This document shows positions 1 through 43,790 of a stretch of 43,790 nucleotides of DNA, one piece after another; the first letter of the stretch is position 1, and each line of letters begins with the position of its first letter. The notes under the pieces are model-generated. The model did no database searches, was not told the origin of the DNA, and saw only the letters and a list, made by a program, of their open reading frames with translations. Origin of the DNA: a bacterium (lineage in GTDB: Bacteria; Sumerlaeota; Sumerlaeia; MVZB01); NCBI GenBank assembly GCA_021372575.1, contig JAJFUE010000096.1, forward strand, positions 1-43,790, read 5' to 3'. Both the position numbers and the translations under genes were made by a program.

Positions 1-1667
1 CCGGCTATCAGCCCAAATCCGGCGCGCGCGTCGAGAAGATGAACCCGTACAAAACCGGGCGGGTCTCCCTGGCGCTGCAGGACATGGTGCGGATGCTCGC
101 CCCCGGCAACCGGATGCCCATCATCGGCGATACCGGTTACAAGTCCAAACTCAGCCCGATTTACGCCGAGATCATGGCCGCGCGCTACGGCGGCCAGTAC
201 GCCGGCCTGCTCGAAACCGCGCAGGGCACTCCCCTCGCTGACAAAGGGAGCGAGTACGCGCTCTGGTATCGCCCGGCGGACATCGAGGCGCCCGCCGGGA
301 CGGTCAAGCTGCCGCTGCGGTCGGAATGGTTCCCGGGCTGGCACGTCGGCGTGCTGCGCGGCGGCCGCGAAACCAACGATACCGCCCTGTTTATCAACGG
401 CAACGAGAATCACTGGACGATCAAGACCAGCCATCGCCATTCCGACGTCCTGAGTCTCAGCTATTACGCATTCGGCCGCGAACTGGCCTCGGACCGGGGC
501 TATTTCACCGGCGGCGGGCAACTGACGCGCGACGGCCTGCGGGGCCAGGACTGGACCGGCGGCACGCTCTCGCACAATGGGGTCGTGGTCGATGAGAAGA
601 ACCAGGTGAAGAGCGCGTGCGGCTCGAACCTTGAGCTGTTCGGCGCCGCGCCGGGCGTCGAAGTCATCGAGGCTTCCGCCTATAACGCGTATCCGCAGTG
701 CGACCTTTATCGCCGAACGACGGCCCTCGTGCGCCTGCCCGACGGCCGGAACTACGCCGTCGATTTCTTCCGCGTGCGCGGAGGCAAGGTCCATCAATAC
801 GCGTTTCACTGCACCGGCAACATGACCGGATTCGAACCGGCGCAGCCTGCGGCGCAACCGGTCGGGCTGGCGCCGGCTTGGGACAAGTGGGTCAAACATC
901 CCCGCGCCCTGACGGCGAAACAGCCGCGCGTGTTCACGTGGCGATCGGGCGGCGTCAACCTCGACCTGCGGATGCTGAACAGCGCCGACCTGGACCGGAT
1001 CGTCATCGCCGATGCGCCGGGCTGGCGCCAGGCCTCGCCGCCGGCGGAACTGGACAAGCCGCCGATCCAGCAGATCCTGGCCGAGCATCGCGCCGGCGCG
1101 GGCGGCGGGAAGCTCGCCACGCAATACGCGGCGGTGATCGTGCCGTATCAAGGCGAAAAATCGCCGGTGCGCGGCGCGCGGCTGCTTCAAAACGATCCGG
1201 CGAGCGGCGTGCTGGCGATCGAGGTGCGGCTGGCCGATCGCACGGATGTGATCGTCTCGACGATGGACGGCGAGCGGCGGCAATACGGACCGGTCAGCGT
1301 TGCCGGCCGATTCGGCTTTGTCTCGCTCGACGGGCAGGGGCGCGCCACGCAGGCGTATCTGCTGGGTGGAACCGGCCTCGAATGCGGGGAGTTGAAGATC
1401 GAGCTGCCGGCGGCGAGCGAGTCGCTCAAGGTGCGCTCGGTGGACGACCGGACGATCCGGCTGGCGCAACCCTTGCCGCCCGCCGTGGCCGGGGCCGCCA
1501 CTCTCGTGCTGACTCGCGGCCCCAAACCTCTGCGATCCGGCGCGCCGATGCCCCAGACCGGATTCGACATCGAATCGGCGGCAGGCGACACGATCGCCCT
1601 CCGCGATTACCCCGCCCTGCCGTCCGACACGGTGACGCTGCTCTGTTCGAAATGGATCGGCAAGTAG
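1..1667 (+). CDS. Heparinase II/III-like polysaccharide lyase, C-terminal part (5' end outside window)
   Basis: The frame is open from base 3, ahead of the first ATG at 39, so the gene starts outside the window and about 555 codons are visible. Early in the visible part are segments typical of the heparinase II/III beta-sandwich module: HRHSDVLSLSYYAFGRE, then an Asp-x-Gly-Tyr stretch and LSHNGVVVDEKNQ. In that family this module packs on an alpha/alpha toroid and supplies a catalytic His; the toroid would lie upstream. The C-terminal ~300 residues look like beta-rich sandwich sequence. The likely role is eliminative cleavage of an acidic polysaccharide outside the cytoplasm. The substrate cannot be read from sequence, and the signal peptide, if any, is out of view. 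The gene is followed by almost 900 bases of hairpin-rich DNA, so it appears to end its transcription unit. Confidence 0.7.
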   Translation, partial: GYQPKSGARVEKMNPYKTGRVSLALQDMVRMLAPGNRMPIIGDTGYKSKLSPIYAEIMAARYGGQYAGLLETAQGTPLADKGSEYALWYRPADIEAPAGTVKLPLRSEWFPGWHVGVLRGGRETNDTALFINGNENHWTIKTSHRHSDVLSLSYYAFGRELASDRGYFTGGGQLTRDGLRGQDWTGGTLSHNGVVVDEKNQVKSACGSNLELFGAAPGVEVIEASAYNAYPQCDLYRRTTALVRLPDGRNYAVDFFRVRGGKVHQYAFHCTGNMTGFEPAQPAAQPVGLAPAWDKWVKHPRALTAKQPRVFTWRSGGVNLDLRMLNSADLDRIVIADAPGWRQASPPAELDKPPIQQILAEHRAGAGGGKLATQYAAVIVPYQGEKSPVRGARLLQNDPASGVLAIEVRLADRTDVIVSTMDGERRQYGPVSVAGRFGFVSLDGQGRATQAYLLGGTGLECGELKIELPAASESLKVRSVDDRTIRLAQPLPPAVAGAATLVLTRGPKPLRSGAPMPQTGFDIESAAGDTIALRDYPALPSDTVTLLCSKWIGK

Positions 1668-1701
1668 GTTGCTTCTATTCCGCGGCCGCATGATAACCAA
1701 A

Positions 1702-1791
1702 GCGCCAAAGGCGCGAATTCATCCCAGCCTGGGGCGCAGCGAAGCGAAGCCCCAGGACACGGTCCAACCGAGCATGGAGCGCCAAAGGCGC
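1702..1791. repeat. Variant of the three-hairpin repeat (GCGCC hairpins around a central stem)
   Basis: Two identical GCGCC-AAA-GGCGC hairpins (1702-1714, 1779-1791) flank a central hairpin with stem CCTGGGGC / GCCCCAGG (1728-1735 with 1749-1756). The central loop carries the AGCGAAGCG-type motif also found in the loops of the copies near 2030, 23510 and 43750. Architecture is kept while stem sequences differ, so I treat it as a distant copy. The relationship is inferred from shape and loop motif only. Confidence 0.5.
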
Positions 1792-1989
1792 GGCTCAACC
1801 CGATCCGACCGTTTCCATTCGACACTTTTGAGAGAACGAGTCCCGATCCGCTCTCAAAAATCAATTACACATCCTCATAACCCCGCGATTTATCGCGGGG
1901 TATATACGCAGCCTTTCCCCTCGGAAACCGTTTCCAACGGTTTCCCGCTGTCTCCAGGCTCGTGCGAGGTGTTCGAAATCGAATTGGCT

Positions 1990-2090
1990 GGGCGCACCAG
2001 AGGTGCGTTCGCGAGTAGCCCCCAGCGAAGCGTAGCGCCGCTGGGGGTTGGCAGCGGCGAAAATAATGCACCCCGGAGGGGTGCCCGCAA
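1990..2090 (+). repeat. Three-hairpin dispersed repeat, copy 1
   Basis: Hairpin 1 is CGCACC-AGA-GGTGCG (1993-2007). Hairpin 2 is CCCCCAGCG / CGCTGGGGG (2019-2027 with 2039-2047). Hairpin 3 is GCACCCC-GGA-GGGGTGC (2068-2084). The same order, loops and spacers occur inverted at 23454-23553, and the first two hairpins recur at 43711-43764. Stem bases differ between copies but pairing is retained. Confidence 0.8.
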
Positions 2091-2331
2091 ACCGATGCAA
2101 GGTCCACCTTCTATCAACCCTGACGGGATTGGTGGTTTCGGGCTGGGGAAACGAAAATCTATGCCGAGCCGAGCTTCCACCGCCGTCTCGCCGGCCGGAC
2201 GGCATAGCCTTGAACTCATTGATTGTTTTCGCCGCCGCACAAAAAAAGGAGGCTGGGCGGTTGTCGGCCGTGGACGCGGCCGACACCGGCCCGGCGCCGC
2301 GGCGCATGCCTGAGGAAGAAGGGGAACTTCG

Positions 2332-2484
2332 AAAGCCATGTGCGGGAGATCCGCAAGCACGGTTTGATGAGGGGGCGCAGGAGACGGGATGCATGGACTG
2401 GCGGCCATTTGCCACGCCACCGGAAACGGCCGATACACCGGAAGCCGCCGACCTAAACACACCCGCGCCTGCGCTCTACTCTAC
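2332..2484 (+). mobile_element. Group II intron 3'-end relic (domain V and VI)
   Basis: Bases 2332-2365 match the ~34-nt domain V of bacterial group II introns: AAAGCC..., a GC-rich hairpin capped by a GAGA-type loop, and ...CACGGTTT, including the AGC catalytic triad position (2334-2336). One stem pair is broken (A2338 opposite C2360, normally G-C), and the bulge has A2356 where C is usual. Domain VI would start at GATGAGGGGG (2366); its stem GCGCAGG (2375 on) can pair with CCTGCGC near 2470, with ~85 bases of inserted sequence between. The intron would end at ...CTACTCTAC (2484), a frequent terminal sequence. No maturase or 5' end is visible upstream, so this looks like a decayed fragment. 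Confidence 0.55.
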
Positions 2485-2555
2485 CCGATATTTTGGTCGA
2501 ACGTCCCCGATATTTGATATTTAATAAAGTGCCGACCCGATTTTCAATCCGATTG

Positions 2556-3569
2556 CTATTTTTTGGGCCGTATTTGAATCTCAAGCCCCTTATCGGGATC
2601 TAATTGTCTCGTATCCGGAGTTTCCAATCTTAGAATATCAAGCACTCGTTTCTGAATATAATTCTTAATATCAGTATTATTCTCGAATCGATTTTCTAAT
2701 CGTTGAAGTTCAGGCATGACGCGATCACTTGGAAGTTGTGATGCAAGGTCAACCATATTTTTTGGCAACATTCGTTTGTAGACTCGAATTTCGTCCATGC
2801 CAACCTTAAGATGGTTCTTCGCGGCAATATTATTTCCATTCACATCTATTCGATCAATGCTATATAAAGTTCCAGTATCAACCATATCAGCCTTTTTCAG
2901 CGCCTCATATGCTTGAATTATTTTTCTTTGTTTTAAAGCGGGATCACGTTCGCGACTTGCCGCAGATACCTTTAAGTATGCAATTCCATTGAGCTCAGAT
3001 GCCACTGTAATGTATTTTGAGTCATAATTATCAATAATGAACTGCGATATTCTTTCTGCTTCAGCATAATTCTGATAGTGCTTTGACCAATAATCCATAA
3101 TTGCCTTCATATCCTGCCGATCAATGTCTTCCTGTTCTGGAGGAAAGAACGCAACACTTGAATAATACTTTTCAATCAGGGCGAGCAAATCGGAGTCTGT
3201 GATATTGCGCCGGGTAATGTTTGTATTTAACATTAATTTATCCCGTATCTCATTCATGCCTGCCCAATCGCCTTTGTTTTTAAGCCACCACAGCTTGGCC
3301 TGATAATATCCGAACCGTCCTTCTGGGGGCAATTTATCTATATCAATCTTTAAAAAAGCATTTGTAATTTCTATTCTCTTGGATTCTGGATAACGAGAAG
3401 CTAATGAAAATGCTTTTAATGTGCGCAACCAATAAGTGTTTGTACTAACACTATCTTCAAGCAAAGGGTTATAATCGAGAAGTGGCTCGTAATCTGTTTC
3501 GGCCGCCATTACATACGAATGTGAAAGACTCCCAATTACGAACATGCTGATAATCATAAGAGTTTTCAT
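2556..3569 (-). CDS. Secreted alpha-helical protein of unknown family (AT-rich islet)
   Basis: A 337-residue protein with an N-terminal signal peptide (MKTLMIISMFVIG..., likely cut after VMAA near residue 23). The mature part is charged and mostly helical by eye, without Cys clusters, membrane segments or recognisable motifs; a TPR-like or other helical-repeat fold is possible. The start is secure: AAGGAG lies 7 bases before the ATG. It is the second gene of a leftward pair, 18 bases after the gene at 3588-4496. Base composition is strikingly AT-rich, with A/T-ending codons, against the GC-rich genes on both sides, which suggests recent acquisition together with its partner. I do not recognise the family; export and a joint function with the neighbour are the only inferences. 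Confidence 0.75.
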   Translation of the reverse strand: MKTLMIISMFVIGSLSHSYVMAAETDYEPLLDYNPLLEDSVSTNTYWLRTLKAFSLASRYPESKRIEITNAFLKIDIDKLPPEGRFGYYQAKLWWLKNKGDWAGMNEIRDKLMLNTNITRRNITDSDLLALIEKYYSSVAFFPPEQEDIDRQDMKAIMDYWSKHYQNYAEAERISQFIIDNYDSKYITVASELNGIAYLKVSAASRERDPALKQRKIIQAYEALKKADMVDTGTLYSIDRIDVNGNNIAAKNHLKVGMDEIRVYKRMLPKNMVDLASQLPSDRVMPELQRLENRFENNTDIKNYIQKRVLDILRLETPDTRQLDPDKGLEIQIRPKK

Positions 3570-3587
3570 TTTATATCTCCTTATTAA

Positions 3588-4496
3588 CTAATCATTTAAT
3601 GTGCACAATTGCTGATTAATTGTCAGGTTTTGAGGCGCTGTCATATGTATTACCGTGCTGGGATTATCTCGGTAATGTATTATTTTAATTGTATATAAGA
3701 AAAGGGGATTTAGAGAGAATGTGCCATACGAGACGCCGTATTTTTGGTAAACTGTTTGTGCCTTAGACGTTTGATTCCCCGCACCAACACCGTATGTATC
3801 AGTGAATGTGCCATTTGCACCGGTAACCGTCTCGCCTGTTACATCATATCCATATAAATGATAGCTAGAGTCGTGGCCAGTGACCGTGCTGCACCACGTA
3901 GTTGGGTTCTCAGTTATGCCAACGCCAGGCAATATGTTATAAAACTGATCTTTAATAAGAAAATGATATTTCTGTGTCCAACTCGTTCCAGCGCCGTAAA
4001 CAACCGAATCCGTCTGATACAAGTATGCGTGAGCAGGAAAGCGAACTTTAAAAGACCAGCTTTTTGATCCCGCTGGTGTATCATCACGAGTCCCTTCTCC
4101 GTCAGGATTTTTTGGTAATGGCACGTCATCCCAAGTGGCTGTGACTACATCACTCGATGCGCTTGTCGGCCAACTATTCCCTGCTGTGTATTGTCCTGAT
4201 GAACTGCCAATTGTGCTGTTCGTCGGGGAAGCTACAGCGAAATTCTTTACAATCTGATCATTTACATTATATTCGGGTCCCGCACATGAGACCCCATAGC
4301 TATCGACGTCACTATAGTTACATGAAAATGCTACAGAATCACCCGGTTTCTGATCGGAAACAGTAGCAGGGCTGCAGCTTCCAGTAAAATAACTACCAGT
4401 ATCCCACCACACCTGGGCCATACACATTTCGGTATTAAATAAGCACACAAATAAGATCATAACATATAAATGTCGAAAATTCATTTTTGATCTCAT
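3588..4496 (-). CDS. Secreted protein of unknown family, first gene of the AT-rich islet
   Basis: About 302 residues. I place the start at ATG 4496, preceded by AAGGGG and a 7-base gap; the frame stays open further upstream into GC-rich DNA, but that part reads like non-coding shadow. The N-terminus is a signal peptide (hydrophobic run around YVMILFVCLF, cut near MCMAQ). The mature protein is rich in Ser, Thr, Gly, Asn and Tyr with four or more Cys (SCSP, FSCNY, SCAGPEY, TWCSTV, QQLC), suggesting an exported, disulfide-bonded beta-rich domain. It lies 18 bases upstream of the helical secreted gene and shares its AT-rich composition. No known family is recognised. Possible roles are a surface or secreted effector with a partner, but nothing in the sequence decides this. 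Confidence 0.75.
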   Translation of the reverse strand: MRSKMNFRHLYVMILFVCLFNTEMCMAQVWWDTGSYFTGSCSPATVSDQKPGDSVAFSCNYSDVDSYGVSCAGPEYNVNDQIVKNFAVASPTNSTIGSSSGQYTAGNSWPTSASSDVVTATWDDVPLPKNPDGEGTRDDTPAGSKSWSFKVRFPAHAYLYQTDSVVYGAGTSWTQKYHFLIKDQFYNILPGVGITENPTTWCSTVTGHDSSYHLYGYDVTGETVTGANGTFTDTYGVGAGNQTSKAQTVYQKYGVSYGTFSLNPLFLYTIKIIHYRDNPSTVIHMTAPQNLTINQQLCTLND

Positions 4497-4962
4497 TAAA
4501 ATGCCCCTTAAATTAGGATTTGGTGACGATTTCAGACGGCCTATACCACTCGGCGTCCGCGACATCCAAAACTGCCTGGCCGCGTTCAAGGAACGCCGGT
4601 TTTCGCCGATCTCGCGCAGCACCCTGGCCCGACGCCAGTGAACGCCAGCCGCGGCAACTGAGAGCAGATGCGAAGATCACGCTGATTGCGATCCCGCGGC
4701 TGCTCTACGCAAACGAGGACTTCGGCGTCGATCTCAAGCGGGCACACGAACAGCCAGCAATTGAAGCATTCCTGAAATCTACGGACTATTCTTCTTGGAT
4801 TCATCCACTCCTCCCTACATAACGTGTCGAAAAGGGGTGAATTTGTAACATCAATCCTTAAAAAAATTCGACTTATTTGTGCACCCTTGACTATTAAGGA
4901 CTTACACGGCCACTGAGAGTTTCGGGGACAGCCTACTAAATAGGCTTGCGTTTCGGAACCGC

Positions 4963-5259
4963 GATCCCCGGCCCGCCCTCCGGGTATCTCATTCATCATT
5001 CTTCATTGAGGGTCTTGCTTCTCCACCTCTCTGCCAATCTCCGCATACTCCTCGACGAAATCTTTTTTGTGCTTTTTCGTGCTCTTCTTTCGTGTATTTC
5101 GTGTTTGCATTTTCTTAATTATTTTTCAAATTAAGTGTCATAAGTTTCCTAAGGGTCTGTAAGGGAATTGACTTTTACTAACTATTCGGTATATGATCGC
5201 ACCCAGCTTCGGGCCACTCCCGGAGCCGTGATCCCCGGCCCGCCCTCCGGGTATCTCAT
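4963..5259 (+). repeat. Pair of identical 30-bp direct repeats
   Basis: The 30 bases at 4963-4992 (starting GATCCCCGGCCCGCC) are identical to 5230-5259, and the few bases before each copy are also similar (GGAACCGC / GGAGCCGT). Each copy runs straight into an array of TTCAT-type heptamers. The 237 bases between them hold no gene. They could be the ends of a small duplicated or inserted segment. Confidence 0.8.
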
Positions 5260-5284
5260 CTTTCATATTTCATCTTTCATCTTT
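5257..5284 (+). repeat. Heptamer word array (CATCTTT type) upstream of the 5292 gene
   Basis: Four consecutive 7-bp words (CATCTTT, CATATTT, CATCTTT, CATCTTT) end only a few bases before the ATG at 5292, where an SD would be expected. A weaker array of the same period (ATTCATC, ATTCTTC) starts at 4991. It belongs to the window-wide family of short-word arrays. Confidence 0.75.
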
Positions 5285-5291
5285 TCTTCAT

Positions 5292-6212
5292 ATGCCCCTT
5301 GCCGACCTCGCCACTCTCACCGAATCCACCCCCACGCCCTCCCGGCCGCCGATCCCCGAAATCGACGACCTCGCGCTCCTGCACAGGTCCGCGGCCTCCG
5401 CCGAACGCATGCTCCTCGAGCATTTCGAATATATGGAAGAGCTCCCCGAATGTCCCGCCACGCATCAACTCAATGAAACGATCGATATCCTCGCCCGCCT
5501 CACCGCGATCCGCAAATCGCTCATTCGCCTCCATCGCGCCAAACAGCCGATCCCCGGAAAAATCGAGCAACTCCGCCAAAACCTTTCGTCCGCCAACGCC
5601 GCCCTGGCCACCCTCGTCGGTTCCGAATCTCAAGCAACCCCATCCCCCGCCGATTCGTCCTCCGCGGCAAATTCTTCTTCCTCTTTTCCCGTTTCTTCCA
5701 CGCCTTCGGTGGTTGAAAATCCCGCGCTCGAAGAGCCTTCCTTCACTGCGCCCCCGGTCCCCAGCCCGTATGTCACGGAAAACGCCGTCTATTACTCCGG
5801 CCTCGAACCGCGCCCGCCCTATTTCTGCAACCACGGCGAGTTCGCATTCTCCGCGCCCGATCCCGAGCCCTCCATCCGCGAAATCCGCGAAATCGCCGTG
5901 ATGCCCCTCGATCGAATCCAGCCCGCGCTCGATCGCGTGAACGATGCTCTCGAAGACCTTCCAAGGCGCCCGGTTTCACCCGGTACCCCTCCGCAACTGC
6001 CGTTTCCCGAATTAACGCCCGACGGCCGCCTCCCCTGGGTTGCATTCAGGGAATACGAGGCCGAGCGCAAAGCCCGAAAATTGCGGGAGGAGAAAGCCAA
6101 AGCTAAAAAATCGGAAGAACGCGGGGAACCAGGAACCGCTCCTCCACCCGAAGAATCCGCCCCATCAAGTCCATCAGGCCTATCAAGTCCATCAGGCCCA
6201 TCAGATCCATAG
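5292..6212 (+). CDS. Proline/serine-rich orphan protein with N-terminal helical segment
   Basis: A 306-residue frame whose codon use (C or G at third positions) fits real coding in this genome. Residues ~20-110 are helical and may form a coiled coil (DLALLHRSAASAERMLLEHF, ETIDILARLTAIRKSLIRLH). Residues ~115-150 are a Ser/Pro linker. Residues ~165-265 hold a moderately conserved-looking segment with PYFCNHGEF. The tail is a charged Lys/Glu helix followed by a low-complexity SSPSG end. That tail is encoded by a 9-bp word array (6163-6225) that runs past the stop codon. No signal peptide or membrane segment is seen. There is no SD before the ATG, so a later start is possible. No family is recognised; a structural or scaffold-like cytoplasmic protein is a guess. 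Confidence 0.55.
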   Translation: MPLADLATLTESTPTPSRPPIPEIDDLALLHRSAASAERMLLEHFEYMEELPECPATHQLNETIDILARLTAIRKSLIRLHRAKQPIPGKIEQLRQNLSSANAALATLVGSESQATPSPADSSSAANSSSSFPVSSTPSVVENPALEEPSFTAPPVPSPYVTENAVYYSGLEPRPPYFCNHGEFAFSAPDPEPSIREIREIAVMPLDRIQPALDRVNDALEDLPRRPVSPGTPPQLPFPELTPDGRLPWVAFREYEAERKARKLREEKAKAKKSEERGEPGTAPPPEESAPSSPSGLSSPSGPSDP

Positions 6213-6225
6213 GACCTACAAGACC
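6163..6225 (+). repeat. Seven 9-bp words spanning the end of the 5292-6212 gene
   Basis: Seven consecutive 9-mers start at 6163 (first CATCAAGTC, then CATCAGGCC, last CATAGGACC and TACAAGACC). They encode the last residues (repeating Ser-Pro-Ser-Gly) and continue through the stop codon. The final two words match the reverse complement of the TAGGTCCTA array at 41077-41112, so the two arrays are relatives. Confidence 0.8.
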
Positions 6226-6269
6226 GCAAATCGTACTGACACCCGGCGCAACCGACGCGACGAGCAGGG

Positions 6270-6376
6270 TTGACTTTACCCCGCCGGAAAGCCAGAATGT
6301 CGCCGAGAATTTGCACGTGGTGGTCCCTGGCGACTCGTCGTCTCAACTACCCCGAACCATATCGCCCCGGCGATAT
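6270..6376 (+). promoter_or_regulatory. Possible promoter and hairpin/operator in the fba leader
   Basis: A TTGACT box at 6270-6275 is followed after 17 bases by CAGAAT (6293-6298), a moderate match to a housekeeping promoter. Downstream, 6359-6376 is a perfect inverted repeat, ATATCGCC-CC-GGCGATAT, which could be an operator or a leader hairpin 37 bases before the start codon. Neither is proven; the inverted repeat is seen directly, the promoter is inferred. Confidence 0.4.
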
Positions 6377-6413
6377 CAGATATGAACCCAACTGATTGAG
6401 GAGGAATTCAATC

Positions 6414-7457
6414 ATGGCACTTGTCCCGATGCGTCAGATCCTCGACGAGGCCGCCAAGGGCGGCTACGGCGTCGGCGCGTTCAACGTCAACAACATGGAA
6501 CAGATCCAGGCCATCATGGAGGCCGCCAACGAAACGCACAGCCCGGTCATCATCCAGGCCAGCCGCGGCGCCCTCAAATACAGCAAGATGATCTACCTGC
6601 AGAAGCTCATGGAGGCCGCCGTCCAGGAGTATCCTCACATCCCGGTCGCCATGCACCTCGACCACGGCAACAGCATCGAGACCTGCAAGCAGGCCATCGC
6701 GCTCGGGTTCACCTCGGTCATGATCGACGGCTCGCTCGACGAAACCGGCAAGGTTCCCAACACCTACGAAGCCAACGTCGCCATCACGCTGGCCGCCGTT
6801 GAACTGGCCCACCCGCTCGGCGTCACCGTCGAAGGCGAACTGGGCTGCCTGGGCGGCATCGAGGACGGCCAGGGCGCGGGCCTCAAGGCCGACGAACTGG
6901 ACGCCCACCTGACCGACCCCAAGCAAGCCGAAGACTTCGTCGCCAAGACGGGCCTGGACGCGCTGGCGGTTGCGATTGGCACGTCGCACGGCGCTTACAA
7001 GAGCGGCCGCAAGGACCCCAAGACCGGCAAGATGCTGCCGCCGGCCCTCGCCATGGAGCGCATCCGCGAGATCCACAAGCGCATGCCCAACTGCCACATG
7101 GTCATGCACGGCTCGAGCTCGGTGCCGCAGGAACTCGTTGACATCATCAACAAGTACGGCGGCAACATGCCCGGCACGTTCGGCATTCCGGTCGAAAACA
7201 TTCAGGAAGGCATCAAGTACGGCGTGCGCAAGGTCAACGTCGATACCGACAGCCGCCTGGCCATGACCGGCGCCATCCGCAAGGTGTTCGTCGAGTCCCC
7301 CAACAAGTTCGACCCGCGCGACTATCTCAAGCCGGCGCGCGAAGCCATGCGCGACCTCGTCTATATCCCGCGCATGAAGGCCTTCGGCCAGGCCGGCCAC
7401 GCCACCGATTACAAGCAGATGACGCTCGCCGAAATGAAGGAAGCCTACGGCAAGTAA
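6414..7457 (+). CDS. fba: Class II fructose-1,6-bisphosphate aldolase
   Basis: A 347-residue cytoplasmic enzyme that reversibly splits fructose-1,6-bisphosphate to dihydroxyacetone phosphate and glyceraldehyde-3-phosphate in glycolysis and gluconeogenesis. The ATG at 6414 is chosen because GAGGAGG lies about 8 bases upstream; an in-frame TTG at 6396 precedes it but has no SD. Class II landmarks are present: LDHG at residues 82-85 (catalytic Asp83, zinc ligand His84), GELG near 141 with Glu142, GTSHG with His192, and MHGSSS with His232. Length and the GQGAGLKADELDAHLTDP insert resemble the longer type often called the Calvin-cycle subtype (CbbA-like). No Calvin-cycle gene is near, so a glycolytic role is the safer reading. 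It stands alone with its own terminator (7492-7528). Confidence 0.95.
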   Translation: MALVPMRQILDEAAKGGYGVGAFNVNNMEQIQAIMEAANETHSPVIIQASRGALKYSKMIYLQKLMEAAVQEYPHIPVAMHLDHGNSIETCKQAIALGFTSVMIDGSLDETGKVPNTYEANVAITLAAVELAHPLGVTVEGELGCLGGIEDGQGAGLKADELDAHLTDPKQAEDFVAKTGLDALAVAIGTSHGAYKSGRKDPKTGKMLPPALAMERIREIHKRMPNCHMVMHGSSSVPQELVDIINKYGGNMPGTFGIPVENIQEGIKYGVRKVNVDTDSRLAMTGAIRKVFVESPNKFDPRDYLKPAREAMRDLVYIPRMKAFGQAGHATDYKQMTLAEMKEAYGK

Positions 7458-7468
7458 GGGCGAGAAGA

Positions 7469-7484
7469 AGTCCTTAGTCCTTAG
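7469..7484 (-). repeat. Short GACTAAG heptamer array after fba
   Basis: Just after the fba stop, the minus strand reads CTAAGGACTAAGGACT, about two and a half GACTAAG heptamers. The same heptamer forms a longer array at 41171-41205. It directly precedes the fba terminator. Confidence 0.65.
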
Positions 7485-7491
7485 AAAAAAC

Positions 7492-7528
7492 ATCCGCGCC
7501 GTTGCCCAAAAGCGACGGCGCGGATTTT
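7492..7528 (+). terminator. Rho-independent terminator of fba
   Basis: An 11-bp perfect stem ATCCGCGCCGT / ACGGCGCGGAT (7492-7502 with 7515-7525) is followed by TTTT. It sits 35 bases after the fba stop codon. Confidence 0.85.
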
Positions 7529-7638
7529 CCTTGGATTTTGGTACGTTCGTACGGCTAACGAGGAGACGTCCGCCTTGGCAAATGGCGCGGTTTTGCGTTA
7601 AAGTCGAACTGTCGGAATCGCGAGGGAAATTAGGGATC

Positions 7639-8163
7639 ATGACCGGTGATAGGAGAATTCTGATCGTTGCAGGACCAAATGGCGCGGGCAAGACGACGTT
7701 CGCCACCGAATTCCTGCCTCGTGAAGCCGCTTGCCCGAATTTCATCAACGCCGATTTAATTGCGGCGGGTTTGTCGCCATTTCATTTGGAATCAGCCGCC
7801 ATCATGGCCGGGCGCTTGGCGTTGCAAGAAATGGCCCGCCACGTAGCGAAGGGCGAGAGCTTCTCGTTCGAGACGACTCTTAGCGGAAAGCGTTACGCCC
7901 GCCTGATACCTGAATGGCAATCAGCGGGTTACCGTGTTGAACTTTTTTATCTGCTCTTGGCGAATGTTGACATTGCGCTTTCGCGAGTTCGGTCGCGCGT
8001 TGCTCGTGGTGGCCATAATGTTCCTGAATCGGATATCAGGCGTCGTTTCGATCGTGGTTGGCACAATTTTCAGGAGATTTATAAGCCGTTGGTGAATTAT
8101 TGGCGCTTATATGATGCATCGGGAATTTCACCGGTTTTGATCGAGGAGGGCAAGTCGCGATGA
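7639..8163 (+). CDS. Zeta-toxin-like P-loop ATPase/kinase
   Basis: About 174 residues from ATG 7639. The frame is open upstream, but that part crosses the fba terminator and is unlikely to be translated. A Walker A motif AGPNGAGKTTF begins at residue 11, followed by NADLIAAGLSPF, FETTLSG and the Arg-rich RSRVARGGHNVPESDIRRRF. This pattern fits the COG4185 / zeta-toxin-like family of small P-loop proteins, related to zeta toxins that phosphorylate UDP-amino sugars. It overlaps by ATGA with a 63-codon gene, the usual arrangement for this family, so a toxin-antitoxin role is plausible; many members have no shown toxicity. The partner here is downstream of the enzyme. Confidence 0.8.
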   Translation: MTGDRRILIVAGPNGAGKTTFATEFLPREAACPNFINADLIAAGLSPFHLESAAIMAGRLALQEMARHVAKGESFSFETTLSGKRYARLIPEWQSAGYRVELFYLLLANVDIALSRVRSRVARGGHNVPESDIRRRFDRGWHNFQEIYKPLVNYWRLYDASGISPVLIEEGKSR

Positions 8164-8351
8164 GAGGCGTTCCCATATCAAAAATGAGCAAGGAAAGCGC
8201 GCAGGCTTTGATCGCGATGCGGCGAGGCATCCGCAAGGCCCGCAAGCTGTCAATTCAAACCGGCACGCCGTTTTACGTTTGGAAGAACGGCAAGGTCGTG
8301 GATTTGAATGCTGCTGGCCCGAAAAAACAACATCGTCACCGCGGGAAATAA
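8160..8351 (+). CDS. Small partner of the zeta-like ATPase (candidate antitoxin)
   Basis: A 63-residue basic protein whose ATG overlaps the stop of the ATPase gene (ATGA), with GAGGAGGG about 10 bases upstream. Its core, ALIAMRRGIRKARKLSIQTG then FYVWKNGKVVDL, resembles small proteins that commonly accompany COG4185 ATPases (pattern: A-x-R-x2-A-x-R-K, then P-x-x-V-W-x-[DN]-G-K-V). Translational coupling suggests fixed stoichiometry with the ATPase. Antitoxin activity is an inference from the pairing. It is not a DNA-binding fold I can recognise. Confidence 0.7.
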   Translation: MRGVPISKMSKESAQALIAMRRGIRKARKLSIQTGTPFYVWKNGKVVDLNAAGPKKQHRHRGK

Positions 8352-8470
8352 ACGCGATTCGAATTTGTTGTCGCGAACGGTGGCGGCGATTTACATCAGT
8401 TCCCGAACGCTTCGGAACGGAATGGTTGGGAGACTGCCGGGTTTAAGAATCCGTTTGCGGGTGAATCGCG

Positions 8471-8905
8471 ATGCCGAGGTGCTTTCGATTCGAAGACCGT
8501 TTCTTTTACGTCTCGAGCCGGCGCTTTGCCGACTTGCTCGTGTATGGCGTGTTTGTCGCGCTAAAAACGGCGAATGATGACCGGGAGCGCGCATGGGCGA
8601 ACCGACTGCGCGAAAGCATCCCGGACCTGTGCCAGCGCGATGCACTGACGCTCGAAACCGATTTCCTTTCCGTTGACGAGCGCAAATTTTGGGCGCGCGT
8701 ATTCGACGATCTTGCATACTTGGCATTCAGGCATGAGATCGGCGCCGACGACCCCGGGTTCAATGATTATACCGCCGTGGCCGACGCTTCTTTGCTCGCG
8801 TTTTTCACCCTGGCTTCGGTGCCGTGGCAAGAGAAAGATGATTGGCATCCGCAGACGATGGCTATGGCCGAACGAGAAAAGCTCGAAAAGGGAAGGCCGA
8901 AATAG
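8471..8905 (+). CDS. Orphan protein with SxDERKFWARVF motif, paralog 1
   Basis: A 144-residue protein with no signal peptide and no recognised domain. It aligns with the next gene along its first ~100 residues: an aromatic start (FYVSSRRFADLLVYGVF), an (A/N)DDRER motif, SVDERKFWARVF, and a following helix ending in E-I-G. The strong conservation of DERKFWARVF between two otherwise diverged copies suggests a functional site or structural core. The start at 8471 has only a weak GGGTG upstream. It ends directly against the next ATG (TAG then ATG at 8906), so the two are co-translated. They lie downstream of the zeta-like pair on the same strand. Possible roles include partner subunits or an immunity-like pair; nothing proves this. 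Confidence 0.65.
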   Translation: MPRCFRFEDRFFYVSSRRFADLLVYGVFVALKTANDDRERAWANRLRESIPDLCQRDALTLETDFLSVDERKFWARVFDDLAYLAFRHEIGADDPGFNDYTAVADASLLAFFTLASVPWQEKDDWHPQTMAMAEREKLEKGRPK

Positions 8906-9349
8906 ATGTCGGGCTTTTTTATATATAAAGAACAGCACCTGTCCGTTGCGAACCGGTGGATGTATTGGCCGCTCGATTGGGCAATTGAGGTCGCCGAGAA
9001 AACGGCGCGCAACGATCGCGAGCGCAACTATACGGTAGAATTCAAAAAGAGATACGAGGAGACCTATTTCCCGGGCAAGGATTTCCACGTTGAAGAGGAA
9101 ATTCCGTCCATTGATGAGCGCAAGTTCTGGGCCCGCGTTTTTTTCGATACGATGCTGGCGATCTATAATCGGGAACTCGGCAACGCCACCAATACGTGCT
9201 GGCAGACCACGGCGATCGGCATCATCTATATCGTTGCGCGGATGATCACCCAGTCCGTGCGCGACGTGGAGCCGCACTGGCGGCCGGAACCGGCATGCCG
9301 TGTCGACGAGCAGATCTACACAGGCGGCGGCATGAACGTGCAATTGTAA
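8906..9349 (+). CDS. Orphan protein with SxDERKFWARVF motif, paralog 2
   Basis: A 147-residue paralog of the preceding gene. It starts immediately after that gene's stop and has GGGAAGG 9 bases upstream. Shared elements are F-x-Y near the N-terminus, RNDRER around residues 35-40, SIDERKFWARVF near 68-79, and a helix ending NRELG. A following hydrophobic segment (TAIGIIYIVARMI) could be a buried helix rather than a true membrane span. Tandem duplication followed by divergence is the simplest history. After this gene comes an inverted repeat (9382-9475), which may end the unit. No family is recognised. Confidence 0.7.
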   Translation: MSGFFIYKEQHLSVANRWMYWPLDWAIEVAEKTARNDRERNYTVEFKKRYEETYFPGKDFHVEEEIPSIDERKFWARVFFDTMLAIYNRELGNATNTCWQTTAIGIIYIVARMITQSVRDVEPHWRPEPACRVDEQIYTGGGMNVQL

Positions 9350-9381
9350 TGAGCTTCGCCGCACCGGAGGGTTTGTTTTCG

Positions 9382-9475
9382 GGCAAACTAAAGTTTGAAC
9401 TCCGAACCAGAATTCCAACAGCGATTCCCGTGGGGAGTTTGAATTCCTGTTCGGAGTTCAAGCTTTAGCTTGTCC
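9382..9475. repeat. Inverted pair of a ~35-bp dispersed arm (AAACT-AAGTTTGAACTCC type)
   Basis: Left arm 9382-9415 and right arm 9441-9475 are imperfect reverse complements, with a core AAGTTTGAACTCCGAAC. The arm occurs twice more, also as an inverted pair but with the arms turned inside out, at 35717-35756 and 35776-35814. The pair separates the orphan paralogs from the TRL-like lipoprotein genes. Confidence 0.8.
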
Positions 9476-9614
9476 CGGTAATCCCCGATTGCTTGACAGC
9501 CGATCAGTTCATCACTTATCGTTTGATGTATAAAGGCGAGTCGCCGTCCGGATACCCTGGCCCGCGTGCGCCTTGAGCTGTGTATCACATTTCCCGCAGT
9601 AAGGAGAACTCACG

Positions 9615-9941
9615 ATGAAGCATCTCGCACTGCTCGCCGTGCTGGCGCTGGCCTGCGCCGGCCTGCCCGGATGCCTGCGCGCCCCGGTCATCCCGCCCCA
9701 GGGCTGGATTTATTCCGAATTCAAGGCCCCGCTCGACATCGACTACAACAAGACCCCCGTCACCGGCAAGATGGGCTCGGCCGAGTCGATCTCGATCCTG
9801 GGCTGCGTCGCGCTCGGCGACGCCAGCGCCAAAGAAGCCGCCGCGCGCGGTGGCATCACCACCATCGAGCACGCCGATTACTCCTACTTTAACGTCCTGG
9901 GCGTCATCCAGCGTTACAACACCGTCGTCTATGGCCAATAA
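9615..9941 (+). CDS. TRL-like family lipoprotein, copy 1
   Basis: A 108-residue lipoprotein. The signal sequence MKHLALLAVLALACAGLPGC carries the lipobox LPGC (lipid attachment at Cys20). The mature part matches the TRL-like family: PPQGWIYSEFKAPL at the start, then GSAESISILGCVALGDAS, a GGITTIEHADY segment and a final VVYGQ. The family is of unknown function and usually surface- or periplasm-facing. AAGGAG lies 8 bases before the ATG. The next gene is a paralog 27 bases downstream, so the two form a small operon closed by the hairpin at 10380-10409. Attachment to inner or outer membrane cannot be decided. Confidence 0.85.
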   Translation: MKHLALLAVLALACAGLPGCLRAPVIPPQGWIYSEFKAPLDIDYNKTPVTGKMGSAESISILGCVALGDASAKEAAARGGITTIEHADYSYFNVLGVIQRYNTVVYGQ

Positions 9942-9968
9942 TCCGGCCCTTGAAGCCAAAGGAGGCTT

Positions 9969-10352
9969 ATGATGCCACACAAATTGGCTCTCCTGCTGGC
10001 GATGGCGGCGTTGATGATGACGGCCGGTTGCGGCACGCTGGATTGCGCCCACATGGGGCCATTTCCCAAAACGCCGCTTTTGCCGCCACAGGGAATCCTG
10101 TTCTCCCAATTCAAGGCGCCGCTGACGCTCAACTATCACGCCACGGCCGTTAACCCGGGCAAGGTCGGCACCGCAACGACGCACTATGTCGCCTTGTTCT
10201 ACCCGATGCTGTCGGTTTCGGTCATGGATCCGGCCAGCGTCGAAACGGCCGCCCGCAACGGCGGGATCAAGAACGTCGAATATGCCGATTACGAAGTCAT
10301 GCAAATCCTCGGCATTTACTCGCGCTTCACGATCACCGCATACGGCGAGTAG
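9969..10352 (+). CDS. TRL-like family lipoprotein, copy 2
   Basis: About 127 residues, with a signal peptide and lipobox TAGC (Cys near residue 21). There are two adjacent ATGs; AGGAGG ends 3 bases before the first and 6 before the second (9972), so the second may be the real start. After a short linker the TRL-like pattern follows: PPQGILFSQFKAPL, a V-G-x-A-x-T stretch, NGGIKNVEYADYEV, ILGIYSRF and terminal TAYGE. It is more diverged than copy 1 in the middle (the SILG-x-VALGDAS segment is replaced by HYVALFYPMLSVSVMDPAS). Tandem copies may diversify a surface lipoprotein; function is unknown. Confidence 0.83.
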   Translation: MMPHKLALLLAMAALMMTAGCGTLDCAHMGPFPKTPLLPPQGILFSQFKAPLTLNYHATAVNPGKVGTATTHYVALFYPMLSVSVMDPASVETAARNGGIKNVEYADYEVMQILGIYSRFTITAYGE

Positions 10353-10379
10353 CCAAACGGACCCAGGCCAGAAACAATC

Positions 10380-10409
10380 GACCGGGGGCGGATCACTCCG
10401 CCCCCGGTC
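10380..10409. terminator. Bidirectional terminator between convergent genes
   Basis: A perfect 13-bp stem GACCGGGGGCGGA / TCCGCCCCCGGTC with TCAC loop lies between the rightward TRL-like genes and the leftward PEP-CTERM gene. Flanking T-rich bases are modest on the minus strand (TTGTTTCT) and weaker on the plus strand. Confidence 0.75.
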
Positions 10410-10442
10410 CATCCTTTGCCAATGAAACCGGCGCCCGGCAGG

Positions 10443-11126
10443 TTACTTGTTCCCGAAACGACTGCGCAGGCGGCGGTAGCCCGCCATGCCGCCCAGGCCG
10501 ATCAGCATCAACGCCCCGGTGGCCGGCTCCGGCACGACCGGCGTCGTCGGGGTGTTTTCCGTATAAATCGTGAAGCTGATGCCGCAATTGTTATAGTGGC
10601 AGTCGGGATCGAACCCGAATCCGAAGCCGCCGTTCGCCAGGAACATGCGCAAGGTGCTGAGGTCCTGCATGCTAAAATCATAAATCAGGTCCTCGGCCGG
10701 ATTATACGAGACCTGGCGCCACCAGCCGTTGATCCGTTGCCACTGCGTGTAATCATTATCGTCCGTGTAAGTGAACAGGAGCGAACCTTGACCGGCGAAC
10801 CTGTCGCCGCCGCCTTCGTAATCCGTGCCGCGCGTTACGTTGGATGAAATGCGCGTCGAGAGCACCGGCGCTTCGTCGAACATGTGAACGTATAGACGAT
10901 CGTTCGACTCGATCTGCCAGTCGTTGATGTCGTTGATCGTCAACCGCGCCCCGACGATGCTCGACGCGTCGATGTTGGCCTGAATACCCCACGAGTAATA
11001 ATAGGAATGATCCAGGTCCTGCAGATTCGCGGGCATCGGGGAGTAGGTGAACGTGCTGACGGTGGCCCACGCCCTCGGGCTGGTCAGCACGCAAGCCATG
11101 ATCATCAGGAGCGCAAGTTTCTTCAT
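10443..11126 (-). CDS. PEP-CTERM sorted exported protein
   Basis: About 227 residues from ATG 11126 (GAGGTT some 9 bases upstream; the longer frame reads through a palindrome and is rejected). The N-terminus is a signal peptide (MKKLALLMIMACVLTSPRAWA). The body is beta-rich with many Asp, Asn and Tyr. The C-terminus is a typical PEP-CTERM signal: VVPEP, a hydrophobic stretch (TGALMLIGLGG) and a basic tail (YRRLRSRFGNK). In the known system, an exosortase cuts at this signal, usually in bacteria making extracellular polysaccharide. No exosortase is in the window, so one is expected elsewhere. A 16-bp palindrome 25 bases before the start may regulate it. The specific function of the protein is unknown. 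Confidence 0.85.
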   Translation of the reverse strand: MKKLALLMIMACVLTSPRAWATVSTFTYSPMPANLQDLDHSYYYSWGIQANIDASSIVGARLTINDINDWQIESNDRLYVHMFDEAPVLSTRISSNVTRGTDYEGGGDRFAGQGSLLFTYTDDNDYTQWQRINGWWRQVSYNPAEDLIYDFSMQDLSTLRMFLANGGFGFGFDPDCHYNNCGISFTIYTENTPTTPVVPEPATGALMLIGLGGMAGYRRLRSRFGNK

Positions 11127-11150
11127 GTTAAAGCAACCTCGAATAATGAT

Positions 11151-11166
11151 GCAGTTTATAAACTGC
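11151..11166. promoter_or_regulatory. Perfect 16-bp palindrome upstream of the PEP-CTERM gene
   Basis: GCAGTTTATAAACTGC is a perfect palindrome, 25 bases upstream of the ATG at 11126. Position and symmetry suggest a dimeric regulator site or overlap with the promoter. A second inverted repeat, CTGTAAC / GTTACAG (11274-11298), lies further upstream. Confidence 0.45.
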
Positions 11167-11378
11167 CGACCACGGTGTAAAGCAACCCGCGTGCCATATG
11201 GGCGGCAGCGATTCAAACACCGATTTCGATCGCCAAGGCCTGTAAAGATTGGGGGAATTACGGGGTCTTGAGGCTGTAACAAGAGCGCGGTGTTACAGAA
11301 TTTGATACAACATCATTTGCGCGCGCATGAAAATCGTTTCATCGGGCGCGGCTGCGGTGAATGCGATTTCACATTTGC

Positions 11379-14249
11379 CTATCGGGTCGGGTCCGCGCCC
11401 CGACGACGTTGTGCCCAAACGCAACCCAGGCCGATCACGAAGAACTCGGCCAGCCAGTATGCCATCAGCCAATTGAGGATTCCGCTCGTGAAGCCGTAGC
11501 TGTGCAGGCCGATGCCGAGCAGGTTCACGCCCCACCAGCTGAACACCACCACCATCGCCAGGCCGATCGCGCTCAGCGCGATGCCGGGCTCGCGGATGTA
11601 ACCGCCCTTGCGCGCGTGCACGATCGCGAGGCACCACAGCACGATGAGAAGTGCGCCGTTTTCCTTGGGATCCCAGCCCCAGAACCGGCCCCAGCTGTCG
11701 TTGGCCCAGATCCCGCCGAGCACCGTTCCCACGATCGAGAAGAGGAGCGCGAAACAGATCACGCCGTAGATCATCTTCGAAAACGCCGCAAGCGCATCGC
11801 GACTGACGCGGCGGCCCATCAACGCCCCGGCGAGATAGACGTGCGCGAGCGCGCCGGCCAGCAGGCCCGCCGAGTAGCCGATGCTGATCGTGGTCACGTG
11901 CGTCGCGAGCCAGAAGTTGGAGTTGAGGACCGCGACGAGGCTGCCCATCGTGTCGGCGCCGTCCTTGAGCTCGTAACGCGCGGCGATAAACAGCCCGACC
12001 GCGCCAAGGAGCGCGCCGAGACCCGCCGCGATCCGGCGGCGGTCGAACCACTCGACGCCGAGCGCGATCGTCGCCGCAACGGCCGGAACGAACAGCGTCG
12101 TTTCATAAAGGTTCGTGACCGGCGGCCGGCCGCGAATCACGCAGCGCAGGACGATGCCGATGGCGACCAGAACCGTCGCAAGGCCCATCGCGGCGAGCGA
12201 CGCGCTCCAGACGAGCTTGCGCCGCGGCGCCAGCCAGCTGATCGCGATCCCGACGAACGCGAGGATGAACAGGGCGAGCGCCTTGCCGAACAGGTCGAGC
12301 TTGTAGTAGAGGACCTCGAGCCTGAGCCGGCGCGGATCGATGCGCGTTTCGGCGGATTTTAATGCTTGCTGCATAAGCGCCTTGAGATCGGCGCTGAACT
12401 GGCCGGGCTTGTCGATGTGGGAAACAAGATCGACGAGGTTTTCAAGATAGGCCAGCTCGGCGTCGGAGGGTTGATCACCCATGGTCGATCTCGCAAGCAC
12501 TTCAAGCGGGCTCGACCATTGCTGCCGACTCGGCGCGCCGGGCGGGATGATCGCCAGCGGCGGGGCCTGCTCATCCGGAATCGCGAGGAAGTTCAGCGCG
12601 CGCGCCAGCGCCTGGAACTCCGTGACATTCTCGTAAAGATTGAGCGTTTGACGGCGCAGCAGATCGCGCGAGTCGCCGGGCGACGCGTCATCCGCCTGCG
12701 CCAGCTCGAGAAGCTCCTGCCGGCGCGGAAGGATTTCCGCGAAGCTGAACCGCGCGCGCGGAGCGGTGTCCGGCAGGCCAAGCGCCTTCATGAGCTGCGG
12801 ATTCTCGATGAGGAAGACCTTGTCGTCGGCCGCCGAATCGGGAAGAAGCAGAACACGCATGAGCCAGCGCGTCGCCGATTCGCCATGAAGCGTCGAGCGG
12901 CCGCTGAACTGGATCAGCTTGAACCGCGCGAACGTCGCAAGCGGCTTGATGCGGCCCTGATCCTGGATCGGGATCTCGCCGAACGCGCCGATGTTTTCCG
13001 GCGTGAGGATCGCTTCGTGTGGAGTGTTCGTAGTTCCGCCTTCAGGCGGAAAAAAAGAAAAAATAAAGAGCACCGCGCCAACGGCCGCGGCTTTGCGCGC
13101 GCCTTTGAGATAACGCGCGAGCTTGCGCCCGAAGTGCAGCGCGAGGCCGATCGAAATCAGCACGCTTGCCCACAGCGGCAGCTGCTCGAGCGGGTTGCGC
13201 ACCACCGCCAGCACCGAAGCGGTCTCGTGCGTCGAAGGGTCTTCGAAATAGGACGACTGAAAGAACGTGTAGCCGGCGCGGCGCAGCGGTTCGTTCATCT
13301 TGATCGAGACCCGCATCTTCGCGCGACCGTCGTTCAGCACGAGATCGCTTCGATAGACGGCCGGGATTTGCGTGCCGGGGTGGTTCTCATGAATGAAGCG
13401 CGTGAGGCTGAGCGAAAACGGAAGCGGATACTGCCGGCGGCGCAGGTGAATCGACCACGCGCCGCCGGACTCGAACGTGATTGGCGCGCGCTCCAGGCCC
13501 CAGACAAACGCCTCGCGATTTGGGATCGCGACGCTCAGGCCGGGCACGTTCGCCTCGTTTTCCTGATCCATGGGTTGCGGCGCTAGCTCGATCATGTTGC
13601 CGGCGCGATCGCGTCGCGGCTCGGCGTTGGGCGCGTAACTTGAAATGGTGAGCTTGAACGGCCACGAGGGATTCGCGAACTCGCGCTTGCGGCCGCCGCG
13701 CAGATCGGCGAACTCTTTTTGGCCGATCAAGTATTCGGCGCTCTTATCCGGGCCGCACGACGTCAGCACGAGTTCCCACTCGTCGCTGCTCTCGAATGAC
13801 GCGGCGGTTTTGCCGGGGTTGAGGATCATGCGGCCTTCGTCGGCGATGTGGTGCGTGACGAGTGCGCCGCCAAGGAGCACGAACACGCCGCCGTGAACGA
13901 GCTTGAGGCCGAGGCGGGTGCGGTGGCGAATGAACGCGCCGATGAGCATGTTGACGCCAAGAAGCAACATCAGCAGATAGCCGCCGGGAAAGACCGGAAC
14001 ACCGCGCGCGCGCACGAAGAACGATTCGAAATACTTTTGCTGCGCTTGATACAGCCCGATGCTCCCCTGCTCGAGCGTGCCGAAAAGCGTGAGGGCAAAA
14101 AGGGCAAGAAGCAAGGCGCACGCGAGGCCATACGAGCCGAGGAACGCGAGGCATGGGAACGCAACGCTGCCGAGTGGCGAATGCAAATGCGGCCGATCTG
14201 GAGATCGGCGTTCCCGGGCCTCGTGCGGTTTGCGGACATCGGAACTCAT
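11379..14249 (-). CDS. ccsBA: Fused ResB-CcsA cytochrome c biogenesis protein
   Basis: A 956-residue inner-membrane protein. Residues ~35-375 are ResB-like: a transmembrane segment LALFALTLFGTLEQG, further hydrophobic spans and a large periplasmic domain. Residues ~640-956 are CcsA-like, with many membrane spans and the haem-handling WWD-type motif FWGWDPKENGALL (around residues 856-868). In System II maturation such fusions carry haem across the membrane and attach it to apocytochrome c. Between the halves is a ~250-residue soluble linker, longer than in typical fusions. Two dispersed hairpin repeats are part of the coding sequence: residues ~10-20 (14192-14222) and ~400-408 (13026-13051, reading FFPPEGGTT). 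The first ~32 residues look repeat-derived; the family core begins near PCLAFLGSYGL. A later non-ATG start is possible. Confidence 0.92.
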   Translation of the reverse strand: MSSDVRKPHEARERRSPDRPHLHSPLGSVAFPCLAFLGSYGLACALLLALFALTLFGTLEQGSIGLYQAQQKYFESFFVRARGVPVFPGGYLLMLLLGVNMLIGAFIRHRTRLGLKLVHGGVFVLLGGALVTHHIADEGRMILNPGKTAASFESSDEWELVLTSCGPDKSAEYLIGQKEFADLRGGRKREFANPSWPFKLTISSYAPNAEPRRDRAGNMIELAPQPMDQENEANVPGLSVAIPNREAFVWGLERAPITFESGGAWSIHLRRRQYPLPFSLSLTRFIHENHPGTQIPAVYRSDLVLNDGRAKMRVSIKMNEPLRRAGYTFFQSSYFEDPSTHETASVLAVVRNPLEQLPLWASVLISIGLALHFGRKLARYLKGARKAAAVGAVLFIFSFFPPEGGTTNTPHEAILTPENIGAFGEIPIQDQGRIKPLATFARFKLIQFSGRSTLHGESATRWLMRVLLLPDSAADDKVFLIENPQLMKALGLPDTAPRARFSFAEILPRRQELLELAQADDASPGDSRDLLRRQTLNLYENVTEFQALARALNFLAIPDEQAPPLAIIPPGAPSRQQWSSPLEVLARSTMGDQPSDAELAYLENLVDLVSHIDKPGQFSADLKALMQQALKSAETRIDPRRLRLEVLYYKLDLFGKALALFILAFVGIAISWLAPRRKLVWSASLAAMGLATVLVAIGIVLRCVIRGRPPVTNLYETTLFVPAVAATIALGVEWFDRRRIAAGLGALLGAVGLFIAARYELKDGADTMGSLVAVLNSNFWLATHVTTISIGYSAGLLAGALAHVYLAGALMGRRVSRDALAAFSKMIYGVICFALLFSIVGTVLGGIWANDSWGRFWGWDPKENGALLIVLWCLAIVHARKGGYIREPGIALSAIGLAMVVVFSWWGVNLLGIGLHSYGFTSGILNWLMAYWLAEFFVIGLGCVWAQRRRGADPTR
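13026..13051. repeat. Dispersed GTTCGTAGTTCCGCC element inside ccsBA
   Basis: Bases 13026-13051 (GTTCGTAGTTCCGCC, TTCA, GGCGGAA) match one arm and the centre of the complete hairpin element at 33202-33236. Here it lies in frame within ccsBA and encodes FFPPEGGTT-like residues between the ResB part and the linker. Confidence 0.75.
14192..14222. repeat. Dispersed hairpin GCCGATCT/AGATCGGC with GTTCCC tail inside ccsBA start
   Basis: An 8-bp perfect inverted repeat GCCGATCT-GG-AGATCGGC is followed by GTTCCCGGGCCT. The element at 23708-23737 has different stem bases (GCCACTC / GAGTGGC) but the same tail (GTTCCCAGGCCT). Here it encodes residues ~10-20 of ccsBA on the minus strand. Confidence 0.7.
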
Positions 14250-14403
14250 GGCTCTGATTCAACCGTCATGATTCGCAGGAGCACAGCTCCGCGAGAATAA
14301 AGCTGAAGGAATTGTAAAACATGCAAGCGGGCGAGGGCGAAATGTTTAAGGGATATTCTGCGCGCTGACGATCGCGGTCGATGGCGAACATAAAATCGAT
14401 GGG

Positions 14404-14433
14404 TTTCGATTACGATTACGAGCACGAGCACGA
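14404..14433 (+). repeat. Five 6-bp words downstream of the ROK gene
   Basis: Consecutive hexamers TTTCGA, TTACGA, TTACGA, GCACGA, GCACGA lie just beyond the stop codon of the leftward ROK gene (14444). It belongs to the short-word arrays, with period 6. Confidence 0.75.
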
Positions 14434-14443
14434 CGGCTGTGAC

Positions 14444-15436
14444 TTACGCTTGGTCTTTACCCGCGGCGGCGTGCTTGCGCCTGGCGATGAGCGCCGCGCC
14501 GACGACGCCGGCGTCGTCGCCCAGCCCCGCCTGCACGAGCTTGATCTTGTCATAGACCGACTGGAACGCGAAACGCTTGAACGAGGAGTTGACCTGCTTG
14601 ACGTAGGCGTCGCCGAAGGCCTCGACCACGCCGCCGCCGAGCACGATACAATCGGGGTTCAGGACGTTCGCGAGCGAGCCGAGGCCGATGCCGAGGAAAT
14701 ACGCGGCCTGCTTGACGACGTCGGTCACGACCTTGTCGCCGTCGAGGAACGCCTGCCGCAGCTGGCGCGAACGGATCTGGCGGTCGTCCTCGTCGATTTC
14801 CTTCGTGATGCTCGACTTGATGCCGCGGTCGAGCGCGGCCTTGATGTCGCGCGTCATCGCCGTGCGCGAGGCATAGGCCTCAAGGCAGCCGTGCCGGCCG
14901 CAGCCGCACACGGGGCCGTGCGGATTCAGGCAGATATGGCCGATCTCGCCGGCCTGGCGGCCCGAGCCTTCGTAAAGCTGGCCATCGATGATGATGCCGC
15001 CGCCGATGCCCGTTCCGATGAACACGCCGAGCAGGTTGCGCGCGCCACGGCCGGCGCCCATGCTGAACTCGGCCCACGTGCCGGCCGTCACGTCATTCGA
15101 CAGATACGCCGGCCGGCCGATCGTCTTGACCAGAAATTCAATGATGTTCAGGTTGCGCCAGCCAAGGTTCGGGGCCTCGATGATGACGCCGGTGTCGGGC
15201 TCGGCCGGCCCGGGCACGCAAATGCCGACCGTGCGCACCTGGTCCAGCGCGACTTTTGACGCCGCCAGCGCCTCGTTGACCGTATCGACGATGCGCACGA
15301 GGACGGCCTCGACGCCTTCCTCGACGCGCGTCTTTTTTTTGGCGCGGCCGACGATGTTCTGATCCTGATCGAGGATCGCGGCCAGGATCTTCGTTCCGCC
15401 GACGTCGATGCCGATGGTGTAGTTCTTCTTTGGCAT
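14444..15436 (-). CDS. ROK-family sugar kinase (glucokinase-like)
   Basis: About 330 residues from ATG 15436 (AGGG 9 bases upstream). The ATP-binding motif GIDVGGTK is at residues 9-16. A second phosphate-binding segment, GTGIGGGIIIDGQL, lies mid-protein. The ROK signature follows, with GEIGHI and the zinc-binding CGCGRHGCLEAYAS. These identify a cytoplasmic ROK kinase; the SNDVTAGTWAEF segment places the catalytic Asp. Full kinase motifs and no N-terminal helix-turn-helix argue for an enzyme (glucokinase or related hexokinase) rather than a repressor. It is single, divergent from tatA, so the two may share a regulatory region at 15437-15569. Confidence 0.92.
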   Translation of the reverse strand: MPKKNYTIGIDVGGTKILAAILDQDQNIVGRAKKKTRVEEGVEAVLVRIVDTVNEALAASKVALDQVRTVGICVPGPAEPDTGVIIEAPNLGWRNLNIIEFLVKTIGRPAYLSNDVTAGTWAEFSMGAGRGARNLLGVFIGTGIGGGIIIDGQLYEGSGRQAGEIGHICLNPHGPVCGCGRHGCLEAYASRTAMTRDIKAALDRGIKSSITKEIDEDDRQIRSRQLRQAFLDGDKVVTDVVKQAAYFLGIGLGSLANVLNPDCIVLGGGVVEAFGDAYVKQVNSSFKRFAFQSVYDKIKLVQAGLGDDAGVVGAALIARRKHAAAGKDQA

Positions 15437-15569
15437 GAGATTCAGCCCTGAACGCCTCAAATTGGCTTTGCACGGGATCGGCCCGGTGATATCATGATGC
15501 CGGTCATTCTGGATTCATGACACCAGATTGGCGCCGTTTCTTCAACTCTTTGATTCACATAAGGATAGG

Positions 15570-15824
15570 ATGAACATGGGTGGTCTCTCGACATGGCATT
15601 GGATCATTGCCCTGGTCATCATCTTGATCATATTCGGACCCGATCGGTTGCCGCAACTGGCGCGGGCGGTCGGCAAATCCATGCGCGAGCTCAAGGACGG
15701 CATGTCCGGCGTCGGGCAGGAGATGCAGCAGGCGATGAAGGAGCCGCCGAAGACGACGGAACCTTCCACGCCGGCCCCTTCGCAGACGAGCGAGCATGAG
15801 CCGGAAGAACCGAAGAACACATGA
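15570..15824 (+). CDS. tatA: Twin-arginine translocase subunit TatA
   Basis: About 84 residues from ATG 15570, shortly after AAGGA; a second ATG at 15576 is equally possible and the longer frame from 15528 has no SD. The N-terminal membrane helix (WHWIIALVIILIIFG) is followed by the conserved hinge FGPDRLPQLARAVGKSMREL and an amphipathic helix. The tail is acidic and proline-rich. TatA forms the protein-conducting assembly that exports folded proteins across the inner membrane. tatC follows 97 bases later. No separate tatB is nearby, so this protein may serve both TatA and TatB roles, as in many such two-gene systems. Confidence 0.93.
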   Translation: MNMGGLSTWHWIIALVIILIIFGPDRLPQLARAVGKSMRELKDGMSGVGQEMQQAMKEPPKTTEPSTPAPSQTSEHEPEEPKNT

Positions 15825-15921
15825 CTCGGATTGCCCCATGAATCCAGTCCAAATTGAGCATTGAGCCGGGGGCATGAACAACAGTTTGTGTCCCCGCCAC
15901 TTTTTATAACGGGGCCGCTGA

Positions 15922-16857
15922 ATGACCGAAAATTCCGAACGCGAGATGTCGCTGGTGGGGCATCTTTCCGAATTGCGCGTGCGGCTGATCATTTCGATCG
16001 CCGCGCTGTTCGTCGCGATTTGCCTGTCGTTGTTCGTCGCCGGGCCGGTGCTGGACCTGCTCACGTTTCCCATTCACAACTTAAAGCGCGAACCGGGCCG
16101 CGACCGCGTGCTGACGATCCACGTCGCGCCGGACGGGACGTTCAAAATACCCCCGTCGGAGCTGGCCCAATTCGATCCGGCGAAGATCTCGCACCGCCAG
16201 GTCAATTACGTTTATTTCGATGCGGACAAAAAAACGACGGCAACGCTGTCGGTCGGCGAACCGACGAATCAGGGCGTTTATGCGAGAAATCCGCTGGCCG
16301 GGTTCTTGATTCCGCTCAAGGTCGCGTTTATCGTCGGGATCCTGCTCGCGCTGCCCGTGATTTTGTATCAAATCTGGCTGTTTGTCGCGCCGGGCTTGAA
16401 ACCCAAGGAGCGGCAACTCGTCAAGCCGCTGCTGTTCGGCGCAGTCTTTTTGTTCCCGATCGGCGCGATGTTCGCGTTCATGATGGTCAGCATGATGATG
16501 AAGGTCTTGCAGCATTACATGCCGCCGTCGATCGAGCCGCTGATCGGGATCGACGAATACCTGTCGCTGCTGACGACGATGATGGTCGTGTTTGGCGTCA
16601 TTTTCGAACTGCCGCTGATCGTCGCGCTGGGCGCGCGGATCGGGATCGTCACGCCGGAGATGCTGGCACGCAACCGGCGCATCGCCTACGTGGTGTTGAC
16701 GATCGCCGCGGCCATCATCACGCCGGCCGATCCGTTCAGCATGATCGTCGGGCTGGTCCCGATGGTGTTGCTGTATGAGCTGTCGATCATTGCGGCGCGG
16801 CCGATGGCGCGGATGCGGCGTGGAGACTCTGAAGAGACCGAAGCGGAGGCAAGTTGA
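15922..16857 (+). CDS. tatC: Twin-arginine translocase subunit TatC
   Basis: A 311-residue polytopic inner-membrane protein, the receptor for twin-arginine signal peptides. The N-terminal MSLVGHLSELRVR corresponds to the family's HLxELR motif, and YQIWLFVAPGLKPKER matches the conserved segment around the third span. FGVIFELPL and the last two helices (ending ITPADPFSM...) are also present. The loop between the first and second spans is about 80 residues long (from FPIHNLKREP to the second hydrophobic span), clearly longer than the ~40 residues common in TatC. This could be a lineage-specific periplasmic domain. CGGGG-type SD bases lie about 7 bases upstream. It follows tatA. Confidence 0.95.
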   Translation: MTENSEREMSLVGHLSELRVRLIISIAALFVAICLSLFVAGPVLDLLTFPIHNLKREPGRDRVLTIHVAPDGTFKIPPSELAQFDPAKISHRQVNYVYFDADKKTTATLSVGEPTNQGVYARNPLAGFLIPLKVAFIVGILLALPVILYQIWLFVAPGLKPKERQLVKPLLFGAVFLFPIGAMFAFMMVSMMMKVLQHYMPPSIEPLIGIDEYLSLLTTMMVVFGVIFELPLIVALGARIGIVTPEMLARNRRIAYVVLTIAAAIITPADPFSMIVGLVPMVLLYELSIIAARPMARMRRGDSEETEAEAS

Positions 16858-16890
16858 TTCTCTTGACATCTGACGCGCGAGGAGCGGGCC

Positions 16891-17472
16891 ATGGTTCGAG
16901 TTACAGCTTTGATTTTGTTTGCGTTATGCCTGAGCGGATGCAAATTCGGCGCCACGCTGGATCCATTTTATCAGGCCGTCTTGAGGGGTCAGCCGCGCAA
17001 TCCCGGGGCAATTTATCTCCAAGGACAACATTTGTTGACTCAGGGTCAATATGAGCGGGCGGCCGCGTATTTCAACCGGCTGACGCAGGTCACGCCCGAC
17101 GATCCCGCCGGGTGGATCGGACTGGGCCAGGCCGAGCTCGAACTCGAACATCCCCGCCGCGCCGAGCGGGCATTCCGGCGCGCGTTGTCGATCGGGAACA
17201 AACCCATGCCCGACGCCGAGTTCGGCCTGGCATCGGCGCTCATCTTCCAAGGCAAGCTCGAGCCGGCGCGCGAGCAGATCGACAAAATCGAGAAAGAGCG
17301 CGGCGTGTCGGCGTCATCGCTGCGCCTGCGTGGCGACTGGGCGTTCATGGCCAGACAGTATGATCAAGCACTACATTATTTTGAGCAGAGCCTCAGCCAG
17401 CTCGGGACGCAGCCCGACCTGCAGCAGCGGGTCGAGGGCCTGAACAAATACCTCGGCAGCCGCGCAAAGTGA
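16891..17472 (+). CDS. TPR-containing lipoprotein
   Basis: A 193-residue lipoprotein. The signal peptide (VTALILFALCLSGC) ends in lipobox LSGC. The mature protein holds about four tetratricopeptide-like repeats: GAIYLQGQHLLTQGQYERA, PAGWIGLGQAELELEHPRRA, AEFGLASALIFQGKLEPA and SLRLRGDWAFMARQYDQA. TPR repeats bind partner proteins; exported TPR lipoproteins often act in envelope assembly or secretion. The start is supported by GAGGAG about 8 bases upstream. It lies 33 bases after tatC and could be co-transcribed, but the TPR type does not reveal the partner. Confidence 0.85.
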   Translation: MVRVTALILFALCLSGCKFGATLDPFYQAVLRGQPRNPGAIYLQGQHLLTQGQYERAAAYFNRLTQVTPDDPAGWIGLGQAELELEHPRRAERAFRRALSIGNKPMPDAEFGLASALIFQGKLEPAREQIDKIEKERGVSASSLRLRGDWAFMARQYDQALHYFEQSLSQLGTQPDLQQRVEGLNKYLGSRAK

Positions 17473-17511
17473 GTCTCGTGGATCGTGAATCGCAATAGTT
17501 GATCATTCAAG

Positions 17512-17570
17512 AAACAGGAGGAAACGGAGGTAACGGAGAAATTCTCTGTTTCCTCTGTTTCCTCCTGTTT
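17512..17570. repeat. Long hairpin built of 9-bp words (GAAACGGAG / GTTTCCTCT)
   Basis: The first arm (AAACAGGAGGAAACGGAGG... from 17512) and second arm (...TTTCCTCTGTTTCCTCCTGTTT ending 17570) are near-perfect reverse complements of ~28 bases each. Both arms have a 9-bp internal period. It may also stop transcription from the TPR lipoprotein gene. Confidence 0.8.
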
Positions 17571-17579
17571 GTATTCATT

Positions 17580-17595
17580 CGTTCCACATGAAACA
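17580..17595. promoter_or_regulatory. Degenerate parS-like site
   Basis: CGTTCCACATGAAACA matches the consensus TGTTTCACGTGAAACA at 13 of 16 positions, 136 bases left of the better site. Weak alone, but proximity to parAB and to 17716 supports it. Confidence 0.5.
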
Positions 17596-17604
17596 TCCCG
17601 GACC

Positions 17605-17692
17605 CACGCAAAAGCGCAAAAAAGCTAAAACCGCAAAAGAACTCGATTCAAAGTTACCTTTTGCGTGTTTTGCAGTTTTGCGCTTTTGCGTG
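17605..17692. repeat. Inverted pair of GCAAAA-type word arrays
   Basis: The left arm (from 17605, CACGCAAAAGCGCAAAA...) and right arm (17656-17692, ...TTTTGCGCTTTTGCGTG) are self-complementary and made of 8-9-bp GCAAAANN words. The same word type recurs at 37203-37383 and 43634-43668. It lies between the two parS-like sites. Confidence 0.75.
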
Positions 17693-17715
17693 AATATGCT
17701 TTGGCCGTCCCCCAT

Positions 17716-17731
17716 TGTTCCACGTGAAACA
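17716..17731. promoter_or_regulatory. parS centromere site (ParB binding)
   Basis: TGTTCCACGTGAAACA differs from the bacterial parS consensus TGTTTCACGTGAAACA at one of 16 positions. It lies 109 bases upstream of parA, the common location for parS near parAB. ParB would load here and spread to form the partition complex. Confidence 0.88.
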
Positions 17732-17733
17732 CC

Positions 17734-17761
17734 TTTCACCCTTCACCCTTCACAATTCACC
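17734..17761 (+). repeat. Heptamer array (TTCACC type) next to parS
   Basis: Four consecutive heptamers TTTCACC, CTTCACC, CTTCACA, ATTCACC begin three bases after parS. Words of the same NTTCAYN type recur at 5257, 42409 and 42524. Confidence 0.75.
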
Positions 17762-17839
17762 CTTTCTCCATCATTCTTCGCGTGAAATTTTGGCCGACTT
17801 TCCGTATAGTGGCGCAATTCTTTGGCGAAGGCGGCTGCG

Positions 17840-18631
17840 ATGCCTCAAATCATCTGCGTTTCGAACCAAAAAGGCGGGGTTGGGAAGACCACGACCGCCG
17901 TCAACCTCGCCGCCGCCCTCGGTTCGCTCGGCCATTTTACATTGTTAGTGGATATGGATCCTCAAGCCAACGCGACGAGCGCTGTCGGGCTCGATCCCAA
18001 CAACCTCGAGGCCAGCACCTATGACGCGCTGGTGACGGATGAGCCGCCGCGGGCGCAGGTCGTCGATGGCGAATGCAAGAACCTGGCGCTCCTGCCGGCG
18101 TCGATCGACCTGGCCGGCGCCGAGATCGAACTGCTCGAGCGCGAGGAGCGCGAATACGCCCTCAAGCGCAGCCTCGCCCGGCTCGAGGATATTTACGACT
18201 ACATCGTGATCGACTGCCCGCCTTCGCTCAGCATCCTGACGATCAACTCACTCGTGGCGGCCGACTGGGTCCTGATCCCGGTTCAGGCCGAATATCTGGC
18301 GCTCGAGGGGCTCTCGCGGATGATGCTGATGATCCAGAAGATCCAGAAGCGCTATCAGGCCGACCTCAAGCTGCTCGGGATCGTGACGACGATGTTCGAC
18401 GGCCGCACGAACCTTGCCCAGCAGGTTTTGGAAGAATTGAAACGCGCTTTCCCCGAAAAGCTGCTCCATACGTTGATTTCGCGCTCCGTGCGCCTCAGCG
18501 AAGCCCCCAGCTTCGGCAAACCGATCCTGTATTACGATCCCCGCTCCACCGGCTCCGAACAATACCTCGACCTCACACGGGAGATTATCCATGTCTGCGA
18601 TGAAGAAACGCGCGCTCGGACGGGGGCTTGA
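17840..18631 (+). CDS. parA: Chromosome partitioning ATPase ParA (Soj)
   Basis: About 263 residues from ATG 17840; an in-frame TTG at 17822 is an alternative and no strong SD is visible. The deviant Walker A motif QKGGVGKTTTAVNLAAALG lies near the N-terminus, with DMDPQANAT (Walker A') and YDYIVIDCPPSLS (Walker B) following. ParA dimerises on ATP, binds DNA non-specifically and moves ParB-parS complexes apart. It overlaps parB by 41 bases, indicating coupled translation. A chromosomal rather than plasmid origin fits the length, the lack of an N-terminal helix-turn-helix and the housekeeping surroundings. Confidence 0.96.
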   Translation: MPQIICVSNQKGGVGKTTTAVNLAAALGSLGHFTLLVDMDPQANATSAVGLDPNNLEASTYDALVTDEPPRAQVVDGECKNLALLPASIDLAGAEIELLEREEREYALKRSLARLEDIYDYIVIDCPPSLSILTINSLVAADWVLIPVQAEYLALEGLSRMMLMIQKIQKRYQADLKLLGIVTTMFDGRTNLAQQVLEELKRAFPEKLLHTLISRSVRLSEAPSFGKPILYYDPRSTGSEQYLDLTREIIHVCDEETRARTGA

Positions 18632-19487
18632 CGCCCTCTTGGGGAGCGATCCCCCCGAAACTGCCGTAGCAACCGCTGTTGCGCCGGCCGAAAACGGCGT
18701 GAAATCGCTTCCGGTCGTCATGCTGCGGCCGAATCCCTACCAGCCGCGCGAGACGTTTAATGATGAAGCGCTCGACGAGCTGACGGCCTCGATCCAGGAA
18801 AAGGGCATTTTGCAGCCGCTGGTCGTGCGCAAGGCCGGCGCGGAGTATGAAATCGTGGCCGGCGAGCGCCGCTGGCGGGCCGCGCAGCGCGCCGGGCTGG
18901 CCGAAGTGCCGGTCTGGGTGAGGGAATTCAGCGATCAGGACATGCTCGAGATGGCCTTGATCGAGAATTTGCAGCGCGAGGACCTGAATCCAGTCGAAGA
19001 GGCCCATGCCTACCAGAAGCTGGTTCAGGAATTCAATATGACGCAGGATCAGGTGGCCGATCGCGTTGGGAAGTCCCGCGTGGCGGTCACGAACGCCCTG
19101 CGTCTGCTCAAGCTTCCGCCGTCGATCCTTTCGTGGGTCGAAGAGGACCGGATCTCGGCCGGGCATGCGCGGGCGCTCCTGACGCTGGCCGAAGAGCCTT
19201 TACAGATGGCCCTCGCCCGTGAAATCATGGGAAAGGGCTTGAGCGTCCGCGAGGCGGAAAAGCGCGTCAGGCGCCTCGTGCGCGATCGCGACAAACCCGC
19301 CCGGCCGGCGCAGGGGCCCGATGCCAGCGCCCACACCCGCGAACTGGAAGAAAAATTGAGCCTGCGCCTCGGCCTTAAAGTTCATATTCAACCGCAATCA
19401 AACACTGCGGGTCGTGTCGAAGTCTATTATGCAAACCTGGAAGAATTCCAGGCTCTGCTGGATCATCTTGGCATTACCGTCGAATAG
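18591..19487 (+). CDS. parB: Chromosome partitioning protein ParB (Spo0J)
   Basis: A 298-residue protein that binds parS. The N-terminal RALGRGLDALLG is the usual ParA-interacting start. The CTPase/ParB domain follows with NPYQPRETF, GILQPLVVR and the GERRWRAAQRAG box, then ENLQREDLNPVEEA. The helix-turn-helix region is TQDQVADRVGKSRVAVTNAL. The C-terminal dimerisation part ends DHLGITVE. Modern understanding is that such ParB proteins bind CTP and slide as clamps from parS. The ATG at 18591 lies inside parA and has GGGAG 7 bases upstream. It is followed after only 10 bases by the exbB-like gene. Confidence 0.96.
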   Translation: MSAMKKRALGRGLDALLGSDPPETAVATAVAPAENGVKSLPVVMLRPNPYQPRETFNDEALDELTASIQEKGILQPLVVRKAGAEYEIVAGERRWRAAQRAGLAEVPVWVREFSDQDMLEMALIENLQREDLNPVEEAHAYQKLVQEFNMTQDQVADRVGKSRVAVTNALRLLKLPPSILSWVEEDRISAGHARALLTLAEEPLQMALAREIMGKGLSVREAEKRVRRLVRDRDKPARPAQGPDASAHTRELEEKLSLRLGLKVHIQPQSNTAGRVEVYYANLEEFQALLDHLGITVE

Positions 19488-19497
19488 GAAATATCCC

Positions 19498-20361
19498 ATG
19501 CAACGAGCTTCGTTGAGTTCGGAATCCAGACCGCTGGGCCATTGGCTGCGCGGGGGACTGATGGCGCTCATCCTGACGGGAGCGCTGATCGCGATCGCGC
19601 GCGCGCAAGTCGCCGCCGCCCCCAGCGAGGATCATCTCAAAAGCTGGATCGGCGTCGATATCGTCTCGCTGATCACGAGCGCGGACATCGTCGGCAAGAT
19701 CAGCCTGATCCTGCTGGCCGGGTTCTCGATCGTCATCTGGATGGTGATCGTCTATAAGTTCCTGCACATCCGGCAGGCCCGCATCCAGACCGACCAGTTC
19801 GTCGAGATCTGCAACCAGGGGGGCGGCAACCTCGAGGAGGCGTTCGCGGCCAGCAGCAACTTTCCCGACTCGCCGCTGGCGCAGATCCTTCGTGAAGGCT
19901 ACCTCGAGCTGGAAGTCGAGGATTGGTATCGCGGCGAGTATGACCTGCCGCCCGAGACGCGCATCGAACTGGCCAAGGTCAGCTTGGAGCGCATCTTCGA
20001 GCGGACGATCACGCACGAAATCGCGCATCTGGAAAGCAAGCTGGTGATCCTGGCCACCGCGACAACCGTCTGCCCGTTCATCGGCCTGTTCGGCACGGTG
20101 TGGGGCATCATGGTTTCGTTCCAGGCGCTTTCGGCGACGGGTTCGGCGGCGATCGCCTCGCTGGCACCCGGCATCGCCACGGCGCTGCTGTGCACGGTCG
20201 GCGGCCTGACGTGCGCCATCCCATCGACCGTCACGTATAATTACTTGGCACATAACGTGCGCAAGCTGACCGCCCGCATGGACGCGTTCGCGCTCGAGCT
20301 GAGCAACGTGATCCAGAAACAAATCATCAAGCAGAATTCGAACGTCGCACCGCTTCGCTGA
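19498..20361 (+). CDS. exbB: MotA/TolQ/ExbB-type proton channel protein
   Basis: About 287 residues from ATG 19498 (AGGAA 7 bases upstream; the longer frame overlaps parB and is not supported). A hydrophobic stretch near the N-terminus (LMALILTGALIAIARAQ) looks like a cleavable signal, as in some ExbB variants. The first core span follows (ILLAGFSIVIWMVIVYKF). The two C-terminal spans include the family signature GLFGTVWGIMVSF and LAPGIATALLCTVGGL. With the next gene it would form a proton-driven motor that energises TonB or Tol-Pal. Position directly after parB is noteworthy; TolQ versus ExbB cannot be decided. Confidence 0.9.
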   Translation: MQRASLSSESRPLGHWLRGGLMALILTGALIAIARAQVAAAPSEDHLKSWIGVDIVSLITSADIVGKISLILLAGFSIVIWMVIVYKFLHIRQARIQTDQFVEICNQGGGNLEEAFAASSNFPDSPLAQILREGYLELEVEDWYRGEYDLPPETRIELAKVSLERIFERTITHEIAHLESKLVILATATTVCPFIGLFGTVWGIMVSFQALSATGSAAIASLAPGIATALLCTVGGLTCAIPSTVTYNYLAHNVRKLTARMDAFALELSNVIQKQIIKQNSNVAPLR

Positions 20362-20369
20362 GGAACGCC

Positions 20370-20822
20370 ATGCTTCGCCACCGCCGCAGCCTCGACCTGC
20401 AATCCGAAATGAACCTGACGAACCTGCTCGACACGGCATTCGTGCTGCTGATCGCGTTCATGCTGATGGCGCCGATGCTCAAACACGGCATCGAGCTGCG
20501 CCTGCCGACGATCGCCAATGCCGGTTCGATTGCAACGCAGCAAAGCACCATCACGATCGTCATCAACAAGGCGCTCGAGGGGAACACGACCAACCCGATT
20601 TACATCGAGGACCAGCGCCTGACGATCGAGCAAATGGCCGAGAAATTGAAGGACAAGATGTCAACGTTCGAATCGGTGTCGGTCGTGATCGAGGCCGACC
20701 GCGAGGTGCCGTGGGAATCGGTCGCCCAGGTTCTGGCAACCGTCAAGCAAATCGGGATCAAGAGCGTGGGGCTTATTTTCCAACCCAAGGACTCGACGAA
20801 ACGTCAACCGGCTCATTCATGA
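20370..20822 (+). CDS. exbD: ExbD/TolR-type protein
   Basis: A 150-residue inner-membrane protein with one N-terminal span. The conserved stretch MNLTNLLDTAFVLLIAFMLM contains the membrane-embedded Asp that carries protons in this family. The rest is a periplasmic domain ending VLATVKQIGIKSVGL, matching the typical ExbD/TolR C-terminal helix-strand pattern. GAGGAA lies 6 bases before the ATG, and the gene begins 8 bases after exbB. Its stop overlaps the start of the tonB-like gene (ATGA at 20819). Confidence 0.92.
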   Translation: MLRHRRSLDLQSEMNLTNLLDTAFVLLIAFMLMAPMLKHGIELRLPTIANAGSIATQQSTITIVINKALEGNTTNPIYIEDQRLTIEQMAEKLKDKMSTFESVSVVIEADREVPWESVAQVLATVKQIGIKSVGLIFQPKDSTKRQPAHS

Positions 20823-21868
20823 TTCGCAGCTTTGCCATCTCCATCTGCATTCACGGGATGTTGATCCTGACGTTGTTCGTGCTGGCGATCGTGCCGCCGC
20901 CGATCAGGAACGACAACGTCATCGACATCAGCGACATCATGCCGCCGCCCCCGCCGCCCCCGCCGGGCGGTGGTGGTGAGGCTGGCAGTCCGGCGGTCGA
21001 GCCCACGCCGGCGGCGACGCTCGAGCCGGCCGTGCCGACTCCGGCACCGACGATCGAGGCCACGCCCGAGCCGACCCCGGAACCGACGCCCGAGCCAACA
21101 CCGGAAGATACGCCGGAGATCATTCGGCCGGACAAGAATGCGACGCCGACCCCGCAGGCGACGGCCACGCCCACGCCGCGGCCAACGCACACGGCGACGC
21201 CGACGCCCCGGCCGACTCCGCGAGCCACGATCAAGGCCGTCAAGGCCAAGAAGAAGACCGTTGTCAATAAAGAGGTTAAGGTCGTCGAGAACCTGAGCCC
21301 GACGCCTGCGCCGACCGTGGTTGCGACACCCGCCTTCAAGACCGGTCCGGCCGTTCCTTCGCGCATGCCGTCGGTCCCGGCGGCCAACAGGTCGCCCGGC
21401 AGCGGAACCGGCCATCCGCCGGCGGTGCCCTCGGTTGGGAGTGGCCTGGGCCAAGGCTCGGGCGGGATGCGTTCCGGTGCCGGCGGCCTGTCGATCGGCG
21501 CCGGTGGGGTGCCGGGTGGCGTGCCCGGAGGCGTGCCGGGCGGCGTGGTCGGCGGCGTGGTTGGCGGAACGGGCTCCGGCGGCGGCCTGGCCCAGACGTA
21601 TTTCCGCCAGGTGCTGGCGATGATCGAGGCCAACTTCCATCGCCCCAACGAGATGGACGTCTCGGCCGACGTGCGGTTCACGATCCTCAAGGACGGCACA
21701 ATCAGCCCCGAGTCGATCGTGATCGTGCGTTCGTCGGGCTTCCCGCATCTGGACCAGGCGGCGCGCCGCGCGCTGATCGACACCGGCAAGCTCCCGCCGC
21801 TCTACGAAGGCTTCGGCCAGAACCAGCTGCAGGTCAACGTGACGTTCTACTTCAAGAATCGGCAGTAA
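20819..21868 (+). CDS. TonB/TolA-like energy transducer
   Basis: About 349 residues from ATG 20819, overlapping the previous stop by ATGA. An N-terminal membrane anchor (SISICIHGMLILTLFVLAIV) is followed by a Pro-rich block and a long periplasm-spanning linker: Thr-Pro-Glu repeats, then TPTPRP repeats, a basic stretch, and a glycine-rich segment with repeating GGVPGGVPGG. The C-terminal ~90 residues form a TonB/TolA-type domain (TYFRQVLAMIEANFHRP, VRFTILKDGTI, SSGFPHLDQAARRAL, then LPPLYEGF). It would couple the ExbB/ExbD motor to outer-membrane partners. The long flexible linker is usual for TonB; the final domain also fits TolA. A terminator follows. Confidence 0.87.
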   Translation: MIRSFAISICIHGMLILTLFVLAIVPPPIRNDNVIDISDIMPPPPPPPPGGGGEAGSPAVEPTPAATLEPAVPTPAPTIEATPEPTPEPTPEPTPEDTPEIIRPDKNATPTPQATATPTPRPTHTATPTPRPTPRATIKAVKAKKKTVVNKEVKVVENLSPTPAPTVVATPAFKTGPAVPSRMPSVPAANRSPGSGTGHPPAVPSVGSGLGQGSGGMRSGAGGLSIGAGGVPGGVPGGVPGGVVGGVVGGTGSGGGLAQTYFRQVLAMIEANFHRPNEMDVSADVRFTILKDGTISPESIVIVRSSGFPHLDQAARRALIDTGKLPPLYEGFGQNQLQVNVTFYFKNRQ

Positions 21869-21890
21869 ATCATCCCGCCAGATTTCCATA

Positions 21891-21920
21891 ATGGCCGGCA
21901 ATGGCGCCGGCCATTTTTTT
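21891..21920 (+). terminator. Rho-independent terminator of the par-exb-tonB unit
   Basis: A 9-bp perfect stem ATGGCCGGC / GCCGGCCAT (21891-21899 with 21906-21914) is followed by seven Ts, 23 bases after the tonB-like stop codon. Confidence 0.92.
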
Positions 21921-21994
21921 ATCTGTTTTTTCTATGACATTTTGATTCGTTGTTCGTCCTCTTGATTGTAAAGCATCTTTTCAGGGGGCCACGG

Positions 21995-22444
21995 ATGATG
22001 CGCCAGATTTATATTGCTCGCGAACTCGGTGTCTTGTGCTGTTTCGTGCTTTGTGCGGGGTGCGCCCGCACCAGTTACACGGCTTCGACCAACGAGAGCT
22101 TTGCCCCGTACAAAGGCAAGGTCCTCCTGCTGAGGAACGAAGTTCCCGGGGCCGAGGAGATCGGGCTGATCCGGGTTGATCTTCTGTGGCCGTGGCTCAG
22201 CAAGCCTGGGCATGTCGCGCGCTGGAAAAAAGAGGCCGCCCGGCACGGCGCCAACGCGGTGCGCTGGTATGGCGAGGGATTCGATCGCGAGGGGACATTT
22301 TCCTGCGCCAAGGCATACCGGATCGAAAATCCGGACGATCCACGCGTCAAGGAGTGCCTCGCCCAGCCATACGACTACTACCACGAGTCGTGGTGGGAAT
22401 ACCACAAGGCGCTGCGCCGGATCAAGAACGGGGAGAAGCTTTAG
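21995..22444 (+). CDS. Small lipoprotein of unknown function
   Basis: About 149 residues. Two adjacent ATGs (21995, 21998) follow a run of five Gs. The signal sequence ends in lipobox LCAGC. The mature protein has a hydrophobic strand (GKVLLLRNEVPGAEEIGLIR) and a segment EAARHGANAVRW. This layout (x-V-x-x-L-x-x-x-V-P, G-x-I-x-V, A-x-x-x-GANAV) resembles small lipoproteins of the DUF4156/RcsF-like type, but the match is by eye and weak. The C-terminus is rich in Tyr and Trp (YDYYHESWWEYH). No operon partner; the terminator lies before it. Confidence 0.7.
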   Translation: MMRQIYIARELGVLCCFVLCAGCARTSYTASTNESFAPYKGKVLLLRNEVPGAEEIGLIRVDLLWPWLSKPGHVARWKKEAARHGANAVRWYGEGFDREGTFSCAKAYRIENPDDPRVKECLAQPYDYYHESWWEYHKALRRIKNGEKL

Positions 22445-22492
22445 CCCGTTCTGTTTTCAATGGGCGGCTTGCCGCGAGGCGTGGTAGAGTAG

Positions 22493-22506
22493 TCTTACCA
22501 GTAAGA
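22493..22506. promoter_or_regulatory. Operator-like inverted repeat before the AbrB/PIN pair
   Basis: TCTTAC-CA-GTAAGA is perfectly symmetric and ends 13 bases before the antitoxin ATG. AbrB-type antitoxins usually repress their own promoter, so this is a good candidate operator. Confidence 0.55.
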
Positions 22507-22519
22507 TGAGGCAATACCG

Positions 22520-22783
22520 ATGCAAACGATATCAACCACGCGCCTGTCATCCAAGGGCCAGGTCGTCATCCCTGAGGAAGTGCGCAAGCGACTCAGGCTT
22601 GAAACGGGAACTCAATTCATTGTCGCGGCCGAGAACGACGTCGTGATTCTCAAGACGATCCAGACGCCCTCGATGAAAGAGTTTGATTCATTGATCAAGC
22701 AAACTCGGCGTCAGGCGCGCGAGGCGGGCCTGAAGAAATCGGATGTGACCGATGCAATCCGCCGGGCACGCGGGCGCAAATGA
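22520..22783 (+). CDS. AbrB/MazE-family antitoxin
   Basis: An 87-residue protein with an N-terminal swapped-hairpin DNA-binding domain: STTRLSSKGQVVIPEEVRKR, then LETGTQFIVAAENDVVIL. This is the standard SpoVT/AbrB pattern (SSKGQVVIPxxVR). The C-terminal ~35 residues are basic and helical and would wrap the toxin. GAGG lies 9 bases before the ATG. The stop overlaps the PIN toxin start (ATGA at 22780), giving coupled translation. It probably binds the TCTTAC/GTAAGA repeat just upstream to repress the pair. Confidence 0.92.
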   Translation: MQTISTTRLSSKGQVVIPEEVRKRLRLETGTQFIVAAENDVVILKTIQTPSMKEFDSLIKQTRRQAREAGLKKSDVTDAIRRARGRK

Positions 22784-23190
22784 AAGTTGTCATCGATACA
22801 AACGTCTTTGTCTCCGGCGTATTCTTTGGTGGCCCGCCATACCTGATCCTTGATGCCTGGCGCAGCGGCAAAATCGAAATCATCATGAGCACCAAGATAT
22901 TCGAGGAGTATCTGGAAACCGGGAAAGAACTGAGCCATAAATTTCCCAATGTGGCTCTGTCGCCGTGGATGCAACTCATTCTAAGCAATGTGAAGCTGAT
23001 CACCGTAAAACCACTTAAAAATCAGGTGTGTTCGGATCCGGACGACGATAAATTTATTGCATGCGCGATCTCAGGTGGAGCGGATGTGATTGTCACCGGC
23101 GACAAGGCCTTGCTGGCCGTTTCGGGTTTTCGCGGAATACAGATAGTCACTCCGCGTATGTTTTTGGATCATTATTTGGCCAGGAAATAA
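22780..23190 (+). CDS. PIN-domain ribonuclease toxin (COG1569 type)
   Basis: A 136-residue PIN-domain protein, probably an endoribonuclease toxin held inactive by the upstream AbrB-type antitoxin. The acidic active-site residues are visible: VVIDTNVFVSGVFF (first Asp), the Glu in FEEYLETGKEL, and DPDDDKFIACAISGGADVIV with TGDKALL (last Asp cluster). This order matches the family annotated as 'putative toxin-antitoxin system toxin component, PIN family'. It overlaps its partner by 4 bases. The pair stands between a lipoprotein gene and a repeat-filled intergenic stretch. Confidence 0.92.
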   Translation: MKVVIDTNVFVSGVFFGGPPYLILDAWRSGKIEIIMSTKIFEEYLETGKELSHKFPNVALSPWMQLILSNVKLITVKPLKNQVCSDPDDDKFIACAISGGADVIVTGDKALLAVSGFRGIQIVTPRMFLDHYLARK

Positions 23191-23453
23191 GACTGACAAA
23201 CTCGCTTCTCGAGGGCCGTCATTCAACCGTCCCTACGGGACTTGCCGTACGCCCAAACTCATACCCGCCATTGCCATGGCGGGCTGAAGGCGCCCGCCCC
23301 TGACGGGGCTGGGTGGTTCTTGAAATTTGTTTTGAGCCAAGCCAGCTCGTCGCGAAAAAGAAATCTTAACGAAATCTCTAATTGAGTCCGGGAAATATCA
23401 AAACGTTCGCACGTCCCTCGCTCACCGAAGCGGGCGCCCGCAATCCCAAGGTC

Positions 23454-23553
23454 GCGGACGCCCCTCCGGGGCGCATGTTCATCACCGCTGCCAACCCCCG
23501 GCGGCGCTGCGCTCCGCCGGGGGCTACTCGCGAACGCACCTCTGGTGCGTCCA
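23454..23553 (-). repeat. Three-hairpin dispersed repeat, copy 2 (inverted)
   Basis: In plus-strand order: CGCCCC-TCC-GGGGCG (23459-23473), CCCCCGGCGG / CCGCCGGGGG (23495-23504 with 23514-23523), CGCACC-TCT-GGTGCG (23535-23549). This is the reverse complement of the 1990-2090 arrangement. In the middle and outer stems both partner bases have changed relative to copy 1. Confidence 0.8.
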
Positions 23554-23707
23554 GATCACCGACCATTGGCTGATCGCCGTGATTTCCTCTGAATAATTTG
23601 GGGAATGACAAGCGCTCACGCTCGGGCCACTGCTGGATATGATGCCGCGGTTGGCAACCGCGGCCTACGTGGGATGCGCCGTAGCGATGCCGGGAGCCAT
23701 GAAAGTC

Positions 23708-23737
23708 GCCACTCAGGAGAGTGGCGTTCCCAGGCCT
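23708..23737. repeat. Dispersed hairpin GCCACTC/GAGTGGC with GTTCCC tail
   Basis: Counterpart of 14192-14222: different stem bases, same pairing, same GGAGA centre and same GTTCCC-x-GGCCT tail. It lies about 75 bases before the radical SAM start codon. Confidence 0.7.
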
Positions 23738-23811
23738 TGGCGACCGCGGCCTGCCGGCATTGCCGCAAAGCTGTTGTTTCCAAGGGGTTGCGGGTGTGAT
23801 AGAAATGGGGC

Positions 23812-25377
23812 ATGAGGATTGCCTTTCTCAGTTTCTACAACCAGTATGCCTTCGGGGCGAGGTGTTTGGCGGCTTTCGTGGCCCGCGCCGGGCATGAGCC
23901 GCTCATTATTAATTTCAAGCGGTTCAATTCGCGGCCGATCTCGCGCGACGACCCGCGCGAACGAAATGAGATCGAGGCCGGCGGGCACATGCCAGTCTTC
24001 GAGGTCCACCCGTTCAACGATTTCGTCTGCCCGTATCCGACGCCGGTCACCGACGGGGAAGTGGAGCTCCTGCTCAAGCGGCTGGAGGCGTTCGGGGCCG
24101 ACGTGGTCGGCTTCTCGATCACGTCCTCGCACATGCCGGCGATCCTGCAGGTGACCAAGGCGATTCGCCGGCGGTTCCCCAAGATGCTCCAGGTCTGGGG
24201 CGGCATTCACCCGACGATGGATCCCGAGGGGTGCCTCAAATACGCGGACGCCGCCTGCGTCGGCGAAGGCGAGGAGGCCCTGCTCGAATACCTTAACGAT
24301 CCGCGCCGCACCGACATCGCGAACCTGCACTTCAAGAACAAGGACGGGGCCTACATCGCCAACCCGCACCGGCCACTCATGCAGGCGATGGACGAGCTGC
24401 CGCTGCCGCTTTACGGCGATGGCGAGATCCTGATCGACGACGGCCGCGAGTGGCGCCTCGAGGAGCTGCCGATCGACGTCCAGAACGACCAGGTGGTGAT
24501 CAGTTCGCAGAGGGGCTGCCCGTTCAGCTGCACGTATTGCCTGCATGGGGTGGTGCGCGACATGTATCGCGGCCAGAAATACCTCCGGCGCAAGAGCGTC
24601 GATCGGTTTCTGGACGAGATCGAAACGCTGCTCAAGCGGTTCCCGATCGAAACGCTCAACTTCTGGGACGACATCTTCATGATCCACCCGGACTGGATCG
24701 AGGAATTCTGCGACAAATACCCCAAGCGGATCGGCCGGCCGTTCGGCGGCTACGGCCACCCGCGCGCGACGACCAGGCCGATGCTCGAGCAGCTCAAGGG
24801 GGCCGGCTGCGCCTACATCGCGCTGGGCCTGCAGTCGGGCAGCCCGTATATCTCGAAGGAAATCTACAACCGCAGCGTGACCAACGAGCGCTATATCGAG
24901 TTCGGGCACGAGCTGACCGAGACCGGTATGGACACGATCGTCTATGACCTGCTGAGCCGCTGCCCCTATGAACGCGAGGAAGACCTGCGCGCGACGGTGC
25001 ACATCCTGGCGCGGCTGCCGAAGGCGGCCAAGATCAGCCTGAAGCACGTCGTGTTCTTCCCGTTCACGCGCATCAACACGATCGACCGGCCGCGAGTGAA
25101 CGTCGCGCCGGAGATCTATCACTTCTACGAGATGCTCTACCTGTTGGCGGAGCAGCCGGGGTTCGATCCGGCGCTGCTGGACAAGCTGGTCGATGACCAG
25201 CACCTGCGGGCACATCCGGAGATCGTCGAGGCGTGGGTCAGGCAACTGGCCAAAGCCGCCGAGGAAAAAGAGGCGCTGCGCGGGCGCATCGGCCAGCTCG
25301 AGCGCAATTTCCCGTGGGGCATCAAGCGCGCGACGCAGCATCTGGCCGACCAGGTCGCCGCGCGCCTGCGCCGGTAA
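23812..25377 (+). CDS. B12-binding-domain radical SAM protein
   Basis: A 521-residue protein. The N-terminal ~160 residues are cobalamin-binding-domain-like: MRIAFLSFYNQYAFGARCLA, FGADVVGFSITSSHMPAI, VWGGIHPTMDPEG and CVGEGEEALLEYL. This domain lacks an obvious DxHxxG motif, as in many members. The radical SAM core begins at residue ~228 with RGCPFSCTYCLHG (Cys236, Cys240, Cys243 binding the 4Fe-4S cluster), followed by NFWDDIFMIH, GLQSGSPYISKEIYNRS and a YDLLSRCPYE segment. Such enzymes catalyse radical methylation or rearrangement, often on lipids, cell-wall or natural-product substrates; the substrate here is unknown. The C-terminal ~90 residues are helical and charged. It stands alone on the plus strand. 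Confidence 0.9.
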   Translation: MRIAFLSFYNQYAFGARCLAAFVARAGHEPLIINFKRFNSRPISRDDPRERNEIEAGGHMPVFEVHPFNDFVCPYPTPVTDGEVELLLKRLEAFGADVVGFSITSSHMPAILQVTKAIRRRFPKMLQVWGGIHPTMDPEGCLKYADAACVGEGEEALLEYLNDPRRTDIANLHFKNKDGAYIANPHRPLMQAMDELPLPLYGDGEILIDDGREWRLEELPIDVQNDQVVISSQRGCPFSCTYCLHGVVRDMYRGQKYLRRKSVDRFLDEIETLLKRFPIETLNFWDDIFMIHPDWIEEFCDKYPKRIGRPFGGYGHPRATTRPMLEQLKGAGCAYIALGLQSGSPYISKEIYNRSVTNERYIEFGHELTETGMDTIVYDLLSRCPYEREEDLRATVHILARLPKAAKISLKHVVFFPFTRINTIDRPRVNVAPEIYHFYEMLYLLAEQPGFDPALLDKLVDDQHLRAHPEIVEAWVRQLAKAAEEKEALRGRIGQLERNFPWGIKRATQHLADQVAARLRR

Positions 25378-25556
25378 TGAGTCAACCTGCCATCATGACT
25401 ACGTTCTAAGTTGCCGATACAAGCGATCGGAACGATCCTTGGCCATTCCCGCCGATCCAATATTCCGTGACAAAAATGACAAGCGGGTATATATCGGTTT
25501 GCGAAGCAACATTGTATTTTTCATCTCTGGCCAATCATTCGACAGGGGTTCCCATC

Positions 25557-28463
25557 ATGCGCGTGATTCAATTTTACATTCGACGCTTTCGGATGTGTTT
25601 GCTCGCGATCGGGATTTCGTGCTCTTTTCTTGGCCGGGCTGATGCAATCGACCCGCACGCGGATTTCCCGTTCGGTTCGGATATCAAGATTTCAGAGAGT
25701 GCCGATTATCAGTCGGTCGCGCCGGGCGACATGGACCGCGACGGCGACACGGACATCGTGGCCGGGATTTACAGCGGCAACTCGATCGTCTGGTTCCAGA
25801 ACAACGACAACGGGACGACTTTCACGCGGCGCGTGATCGATGGCGCTGCGTCGCGCGTCATCAGCGTGAAGGCGGCCGACCTGGACGGCGATGGCGATCC
25901 CGATGTGATTTCGGCGAATGCCGGCAGCCAGGTCCTCGCCTGGTACGAAAATCTCGGGACAAAAACGCCGACGTTCACGAAACACGTGATCAGCATTGCC
26001 GAAGCCGATCCGACCGACGTGGTCGCGGCCGACCTGGATGGAGACGGCGACCTCGATGTCATAGAGGCCAAGAATACCGGCGAAAACATCGTCTGGTTCG
26101 AAAACGACGGCAATCGCCCGCCGGCCTTCAAGCGGCGCGTCATCGAGAATAATCTTGACGGCGCGGTGTGCGTCGCGGCGGCCGACCTGAACAAGGACGG
26201 CGCGCCCGACCTCGCGGCCTCATCCGCGACTCTCAACAAGATCATGGTTTACCTGAGCAGCGGGGGCAAGGCGCCGACGTTCACACCCATGTTCGTCTCG
26301 GACCAGATTGCCATGCCGGTCAAAGTCGGCGCGGCCGATTTCAACGCCGACGGCAAGATGGATCTGTTCGTGTTCGGCCAGTTGAGCGCCGAAATCGATT
26401 GGTTTAAAAACGGCGGAACGACCATTCCGAGCTACACGCGCAACCTGCTGTACATGGACAACCAGGATCGCGGGCGCGCGGCGGTTTCGACCGACGTCGA
26501 TCTTGACGGCCGGCCCGACATCGTGGCGAGCGGATCGTGGATGCGCAACGAAGGCGACTCCGGCCCGACATTTCATCACTACGTTATCAGCGACAGTCCC
26601 GTTTTAAATTTCGTCGCGCGCATCGACGGCGATCGCTACCCGGACCTGGTCTATGCACACCATGCGGTCTATTGGGCAAAGAACCGCTACCGCAGAACCG
26701 AAGACCTCAAGCCGGAAAACTGGGCGCCTCAGGAGGGCGAGACCGTGGGGCTGTATCCGCGGCTGGCGATCGACGACCCGGATTACATGTCGGTCTATAC
26801 GCATATCGCGACGCAGTGGCACGTCAGCACGAAGCCCGATTTCTCGACGCTCGCATGGGATTCCAATTTTTCGCAGAGTGGCCTGAACCAGATCATGGTG
26901 AAGGTCGAGCTTCAACCGAACACGACGTATTACTTCCGCGCGCGGCGGCAGTTCACGGACAAAAACACGCCGTGGTCGGACGCGACCTCGTTCCGCACGA
27001 TCGCGAGGAAAATCACGATTTCAAACGTTCCGGGCCAGTATGCCACGATTCAAGGCGCGATCAACGCCGCGGCGACCGGTTCGGAAATCGTCGTGCCGCG
27101 CGGGCACTACACGGAGAACATCAACCTCAAGGGCAAAAGCCTGACGCTGCGCTCGGAGAATCCTTCCGACTGGAACACGGTCGCCGCGACGATCATCGAC
27201 GGCAATTACCGCACGGCAACGGTGGCCTTTGCCGGGACGGAGAACGCGTCGTGCCGGCTTGCCGGCTTTACGATCCAGCGCGGCTGGGCCATGTATGGAG
27301 CCGGCGTTTTCGGCAACGGCTGCCATGCGCTCATCGAACGCAACGTGATCATGCACAACATCGCGGCGGACGGCGCCGGCGGCGGGATGTCGCATTGCCA
27401 GGGGATCATCCAGAACAATCAGATCGTGGAAAATGGACTGATCAACAGCCGGGGCGGCGGCCTGTTCTACTGCAACGGCGAGATCCGCAACAACGTGATC
27501 AGGAGCAACGGCATCCACAATCCGCAGCAAAATACATCCTGGGGCGGCGGGCTGGCCGACTGCAAGGGTTCCATCCACAACAACCAAATCACCGATAACA
27601 TCGCGACGACCGGCGGGGGGCTGTCGGGCTGCCAGAACATCCGGGCCAACATCATTCGGGGGAACTACGCCTATAGCGACGGCGGCGGCCTGGACGGGTG
27701 CCTGTCGATTGGGGACAACCTGATCGATGGCAACGCGGCGTATATCGGAGGCGCCCTGTTGCACTGCGCCGATGTCAAAAACTGCACGATCGTGCGCAAC
27801 ACGACACGGTCCAACAACTCGCCCGTTTATGATTGCACGGGACCGCTCGTGAATTGCATTGTGTGGGATGTTCCTACGACGGTCTGCATCACGTCGTTTA
27901 ATGCCGAATATTCATGCGTCCAGCGTGGCGCCTACGGGACCGGCAATATCACGAGCGACCCGCAGTTCGTGAACGCGGCGGCGGGCGATTTTCGCCTGAA
28001 ATCCACGTCGCCGTGCATCGACGCCGGCAAGGACTCGGGGACCGGGTTCGACATCAACGGCGCGCCGCACGGGGTGCTGGTGGTCGGCGGCCGCGGCGAC
28101 GGCTCGAACTACGACATGGGCGCGTACGAGTACATCCCGAACGACATCCTGGTCAACGCGCCGCAAGGCAACTTCCTCACCGGGACTCAGATCCGCGTGA
28201 CGGGGTGGTTCTACACGCCGACGGTGGGCGATACGGTCCGGATCGAGCTGTGGCGCGGCGGCCAGAAGGTCGTGGTGCTCGGCGAAGTCTATAGCCCGTC
28301 GGGCAGCATCGACCAGGTGTTCACGCTGCCGGTGCTGGCAAGCGGCTCATACCAGCTCCGCGCGATCAGCCTCGTCAACCCCGCGCTCTCCGATGCGAGC
28401 GACAACCTGATCGTGATCACGTTCAAAAACGCGGTGCGCGGCGGGTGGCAATTATACCGGTAG
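25557..28463 (+). CDS. Secreted beta-propeller / beta-helix protein, paralog 1
   Basis: About 968 residues from ATG 25557 (AGGGG about 9 bases upstream; the longer frame is unsupported and this start matches the paralog's length). A signal peptide ends near ADA (residue 30). Residues ~40-375 hold seven FG-GAP/VCBS-like blades with calcium loops such as DRDGDTDI, DLDGDGDPD and DVDLDGRPD. Residues ~385-485 look like a fibronectin-III-type domain ending ATSFRT. Residues ~488-770 form a right-handed parallel beta-helix (YATIQGAINAA, then GGG-x-x-x-C coils). Cysteines recur about once per coil at 566, 589, 614, 639, 669, 692, 715, 737 and 760. A ~150-residue C-terminal domain follows. Carbohydrate binding or cleavage is plausible; no catalytic residues can be assigned. 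Confidence 0.88.
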   Translation: MRVIQFYIRRFRMCLLAIGISCSFLGRADAIDPHADFPFGSDIKISESADYQSVAPGDMDRDGDTDIVAGIYSGNSIVWFQNNDNGTTFTRRVIDGAASRVISVKAADLDGDGDPDVISANAGSQVLAWYENLGTKTPTFTKHVISIAEADPTDVVAADLDGDGDLDVIEAKNTGENIVWFENDGNRPPAFKRRVIENNLDGAVCVAAADLNKDGAPDLAASSATLNKIMVYLSSGGKAPTFTPMFVSDQIAMPVKVGAADFNADGKMDLFVFGQLSAEIDWFKNGGTTIPSYTRNLLYMDNQDRGRAAVSTDVDLDGRPDIVASGSWMRNEGDSGPTFHHYVISDSPVLNFVARIDGDRYPDLVYAHHAVYWAKNRYRRTEDLKPENWAPQEGETVGLYPRLAIDDPDYMSVYTHIATQWHVSTKPDFSTLAWDSNFSQSGLNQIMVKVELQPNTTYYFRARRQFTDKNTPWSDATSFRTIARKITISNVPGQYATIQGAINAAATGSEIVVPRGHYTENINLKGKSLTLRSENPSDWNTVAATIIDGNYRTATVAFAGTENASCRLAGFTIQRGWAMYGAGVFGNGCHALIERNVIMHNIAADGAGGGMSHCQGIIQNNQIVENGLINSRGGGLFYCNGEIRNNVIRSNGIHNPQQNTSWGGGLADCKGSIHNNQITDNIATTGGGLSGCQNIRANIIRGNYAYSDGGGLDGCLSIGDNLIDGNAAYIGGALLHCADVKNCTIVRNTTRSNNSPVYDCTGPLVNCIVWDVPTTVCITSFNAEYSCVQRGAYGTGNITSDPQFVNAAAGDFRLKSTSPCIDAGKDSGTGFDINGAPHGVLVVGGRGDGSNYDMGAYEYIPNDILVNAPQGNFLTGTQIRVTGWFYTPTVGDTVRIELWRGGQKVVVLGEVYSPSGSIDQVFTLPVLASGSYQLRAISLVNPALSDASDNLIVITFKNAVRGGWQLYR

Positions 28464-28666
28464 AGAGCCGGGCCTAAATGCCTCGCGAACGGATCGGTTC
28501 GAGCAAACCACGCGGGAAATCGGACGCGCCGCGCAATCGCGGCCGAGCGGATGGACACGCGTTTTTTCTGTTTGGCGTGACAAATCAGACACGCGGAGCT
28601 ATAAAATAATTGCAGTACAACTACGGCTTTTTTCAACCCTGATCCTTTCTCACCCGAGGTGCCATT

Positions 28667-31576
28667 ATGAAAAACAGGCCTATTTTCGATCGGTTTTGGC
28701 TCGGGCGCTTTCGGATGTTGGCCGCGATCGGGATTTTTTGCGCGCTCGCTTGCCACCCGGCGTTTGCTGTGGACACGCATGCGAATTTTGTGTTCGGCGC
28801 GCCCCAAAAGATCGCAACGAGTACCGGTTACAATTCGATTGCCGTCGGCGACCTGGACGGCGACGGCAGCATGGACCTGGTCGCTTCGAATCCGCTCAGA
28901 GGCTTTGTCGCGGGCTTTATCAATAACGGCGACATGACGTTTAGCGGGAACACGATCGATAGGGATTCGGGTGGCACGGCAAACGTCAAGACGGCCGACC
29001 TCGACCAGGACGGCGACATGGACGTGCTGACGGCGAATCCCGGCCTGCAGACGATCGTGTGGTATGAAAACCTCGGCACAAAGCCACCGACGTTCGCCAA
29101 GCACGTGATCAGTGCCGTCGAGCGCGAAACGCGGGACGTTGCAGTGGCCGACCTCGACGGCGACGGCGACATGGACATCGCCGAGGTCAAGTACGACGGC
29201 GACAACGTCGTCTGGTTCAAGAACGAGGGGACGACGTTCACGCGCCACGTCATCGACCGGGAATTGGACGAATCGGTGAGCGTTTCGACGGCCGACATCA
29301 ATGGCGACGGGGCGAACGACATCATCGCCTGCGCCGGCATGAAGAACAAGCTGGTGCTCTATCTGAACAATGGGGCCCATCACCCGACGTTCACGCCGAT
29401 TCTGGTTTCGGAGTCGCTCACATGGACGATGAAGGCCGGCGCGGCCGATTTCGACGCCGACGGCCACCTGGACATCTTCGGCTACGGTCAGTACAGCGAT
29501 GACACGGCGTGGTTCCAGAACAACGGCGGGCAAGTTCCGGGTTTCACAAAATACGGGATTCACATAAGCAACAACCAGATCGGGGCCGCGGCGGTGGCGG
29601 CCGACGTCGATCTGGACGGCCGGCCGGACATCGTCACCGGTAATCTCTGGTTCCGCAACAAGGGCGGCGCCACCCCGACGTTCCAGGCATACTACCTGAA
29701 TTGCAACATCAACAAGGCCGCCTCGAATGCCGTCGCGCGCCTCGATGCCGATGCGTATCCCGATTATGCGTGGGTCGATAACTATGTTTACGTTGCCCGG
29801 AGCCGTTACCGCAGAACCGAGGACCTCAAGCCGATCAACCGCACGCCTTTGACCGGGCAGGTCGTCTCGGTCCGTCCGCGGCTTGGCATCGACGACCCGG
29901 ACTACATGTCGGTCAACACGCACACCGCGACACAGTGGCAGATCGCCCCGAACTCTGAATTCACCACGCCGACGCTCGTGTATGATTCGGGCTATTCGAC
30001 GAACTTGCAGCAAATCGTCATCGGACAATCGCTGCAGCCGAACACGACGTATTGGTTCCGCGCGCGGCGGCATTTCACGGACGGAGACACGCCGTGGTCG
30101 AAACCGACCTCGTTCCGGACGGTCGAGCGGCTGATCACGGTCTCGGGTTCGCCGGACGGGTTCGGCACAATCCAGGCGGCGCTCGACGCGGCGCCGGCAG
30201 GTTCGACGATCGTCGTGCCGCGCGCGCTTTACACCGAAAACATCAAGTTCAAGGGCAGGAACGTGACGCTGCGCTCGGAAGACGTGCTCGACACGCACAC
30301 GGTCGCGGCGACGATCATCGACGGCAACTGGGCGGGATCGACGGTTTCGTTCTCCGGGACGGAAACGACCAGTTGCGTACTCGCCGGGTTCACGATCCGC
30401 AACGGCTGGTCGGGGTATGGCGGCGGCGTTTACGGCAAAGGCTGCACGGCGACCGTCGAACACAACATCATCACGATGAACACGGCGAGCAATGGCGGCG
30501 GGATCTCGCACTGCCAGGGCATCATCCAGTTCAATCAGATTGTTCAGAACAAGCTTGCGCACAGCAACAACGGGGCGGGCGTTTATTATTGCAACGGCGA
30601 GATCCGCAACAACGTCATCGCGCGAAACGGGGCTGAAGGGGCCTCTAGCACGTCCGGCGGCGGGCTGTCCGACTGCAAGGGAAGCATTCATAACAACGAG
30701 ATCGCCGAAAACAAGGCATACTACGGCGCCGGCTTGTTTAACTGCAATCACGTGCGCGCCAACGTCATCCGCGGTAACAAGTCGGGCAACACCGGCGGCG
30801 GGCTGAGCGGCTGCATTTACGTCGATGACAATCTCATCGTCTCGAACATGGCGGCCTACAGCGGCGCGCTCTATCAGTGCGCCCAGATCAGGAACAATAC
30901 GATTGTCAAGAACACCGCTACCAATTACGCCGTGGCCGCGGCGTGCGCGACGAAACTGATCAACTGCATCGTCCGCGACAACACGGCCATATATCAACAC
31001 GAAACCGTGAATGCCGATTACTCGTGCATCGACATCGCCTCGTCGGGCAACGCGAACATCAGCGCCGACCCGCAGTTCGTCAATGCCGCGGCGGGCGATT
31101 ACCGGCTTAAGGCCACGTCGCCGTGCATCGACGCGGGGATGAATTCCGGGACCGGGTTCGACATCAACGGCGCACCGCACGGGGTGCTGGTCGTCGGCGG
31201 CCGCGGCGACGGCTCGAACTACGACATGGGCGCGTACGAGTACATCCCGAACGACATCCTGGTCAACGCGCCGCAGGGCGACTTCCTCACCGGGACCCAG
31301 ATCCGCGTGACGGGGTGGTTCTACACGCCGACGGTCGGAAATACGGTTCGGATCGAGCTGTGGCGCGGCGGCCAGAAGGTTGTGGTGCTCGGCGAAGTGT
31401 TCAGCTCGTCGGGCAGCTTCGACCAGGTGTTCACGCTGCCGGTGCTCGCGAGCGGCTCATATGAAATCCGCGCGATCAGCCTCGTCAACCCCGCGCTCTC
31501 GAGCACGGGCGCCACCCCGGTCGCGATCATCTATAAGAACGCCGTGCGGAGTGGGAACTGGCCAGCGTATCAATAA
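28667..31576 (+). CDS. Secreted beta-propeller / beta-helix protein, paralog 2
   Basis: A 969-residue paralog with the same domain order: signal peptide (ACHPAFA, cut near residue 34), seven FG-GAP blades (DLDGDGSMD at 62-70, DLDQDGDMD at 111-119, DLDGDGDMD at 162-170 and others), a fibronectin-like domain (~385-485), the parallel beta-helix (~490-770) and the shared C-terminal domain. The cysteine ladder is conserved at 570, 593, 616, 642, 670, 693, 716, 738 and 760, with 22-28-residue spacing. GAGGTG lies before the ATG. The last ~350 bases are far closer to paralog 1 than the rest, pointing to gene conversion. The SUKH-family gene begins 9 bases after its stop. The start and domain limits are by eye. 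Confidence 0.88.
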   Translation: MKNRPIFDRFWLGRFRMLAAIGIFCALACHPAFAVDTHANFVFGAPQKIATSTGYNSIAVGDLDGDGSMDLVASNPLRGFVAGFINNGDMTFSGNTIDRDSGGTANVKTADLDQDGDMDVLTANPGLQTIVWYENLGTKPPTFAKHVISAVERETRDVAVADLDGDGDMDIAEVKYDGDNVVWFKNEGTTFTRHVIDRELDESVSVSTADINGDGANDIIACAGMKNKLVLYLNNGAHHPTFTPILVSESLTWTMKAGAADFDADGHLDIFGYGQYSDDTAWFQNNGGQVPGFTKYGIHISNNQIGAAAVAADVDLDGRPDIVTGNLWFRNKGGATPTFQAYYLNCNINKAASNAVARLDADAYPDYAWVDNYVYVARSRYRRTEDLKPINRTPLTGQVVSVRPRLGIDDPDYMSVNTHTATQWQIAPNSEFTTPTLVYDSGYSTNLQQIVIGQSLQPNTTYWFRARRHFTDGDTPWSKPTSFRTVERLITVSGSPDGFGTIQAALDAAPAGSTIVVPRALYTENIKFKGRNVTLRSEDVLDTHTVAATIIDGNWAGSTVSFSGTETTSCVLAGFTIRNGWSGYGGGVYGKGCTATVEHNIITMNTASNGGGISHCQGIIQFNQIVQNKLAHSNNGAGVYYCNGEIRNNVIARNGAEGASSTSGGGLSDCKGSIHNNEIAENKAYYGAGLFNCNHVRANVIRGNKSGNTGGGLSGCIYVDDNLIVSNMAAYSGALYQCAQIRNNTIVKNTATNYAVAAACATKLINCIVRDNTAIYQHETVNADYSCIDIASSGNANISADPQFVNAAAGDYRLKATSPCIDAGMNSGTGFDINGAPHGVLVVGGRGDGSNYDMGAYEYIPNDILVNAPQGDFLTGTQIRVTGWFYTPTVGNTVRIELWRGGQKVVVLGEVFSSSGSFDQVFTLPVLASGSYEIRAISLVNPALSSTGATPVAIIYKNAVRSGNWPAYQ

Positions 31577-31585
31577 GGTTCGACT

Positions 31586-32209
31586 ATGAGCGAAATCGAG
31601 AATTACGACCAGATCATTGACGATCTTTTAATACTATCGGCATCGAGCGTGTCTGTTTTCGGCTCGGATTACCACGATTTTGTACTTCACCCACCGGTGC
31701 TGGAAAACGAGCTGGTCGAATTCGAACGCAAACACAAAATTCGTTTGCCTGATGAATACAGGGGTTTCCTGCTCCGCTGCGGGCGTGGCGGTGCAGGTCC
31801 CTTTTATGGACTGTTCGATTTTCAGTGTACGGACGACGGCGCGTGGAATGAAGGAGATGGTTTTGTCGGAATACTGGCCAATCCTTTTCCATACACCGAA
31901 TCGTGGAACGATCTAACCGGGGAGCCCGCGGATGATCTGCTAGATAAAGACGAGGATGAATATGAAAGACAACTAAACGTATTCGAATCGAGATATTGGG
32001 CCCCGCTCGACGGGGCGATACCAATTTGTCATTTGGGATGTAATCTAAGGCAGTGGCTTGTGATTTCCGGTCCCGAAGCCGGCCATGTTTGGGCCGATAA
32101 TAGAGTCGATTTGAAAGGGCTGTCGCCGTTGCCCGGAAAAAACTCTGAACGAATCACTTTTTACCACTGGTATCGCGATTGGTTGGACGAGGTGCTGTCA
32201 ACGATGTGA
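31586..32209 (+). CDS. SMI1/KNR4 (SUKH) family protein, possible immunity protein
   Basis: A 207-residue cytoplasmic protein. The SUKH core is visible: an N-terminal helix, LENELVEFERKHKIRLPDEY then RGFLLRCGRGGAGPFYGLF, and later IPICHLGCNLRQWLVISG with GHVWADNR, followed by a final helix FYHWYRDWLDEVL. SUKH proteins are frequent immunity proteins of polymorphic toxin systems, though some have other roles. AAGG overlaps the stop codon of the upstream beta-helix gene, so expression is probably coupled to it. No toxin domain is evident in that neighbour, so the cognate toxin, if any, is not identified. The next gene is convergent (VapC-like). Confidence 0.85.
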   Translation: MSEIENYDQIIDDLLILSASSVSVFGSDYHDFVLHPPVLENELVEFERKHKIRLPDEYRGFLLRCGRGGAGPFYGLFDFQCTDDGAWNEGDGFVGILANPFPYTESWNDLTGEPADDLLDKDEDEYERQLNVFESRYWAPLDGAIPICHLGCNLRQWLVISGPEAGHVWADNRVDLKGLSPLPGKNSERITFYHWYRDWLDEVLSTM

Positions 32210-32231
32210 TTTGTCGGCATGGCGCCAGGAT

Positions 32232-32627
32232 TCATTCCCAATCATCGATGCGTAATCCGGCGACGCGGGAAAATTCTTTCGTGTTGTGCGTGATCAGAAT
32301 CAACTCGTGAGTTCGCGCGATCGCTGCAATCTGAAGATCGTAAGGGCCGATGGGTTTGCCTTTTGAGGCCAGCTCCGCGCGAATTGCCGCATACACTTCG
32401 GCACAGGAATCGTCGAAGGGCATTGATATGTAAGGGGCGAAAAATCGATCGAGCAGCTTGAGATTTTCCGTAACGCGGGAGCTGTGTCGAGCGCCGTAAA
32501 TCAGTTCCGCCTTGGTGACGGAAGACAGAAAAATTTCGGCCGGATCTTCGGAGCGAATGCGTGAGACAAGCTTGCTTGAAGAGCGGTTCAGCAGCCGGAT
32601 GCAGGCGTTGGTATCGAGGAGAAACAT
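32232..32627 (-). CDS. vapC: VapC-like PIN-domain toxin
   Basis: A 131-residue PIN-domain ribonuclease of the VapC type. The active-site acids are MFLLDTNACI (first Asp), SSVTKAELIYGA (Glu), and KGKPIGPYDLQIAAIA with LITHNTKEF (last Asp region; the final acid is replaced by an N-T-K-E-F arrangement, common in this group). VapC toxins cut tRNA or rRNA. It begins within the stop of the antitoxin gene (TAATG), the standard arrangement. Its 3' end faces the SUKH gene, 22 bases away. No terminator is visible between them. Confidence 0.93.
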   Translation of the reverse strand: MFLLDTNACIRLLNRSSSKLVSRIRSEDPAEIFLSSVTKAELIYGARHSSRVTENLKLLDRFFAPYISMPFDDSCAEVYAAIRAELASKGKPIGPYDLQIAAIARTHELILITHNTKEFSRVAGLRIDDWE

Positions 32628-32851
32628 TATAGCTGGTCGCGCTTATCGAGTTTGCCTTGCGGGGCTCGGCGCAGGGGTTTGCCCTGCCAGCCGCCGATGA
32701 CCTCTTCGAAATATCCTTCAGGCCAGCCCTCGCCTACTTCGCGGCGCACGACACTTGCGAGGTATCGAGACATGGAAAGACCGCGTGCGCGGGCGCGCTC
32801 GCGCAGCTTCTTCGCGAGCTCTTCCCGAATGTAAAAATGCATTTGCGGCAT
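32627..32851 (-). CDS. vapB: VapB-like antitoxin (ribbon-helix-helix type)
   Basis: A 74-residue protein from ATG 32851, chosen because GGAGG lies 8 bases upstream; a start six codons earlier lacks this. The N-terminal MPQMHFYIREELAKKLRERA with RGLSMSRYLASVVRREV fits a ribbon-helix-helix DNA-binding domain. The C-terminal part (WPEGYFEEVIGGW) would bind the toxin. It overlaps vapC by one base. The inverted repeat CCACATA-N9-TATGTGG at 32864-32886, just upstream, is the likely operator for autorepression. Confidence 0.87.
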   Translation of the reverse strand: MPQMHFYIREELAKKLRERARARGLSMSRYLASVVRREVGEGWPEGYFEEVIGGWQGKPLRRAPQGKLDKRDQL

Positions 32852-32863
32852 CGTTTGTTCCTC

Positions 32864-32886
32864 CCACATATCACGCTTGTATGTGG
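32864..32886. promoter_or_regulatory. Operator-like inverted repeat before vapBC
   Basis: CCACATA (32864-32870) and TATGTGG (32880-32886) are perfect 7-bp arms 9 bases apart, starting 12 bases before the antitoxin start. Ribbon-helix-helix antitoxins bind such sites. It also lies before the rightward ferredoxin gene. Confidence 0.55.
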
Positions 32887-32945
32887 TATATTTGCATTAA
32901 ATCCGTTTCTGGGTGTGCGGTCAAGCCGTGTCGGCTTGGGGCGGT

Positions 32946-33197
32946 GTGAAATTGGATGATTTTCTCGAGCGCAAGATCGGCGGGCTGATGGTGCGCATCG
33001 ACCGCGGCCAGTGCATCGGGACGACGAACTGCATCAAGGTCGCCGGCGACGTGTTCGTGCTCGACGGCGAGCGCATCTGCTCGTTCGTCGGCGAGCCGGC
33101 ACGGCCCGAACGCGAACGGCTCATCGAGGCGTGCCGCGTCTGCCCGGTGCAGGCGCTGATCGTCATCGACGAAAACGGCAACCAGATCGTGCCGTAG
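32946..33197 (+). CDS. Single-cluster ferredoxin
   Basis: About 83 residues from GTG 32946 (GGGG a few bases upstream; GTG 32913 would add 11 residues). The protein has IGGLMVRIDRGQCIGTTNC, then KVAGDVFVLD and CRVCPVQALIVID. The pattern C-x5-C ... C-x2-C-P has Thr where the usual second cluster Cys stands (CIGTTNC instead of CxxCxxC). This is typical of ferredoxins carrying a 3Fe-4S cluster, or a 4Fe-4S with a non-Cys ligand. It would carry single electrons in the cytoplasm; partners are unknown. No neighbouring oxidoreductase is present. Confidence 0.88.
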   Translation: MKLDDFLERKIGGLMVRIDRGQCIGTTNCIKVAGDVFVLDGERICSFVGEPARPERERLIEACRVCPVQALIVIDENGNQIVP

Positions 33198-33201
33198 AAT
33201 G

Positions 33202-33236
33202 GGTTCGCAGTCCCGCTTCAGGCGGAACTACGAACC
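33202..33236. repeat. Complete dispersed hairpin element (GGTTCGCAGT...ACTACGAACC)
   Basis: A 35-bp near-perfect hairpin: GGTTCGCAGTCCCGC pairs with GGCGGAACTACGAACC around TTCA. One arm and the centre recur inside ccsBA at 13026-13051. It lies between the ferredoxin stop and the tRNA promoter. Confidence 0.8.
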
Positions 33237-33261
33237 GAAACAAAAACTTTCCACAGACGCC

Positions 33262-33291
33262 TTGACATCGCCCCCGGCGATTGATTATAAA
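33262..33291 (+). promoter_or_regulatory. Promoter of tRNA-Gly
   Basis: TTGACA (33262-33267) and TATAAA (33286-33291) are separated by 18 bases, a near-consensus housekeeping sigma promoter. Transcription would start about 35 bases before the tRNA. Confidence 0.8.
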
Positions 33292-33332
33292 GGGAATTCG
33301 GGCGCGTGGTGGAAGCCACGCGACCACGGTAG

Positions 33333-33408
33333 GCGGGAATAGCTCAGTTGGTAGAGCGCCACCTTGCCAAGGTGGATGTCGCCGGTTCGAGTCCGGTTTC
33401 CCGCTCCA
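33333..33408 (+). tRNA. tRNA-Gly: tRNA-Gly (anticodon GCC)
   Basis: A complete cloverleaf: acceptor GCGGGAA / TTCCCGC, D-arm GCTC-AGTTGGTA-GAGC, anticodon arm CCACC-TTGCCAA-GGTGG with GCC at 33366-33368, variable ATGTC, T-arm GCCGG-TTCGAGT-CCGGT, discriminator T and encoded CCA (33406-33408). A near-consensus promoter precedes it and a strong terminator follows. Confidence 0.97.
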
Positions 33409-33416
33409 TCTTTTTG

Positions 33417-33448
33417 CCCGCCGGGCGGCTTTCCGTCCGGCGGGTTTT
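33417..33448 (+). terminator. Rho-independent terminator of tRNA-Gly
   Basis: A 12-bp stem CCCGCCGGGCGG / CCGTCCGGCGGG (one G-T pair) with a 4-base loop is followed by TTTT. Confidence 0.9.
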
Positions 33449-33527
33449 CTTATTTCATACAGTCCGATTGCCAAACGCCTGCCAAAACGAGTAAAAGATT
33501 AGGATTCTCCGGAGAGGCCGCACCGGC

Positions 33528-35171
33528 TTGAGCGAGAAGAGACAAATCCTGAAATCCGCCGGCGTCGTGGGGTTTTACACGCTGCTGTCGCGCATGACCG
33601 GCTTGATCCGCGACGCGATCATGACGGCGGTATTCGGCAACAGCCGGCTGCAGGATATTTTTCAGGTCGCGTTCGAGCTTCCCAACACCGTGCGGCGCGT
33701 GATGGGCGAAGGGGCGCTGAGCGCGTTCCTCGTGCCACTCCTGAGCGAGCGCCGCAAGCAGTCGGGCGAAGCCGCCGGCTGGGAATTCTTCAATCGCGCC
33801 TGCAACTTCACGACGCTCGTCGCGCTGATCATCACGATGGTCGGCATGGTGTTCTCCAAGGAGTGTTTCCTGCTCTTCGGCGGCCTCGGCCTCAAGATTG
33901 GAAGCGGCCACGTCAGCGCGGCTGATCTGCACGCGTATATTGAAATCGGCACGCGCATGACGCGGCTCATGTTTCCGTTCGTGATCGCGCTGACGCTCGC
34001 GTCGGTGTTCATGGGCGGCTGCCACGCGCTGCGCCACTTCACGATGCCGTCGCTCGGCTCGGTGTTGCTGAACCTGACGACGATCACCGCCGGCACGCTC
34101 GCGATCAAATATTCGTGGTCGGACAACAAGGCCGTGCTCGCGATGTGCTGGGCCGTGCTGATCGGCGGCTACTCGCGGCTGCTGCTGATGGCGCCGGTGT
34201 TGTGGAAGGCCGGCTGGCGCTGGCGGCCGTCGCTGAGCCTGCGCGACCCGGAGATGCTGCGCCTCATGCAGATGATGGGCCTCGCCGTCGGCACGATGAT
34301 GTTCAGCCAGGTCAACATCATCGTCGGCAACCAGTTCGCGATGTGGATGGGCGAGGGGATCAAGAGCGCGCTGACGTTCAGCCAGCGGCTGATCCAGTTC
34401 CCGATGGCGCTCACGGCAACCGCCGCCGCGACCGGCATGCTGCCGCAGCTGACGGCGTGCCTGCTCGACGGCCGCCACAAGGAACTGCGCGAGCTGATGG
34501 CGTTCACCAAGCGGCTCGAGATGCTGCTGATCAACCCGGCGATGTTGGGGCTGATCTTTTTTGGCGAGCCGATCCTGCGCCTGATTTACGAGCATCACCG
34601 CTGGACGCCGCAGGCCACGCACGAAACCTACATCGCGCTGCTGTGGTATTCGCCGTGCCTGCTGCCGATGGGCTGGCTGCGGCTGGTGACCCCGCTGTTT
34701 TACGCGCGCAAGGATCTCTACACGCCGTTCAAGGCCGCGTTCATCGACCTGTTCATCAACATCGTCGTCAACTGGTTCTTCGCGACGTGCACGCCGATGC
34801 GGCAGGGCGGCCTGGCGCTCGCCAACACGATTTCGACGCTCGCCAATTACCTGCTGCTGGCGTGGTATCTCAAGCGCCTATATCCGTCGGCCGTGATCGG
34901 CGAGGCCGGCGAACGGCCGCGTATCGCCGAGACGTTCTGGAAATCGATGACGGCCGGCCTCATCGCGTGCGGCATTGGCCGGCTCGTGTATTCGGGCCTC
35001 GTCGCGTGGCGCGGCATGGCCCACGGCACGATCGAACAGGCGTTATACCTGTTCCCTGTCATCGCCGGCGTGGCGGCCCTTTACTTCCTGCTCGCGCACG
35101 CGCTGCGCGTCCCGGACTCCGACAAGGCCGCCGACACGATCCTGCGCAAGCTGAAATTGCGGCGGGGATAA
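33528..35171 (+). CDS. murJ: Lipid II flippase MurJ (MviN)
   Basis: A 547-residue polytopic inner-membrane protein of the MOP superfamily. It flips lipid II to the outer face for peptidoglycan synthesis. Family features include the N-terminal SAGVVGFYTLLSRMTGLIRD with FGNSRLQDIFQVAFELPN and RRVMGEGALSAFLVPLLSE, basic residues typical of the central cavity, and mid-protein FSQRLIQFPMALTATAAATG. About 14 hydrophobic spans are visible. The start is a TTG at 33528 with GGAGAGG about 10 bases upstream; no better ATG precedes the conserved region. It follows the tRNA terminator, stands alone, and ends convergent to the DUF188 gene. Confidence 0.95.
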   Translation: MSEKRQILKSAGVVGFYTLLSRMTGLIRDAIMTAVFGNSRLQDIFQVAFELPNTVRRVMGEGALSAFLVPLLSERRKQSGEAAGWEFFNRACNFTTLVALIITMVGMVFSKECFLLFGGLGLKIGSGHVSAADLHAYIEIGTRMTRLMFPFVIALTLASVFMGGCHALRHFTMPSLGSVLLNLTTITAGTLAIKYSWSDNKAVLAMCWAVLIGGYSRLLLMAPVLWKAGWRWRPSLSLRDPEMLRLMQMMGLAVGTMMFSQVNIIVGNQFAMWMGEGIKSALTFSQRLIQFPMALTATAAATGMLPQLTACLLDGRHKELRELMAFTKRLEMLLINPAMLGLIFFGEPILRLIYEHHRWTPQATHETYIALLWYSPCLLPMGWLRLVTPLFYARKDLYTPFKAAFIDLFINIVVNWFFATCTPMRQGGLALANTISTLANYLLLAWYLKRLYPSAVIGEAGERPRIAETFWKSMTAGLIACGIGRLVYSGLVAWRGMAHGTIEQALYLFPVIAGVAALYFLLAHALRVPDSDKAADTILRKLKLRRG

Positions 35172-35180
35172 GAAATACTT

Positions 35181-35196
35181 TTCTCTGCGTCTCTGC
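35181..35196 (+). repeat. Two 8-bp words TCTCTGCG after murJ
   Basis: TCTCTGCG is repeated twice, followed by ACAAATTTTTTT, between the convergent murJ and DUF188 genes. Related TCTCTGTG octamers form an array at 37297-37328. Confidence 0.6.
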
Positions 35197-35207
35197 GACA
35201 AATTTTT

Positions 35208-35690
35208 TTAATCCGAATTCCTGCGGGTCTCGTCCAGCAATTTGCCGAGGGCCTGCGCGAAGCGGTGGCGGTCGCGCTGGGCAAGCGGGCGCGGGCCGCT
35301 CGTCATGGGATCGAGCACGCCGGCGTCGCGCAGGCCCATCGTGAGGTCGCGCATCGCCAGGCGCACGCCGATGTTGGACGGATCAAATATTTCGCCGCGG
35401 TTTTCGATGACGCGCGCGCCGCGCGCGATGGCCGCGGCAGCCAGCGGGATGTCCTGCGTGACGATAATATCGCCCGCCTCGCAGTGTTCGACGATCCAGT
35501 CATCGACGGCGTCGGGGCCGCTCGGGATGCGGACGACCTCGATCCCCGCGCCGCGGTCGCGCATGGCCGTGGCCGTGACCATCAAGACTTTCACGCCGTG
35601 CCGCGCGGCTGCGCGCTCGATGAGTTCCTTGACAGGGCACGCGTCGGCATCGACGATGATTCGGGTGGGGAGTGATATGTTGTTCGCCAA
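35208..35690 (-). CDS. YaiI/YqxD family protein (DUF188, UPF0178)
   Basis: About 160 residues. The start is TTG 35690, which has GAGGAGGG at an ideal distance; a longer frame from TTG 35738 would take its first residues from the inverted repeat at 35717-35756 and is unlikely. The DUF188 pattern is clear: RIIVDADACPVKELIERAA, then VLMVTATAMR, GPDAVDDWIVEHCEAGDIIV and TQDIPLAAAAIARGARVIEN. Acidic residues in these segments resemble PIN-like nuclease sites, but the function of the family is not established. The last ~40 residues are Arg-rich. It converges on murJ. Confidence 0.9.
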   Translation of the reverse strand: MANNISLPTRIIVDADACPVKELIERAAARHGVKVLMVTATAMRDRGAGIEVVRIPSGPDAVDDWIVEHCEAGDIIVTQDIPLAAAAIARGARVIENRGEIFDPSNIGVRLAMRDLTMGLRDAGVLDPMTSGPRPLAQRDRHRFAQALGKLLDETRRNSD

Positions 35691-35716
35691 AGCGCCCTCC
35701 TCAAAAACATGATCCG

Positions 35717-35814
35717 GGAATTCCGGTTCGGAGTTCAAACTTAAGTTTGCCTGAGCACGGACAAATTAATTCAACCTCAAGCAAACTGAAGTTTGAACTC
35801 CGAACAAGAACTCC
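35717..35814. repeat. Inverted pair of the ~35-bp dispersed arm, inside-out order
   Basis: Arms 35717-35756 and 35776-35814 are reverse complements and match the arms at 9382-9475, but the outer and inner ends are swapped. Core AAGTTTGAACTCCGAAC. The pair lies between the divergent DUF188 and symporter genes and so forms most of both leaders; each arm starts a short open frame (TTGAACTCCGAA, reading as M-N-S-E). Confidence 0.8.
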
Positions 35815-35832
35815 GCCATCAATGGATTGCGC

Positions 35833-37197
35833 ATGACGGTTGTTCTTTACAGCGCTGCCTTGCTCGCGTTGGGCTGGTGGTTCCGCCGCGATGCCGCCGA
35901 TGGGGCCGGGTTTTTCCTGGCCGGGCGCAAGCTTGCCACGTGGCAGGTCGGGTTCGCTTTAGCCGCGATGGGGTTCGGCGGCTCGGCGATCCTGATCGCG
36001 TCATCGCTGGTCTATGCGCACGGGCTCGCCGGCCTGTGGTTTACCGGGTCGGTGGCCCTGGGTTTTATCGCGAACGGCTTGTTCATTGCCCGCCGCGTGC
36101 GTGCGAGCGGCGCGCATTCGCTCGCGCATTTCGTCGAGATGCAATACGGCCGGCCGGCGCGGCGGATGACGTCGGCGCTGCTGGTCGTCTGCGCGATGGC
36201 GTTCTTCGGCCTCACGATCAAAAGCTTTTCGCTCCTGCTCGGGCCGTTCGCCGAAGGGGTGGGCTGGCTCGCGGTTGCCGGCCGCGCGGAGATCGTCGCC
36301 TGCGCGGTGATCCTCGCCTACACGCTGCTGGGCGGCCACAAGGCCATCGCGGCGACCGATCCGCTCCAGATCGCGCTCATCGTGGCCGGACTTGCGCTGG
36401 CGCTGCTGCCGCTCGGGATCGCGCGCGCACCGCTCAGCGCGCTGCCGGCCGGCATGATGCGGTTGCCGTTCGGCCCGGGCGCCGGGCCGATGTTCGCATT
36501 CAACATGATCGTGCTGATGGGCCTTGCCGGCGTGGTCGGCGGCGACGTGTTCTCGAAAATCCTGAGCGCGCGCGACGAAACGTCGGCCTCGCGCGGCGCG
36601 GTGATCGGCGGGCTGACGCTCGGCGCGCTGGCGGTCATCGTCGCGCTGCTGGCGCTTTGCGCGCGGGCGCTGCTGCCGGGCCTCGCCGAGCCGACGCTCG
36701 CGATCCCGATGCTTGCGCGCGAACTCCTGCCGCCGGCGCTGTTCGAGCTGATCGTGCTGGCAATTCTCGGCGCGCTGATATCGACCGGCGACGCCGTGCT
36801 GCTGACCGGCGCGACGGTGCTGACGCTCGACGTGCTGCGGCTTGACGAGCGCGTGAGCGCCTGGCCGGTCCGGGCGGTGACGCTCGGCCTCGCGCTCGGC
36901 GGACTCGGGCTGGCGCTCTGGCTCGGCCGACTGCTCAAGATCATGCAGTTCGGCTATACGCTGCTGGTGGCGGGCGTCGTGATGCCCGTGCTGATCACGC
37001 TCATTGTCGGCGAGCGGCGCAAACCCGCGAGCGGCTGGGCGATGGCGTCGATGATCGCGGGCCTTGCCGGCGCGGTCGCATGCCAGGCCGCGCAGTCGTT
37101 TTACCCCGCCGTTCCGCGTGTGTTCGAGCCGGCAACGATCGGCGCAGCCGCGGCGGGGGCCCTGATGCTGATCGGGATCTTTGCGGGCCGGAATTAA
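35833..37197 (+). CDS. Sodium:solute symporter family transporter
   Basis: A 454-residue inner-membrane protein from ATG 35833 (TTG 35827 is a possible earlier start; no SD is visible because the leader is repeat DNA). SSS-family features: FFLAGRKLATWQVGFALAAMGFGGSAILIA near the N-terminus, then ARRVRASGAHSLAHFVEMQYG, LGGHKAIAATDPLQ, and later GALISTGDAVLLTGATVL. About 12-13 hydrophobic spans are visible. Such proteins couple sodium entry to uptake of sugars, amino acids or other solutes; the substrate is not readable here. It ends convergent with the methyltransferase gene, with a large nested hairpin between. Confidence 0.87.
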   Translation: MTVVLYSAALLALGWWFRRDAADGAGFFLAGRKLATWQVGFALAAMGFGGSAILIASSLVYAHGLAGLWFTGSVALGFIANGLFIARRVRASGAHSLAHFVEMQYGRPARRMTSALLVVCAMAFFGLTIKSFSLLLGPFAEGVGWLAVAGRAEIVACAVILAYTLLGGHKAIAATDPLQIALIVAGLALALLPLGIARAPLSALPAGMMRLPFGPGAGPMFAFNMIVLMGLAGVVGGDVFSKILSARDETSASRGAVIGGLTLGALAVIVALLALCARALLPGLAEPTLAIPMLARELLPPALFELIVLAILGALISTGDAVLLTGATVLTLDVLRLDERVSAWPVRAVTLGLALGGLGLALWLGRLLKIMQFGYTLLVAGVVMPVLITLIVGERRKPASGWAMASMIAGLAGAVACQAAQSFYPAVPRVFEPATIGAAAAGALMLIGIFAGRN

Positions 37198-37202
37198 ATC
37201 AC

Positions 37203-37383
37203 CACGCAAAAACGCAAAACTGCAAAACTCGCAAAAAATTCAATTCCGATCGCAGAGAGGCAGAGGCGGAGAACAAAGCCCCCGATTTGAATGATTTCTC
37301 TGTGTCTCTGATTCTCCGTGTCTCTGTGAGATATGAAATTTGTGTATTTTTGCGGGTTTTGCTGTTTTGCGTTTTTGCGTGAT
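37203..37383. repeat. Nested inverted word arrays (GCAAAA outside, GCAGAG/TCTCTGTG inside)
   Basis: The outer arms, 37203-37241 (GCAAAAAC-type words) and 37335-37383, are complementary. The inner arms, 37252-37276 (GCAGAGGC-type) and 37297-37328 (four octamers TCTCTGTG, TCTCTGAT, TCTCCGTG, TCTCTGTG), are also complementary. The whole lies in the 198 bases between convergent genes and could act as a two-way terminator. The outer word type recurs at 17605-17692. Confidence 0.82.
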
Positions 37384-37395
37384 GCTTGGATTTAT

Positions 37396-38469
37396 TTAGC
37401 GCGGCTTTGCGCCTGCCAGGACGAAGAAATTCGGGATTTCGCCGGATGCGGCGAGTTTCTTGTCCTCGGCCATGATCTTGCGCAGCCAGGCGTTCGCCTC
37501 TTCGTCGGCCGGATTGTAATTGTGGATCGTCTGCTCGAGGAGCGGCATGACGAGGCCGCCGCCGAGATTGTATTTTTCGTTAATATTAAAATATTGCATC
37601 AATGCGGGGAGGATCGCGTCGGAGCGGATCGATTCGAAGGGGGAATTTTTTTGGACTTCCCATTGATCCCTAAAATGCAGTTCGCGAATCACGGCTCCGC
37701 TTCGGTCGAGCTTCAGCCGGTCGGGGAGCATGGCGTGCCAGCGGCGCACGTGCTGTTTGACTGAATCCGGATATTGCAGCCAGCGCGGGCCGACGTAGTC
37801 CTCCATGAACAACTCGCCGCCGGGCTTGAGCGAGCCGGCCAGTTCGCGCGCGAGGTGCTCAATGCCGATGACGTGATGCAGCGCATGAATCGCAACGCAT
37901 GCGTCGTAGCGCCCGGCCGGCAGCGAAATCGTATTCAAGTCGCCGGCGATATATTTAATATTATAATTTAATTTTTCATATTCGCGCTGGGCGCGGGCCG
38001 CCAGCTGTTCAGAGATGTCGTTGGCTGCGACTTCCTTCGCGAGGCCCATGTCGATCAGGATGCGGGCGTGAAGACCCTCGCCGGCAGCCGGAACGAACAC
38101 GCGATCGAACGTGCGCCCGTGCGACTTGAGCCACTGCCAGAAATCAGGCGCGGCGAGGCCCGGCGCGCGATAGAACATCTCGCGCGCGACGGAATGCTCG
38201 AGGAAATGGCCCAGCGTCGCGGGTGAATTCTTATCCGACTGATCCGACTGATCCGTTTCTTCGGCAAACCCCGCCCAGAAGCGGCCCTCGATTTCGCAAA
38301 ACTCCCGGTATTCGCGCGATTTCAAAAACCGCCCGCGCTTCTTTTCAGTCTCCAAATCCTGCAAAAGATAACGCTTGTCTTTCGGCGGCAGCCGGCGCCA
38401 CAGCGAACGCGCGGCTTGCGCCAGCGGCCGCGGCAGACAACGGGCGATGCCTTCGGCAAGCGATTTCAT
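37396..38469 (-). CDS. Class I SAM-dependent methyltransferase
   Basis: A 357-residue protein. The Rossmann-type motif I is VFVPAAGEGLHARILIDMG (around residues 123-141), followed by NDISEQLAARA (motif II acid), AGDLNTISLPAGRYDACVAI, HALHHV and LKPGGELFMEDYVG, as in small-molecule or lipid/sugar methyltransferases. The N-terminal ~100 residues are charged and helical. Residues ~72-79 repeat Asp-Gln-Ser, encoded by a 9-bp word array (38231-38257). It starts 9 bases after the glycosyltransferase-like gene and is surely co-transcribed with it. The pair may modify a glycan or lipid; the substrate is unknown. Confidence 0.87.
   Translation of the reverse strand: MKSLAEGIARCLPRPLAQAARSLWRRLPPKDKRYLLQDLETEKKRGRFLKSREYREFCEIEGRFWAGFAEETDQSDQSDKNSPATLGHFLEHSVAREMFYRAPGLAAPDFWQWLKSHGRTFDRVFVPAAGEGLHARILIDMGLAKEVAANDISEQLAARAQREYEKLNYNIKYIAGDLNTISLPAGRYDACVAIHALHHVIGIEHLARELAGSLKPGGELFMEDYVGPRWLQYPDSVKQHVRRWHAMLPDRLKLDRSGAVIRELHFRDQWEVQKNSPFESIRSDAILPALMQYFNINEKYNLGGGLVMPLLEQTIHNYNPADEEANAWLRKIMAEDKKLAASGEIPNFFVLAGAKPR
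38231..38257 (-). repeat. Three 9-bp words inside the methyltransferase gene
   Basis: On the plus strand TTATCCGAC, TGATCCGAC and TGATCCGTT follow each other. In the gene they read as a repeated Asp-Gln-Ser segment in a poorly conserved region. Confidence 0.7.
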
Positions 38470-38478
38470 GAACGTGTT

Positions 38479-41061
38479 TTATTTCCCGGCGGTCAGGCGC
38501 TCGAGCTTGATGTCGCCGAGGTGGATGTATTGCAGCGCCTCGGGGCCGTAGTTGACCTGCGCGAAATCGGTGAGCCAGAACGGCGTGCGGCCGGCGGTCG
38601 CGCCGCGCGTCGTGATCTGGAACTTGATCGAATCGAACGGTTTCGTCGCGGTGAACTCGGTCGTGAACGTCGCCGTCTTTTCCGAGTTGAACAGGACGGT
38701 CGTCGTCGGCGTGTCTGCGCGCTCCGGCAGGAACACATCGACCTTGGGCCAGTCGTTCGCCGGCGTCGAGCCGTAGATCGGCGTGCCGCTGCCGGTCAGC
38801 GTCAGGCGGTATTTGCCCGACGGCGACCCCGCGCACGGCAGGATGCGGATCACGGTGCCGGCCTGCGTGATGCCGTCGAGCTTCATGTCCTTAAAGCGGG
38901 ACGCGTCGTTCCAGTCCATCGTCTCCCACAGGTAGGCATCGGGGTAAAGGTCGATGAAGCGGCGCTCGATCGATTTGCCGGTCGGCTCGGACGACGCGGC
39001 GACCTCGAAGATGATCGGCAGGCCGTATGCGCGCACAGTTGCGATCTCGCCACTGGCGGCCTCTTCGGTGATTGGGTAGTAGAAGAGCGCGTATTGGCCG
39101 GCGGGGTAGTTCTTCGGAAAATCGAACGTGTAGCGCACGATGTGGCGGCCTTGGCGCGGGACGCACAGCAGGTCGCCGCGGCCGCGAACCATGCCGCCTT
39201 CGCGGATCGGCGGCGGGATGATGATGCGGTCCCACTTGTCGAGGCGGCTCATCAGGCGCGCGAGCTTGTAGCCGCCGGTGTTGTTCCACTGCAGGCCGAT
39301 CGCGACCTGGCTGCCGGGCTCGACGCGGATCACGCCGCGGCGCTGGTCGATGCGGTTGGACGGCATCAATACGGCTTCGAGGTCGAGCCCCTCGACGGGC
39401 GGGGAGCCCGCCGGCTTGTCGAGACGGGCGTAACCAGCGGCCTCCGCGACGTCCATGATCGCCGGCTTGTCGGTCAGGAGCAGGCTTCCGTATTCACCGG
39501 GCAGGCTCGCCCAACGCACCCATGAGTTTGAGATGTCATGCGCGACGGTGGTGCGGTTAAACGAATAAAACCACCCGCCGGACAGGTTCAGCGTCGGGCT
39601 GTAGTGCACTGCTTTGCGTCGCGTCTTGCTCACGTACTGCGGATAGAAATCGAAAATCTGATCGTTCGTGCACAGCGAGGCGTCCGGCGGGACCAGCTCG
39701 TCCGTGACCTTGAGCGCCTGGATAATCTGGCCGTAAGGCTTCGCCGTGAGGTCGTGCGGCGGATTCAGGCAAGACGTCGCCGCAATGATAAGGACGATCG
39801 CAAGCCCGTAGGCCTGGTGCAGGCGCCTTACGGCAAACGGGGTTAACGATTGCGCGCGCGGGCCAAGCGCGAGGTTCCTGTTGGATCCGGCCTCGATGAT
39901 AAAGTTCGCGCCGAAGATGGCGAGCATCATCCCCGGCAGGATCATGTGCGAGAAGTTGTAGCTTTGCAGGTTGTTGAGGAAATAGAAAGCGAACAGCAGC
40001 AGGAGCATCGTGAGCCGATACGTCCACGGCGCGACGAGCATCCCGACCGCCGCAAGAATCACACCCGGGACCGTCAGCATGATCACGACGCGCGTGAAGT
40101 ACGATTTATACCACAGCTCGTGGAACAACCACGTCCCGGCCTGGCCGCTGTGGCCGCTGTATTTCGTCGCGTAGGTTTGAATCATCGTGAGCGGGTTGAG
40201 CTTATAGACCCAGAACACGATCGTGAGGCCGGCGGCCATCGCCACGAGGCCGACGATTTTCCACGTGATCGCGATGCGGCGGTGGGCCAGGTAGCCGAGA
40301 AGGAAGGCGGGGAGCCAGACGAGCGACGGGATTTTCGCAAGGCCCGCGAGCGTGAACGAAACGACGAACAGAATGTGGAACACGATCTTGTTCGGGCGCG
40401 CCATCGCCATCAGGAAAAACGAAAGCGCCGCTGTCTGGAACGCCAGCGTCATCGGCTCGGTGGTGATGATGCGCGACAGGGCGAGGTGATACGGGTTGAA
40501 CGCCACGGCGGCCATCGCCAGCAGCGCGAACAGCCAGCGGCGGCCGTCGCTGACGCGTGACGAGGCGACGCTCCAATAGCCCGCGAGCGCGGCGAACGCG
40601 ACCATCACCATGCTCCAGAACACCGACCACATGCGCGCCCACGTCCACGTTTCGCAACCCAGCGATGCACTGTAGGTCTTCGCCGCAAGCCAGGGGTAAA
40701 GCTGAAGCTCGTGGAACTCGGAACGGGCGGCGAGGATCGGCGCGCCGTGCAAAAAGCTGTCCATCGCGTAAATGTTGCTGCGCTGGCGCGCGGCGGGGTT
40801 GTCGAACGGCGGCATGTCGAGCCGCCAGCAACGTTGCCATGCACCGACGGCAAACACGACCACCATTGCAAGCATGAACCACAGGCGCGGGTCGCGGCTG
40901 ATGCGCTCGAGCCGGCGGCGCCAGGCCGGTTTCTTCGGCTCGTCCGACCATTCCTCGGCCGATTCCGCCGAGACGCTCGCGGCGTCGGGATAATCGACGG
41001 CGAACGTCGCCAGTTCGGCCTTGTCGGGCTCGATGGGCTCGGGTTTGCGATCGTCTGGCAT
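38479..41061 (-). CDS. ArnT/PMT-like membrane glycosyltransferase (GT39/GT83 type), 860 residues
   Basis: An integral-membrane protein. The N-terminal ~55 residues are acidic and cytoplasmic. The first span (WFMLAMVVVFAVGAWQRCW) is followed by RLDMPPFDNPAARQRSNIYAMD, the periplasmic loop with acidic residues near the first span that is typical of GT-C enzymes, and by about 10 further spans to residue ~435. The C-terminal ~420 residues are a periplasmic, beta-rich domain (SGGWFYSFN, then further segments rich in aromatic and Gly residues). GT-C enzymes transfer sugars from polyprenyl-phosphate donors to lipid A, proteins or glycans. SD GGAGA lies before the ATG. The methyltransferase starts 9 bases after its stop. 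Confidence 0.8.
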   Translation of the reverse strand: MPDDRKPEPIEPDKAELATFAVDYPDAASVSAESAEEWSDEPKKPAWRRRLERISRDPRLWFMLAMVVVFAVGAWQRCWRLDMPPFDNPAARQRSNIYAMDSFLHGAPILAARSEFHELQLYPWLAAKTYSASLGCETWTWARMWSVFWSMVMVAFAALAGYWSVASSRVSDGRRWLFALLAMAAVAFNPYHLALSRIITTEPMTLAFQTAALSFFLMAMARPNKIVFHILFVVSFTLAGLAKIPSLVWLPAFLLGYLAHRRIAITWKIVGLVAMAAGLTIVFWVYKLNPLTMIQTYATKYSGHSGQAGTWLFHELWYKSYFTRVVIMLTVPGVILAAVGMLVAPWTYRLTMLLLLFAFYFLNNLQSYNFSHMILPGMMLAIFGANFIIEAGSNRNLALGPRAQSLTPFAVRRLHQAYGLAIVLIIAATSCLNPPHDLTAKPYGQIIQALKVTDELVPPDASLCTNDQIFDFYPQYVSKTRRKAVHYSPTLNLSGGWFYSFNRTTVAHDISNSWVRWASLPGEYGSLLLTDKPAIMDVAEAAGYARLDKPAGSPPVEGLDLEAVLMPSNRIDQRRGVIRVEPGSQVAIGLQWNNTGGYKLARLMSRLDKWDRIIIPPPIREGGMVRGRGDLLCVPRQGRHIVRYTFDFPKNYPAGQYALFYYPITEEAASGEIATVRAYGLPIIFEVAASSEPTGKSIERRFIDLYPDAYLWETMDWNDASRFKDMKLDGITQAGTVIRILPCAGSPSGKYRLTLTGSGTPIYGSTPANDWPKVDVFLPERADTPTTTVLFNSEKTATFTTEFTATKPFDSIKFQITTRGATAGRTPFWLTDFAQVNYGPEALQYIHLGDIKLERLTAGK

Positions 41062-41076
41062 GGGGTTTCTCCAGAA

Positions 41077-41112
41077 TAGGTCCTATAGGTCCTATAAGTC
41101 TTATAGGTCCTA
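41077..41112 (+). repeat. Four 9-bp words TAGGTCCTA in the glycosyltransferase leader
   Basis: TAGGTCCTA, TAGGTCCTA, TAAGTCTTA and TAGGTCCTA follow one another, 16-51 bases upstream of the leftward start codon at 41061. Each word is itself a near palindrome. The reverse complement matches the last words of the array at 6163-6225. Confidence 0.85.
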
Positions 41113-41170
41113 TAAAAAGCACGAAAGAAATGATAGCTCAGGGAAGCGCACGCTCCAATCAAATTGGCCG

Positions 41171-41205
41171 CACTAAGCACTAAGGACTAAGGACTAAGCA
41201 CTCAA
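41171..41205 (+). repeat. Five 7-bp words (CACTAAG / GACTAAG) at the end of the M48 gene
   Basis: CACTAAG, CACTAAG, GACTAAG, GACTAAG and CACTCAA run up to and over the stop codon of the leftward M48 gene (41202). The heptamer GACTAAG also occurs after fba at 7469-7484. Confidence 0.82.
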
Positions 41206-42398
41206 TTGATCTGGTGCACGCGGCCGCAGCGCGGGCAGGCGATCATCGTGCGCGGGTCGTCGGGGCGGACCTTGAGCGTCATGCCGCACGCGCAGGCAAT
41301 CGTCAATAGGCCGGCACCGCGGTCGAGCACGCCGAGCGCCTCGCGCGTCCGGGCGATGCCCGCGTCGGCGCGCACGCGCGGCTCGTCCTCGGCGCTCGGC
41401 GCGCGGAGCGCCACGGCCTCGGCTTGCTTGAGCGTGTCGCCGCCGATCACGCCCTTGCCGTGGACGCGCTCGCACGCGGCCTGATACTCGGCAAAGCCCG
41501 CGCCGCCGCTCATCGTGCGCAGGATTTGAATGCGCTCCTCGATCGGCGGGTGCGTGCTGAACAGGCCGGAGACCCGCAGCGGGTTCGCGATGTAAAGCGG
41601 CGCGAGCGCGCGGTTGGCGGCGAGGCCGCTTCCCTCGGCCTGGCTGCCGGAGATTTTTTCGAGCGCCGCGGCCAGGCCCTGCGGGTAGCGCGTGAGCCGC
41701 GCCGACGTCGCGTCGGCCAAATACTCGCGCCGCCGCGAGCACGCCAGCCACAAGAGGCGCGCGGCCAGCGGCGCGAGGATCGCCATCACGATCGCGATGA
41801 GCATCATGATCTGCGCGGCCTGGTTGTCGCGGTCATCGCGCCGGCGCGATCCGCCGCCCCAATACGTCGCACGAAGGAAGATGTCGCTGATCATCACGAT
41901 CGCGCCGAGCATCACGGCCGCCTGCGTCATGAAACGCGTGTCGCGGTTCACGATGTGGCCGACCTCGTGCGCGATCACGCCCTGCAGTTCGTCGCGGCCG
42001 AGCCGCTTGATGAGGCCGCTGGTGACGGCGACGGCGCATTTTTCGGGCGTGCGCCCGACGGCGAACGCATTGGGTGCGGGGTCGTCGATAATATAAACGT
42101 CCGGCATCGCCGGCAGCCCCGCCGCGATCTTCATCTCCTCGACGACGTTGAACAACTGCGGCGCATCGGCGTGTTCGACCTTCTGCGCCCCGGCCGCGCC
42201 GAGCAGGATCGAGTCGCCGCTCGCAAGCGCCACGATCCACATCACGAACCACACGCCGAGCGCAACAAGCGCGCCCATCGGGCCGGCATTCGGCGCGGAC
42301 GCCGCGCCGATGATGAATCCCAACAGCACGAGCAGCACGCCCATCAGCGAGATGAGCATGAACGACCGCCGGCGATTACTGGCAATGGCTTCCCACAT
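41202..42398 (-). CDS. M48 (HtpX-like) zinc metalloprotease with C-terminal zinc ribbon
   Basis: About 398 residues from ATG 42398; the longer frame from 42470 reads a heptamer array and is rejected. Two N-terminal spans (SFMLISLMGVLLVLLGFIIG and ALVALGVWFVMWIVALA) precede the catalytic HEVGH at 144-148, in AHEVGHIVNRDT. SRRREYLADATSARL supplies the third zinc ligand. The last ~60 residues form an added zinc-ribbon-like part: ACACGMTLKV and MIACPRCGRVH. Membrane M48 proteases remove misfolded or damaged membrane proteins. LemA lies upstream, a frequent partner. The C-terminal ribbon is unusual for plain HtpX and may bind nucleic acid or protein. Confidence 0.9.
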   Translation of the reverse strand: MWEAIASNRRRSFMLISLMGVLLVLLGFIIGAASAPNAGPMGALVALGVWFVMWIVALASGDSILLGAAGAQKVEHADAPQLFNVVEEMKIAAGLPAMPDVYIIDDPAPNAFAVGRTPEKCAVAVTSGLIKRLGRDELQGVIAHEVGHIVNRDTRFMTQAAVMLGAIVMISDIFLRATYWGGGSRRRDDRDNQAAQIMMLIAIVMAILAPLAARLLWLACSRRREYLADATSARLTRYPQGLAAALEKISGSQAEGSGLAANRALAPLYIANPLRVSGLFSTHPPIEERIQILRTMSGGAGFAEYQAACERVHGKGVIGGDTLKQAEAVALRAPSAEDEPRVRADAGIARTREALGVLDRGAGLLTIACACGMTLKVRPDDPRTMIACPRCGRVHQIN

Positions 42399-42408
42399 GT
42401 TTGTCTTT

Positions 42409-42549
42409 CGTGAATCGTGGATCGTGGATCGTGAATCGTGAGCGCCAAACTCCTGTTGGCCTTGCAACAAATCCGAATCGCGAATCGCCAGTCAAAAAAC
42501 GCTGGTTGCCTATCGAATGCTTTACGATTCACGATCCACGATTCACGTC
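42409..42549. repeat. Inverted heptamer arrays between lemA and the M48 gene
   Basis: Heptamers GTGAATC, GTGGATC, GTGGATC, GTGAATC start at 42409-42441. The complementary words ATTCACG, ATCCACG, ATTCACG lie at 42524-42549. The two arrays can pair around ~80 bases. A single trace of the same word is at 17476-17493. Confidence 0.85.
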
Positions 42550-42551
42550 AC

Positions 42552-43118
42552 CTAAAACTTAACCTGCGGCGCCTGGCGTTCGGCGGCGTCCTGGATTTCG
42601 AAGAACGGCTGCTCGGCGAAGTTGAACATGCCGGCGATGATGTTGTCCGGGAAGCTCTGCACCTTCGTGTTGTATTGCATGGTGTTGTCGTTGTAGTTCT
42701 GGCGCGCGAAGCCGATGCGGTTTTCCGTCGCGGTCAGTTCTTCCTGCAGCGCCATGAAGTTCTCGTTGGCCTTGAGGTTCGGGTATTGTTCGACGAGCAG
42801 CATGAGCTTGCCGAGCGCGCCGCTGAGGCCGGCCTCGGCCTGCGCCTGTTGCTCGACCCCCTTGGCGTTGACCGCCGCCGAGCGCGCCTGGATGACCGCC
42901 TCGAGCGTTCCGCGTTCGTGGCCGGCGTAGCCCTTCACCGTCTCGACGAGGTTCGGGATCAGGTCGTGGCGGCGCTTGAGCTGCACGTCGATCTGCGACC
43001 ACGCTTCGCGCACCATGTTGCGCATCCGCACGAGCCCGTTGTAAATCCCCACCACCCACAGGATCGCGATCAGGACGATCACGCCAACGACGATCAAGGC
43101 AATCATCGGTCCGGTCAT
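42552..43118 (-). CDS. lemA: LemA family protein
   Basis: A 188-residue protein. The N-terminal membrane anchor IALIVVGVIVLIAILWVVGIYN is followed by the LemA signature: YNGLVRMRNMVREAWSQIDV, QLKRRHDLIPNLVETVKGYA then HERGTLEAVIQARSA, and ENRIGFARQNYNDNTMQYN with SFPDNIIAGMFNF near the C-terminus. The family forms helical bundles exposed outside the cytoplasmic membrane; function is not settled, but genetic pairing with M48 proteases is common. GAGGG lies 7 bases before the ATG. It is the middle gene of a three-gene unit: 16 bases after the zf-TFIIB gene and upstream of the M48 gene. Confidence 0.95.
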   Translation of the reverse strand: MTGPMIALIVVGVIVLIAILWVVGIYNGLVRMRNMVREAWSQIDVQLKRRHDLIPNLVETVKGYAGHERGTLEAVIQARSAAVNAKGVEQQAQAEAGLSGALGKLMLLVEQYPNLKANENFMALQEELTATENRIGFARQNYNDNTMQYNTKVQSFPDNIIAGMFNFAEQPFFEIQDAAERQAPQVKF

Positions 43119-43134
43119 CTCGGTGCCCTCGCTT

Positions 43135-43560
43135 TCATGTTTCGGAATCCGTTTCGAACCTTCGCTTTTCCAGATTCGAGAGGAACATCTGCTCGAGGAA
43201 ATCGGCCGCGGGGTGGCCCGAAGCCTCGATGAGCTCCAACAGTTCGCCGCCGTCGAGCCAGTAGCCGTCGCCGCGCGCGCAGCATTCGATCTGCGGGCCG
43301 ACCGTCTCGATCGTCTTCATCTTGCGCAGGCAGCGCGGGCACTTGCGTTCGCTGATCATTTGCGAACCGCGCGCGGCGGCCTCGAGGACGAATTCCGTCG
43401 CCCGTTCGCCGGCGCGCGCGCCGATCAGGTCGAGCTCGCCGCGATCGAGCCACACGCCGCCGCATGTGGGACAGTAATCGACCTCGACGCCGTCGAGCTC
43501 GCAAATCACAAGCGGCTCATGGTCCACGGGGCAACGGTTATAGGCCTTGCGTCCGGCCAT
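43135..43560 (-). CDS. Double zf-TFIIB (transcription factor zinc-finger) domain protein
   Basis: A 141-residue cytoplasmic protein with two related zinc-finger units. The first is RCPVDHEPL, then VDYCPTCGGVWLDRGELDLI. The second is KCPRCLRKMKTIE, then IECCARGDGYWLDGGELLELI, in which the usual CxxCxG is changed to CCARGDGYW, so metal binding of this unit may differ. This matches the zf-TFIIB/YebC-like bacterial family of unknown function. The start has GAGG about 7 bases upstream. It heads the unit zf-TFIIB, lemA and M48. The link suggests a regulator or adaptor for the membrane quality-control proteins. Confidence 0.88.
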   Translation of the reverse strand: MAGRKAYNRCPVDHEPLVICELDGVEVDYCPTCGGVWLDRGELDLIGARAGERATEFVLEAAARGSQMISERKCPRCLRKMKTIETVGPQIECCARGDGYWLDGGELLELIEASGHPAADFLEQMFLSNLEKRRFETDSET

Positions 43561-43633
43561 CTGATTCCTCTGGGATCAGATTAGCGGAGTGGCCAACAAA
43601 ACGCATCCGGATTTCGCGCTAAAAAATTCGCCA

Positions 43634-43668
43634 TGCAAAAACGCCAAACCCGCAAAACGCGCAAATTT
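43634..43668 (+). repeat. GCAAAA-type word array
   Basis: Words GCAAAAAC, GCCAAACCC, GCAAAACGC, GCAAATTTT follow each other upstream of the zf-TFIIB gene. They are the same word type as in the arms at 17605 and 37203, here without a visible complementary arm. Confidence 0.65.
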
Positions 43669-43710
43669 TGAAAAAAGAAGATTCAGTCAGCTGGTTCCCA
43701 AATCTTGTTG

Positions 43711-43790
43711 GCCTCGAAGAGGCCGCAGCAAGTAGCCCCCGGCGAAGCGCAGCGCCGCCGGGGGTTGGGACGGCAATCAGAATTGCGCCC
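43711..43790 (+). repeat. Three-hairpin dispersed repeat, copy 3 (cut by window end)
   Basis: Hairpin 1 is GGCCTC-GAA-GAGGCC (43710-43724). Hairpin 2 is CCCCCGGCG / CGCCGGGGG (43736-43744 with 43756-43764) with the AGCGCAGCGC loop. The spacer and any third hairpin run to the window end. Hairpin 1 has wholly different bases from copies 1 and 2 but keeps position and pairing. Confidence 0.72.

Follow-up and report, generated by a model that had tools for sequence, protein, structure and literature searches.

A cysteine ladder at one corner of the predicted beta-helices of tandem secreted paralogs and their relatives in a bacterial phylum

Stacked cysteines have been described in several solenoid proteins. 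The N-terminal beta-helix of the fucoidan lyase FdlA holds five buried cysteines (168, 192, 267, 290 and 309) at the turn-strand juncture of coils 4-8, and its authors regarded this Cys ladder as unusual and as a probable stabiliser of the groove (PMC9410043). In the beta-helix of LmTBCC-C, an interior stack of four cysteines runs through consecutive coils with S-S distances of 3.8-4.7 Å, and RP2 stacks similarly (PMC4539340). A ladder of that name is also attributed to InlJ (Bublitz et al. 2008, cited in PMC3196904, PMC9210967 and PMC7479077); as far as these citing papers describe it, InlJ is likewise a repeat protein but has a leucine-rich-repeat solenoid and no beta-helix.

We analysed a 43,790-nucleotide stretch of bacterial DNA (the window, in its whole length) in which two tandem paralogs use the same device. 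The device itself is already known; the ladder in the window is longer than the known ones, secreted, lineage-wide and accompanied by two Asn corners. It resembles that of FdlA in being a right-handed beta-helix whose coils each place a single Cys, in register, at the same corner and at a turn-strand juncture, where the Cys is probably buried. In contrast, FdlA has five Cys only, in one enzyme, a lyase, and does not match the window proteins in sequence: PDB searches with the second paralog, one homologue and a 7-sequence profile returned no meaningful relative. With LmTBCC-C and RP2 the window proteins share a Cys column, probably interior and stacked, in consecutive beta-helix coils, whereas there the Cys are mid-strand, four only, and belong to a eukaryotic tubulin-cofactor-type protein. 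The initial annotation called a full Cys ladder unusual. This holds for the literature, where only shorter ones have been published (five Cys in FdlA, four in LmTBCC-C and RP2), but not for the phylum of the window, in which one coil type normally has it.

The two paralogs, P0001 and P0002, are 58% identical by alignment, and their coordinates and lengths agree with those first given (about 970 residues each). Both have the same domain order: a signal peptide (a signal-like N-terminal segment, called by eye), an FG-GAP propeller, an Fn3-like linker, a right-handed beta-helix, a choice-of-anchor-Q domain and a Kre9/KNH-like C-terminus. The features are as follows.

25557..28463, + strand: P0001, first paralog, secreted FG-GAP / beta-helix / choice-of-anchor-Q protein, 968 aa (ORF; Pfam FG-GAP_3, 4.2e-38; NF041518; signal-peptide-like N-terminus by eye)
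25704..26591, + strand: P0001 FG-GAP repeat (beta-propeller-like) region (PF13517, six stretches; outer limits approximate)
27018..27926, + strand: P0001 right-handed beta-helix with Cys ladder (AF2 model, mean pLDDT 79, pTM 0.83)
27987..28133, + strand: P0001 choice-of-anchor-Q domain (NF041518, residues 811-859)
28137..28460, + strand: P0001 C-terminal domain ending W-x-x-Y-x, common to other secreted proteins of the genome (sequence comparison; PF10342 match in the C73 paralog)
28667..31576, + strand: P0002, second paralog, 969 aa (ORF; alignment; Pfam/NCBIfam)
28829..29701, + strand: P0002 FG-GAP repeat region (PF13517, six stretches; outer limits approximate)
30134..31036, + strand: P0002 right-handed beta-helix with Cys ladder (AF2 model, mean pLDDT 73, pTM 0.75)
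31097..31243, + strand: P0002 choice-of-anchor-Q domain (NF041518, residues 811-859)
31247..31573, + strand: P0002 C-terminal domain ending W-x-x-Y-x (sequence comparison)

Both proteins belong to the FG-GAP family PF13517 (130.2 bits for P0001 and 122.8 for P0002; gathering cut-off 26.9) and to the choice-of-anchor-Q family NF041518 (31.1 and 29.7 bits; cut-off 25). Residues ~430-485 match the purple-acid-phosphatase N-domain (Fn3-like) weakly, below threshold. A long antisense ORF (28289-31180) was discarded, being taken for the shadow of a + strand gene that bears domains. The protein type is secreted and probably serves at the cell surface in binding or as a stalk.

The Kre9/KNH-like C-terminal domain, ~100 aa long, recurs on otherwise unlike secreted-type proteins of the genome and the family (also L126, L127, L128, L130 and L037). 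Nearly all copies end in W-x-x-Y-x (NWPAYQ, GWQLYR, NWESYH, NWLYYQ, AWMLYR, KWIDYK, KWTDYR and NWQAYP), and from sequence comparison the domain is a candidate C-terminal sorting tag. The 3' parts of the two genes (28047-28376 and 31157-31486) are ~90-100% identical at the DNA level across ~300 bases, most of the rest being ~58-71% identical; either recent gene conversion or strong constraint may account for this. A gene of the SMI1/KNR4 (SUKH) family (31586-32209) starts 10 nt past the P0002 stop. SUKH proteins are often immunity proteins, and a polymorphic-toxin reading suggested by this neighbour was set aside because the C-termini of the pair are the Kre9/KNH-like domain common to other proteins and carry no toxin domain. 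Elsewhere in the window, the ORF 11379-14249 (956 aa) combines, within a single frame, a ResB and a CcsA-type domain of cytochrome c assembly.

The beta-helix spans residues ~488-790. Its AlphaFold2 models used 6 and 4 input sequences, with pLDDT dropping towards the last coils; in P0002 pLDDT exceeds 80 over most of residues 490-730. In both paralogs the modelled coil consists of three short strands and three corners. Foldseek searches with the models returned mostly known right-handed beta-helices as top matches (PL6, AlgE, Pel9A and the pectin methylesterases, PME), at weak E-values (best 3e-4, most 1e-3 to 3e-2). The three-strand coils and these weak matches place both proteins in the right-handed parallel beta-helix fold. 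The right-handed beta-helix family PF13229 gave no match up to E 0.1 in P0001 or P0002; the ladder homologues L082, L037 and L047 pass it.

The nine Cys first listed for each paralog are real and all align column for column (566, 589, 614, 639, 669, 692, 715, 737 and 760 in P0001; 570, 593, 616, 642, 670, 693, 716, 738 and 760 in P0002). Cys are conserved at 767, 787 and 820 as well. Of the nine, eight follow one coil register relative to the following strand, Cys589/Cys593 and Cys760 being in register if counted from the next strand. Cys566/Cys570 stand two residues before the Ile/Leu of the next strand, the in-register Cys three to four, and the former are not strictly members of the ladder.

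27252..27254, + strand: codon of Cys566 (P0001), conserved, outside the ladder register (alignment, register count)
27321..27836, + strand: P0001 in-register ladder Cys 589, 614, 639, 669, 692, 715, 737 and 760, with codon starts 27321, 27396, 27471, 27561, 27630, 27699, 27765 and 27834 (alignment, AF2 model)
30374..30376, + strand: codon of Cys570 (P0002), conserved, outside the ladder register (alignment, register count)
30443..30946, + strand: P0002 in-register ladder Cys 593, 616, 642, 670, 693, 716, 738 and 760, with codon starts 30443, 30512, 30590, 30674, 30743, 30812, 30878 and 30944 (alignment, AF2 model)

In both models strand 1 ends either at the in-register Cys itself or exactly two residues before it, and the next strand begins 1 to 4 residues after the Cys. 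The proposal that the Cys share one face is supported: both models give the eight a common corner, between strand 1 and strand 2, coil upon coil. The motif GGG-x-x-x-C, described at first as usual, precedes six of the nine Cys in each protein (614-737 and 616-738, as GGG, GAG, GGA or SGA) but not the other three. As claimed, the positions are kept despite divergence: the helix region keeps 11 of its 13 Cys, against ~55% identity overall.

Looking beyond the pair, the coil consensus is GGGLxxC(D/N)GxIxNNxIxxNxA, with Cys at one corner and Asn at two. The homologues do not vary freely at the Cys position. Position 7 is Cys in 351 of 400 coils (88%) from 42 homologues, almost all belonging to the class, and Asn occupies position 14 in 87% and position 19 in 94% of 399 coils. 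Given that the other two corners are Asn, Cys stands in place of the third ladder. Against seeding bias, DNA coil patterns with position 7 fixed or free were used; across 40 genomes of the phylum the free pattern matched 295 coils, 277 of them (94%) with Cys, and the reversed-pattern control gave 0. Together, these two results indicate that the Cys column is more than chance. Non-ladder Cys make up 1.5% of the same proteins.

Coil duplication can extend a beta-helix, and the Cys column could be a roleless leftover of recent copying. Many near-identical coils in some genomes (G011, G012) fit this idea. Counter to this, positions 5, 6, 8, 10 and 12 of the 42 proteins have drifted apart, their commonest residue reaching 19-45%, while position 7 has stayed Cys, and all nine Cys are kept by paralogs at ~55% identity. 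We regard copying without a role as very improbable.

Residues that replace Cys bear on where its side chain lies. When only the hydrophobic and Asn positions were fixed, position 7 in 406 coils was C in 353, S in 14, F in 11, G in 10, L in 4, T in 4, A in 3, V in 3, Q in 2, N in 1 and D in 1. These substitutes are mainly small or hydrophobic, as expected of a buried site. An outward-facing track of reactive thiols, which would tether the protein through covalent bonds or engage a cofactor or a redox partner, might explain why the position is conserved across rapidly diverging surface-type proteins; Phe, Val, Leu, Gly and Ser suit a buried position instead, and the variable, polar positions are the neighbours 5, 6 and 8. 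Exposure of this kind strikes us as highly improbable.

We favour, as the probable reading, a buried stack of free thiols at the corner that would stiffen the secreted beta-helix, with a structural rather than a catalytic role. In each coil, Cys (position 7 of GGGLxxC) holds one corner and Asn (positions 14 and 19) the other two. The Cys side chains would point inward and stack along the helix axis at van der Waals distance, each thiol being a small and mildly hydrophobic plug that closes the tight corner ahead of the x-Gly turn. Such a stack may parallel the Asn ladders. The near-exclusive use of Cys over Ser or Ala suggests that packing alone is not the full explanation, and Cys at 94% of coils hints at a more specific job, since small or hydrophobic residues could fill the corner equally well.

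In disulfide-laddered solenoids, such as insect antifreeze beta-helices, paired Cys form disulfides in every coil. Here each coil has one Cys, not two; in a disulfide ladder the Cys of adjacent coils would be oxidised pairwise (1-2, 3-4 and so on), stapling the solenoid outside the cell. Arguing for this, the proteins are secreted, Cys is strongly preferred over Ser and Ala, and the coil rise of a parallel beta-helix, near 4.8 Å, brings the C-alpha atoms of adjacent coils close to the lower disulfide limit. Yet among runs of consecutive Cys coils, odd lengths (52) are about as frequent as even ones (45), which argues against pairing, and a single isolated coil is the commonest run (25); these counts are approximate, as coils with insertions escape the coil finder. 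Both published beta-helix stacks are, moreover, described as stacks and not as disulfides. The search for envelope oxidation, which covered VKOR, found none in the genome of the window. VKOR passes the family cut-off in 1 of 13 ladder genomes versus 11 of 26 others (Fisher p 0.03), or in 1/9 versus 3/5 when counted by family (p 0.09). In the class of the window's genome, genomes with VKOR thus tend to lack the ladder and the reverse, a pattern that relatedness may explain. We consider a disulfide ladder unlikely.

A thiol column could also bind a soft metal such as Cu(I) in a linear S-M-S chain, for storage, detoxification or electron transfer. Linear bis-thiolate Cu(I) fits S-S spacings of 3.8-4.7 Å, the spacing of the published stack, and homologues score weakly to the copper-related NosD family. 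However, these scores (TIGR04247) are 17-46 bits where the cut-off is 300, the substitutions show no His/Met/Glu pattern, and in several coils Phe or Gly replaces Cys while the neighbours stay Cys, so that we find a metal site very unlikely. For the pair itself the NosD assignment was rejected (17.4 bits for P0001, no match for P0002). Up to ~10 thiols, one coil rise apart, could in principle act as a functional wire that relays redox equivalents or binds a soft metal, Cu(I) or a different one, in genomes that mostly have no VKOR match; we consider this very unlikely. The substitutes, the lack of run parity and the lack of VKOR together favour the buried free-thiol stack over disulfides or metal. 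Among the functions first offered, the thiol stack therefore fits best, and the disulfide ladder, metal and cofactor find no support in runs without parity and in small or hydrophobic substitutes with almost no His, Asp or Glu.

A search for other beta-helix proteins with one Cys per coil found hundreds of such coils in related proteins of the phylum. All 295 position-free matches lie in 13 of the 40 genomes. The own genome has 46 PF13229 matches and a third ladder protein, C73 (1341 aa), in which 13 of 23 coils have Cys and G, F, S, T or A replaces it in others; the other beta-helix loci among those read have few or no GGG-type Cys coils. A noisy two-coil DNA pattern gave 18 matches in this genome, 13 of them in the window pair and C73, versus 8 for the reversed control. 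The GG[GA][ILV] ... N-x-[IF]-x-x-N coil is shared with choice-of-anchor-Q/PF13229 surface proteins and Chlamydia Pmp repeats, as is the choice_anch_Q domain with the former, and one family homologue scores to Chlam_PMP. What differs is the position-7 Cys coil, which is lineage-restricted as far as sequence sampling reaches: 392 sampled Planctomycetota genomes (the phylum of L112) have none.

Two genomes stand out. G012 (L075-L086) has an expanded repertoire, with 138 ladder coils in many large proteins. In G041 (L111, L123), apparently of a phylum group other than that of the window, 96 of 97 coils have Cys, and 43 of its phylum-mates have no ladder coils; its coils may reflect either horizontal transfer or a mixed bin.

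If the ladder thiols are reduced outside the cell, how so many stay so becomes the question. The hundreds of natural coils, with their rare Ser, Phe and Gly swaps, form a test set for the part that thiol stacking plays in solenoid stability, and the coil motif is a simple design template for stable free-thiol solenoids. Beside the Asn ladder, Cys can be a regular corner residue of beta-helices at the scale of a phylum.
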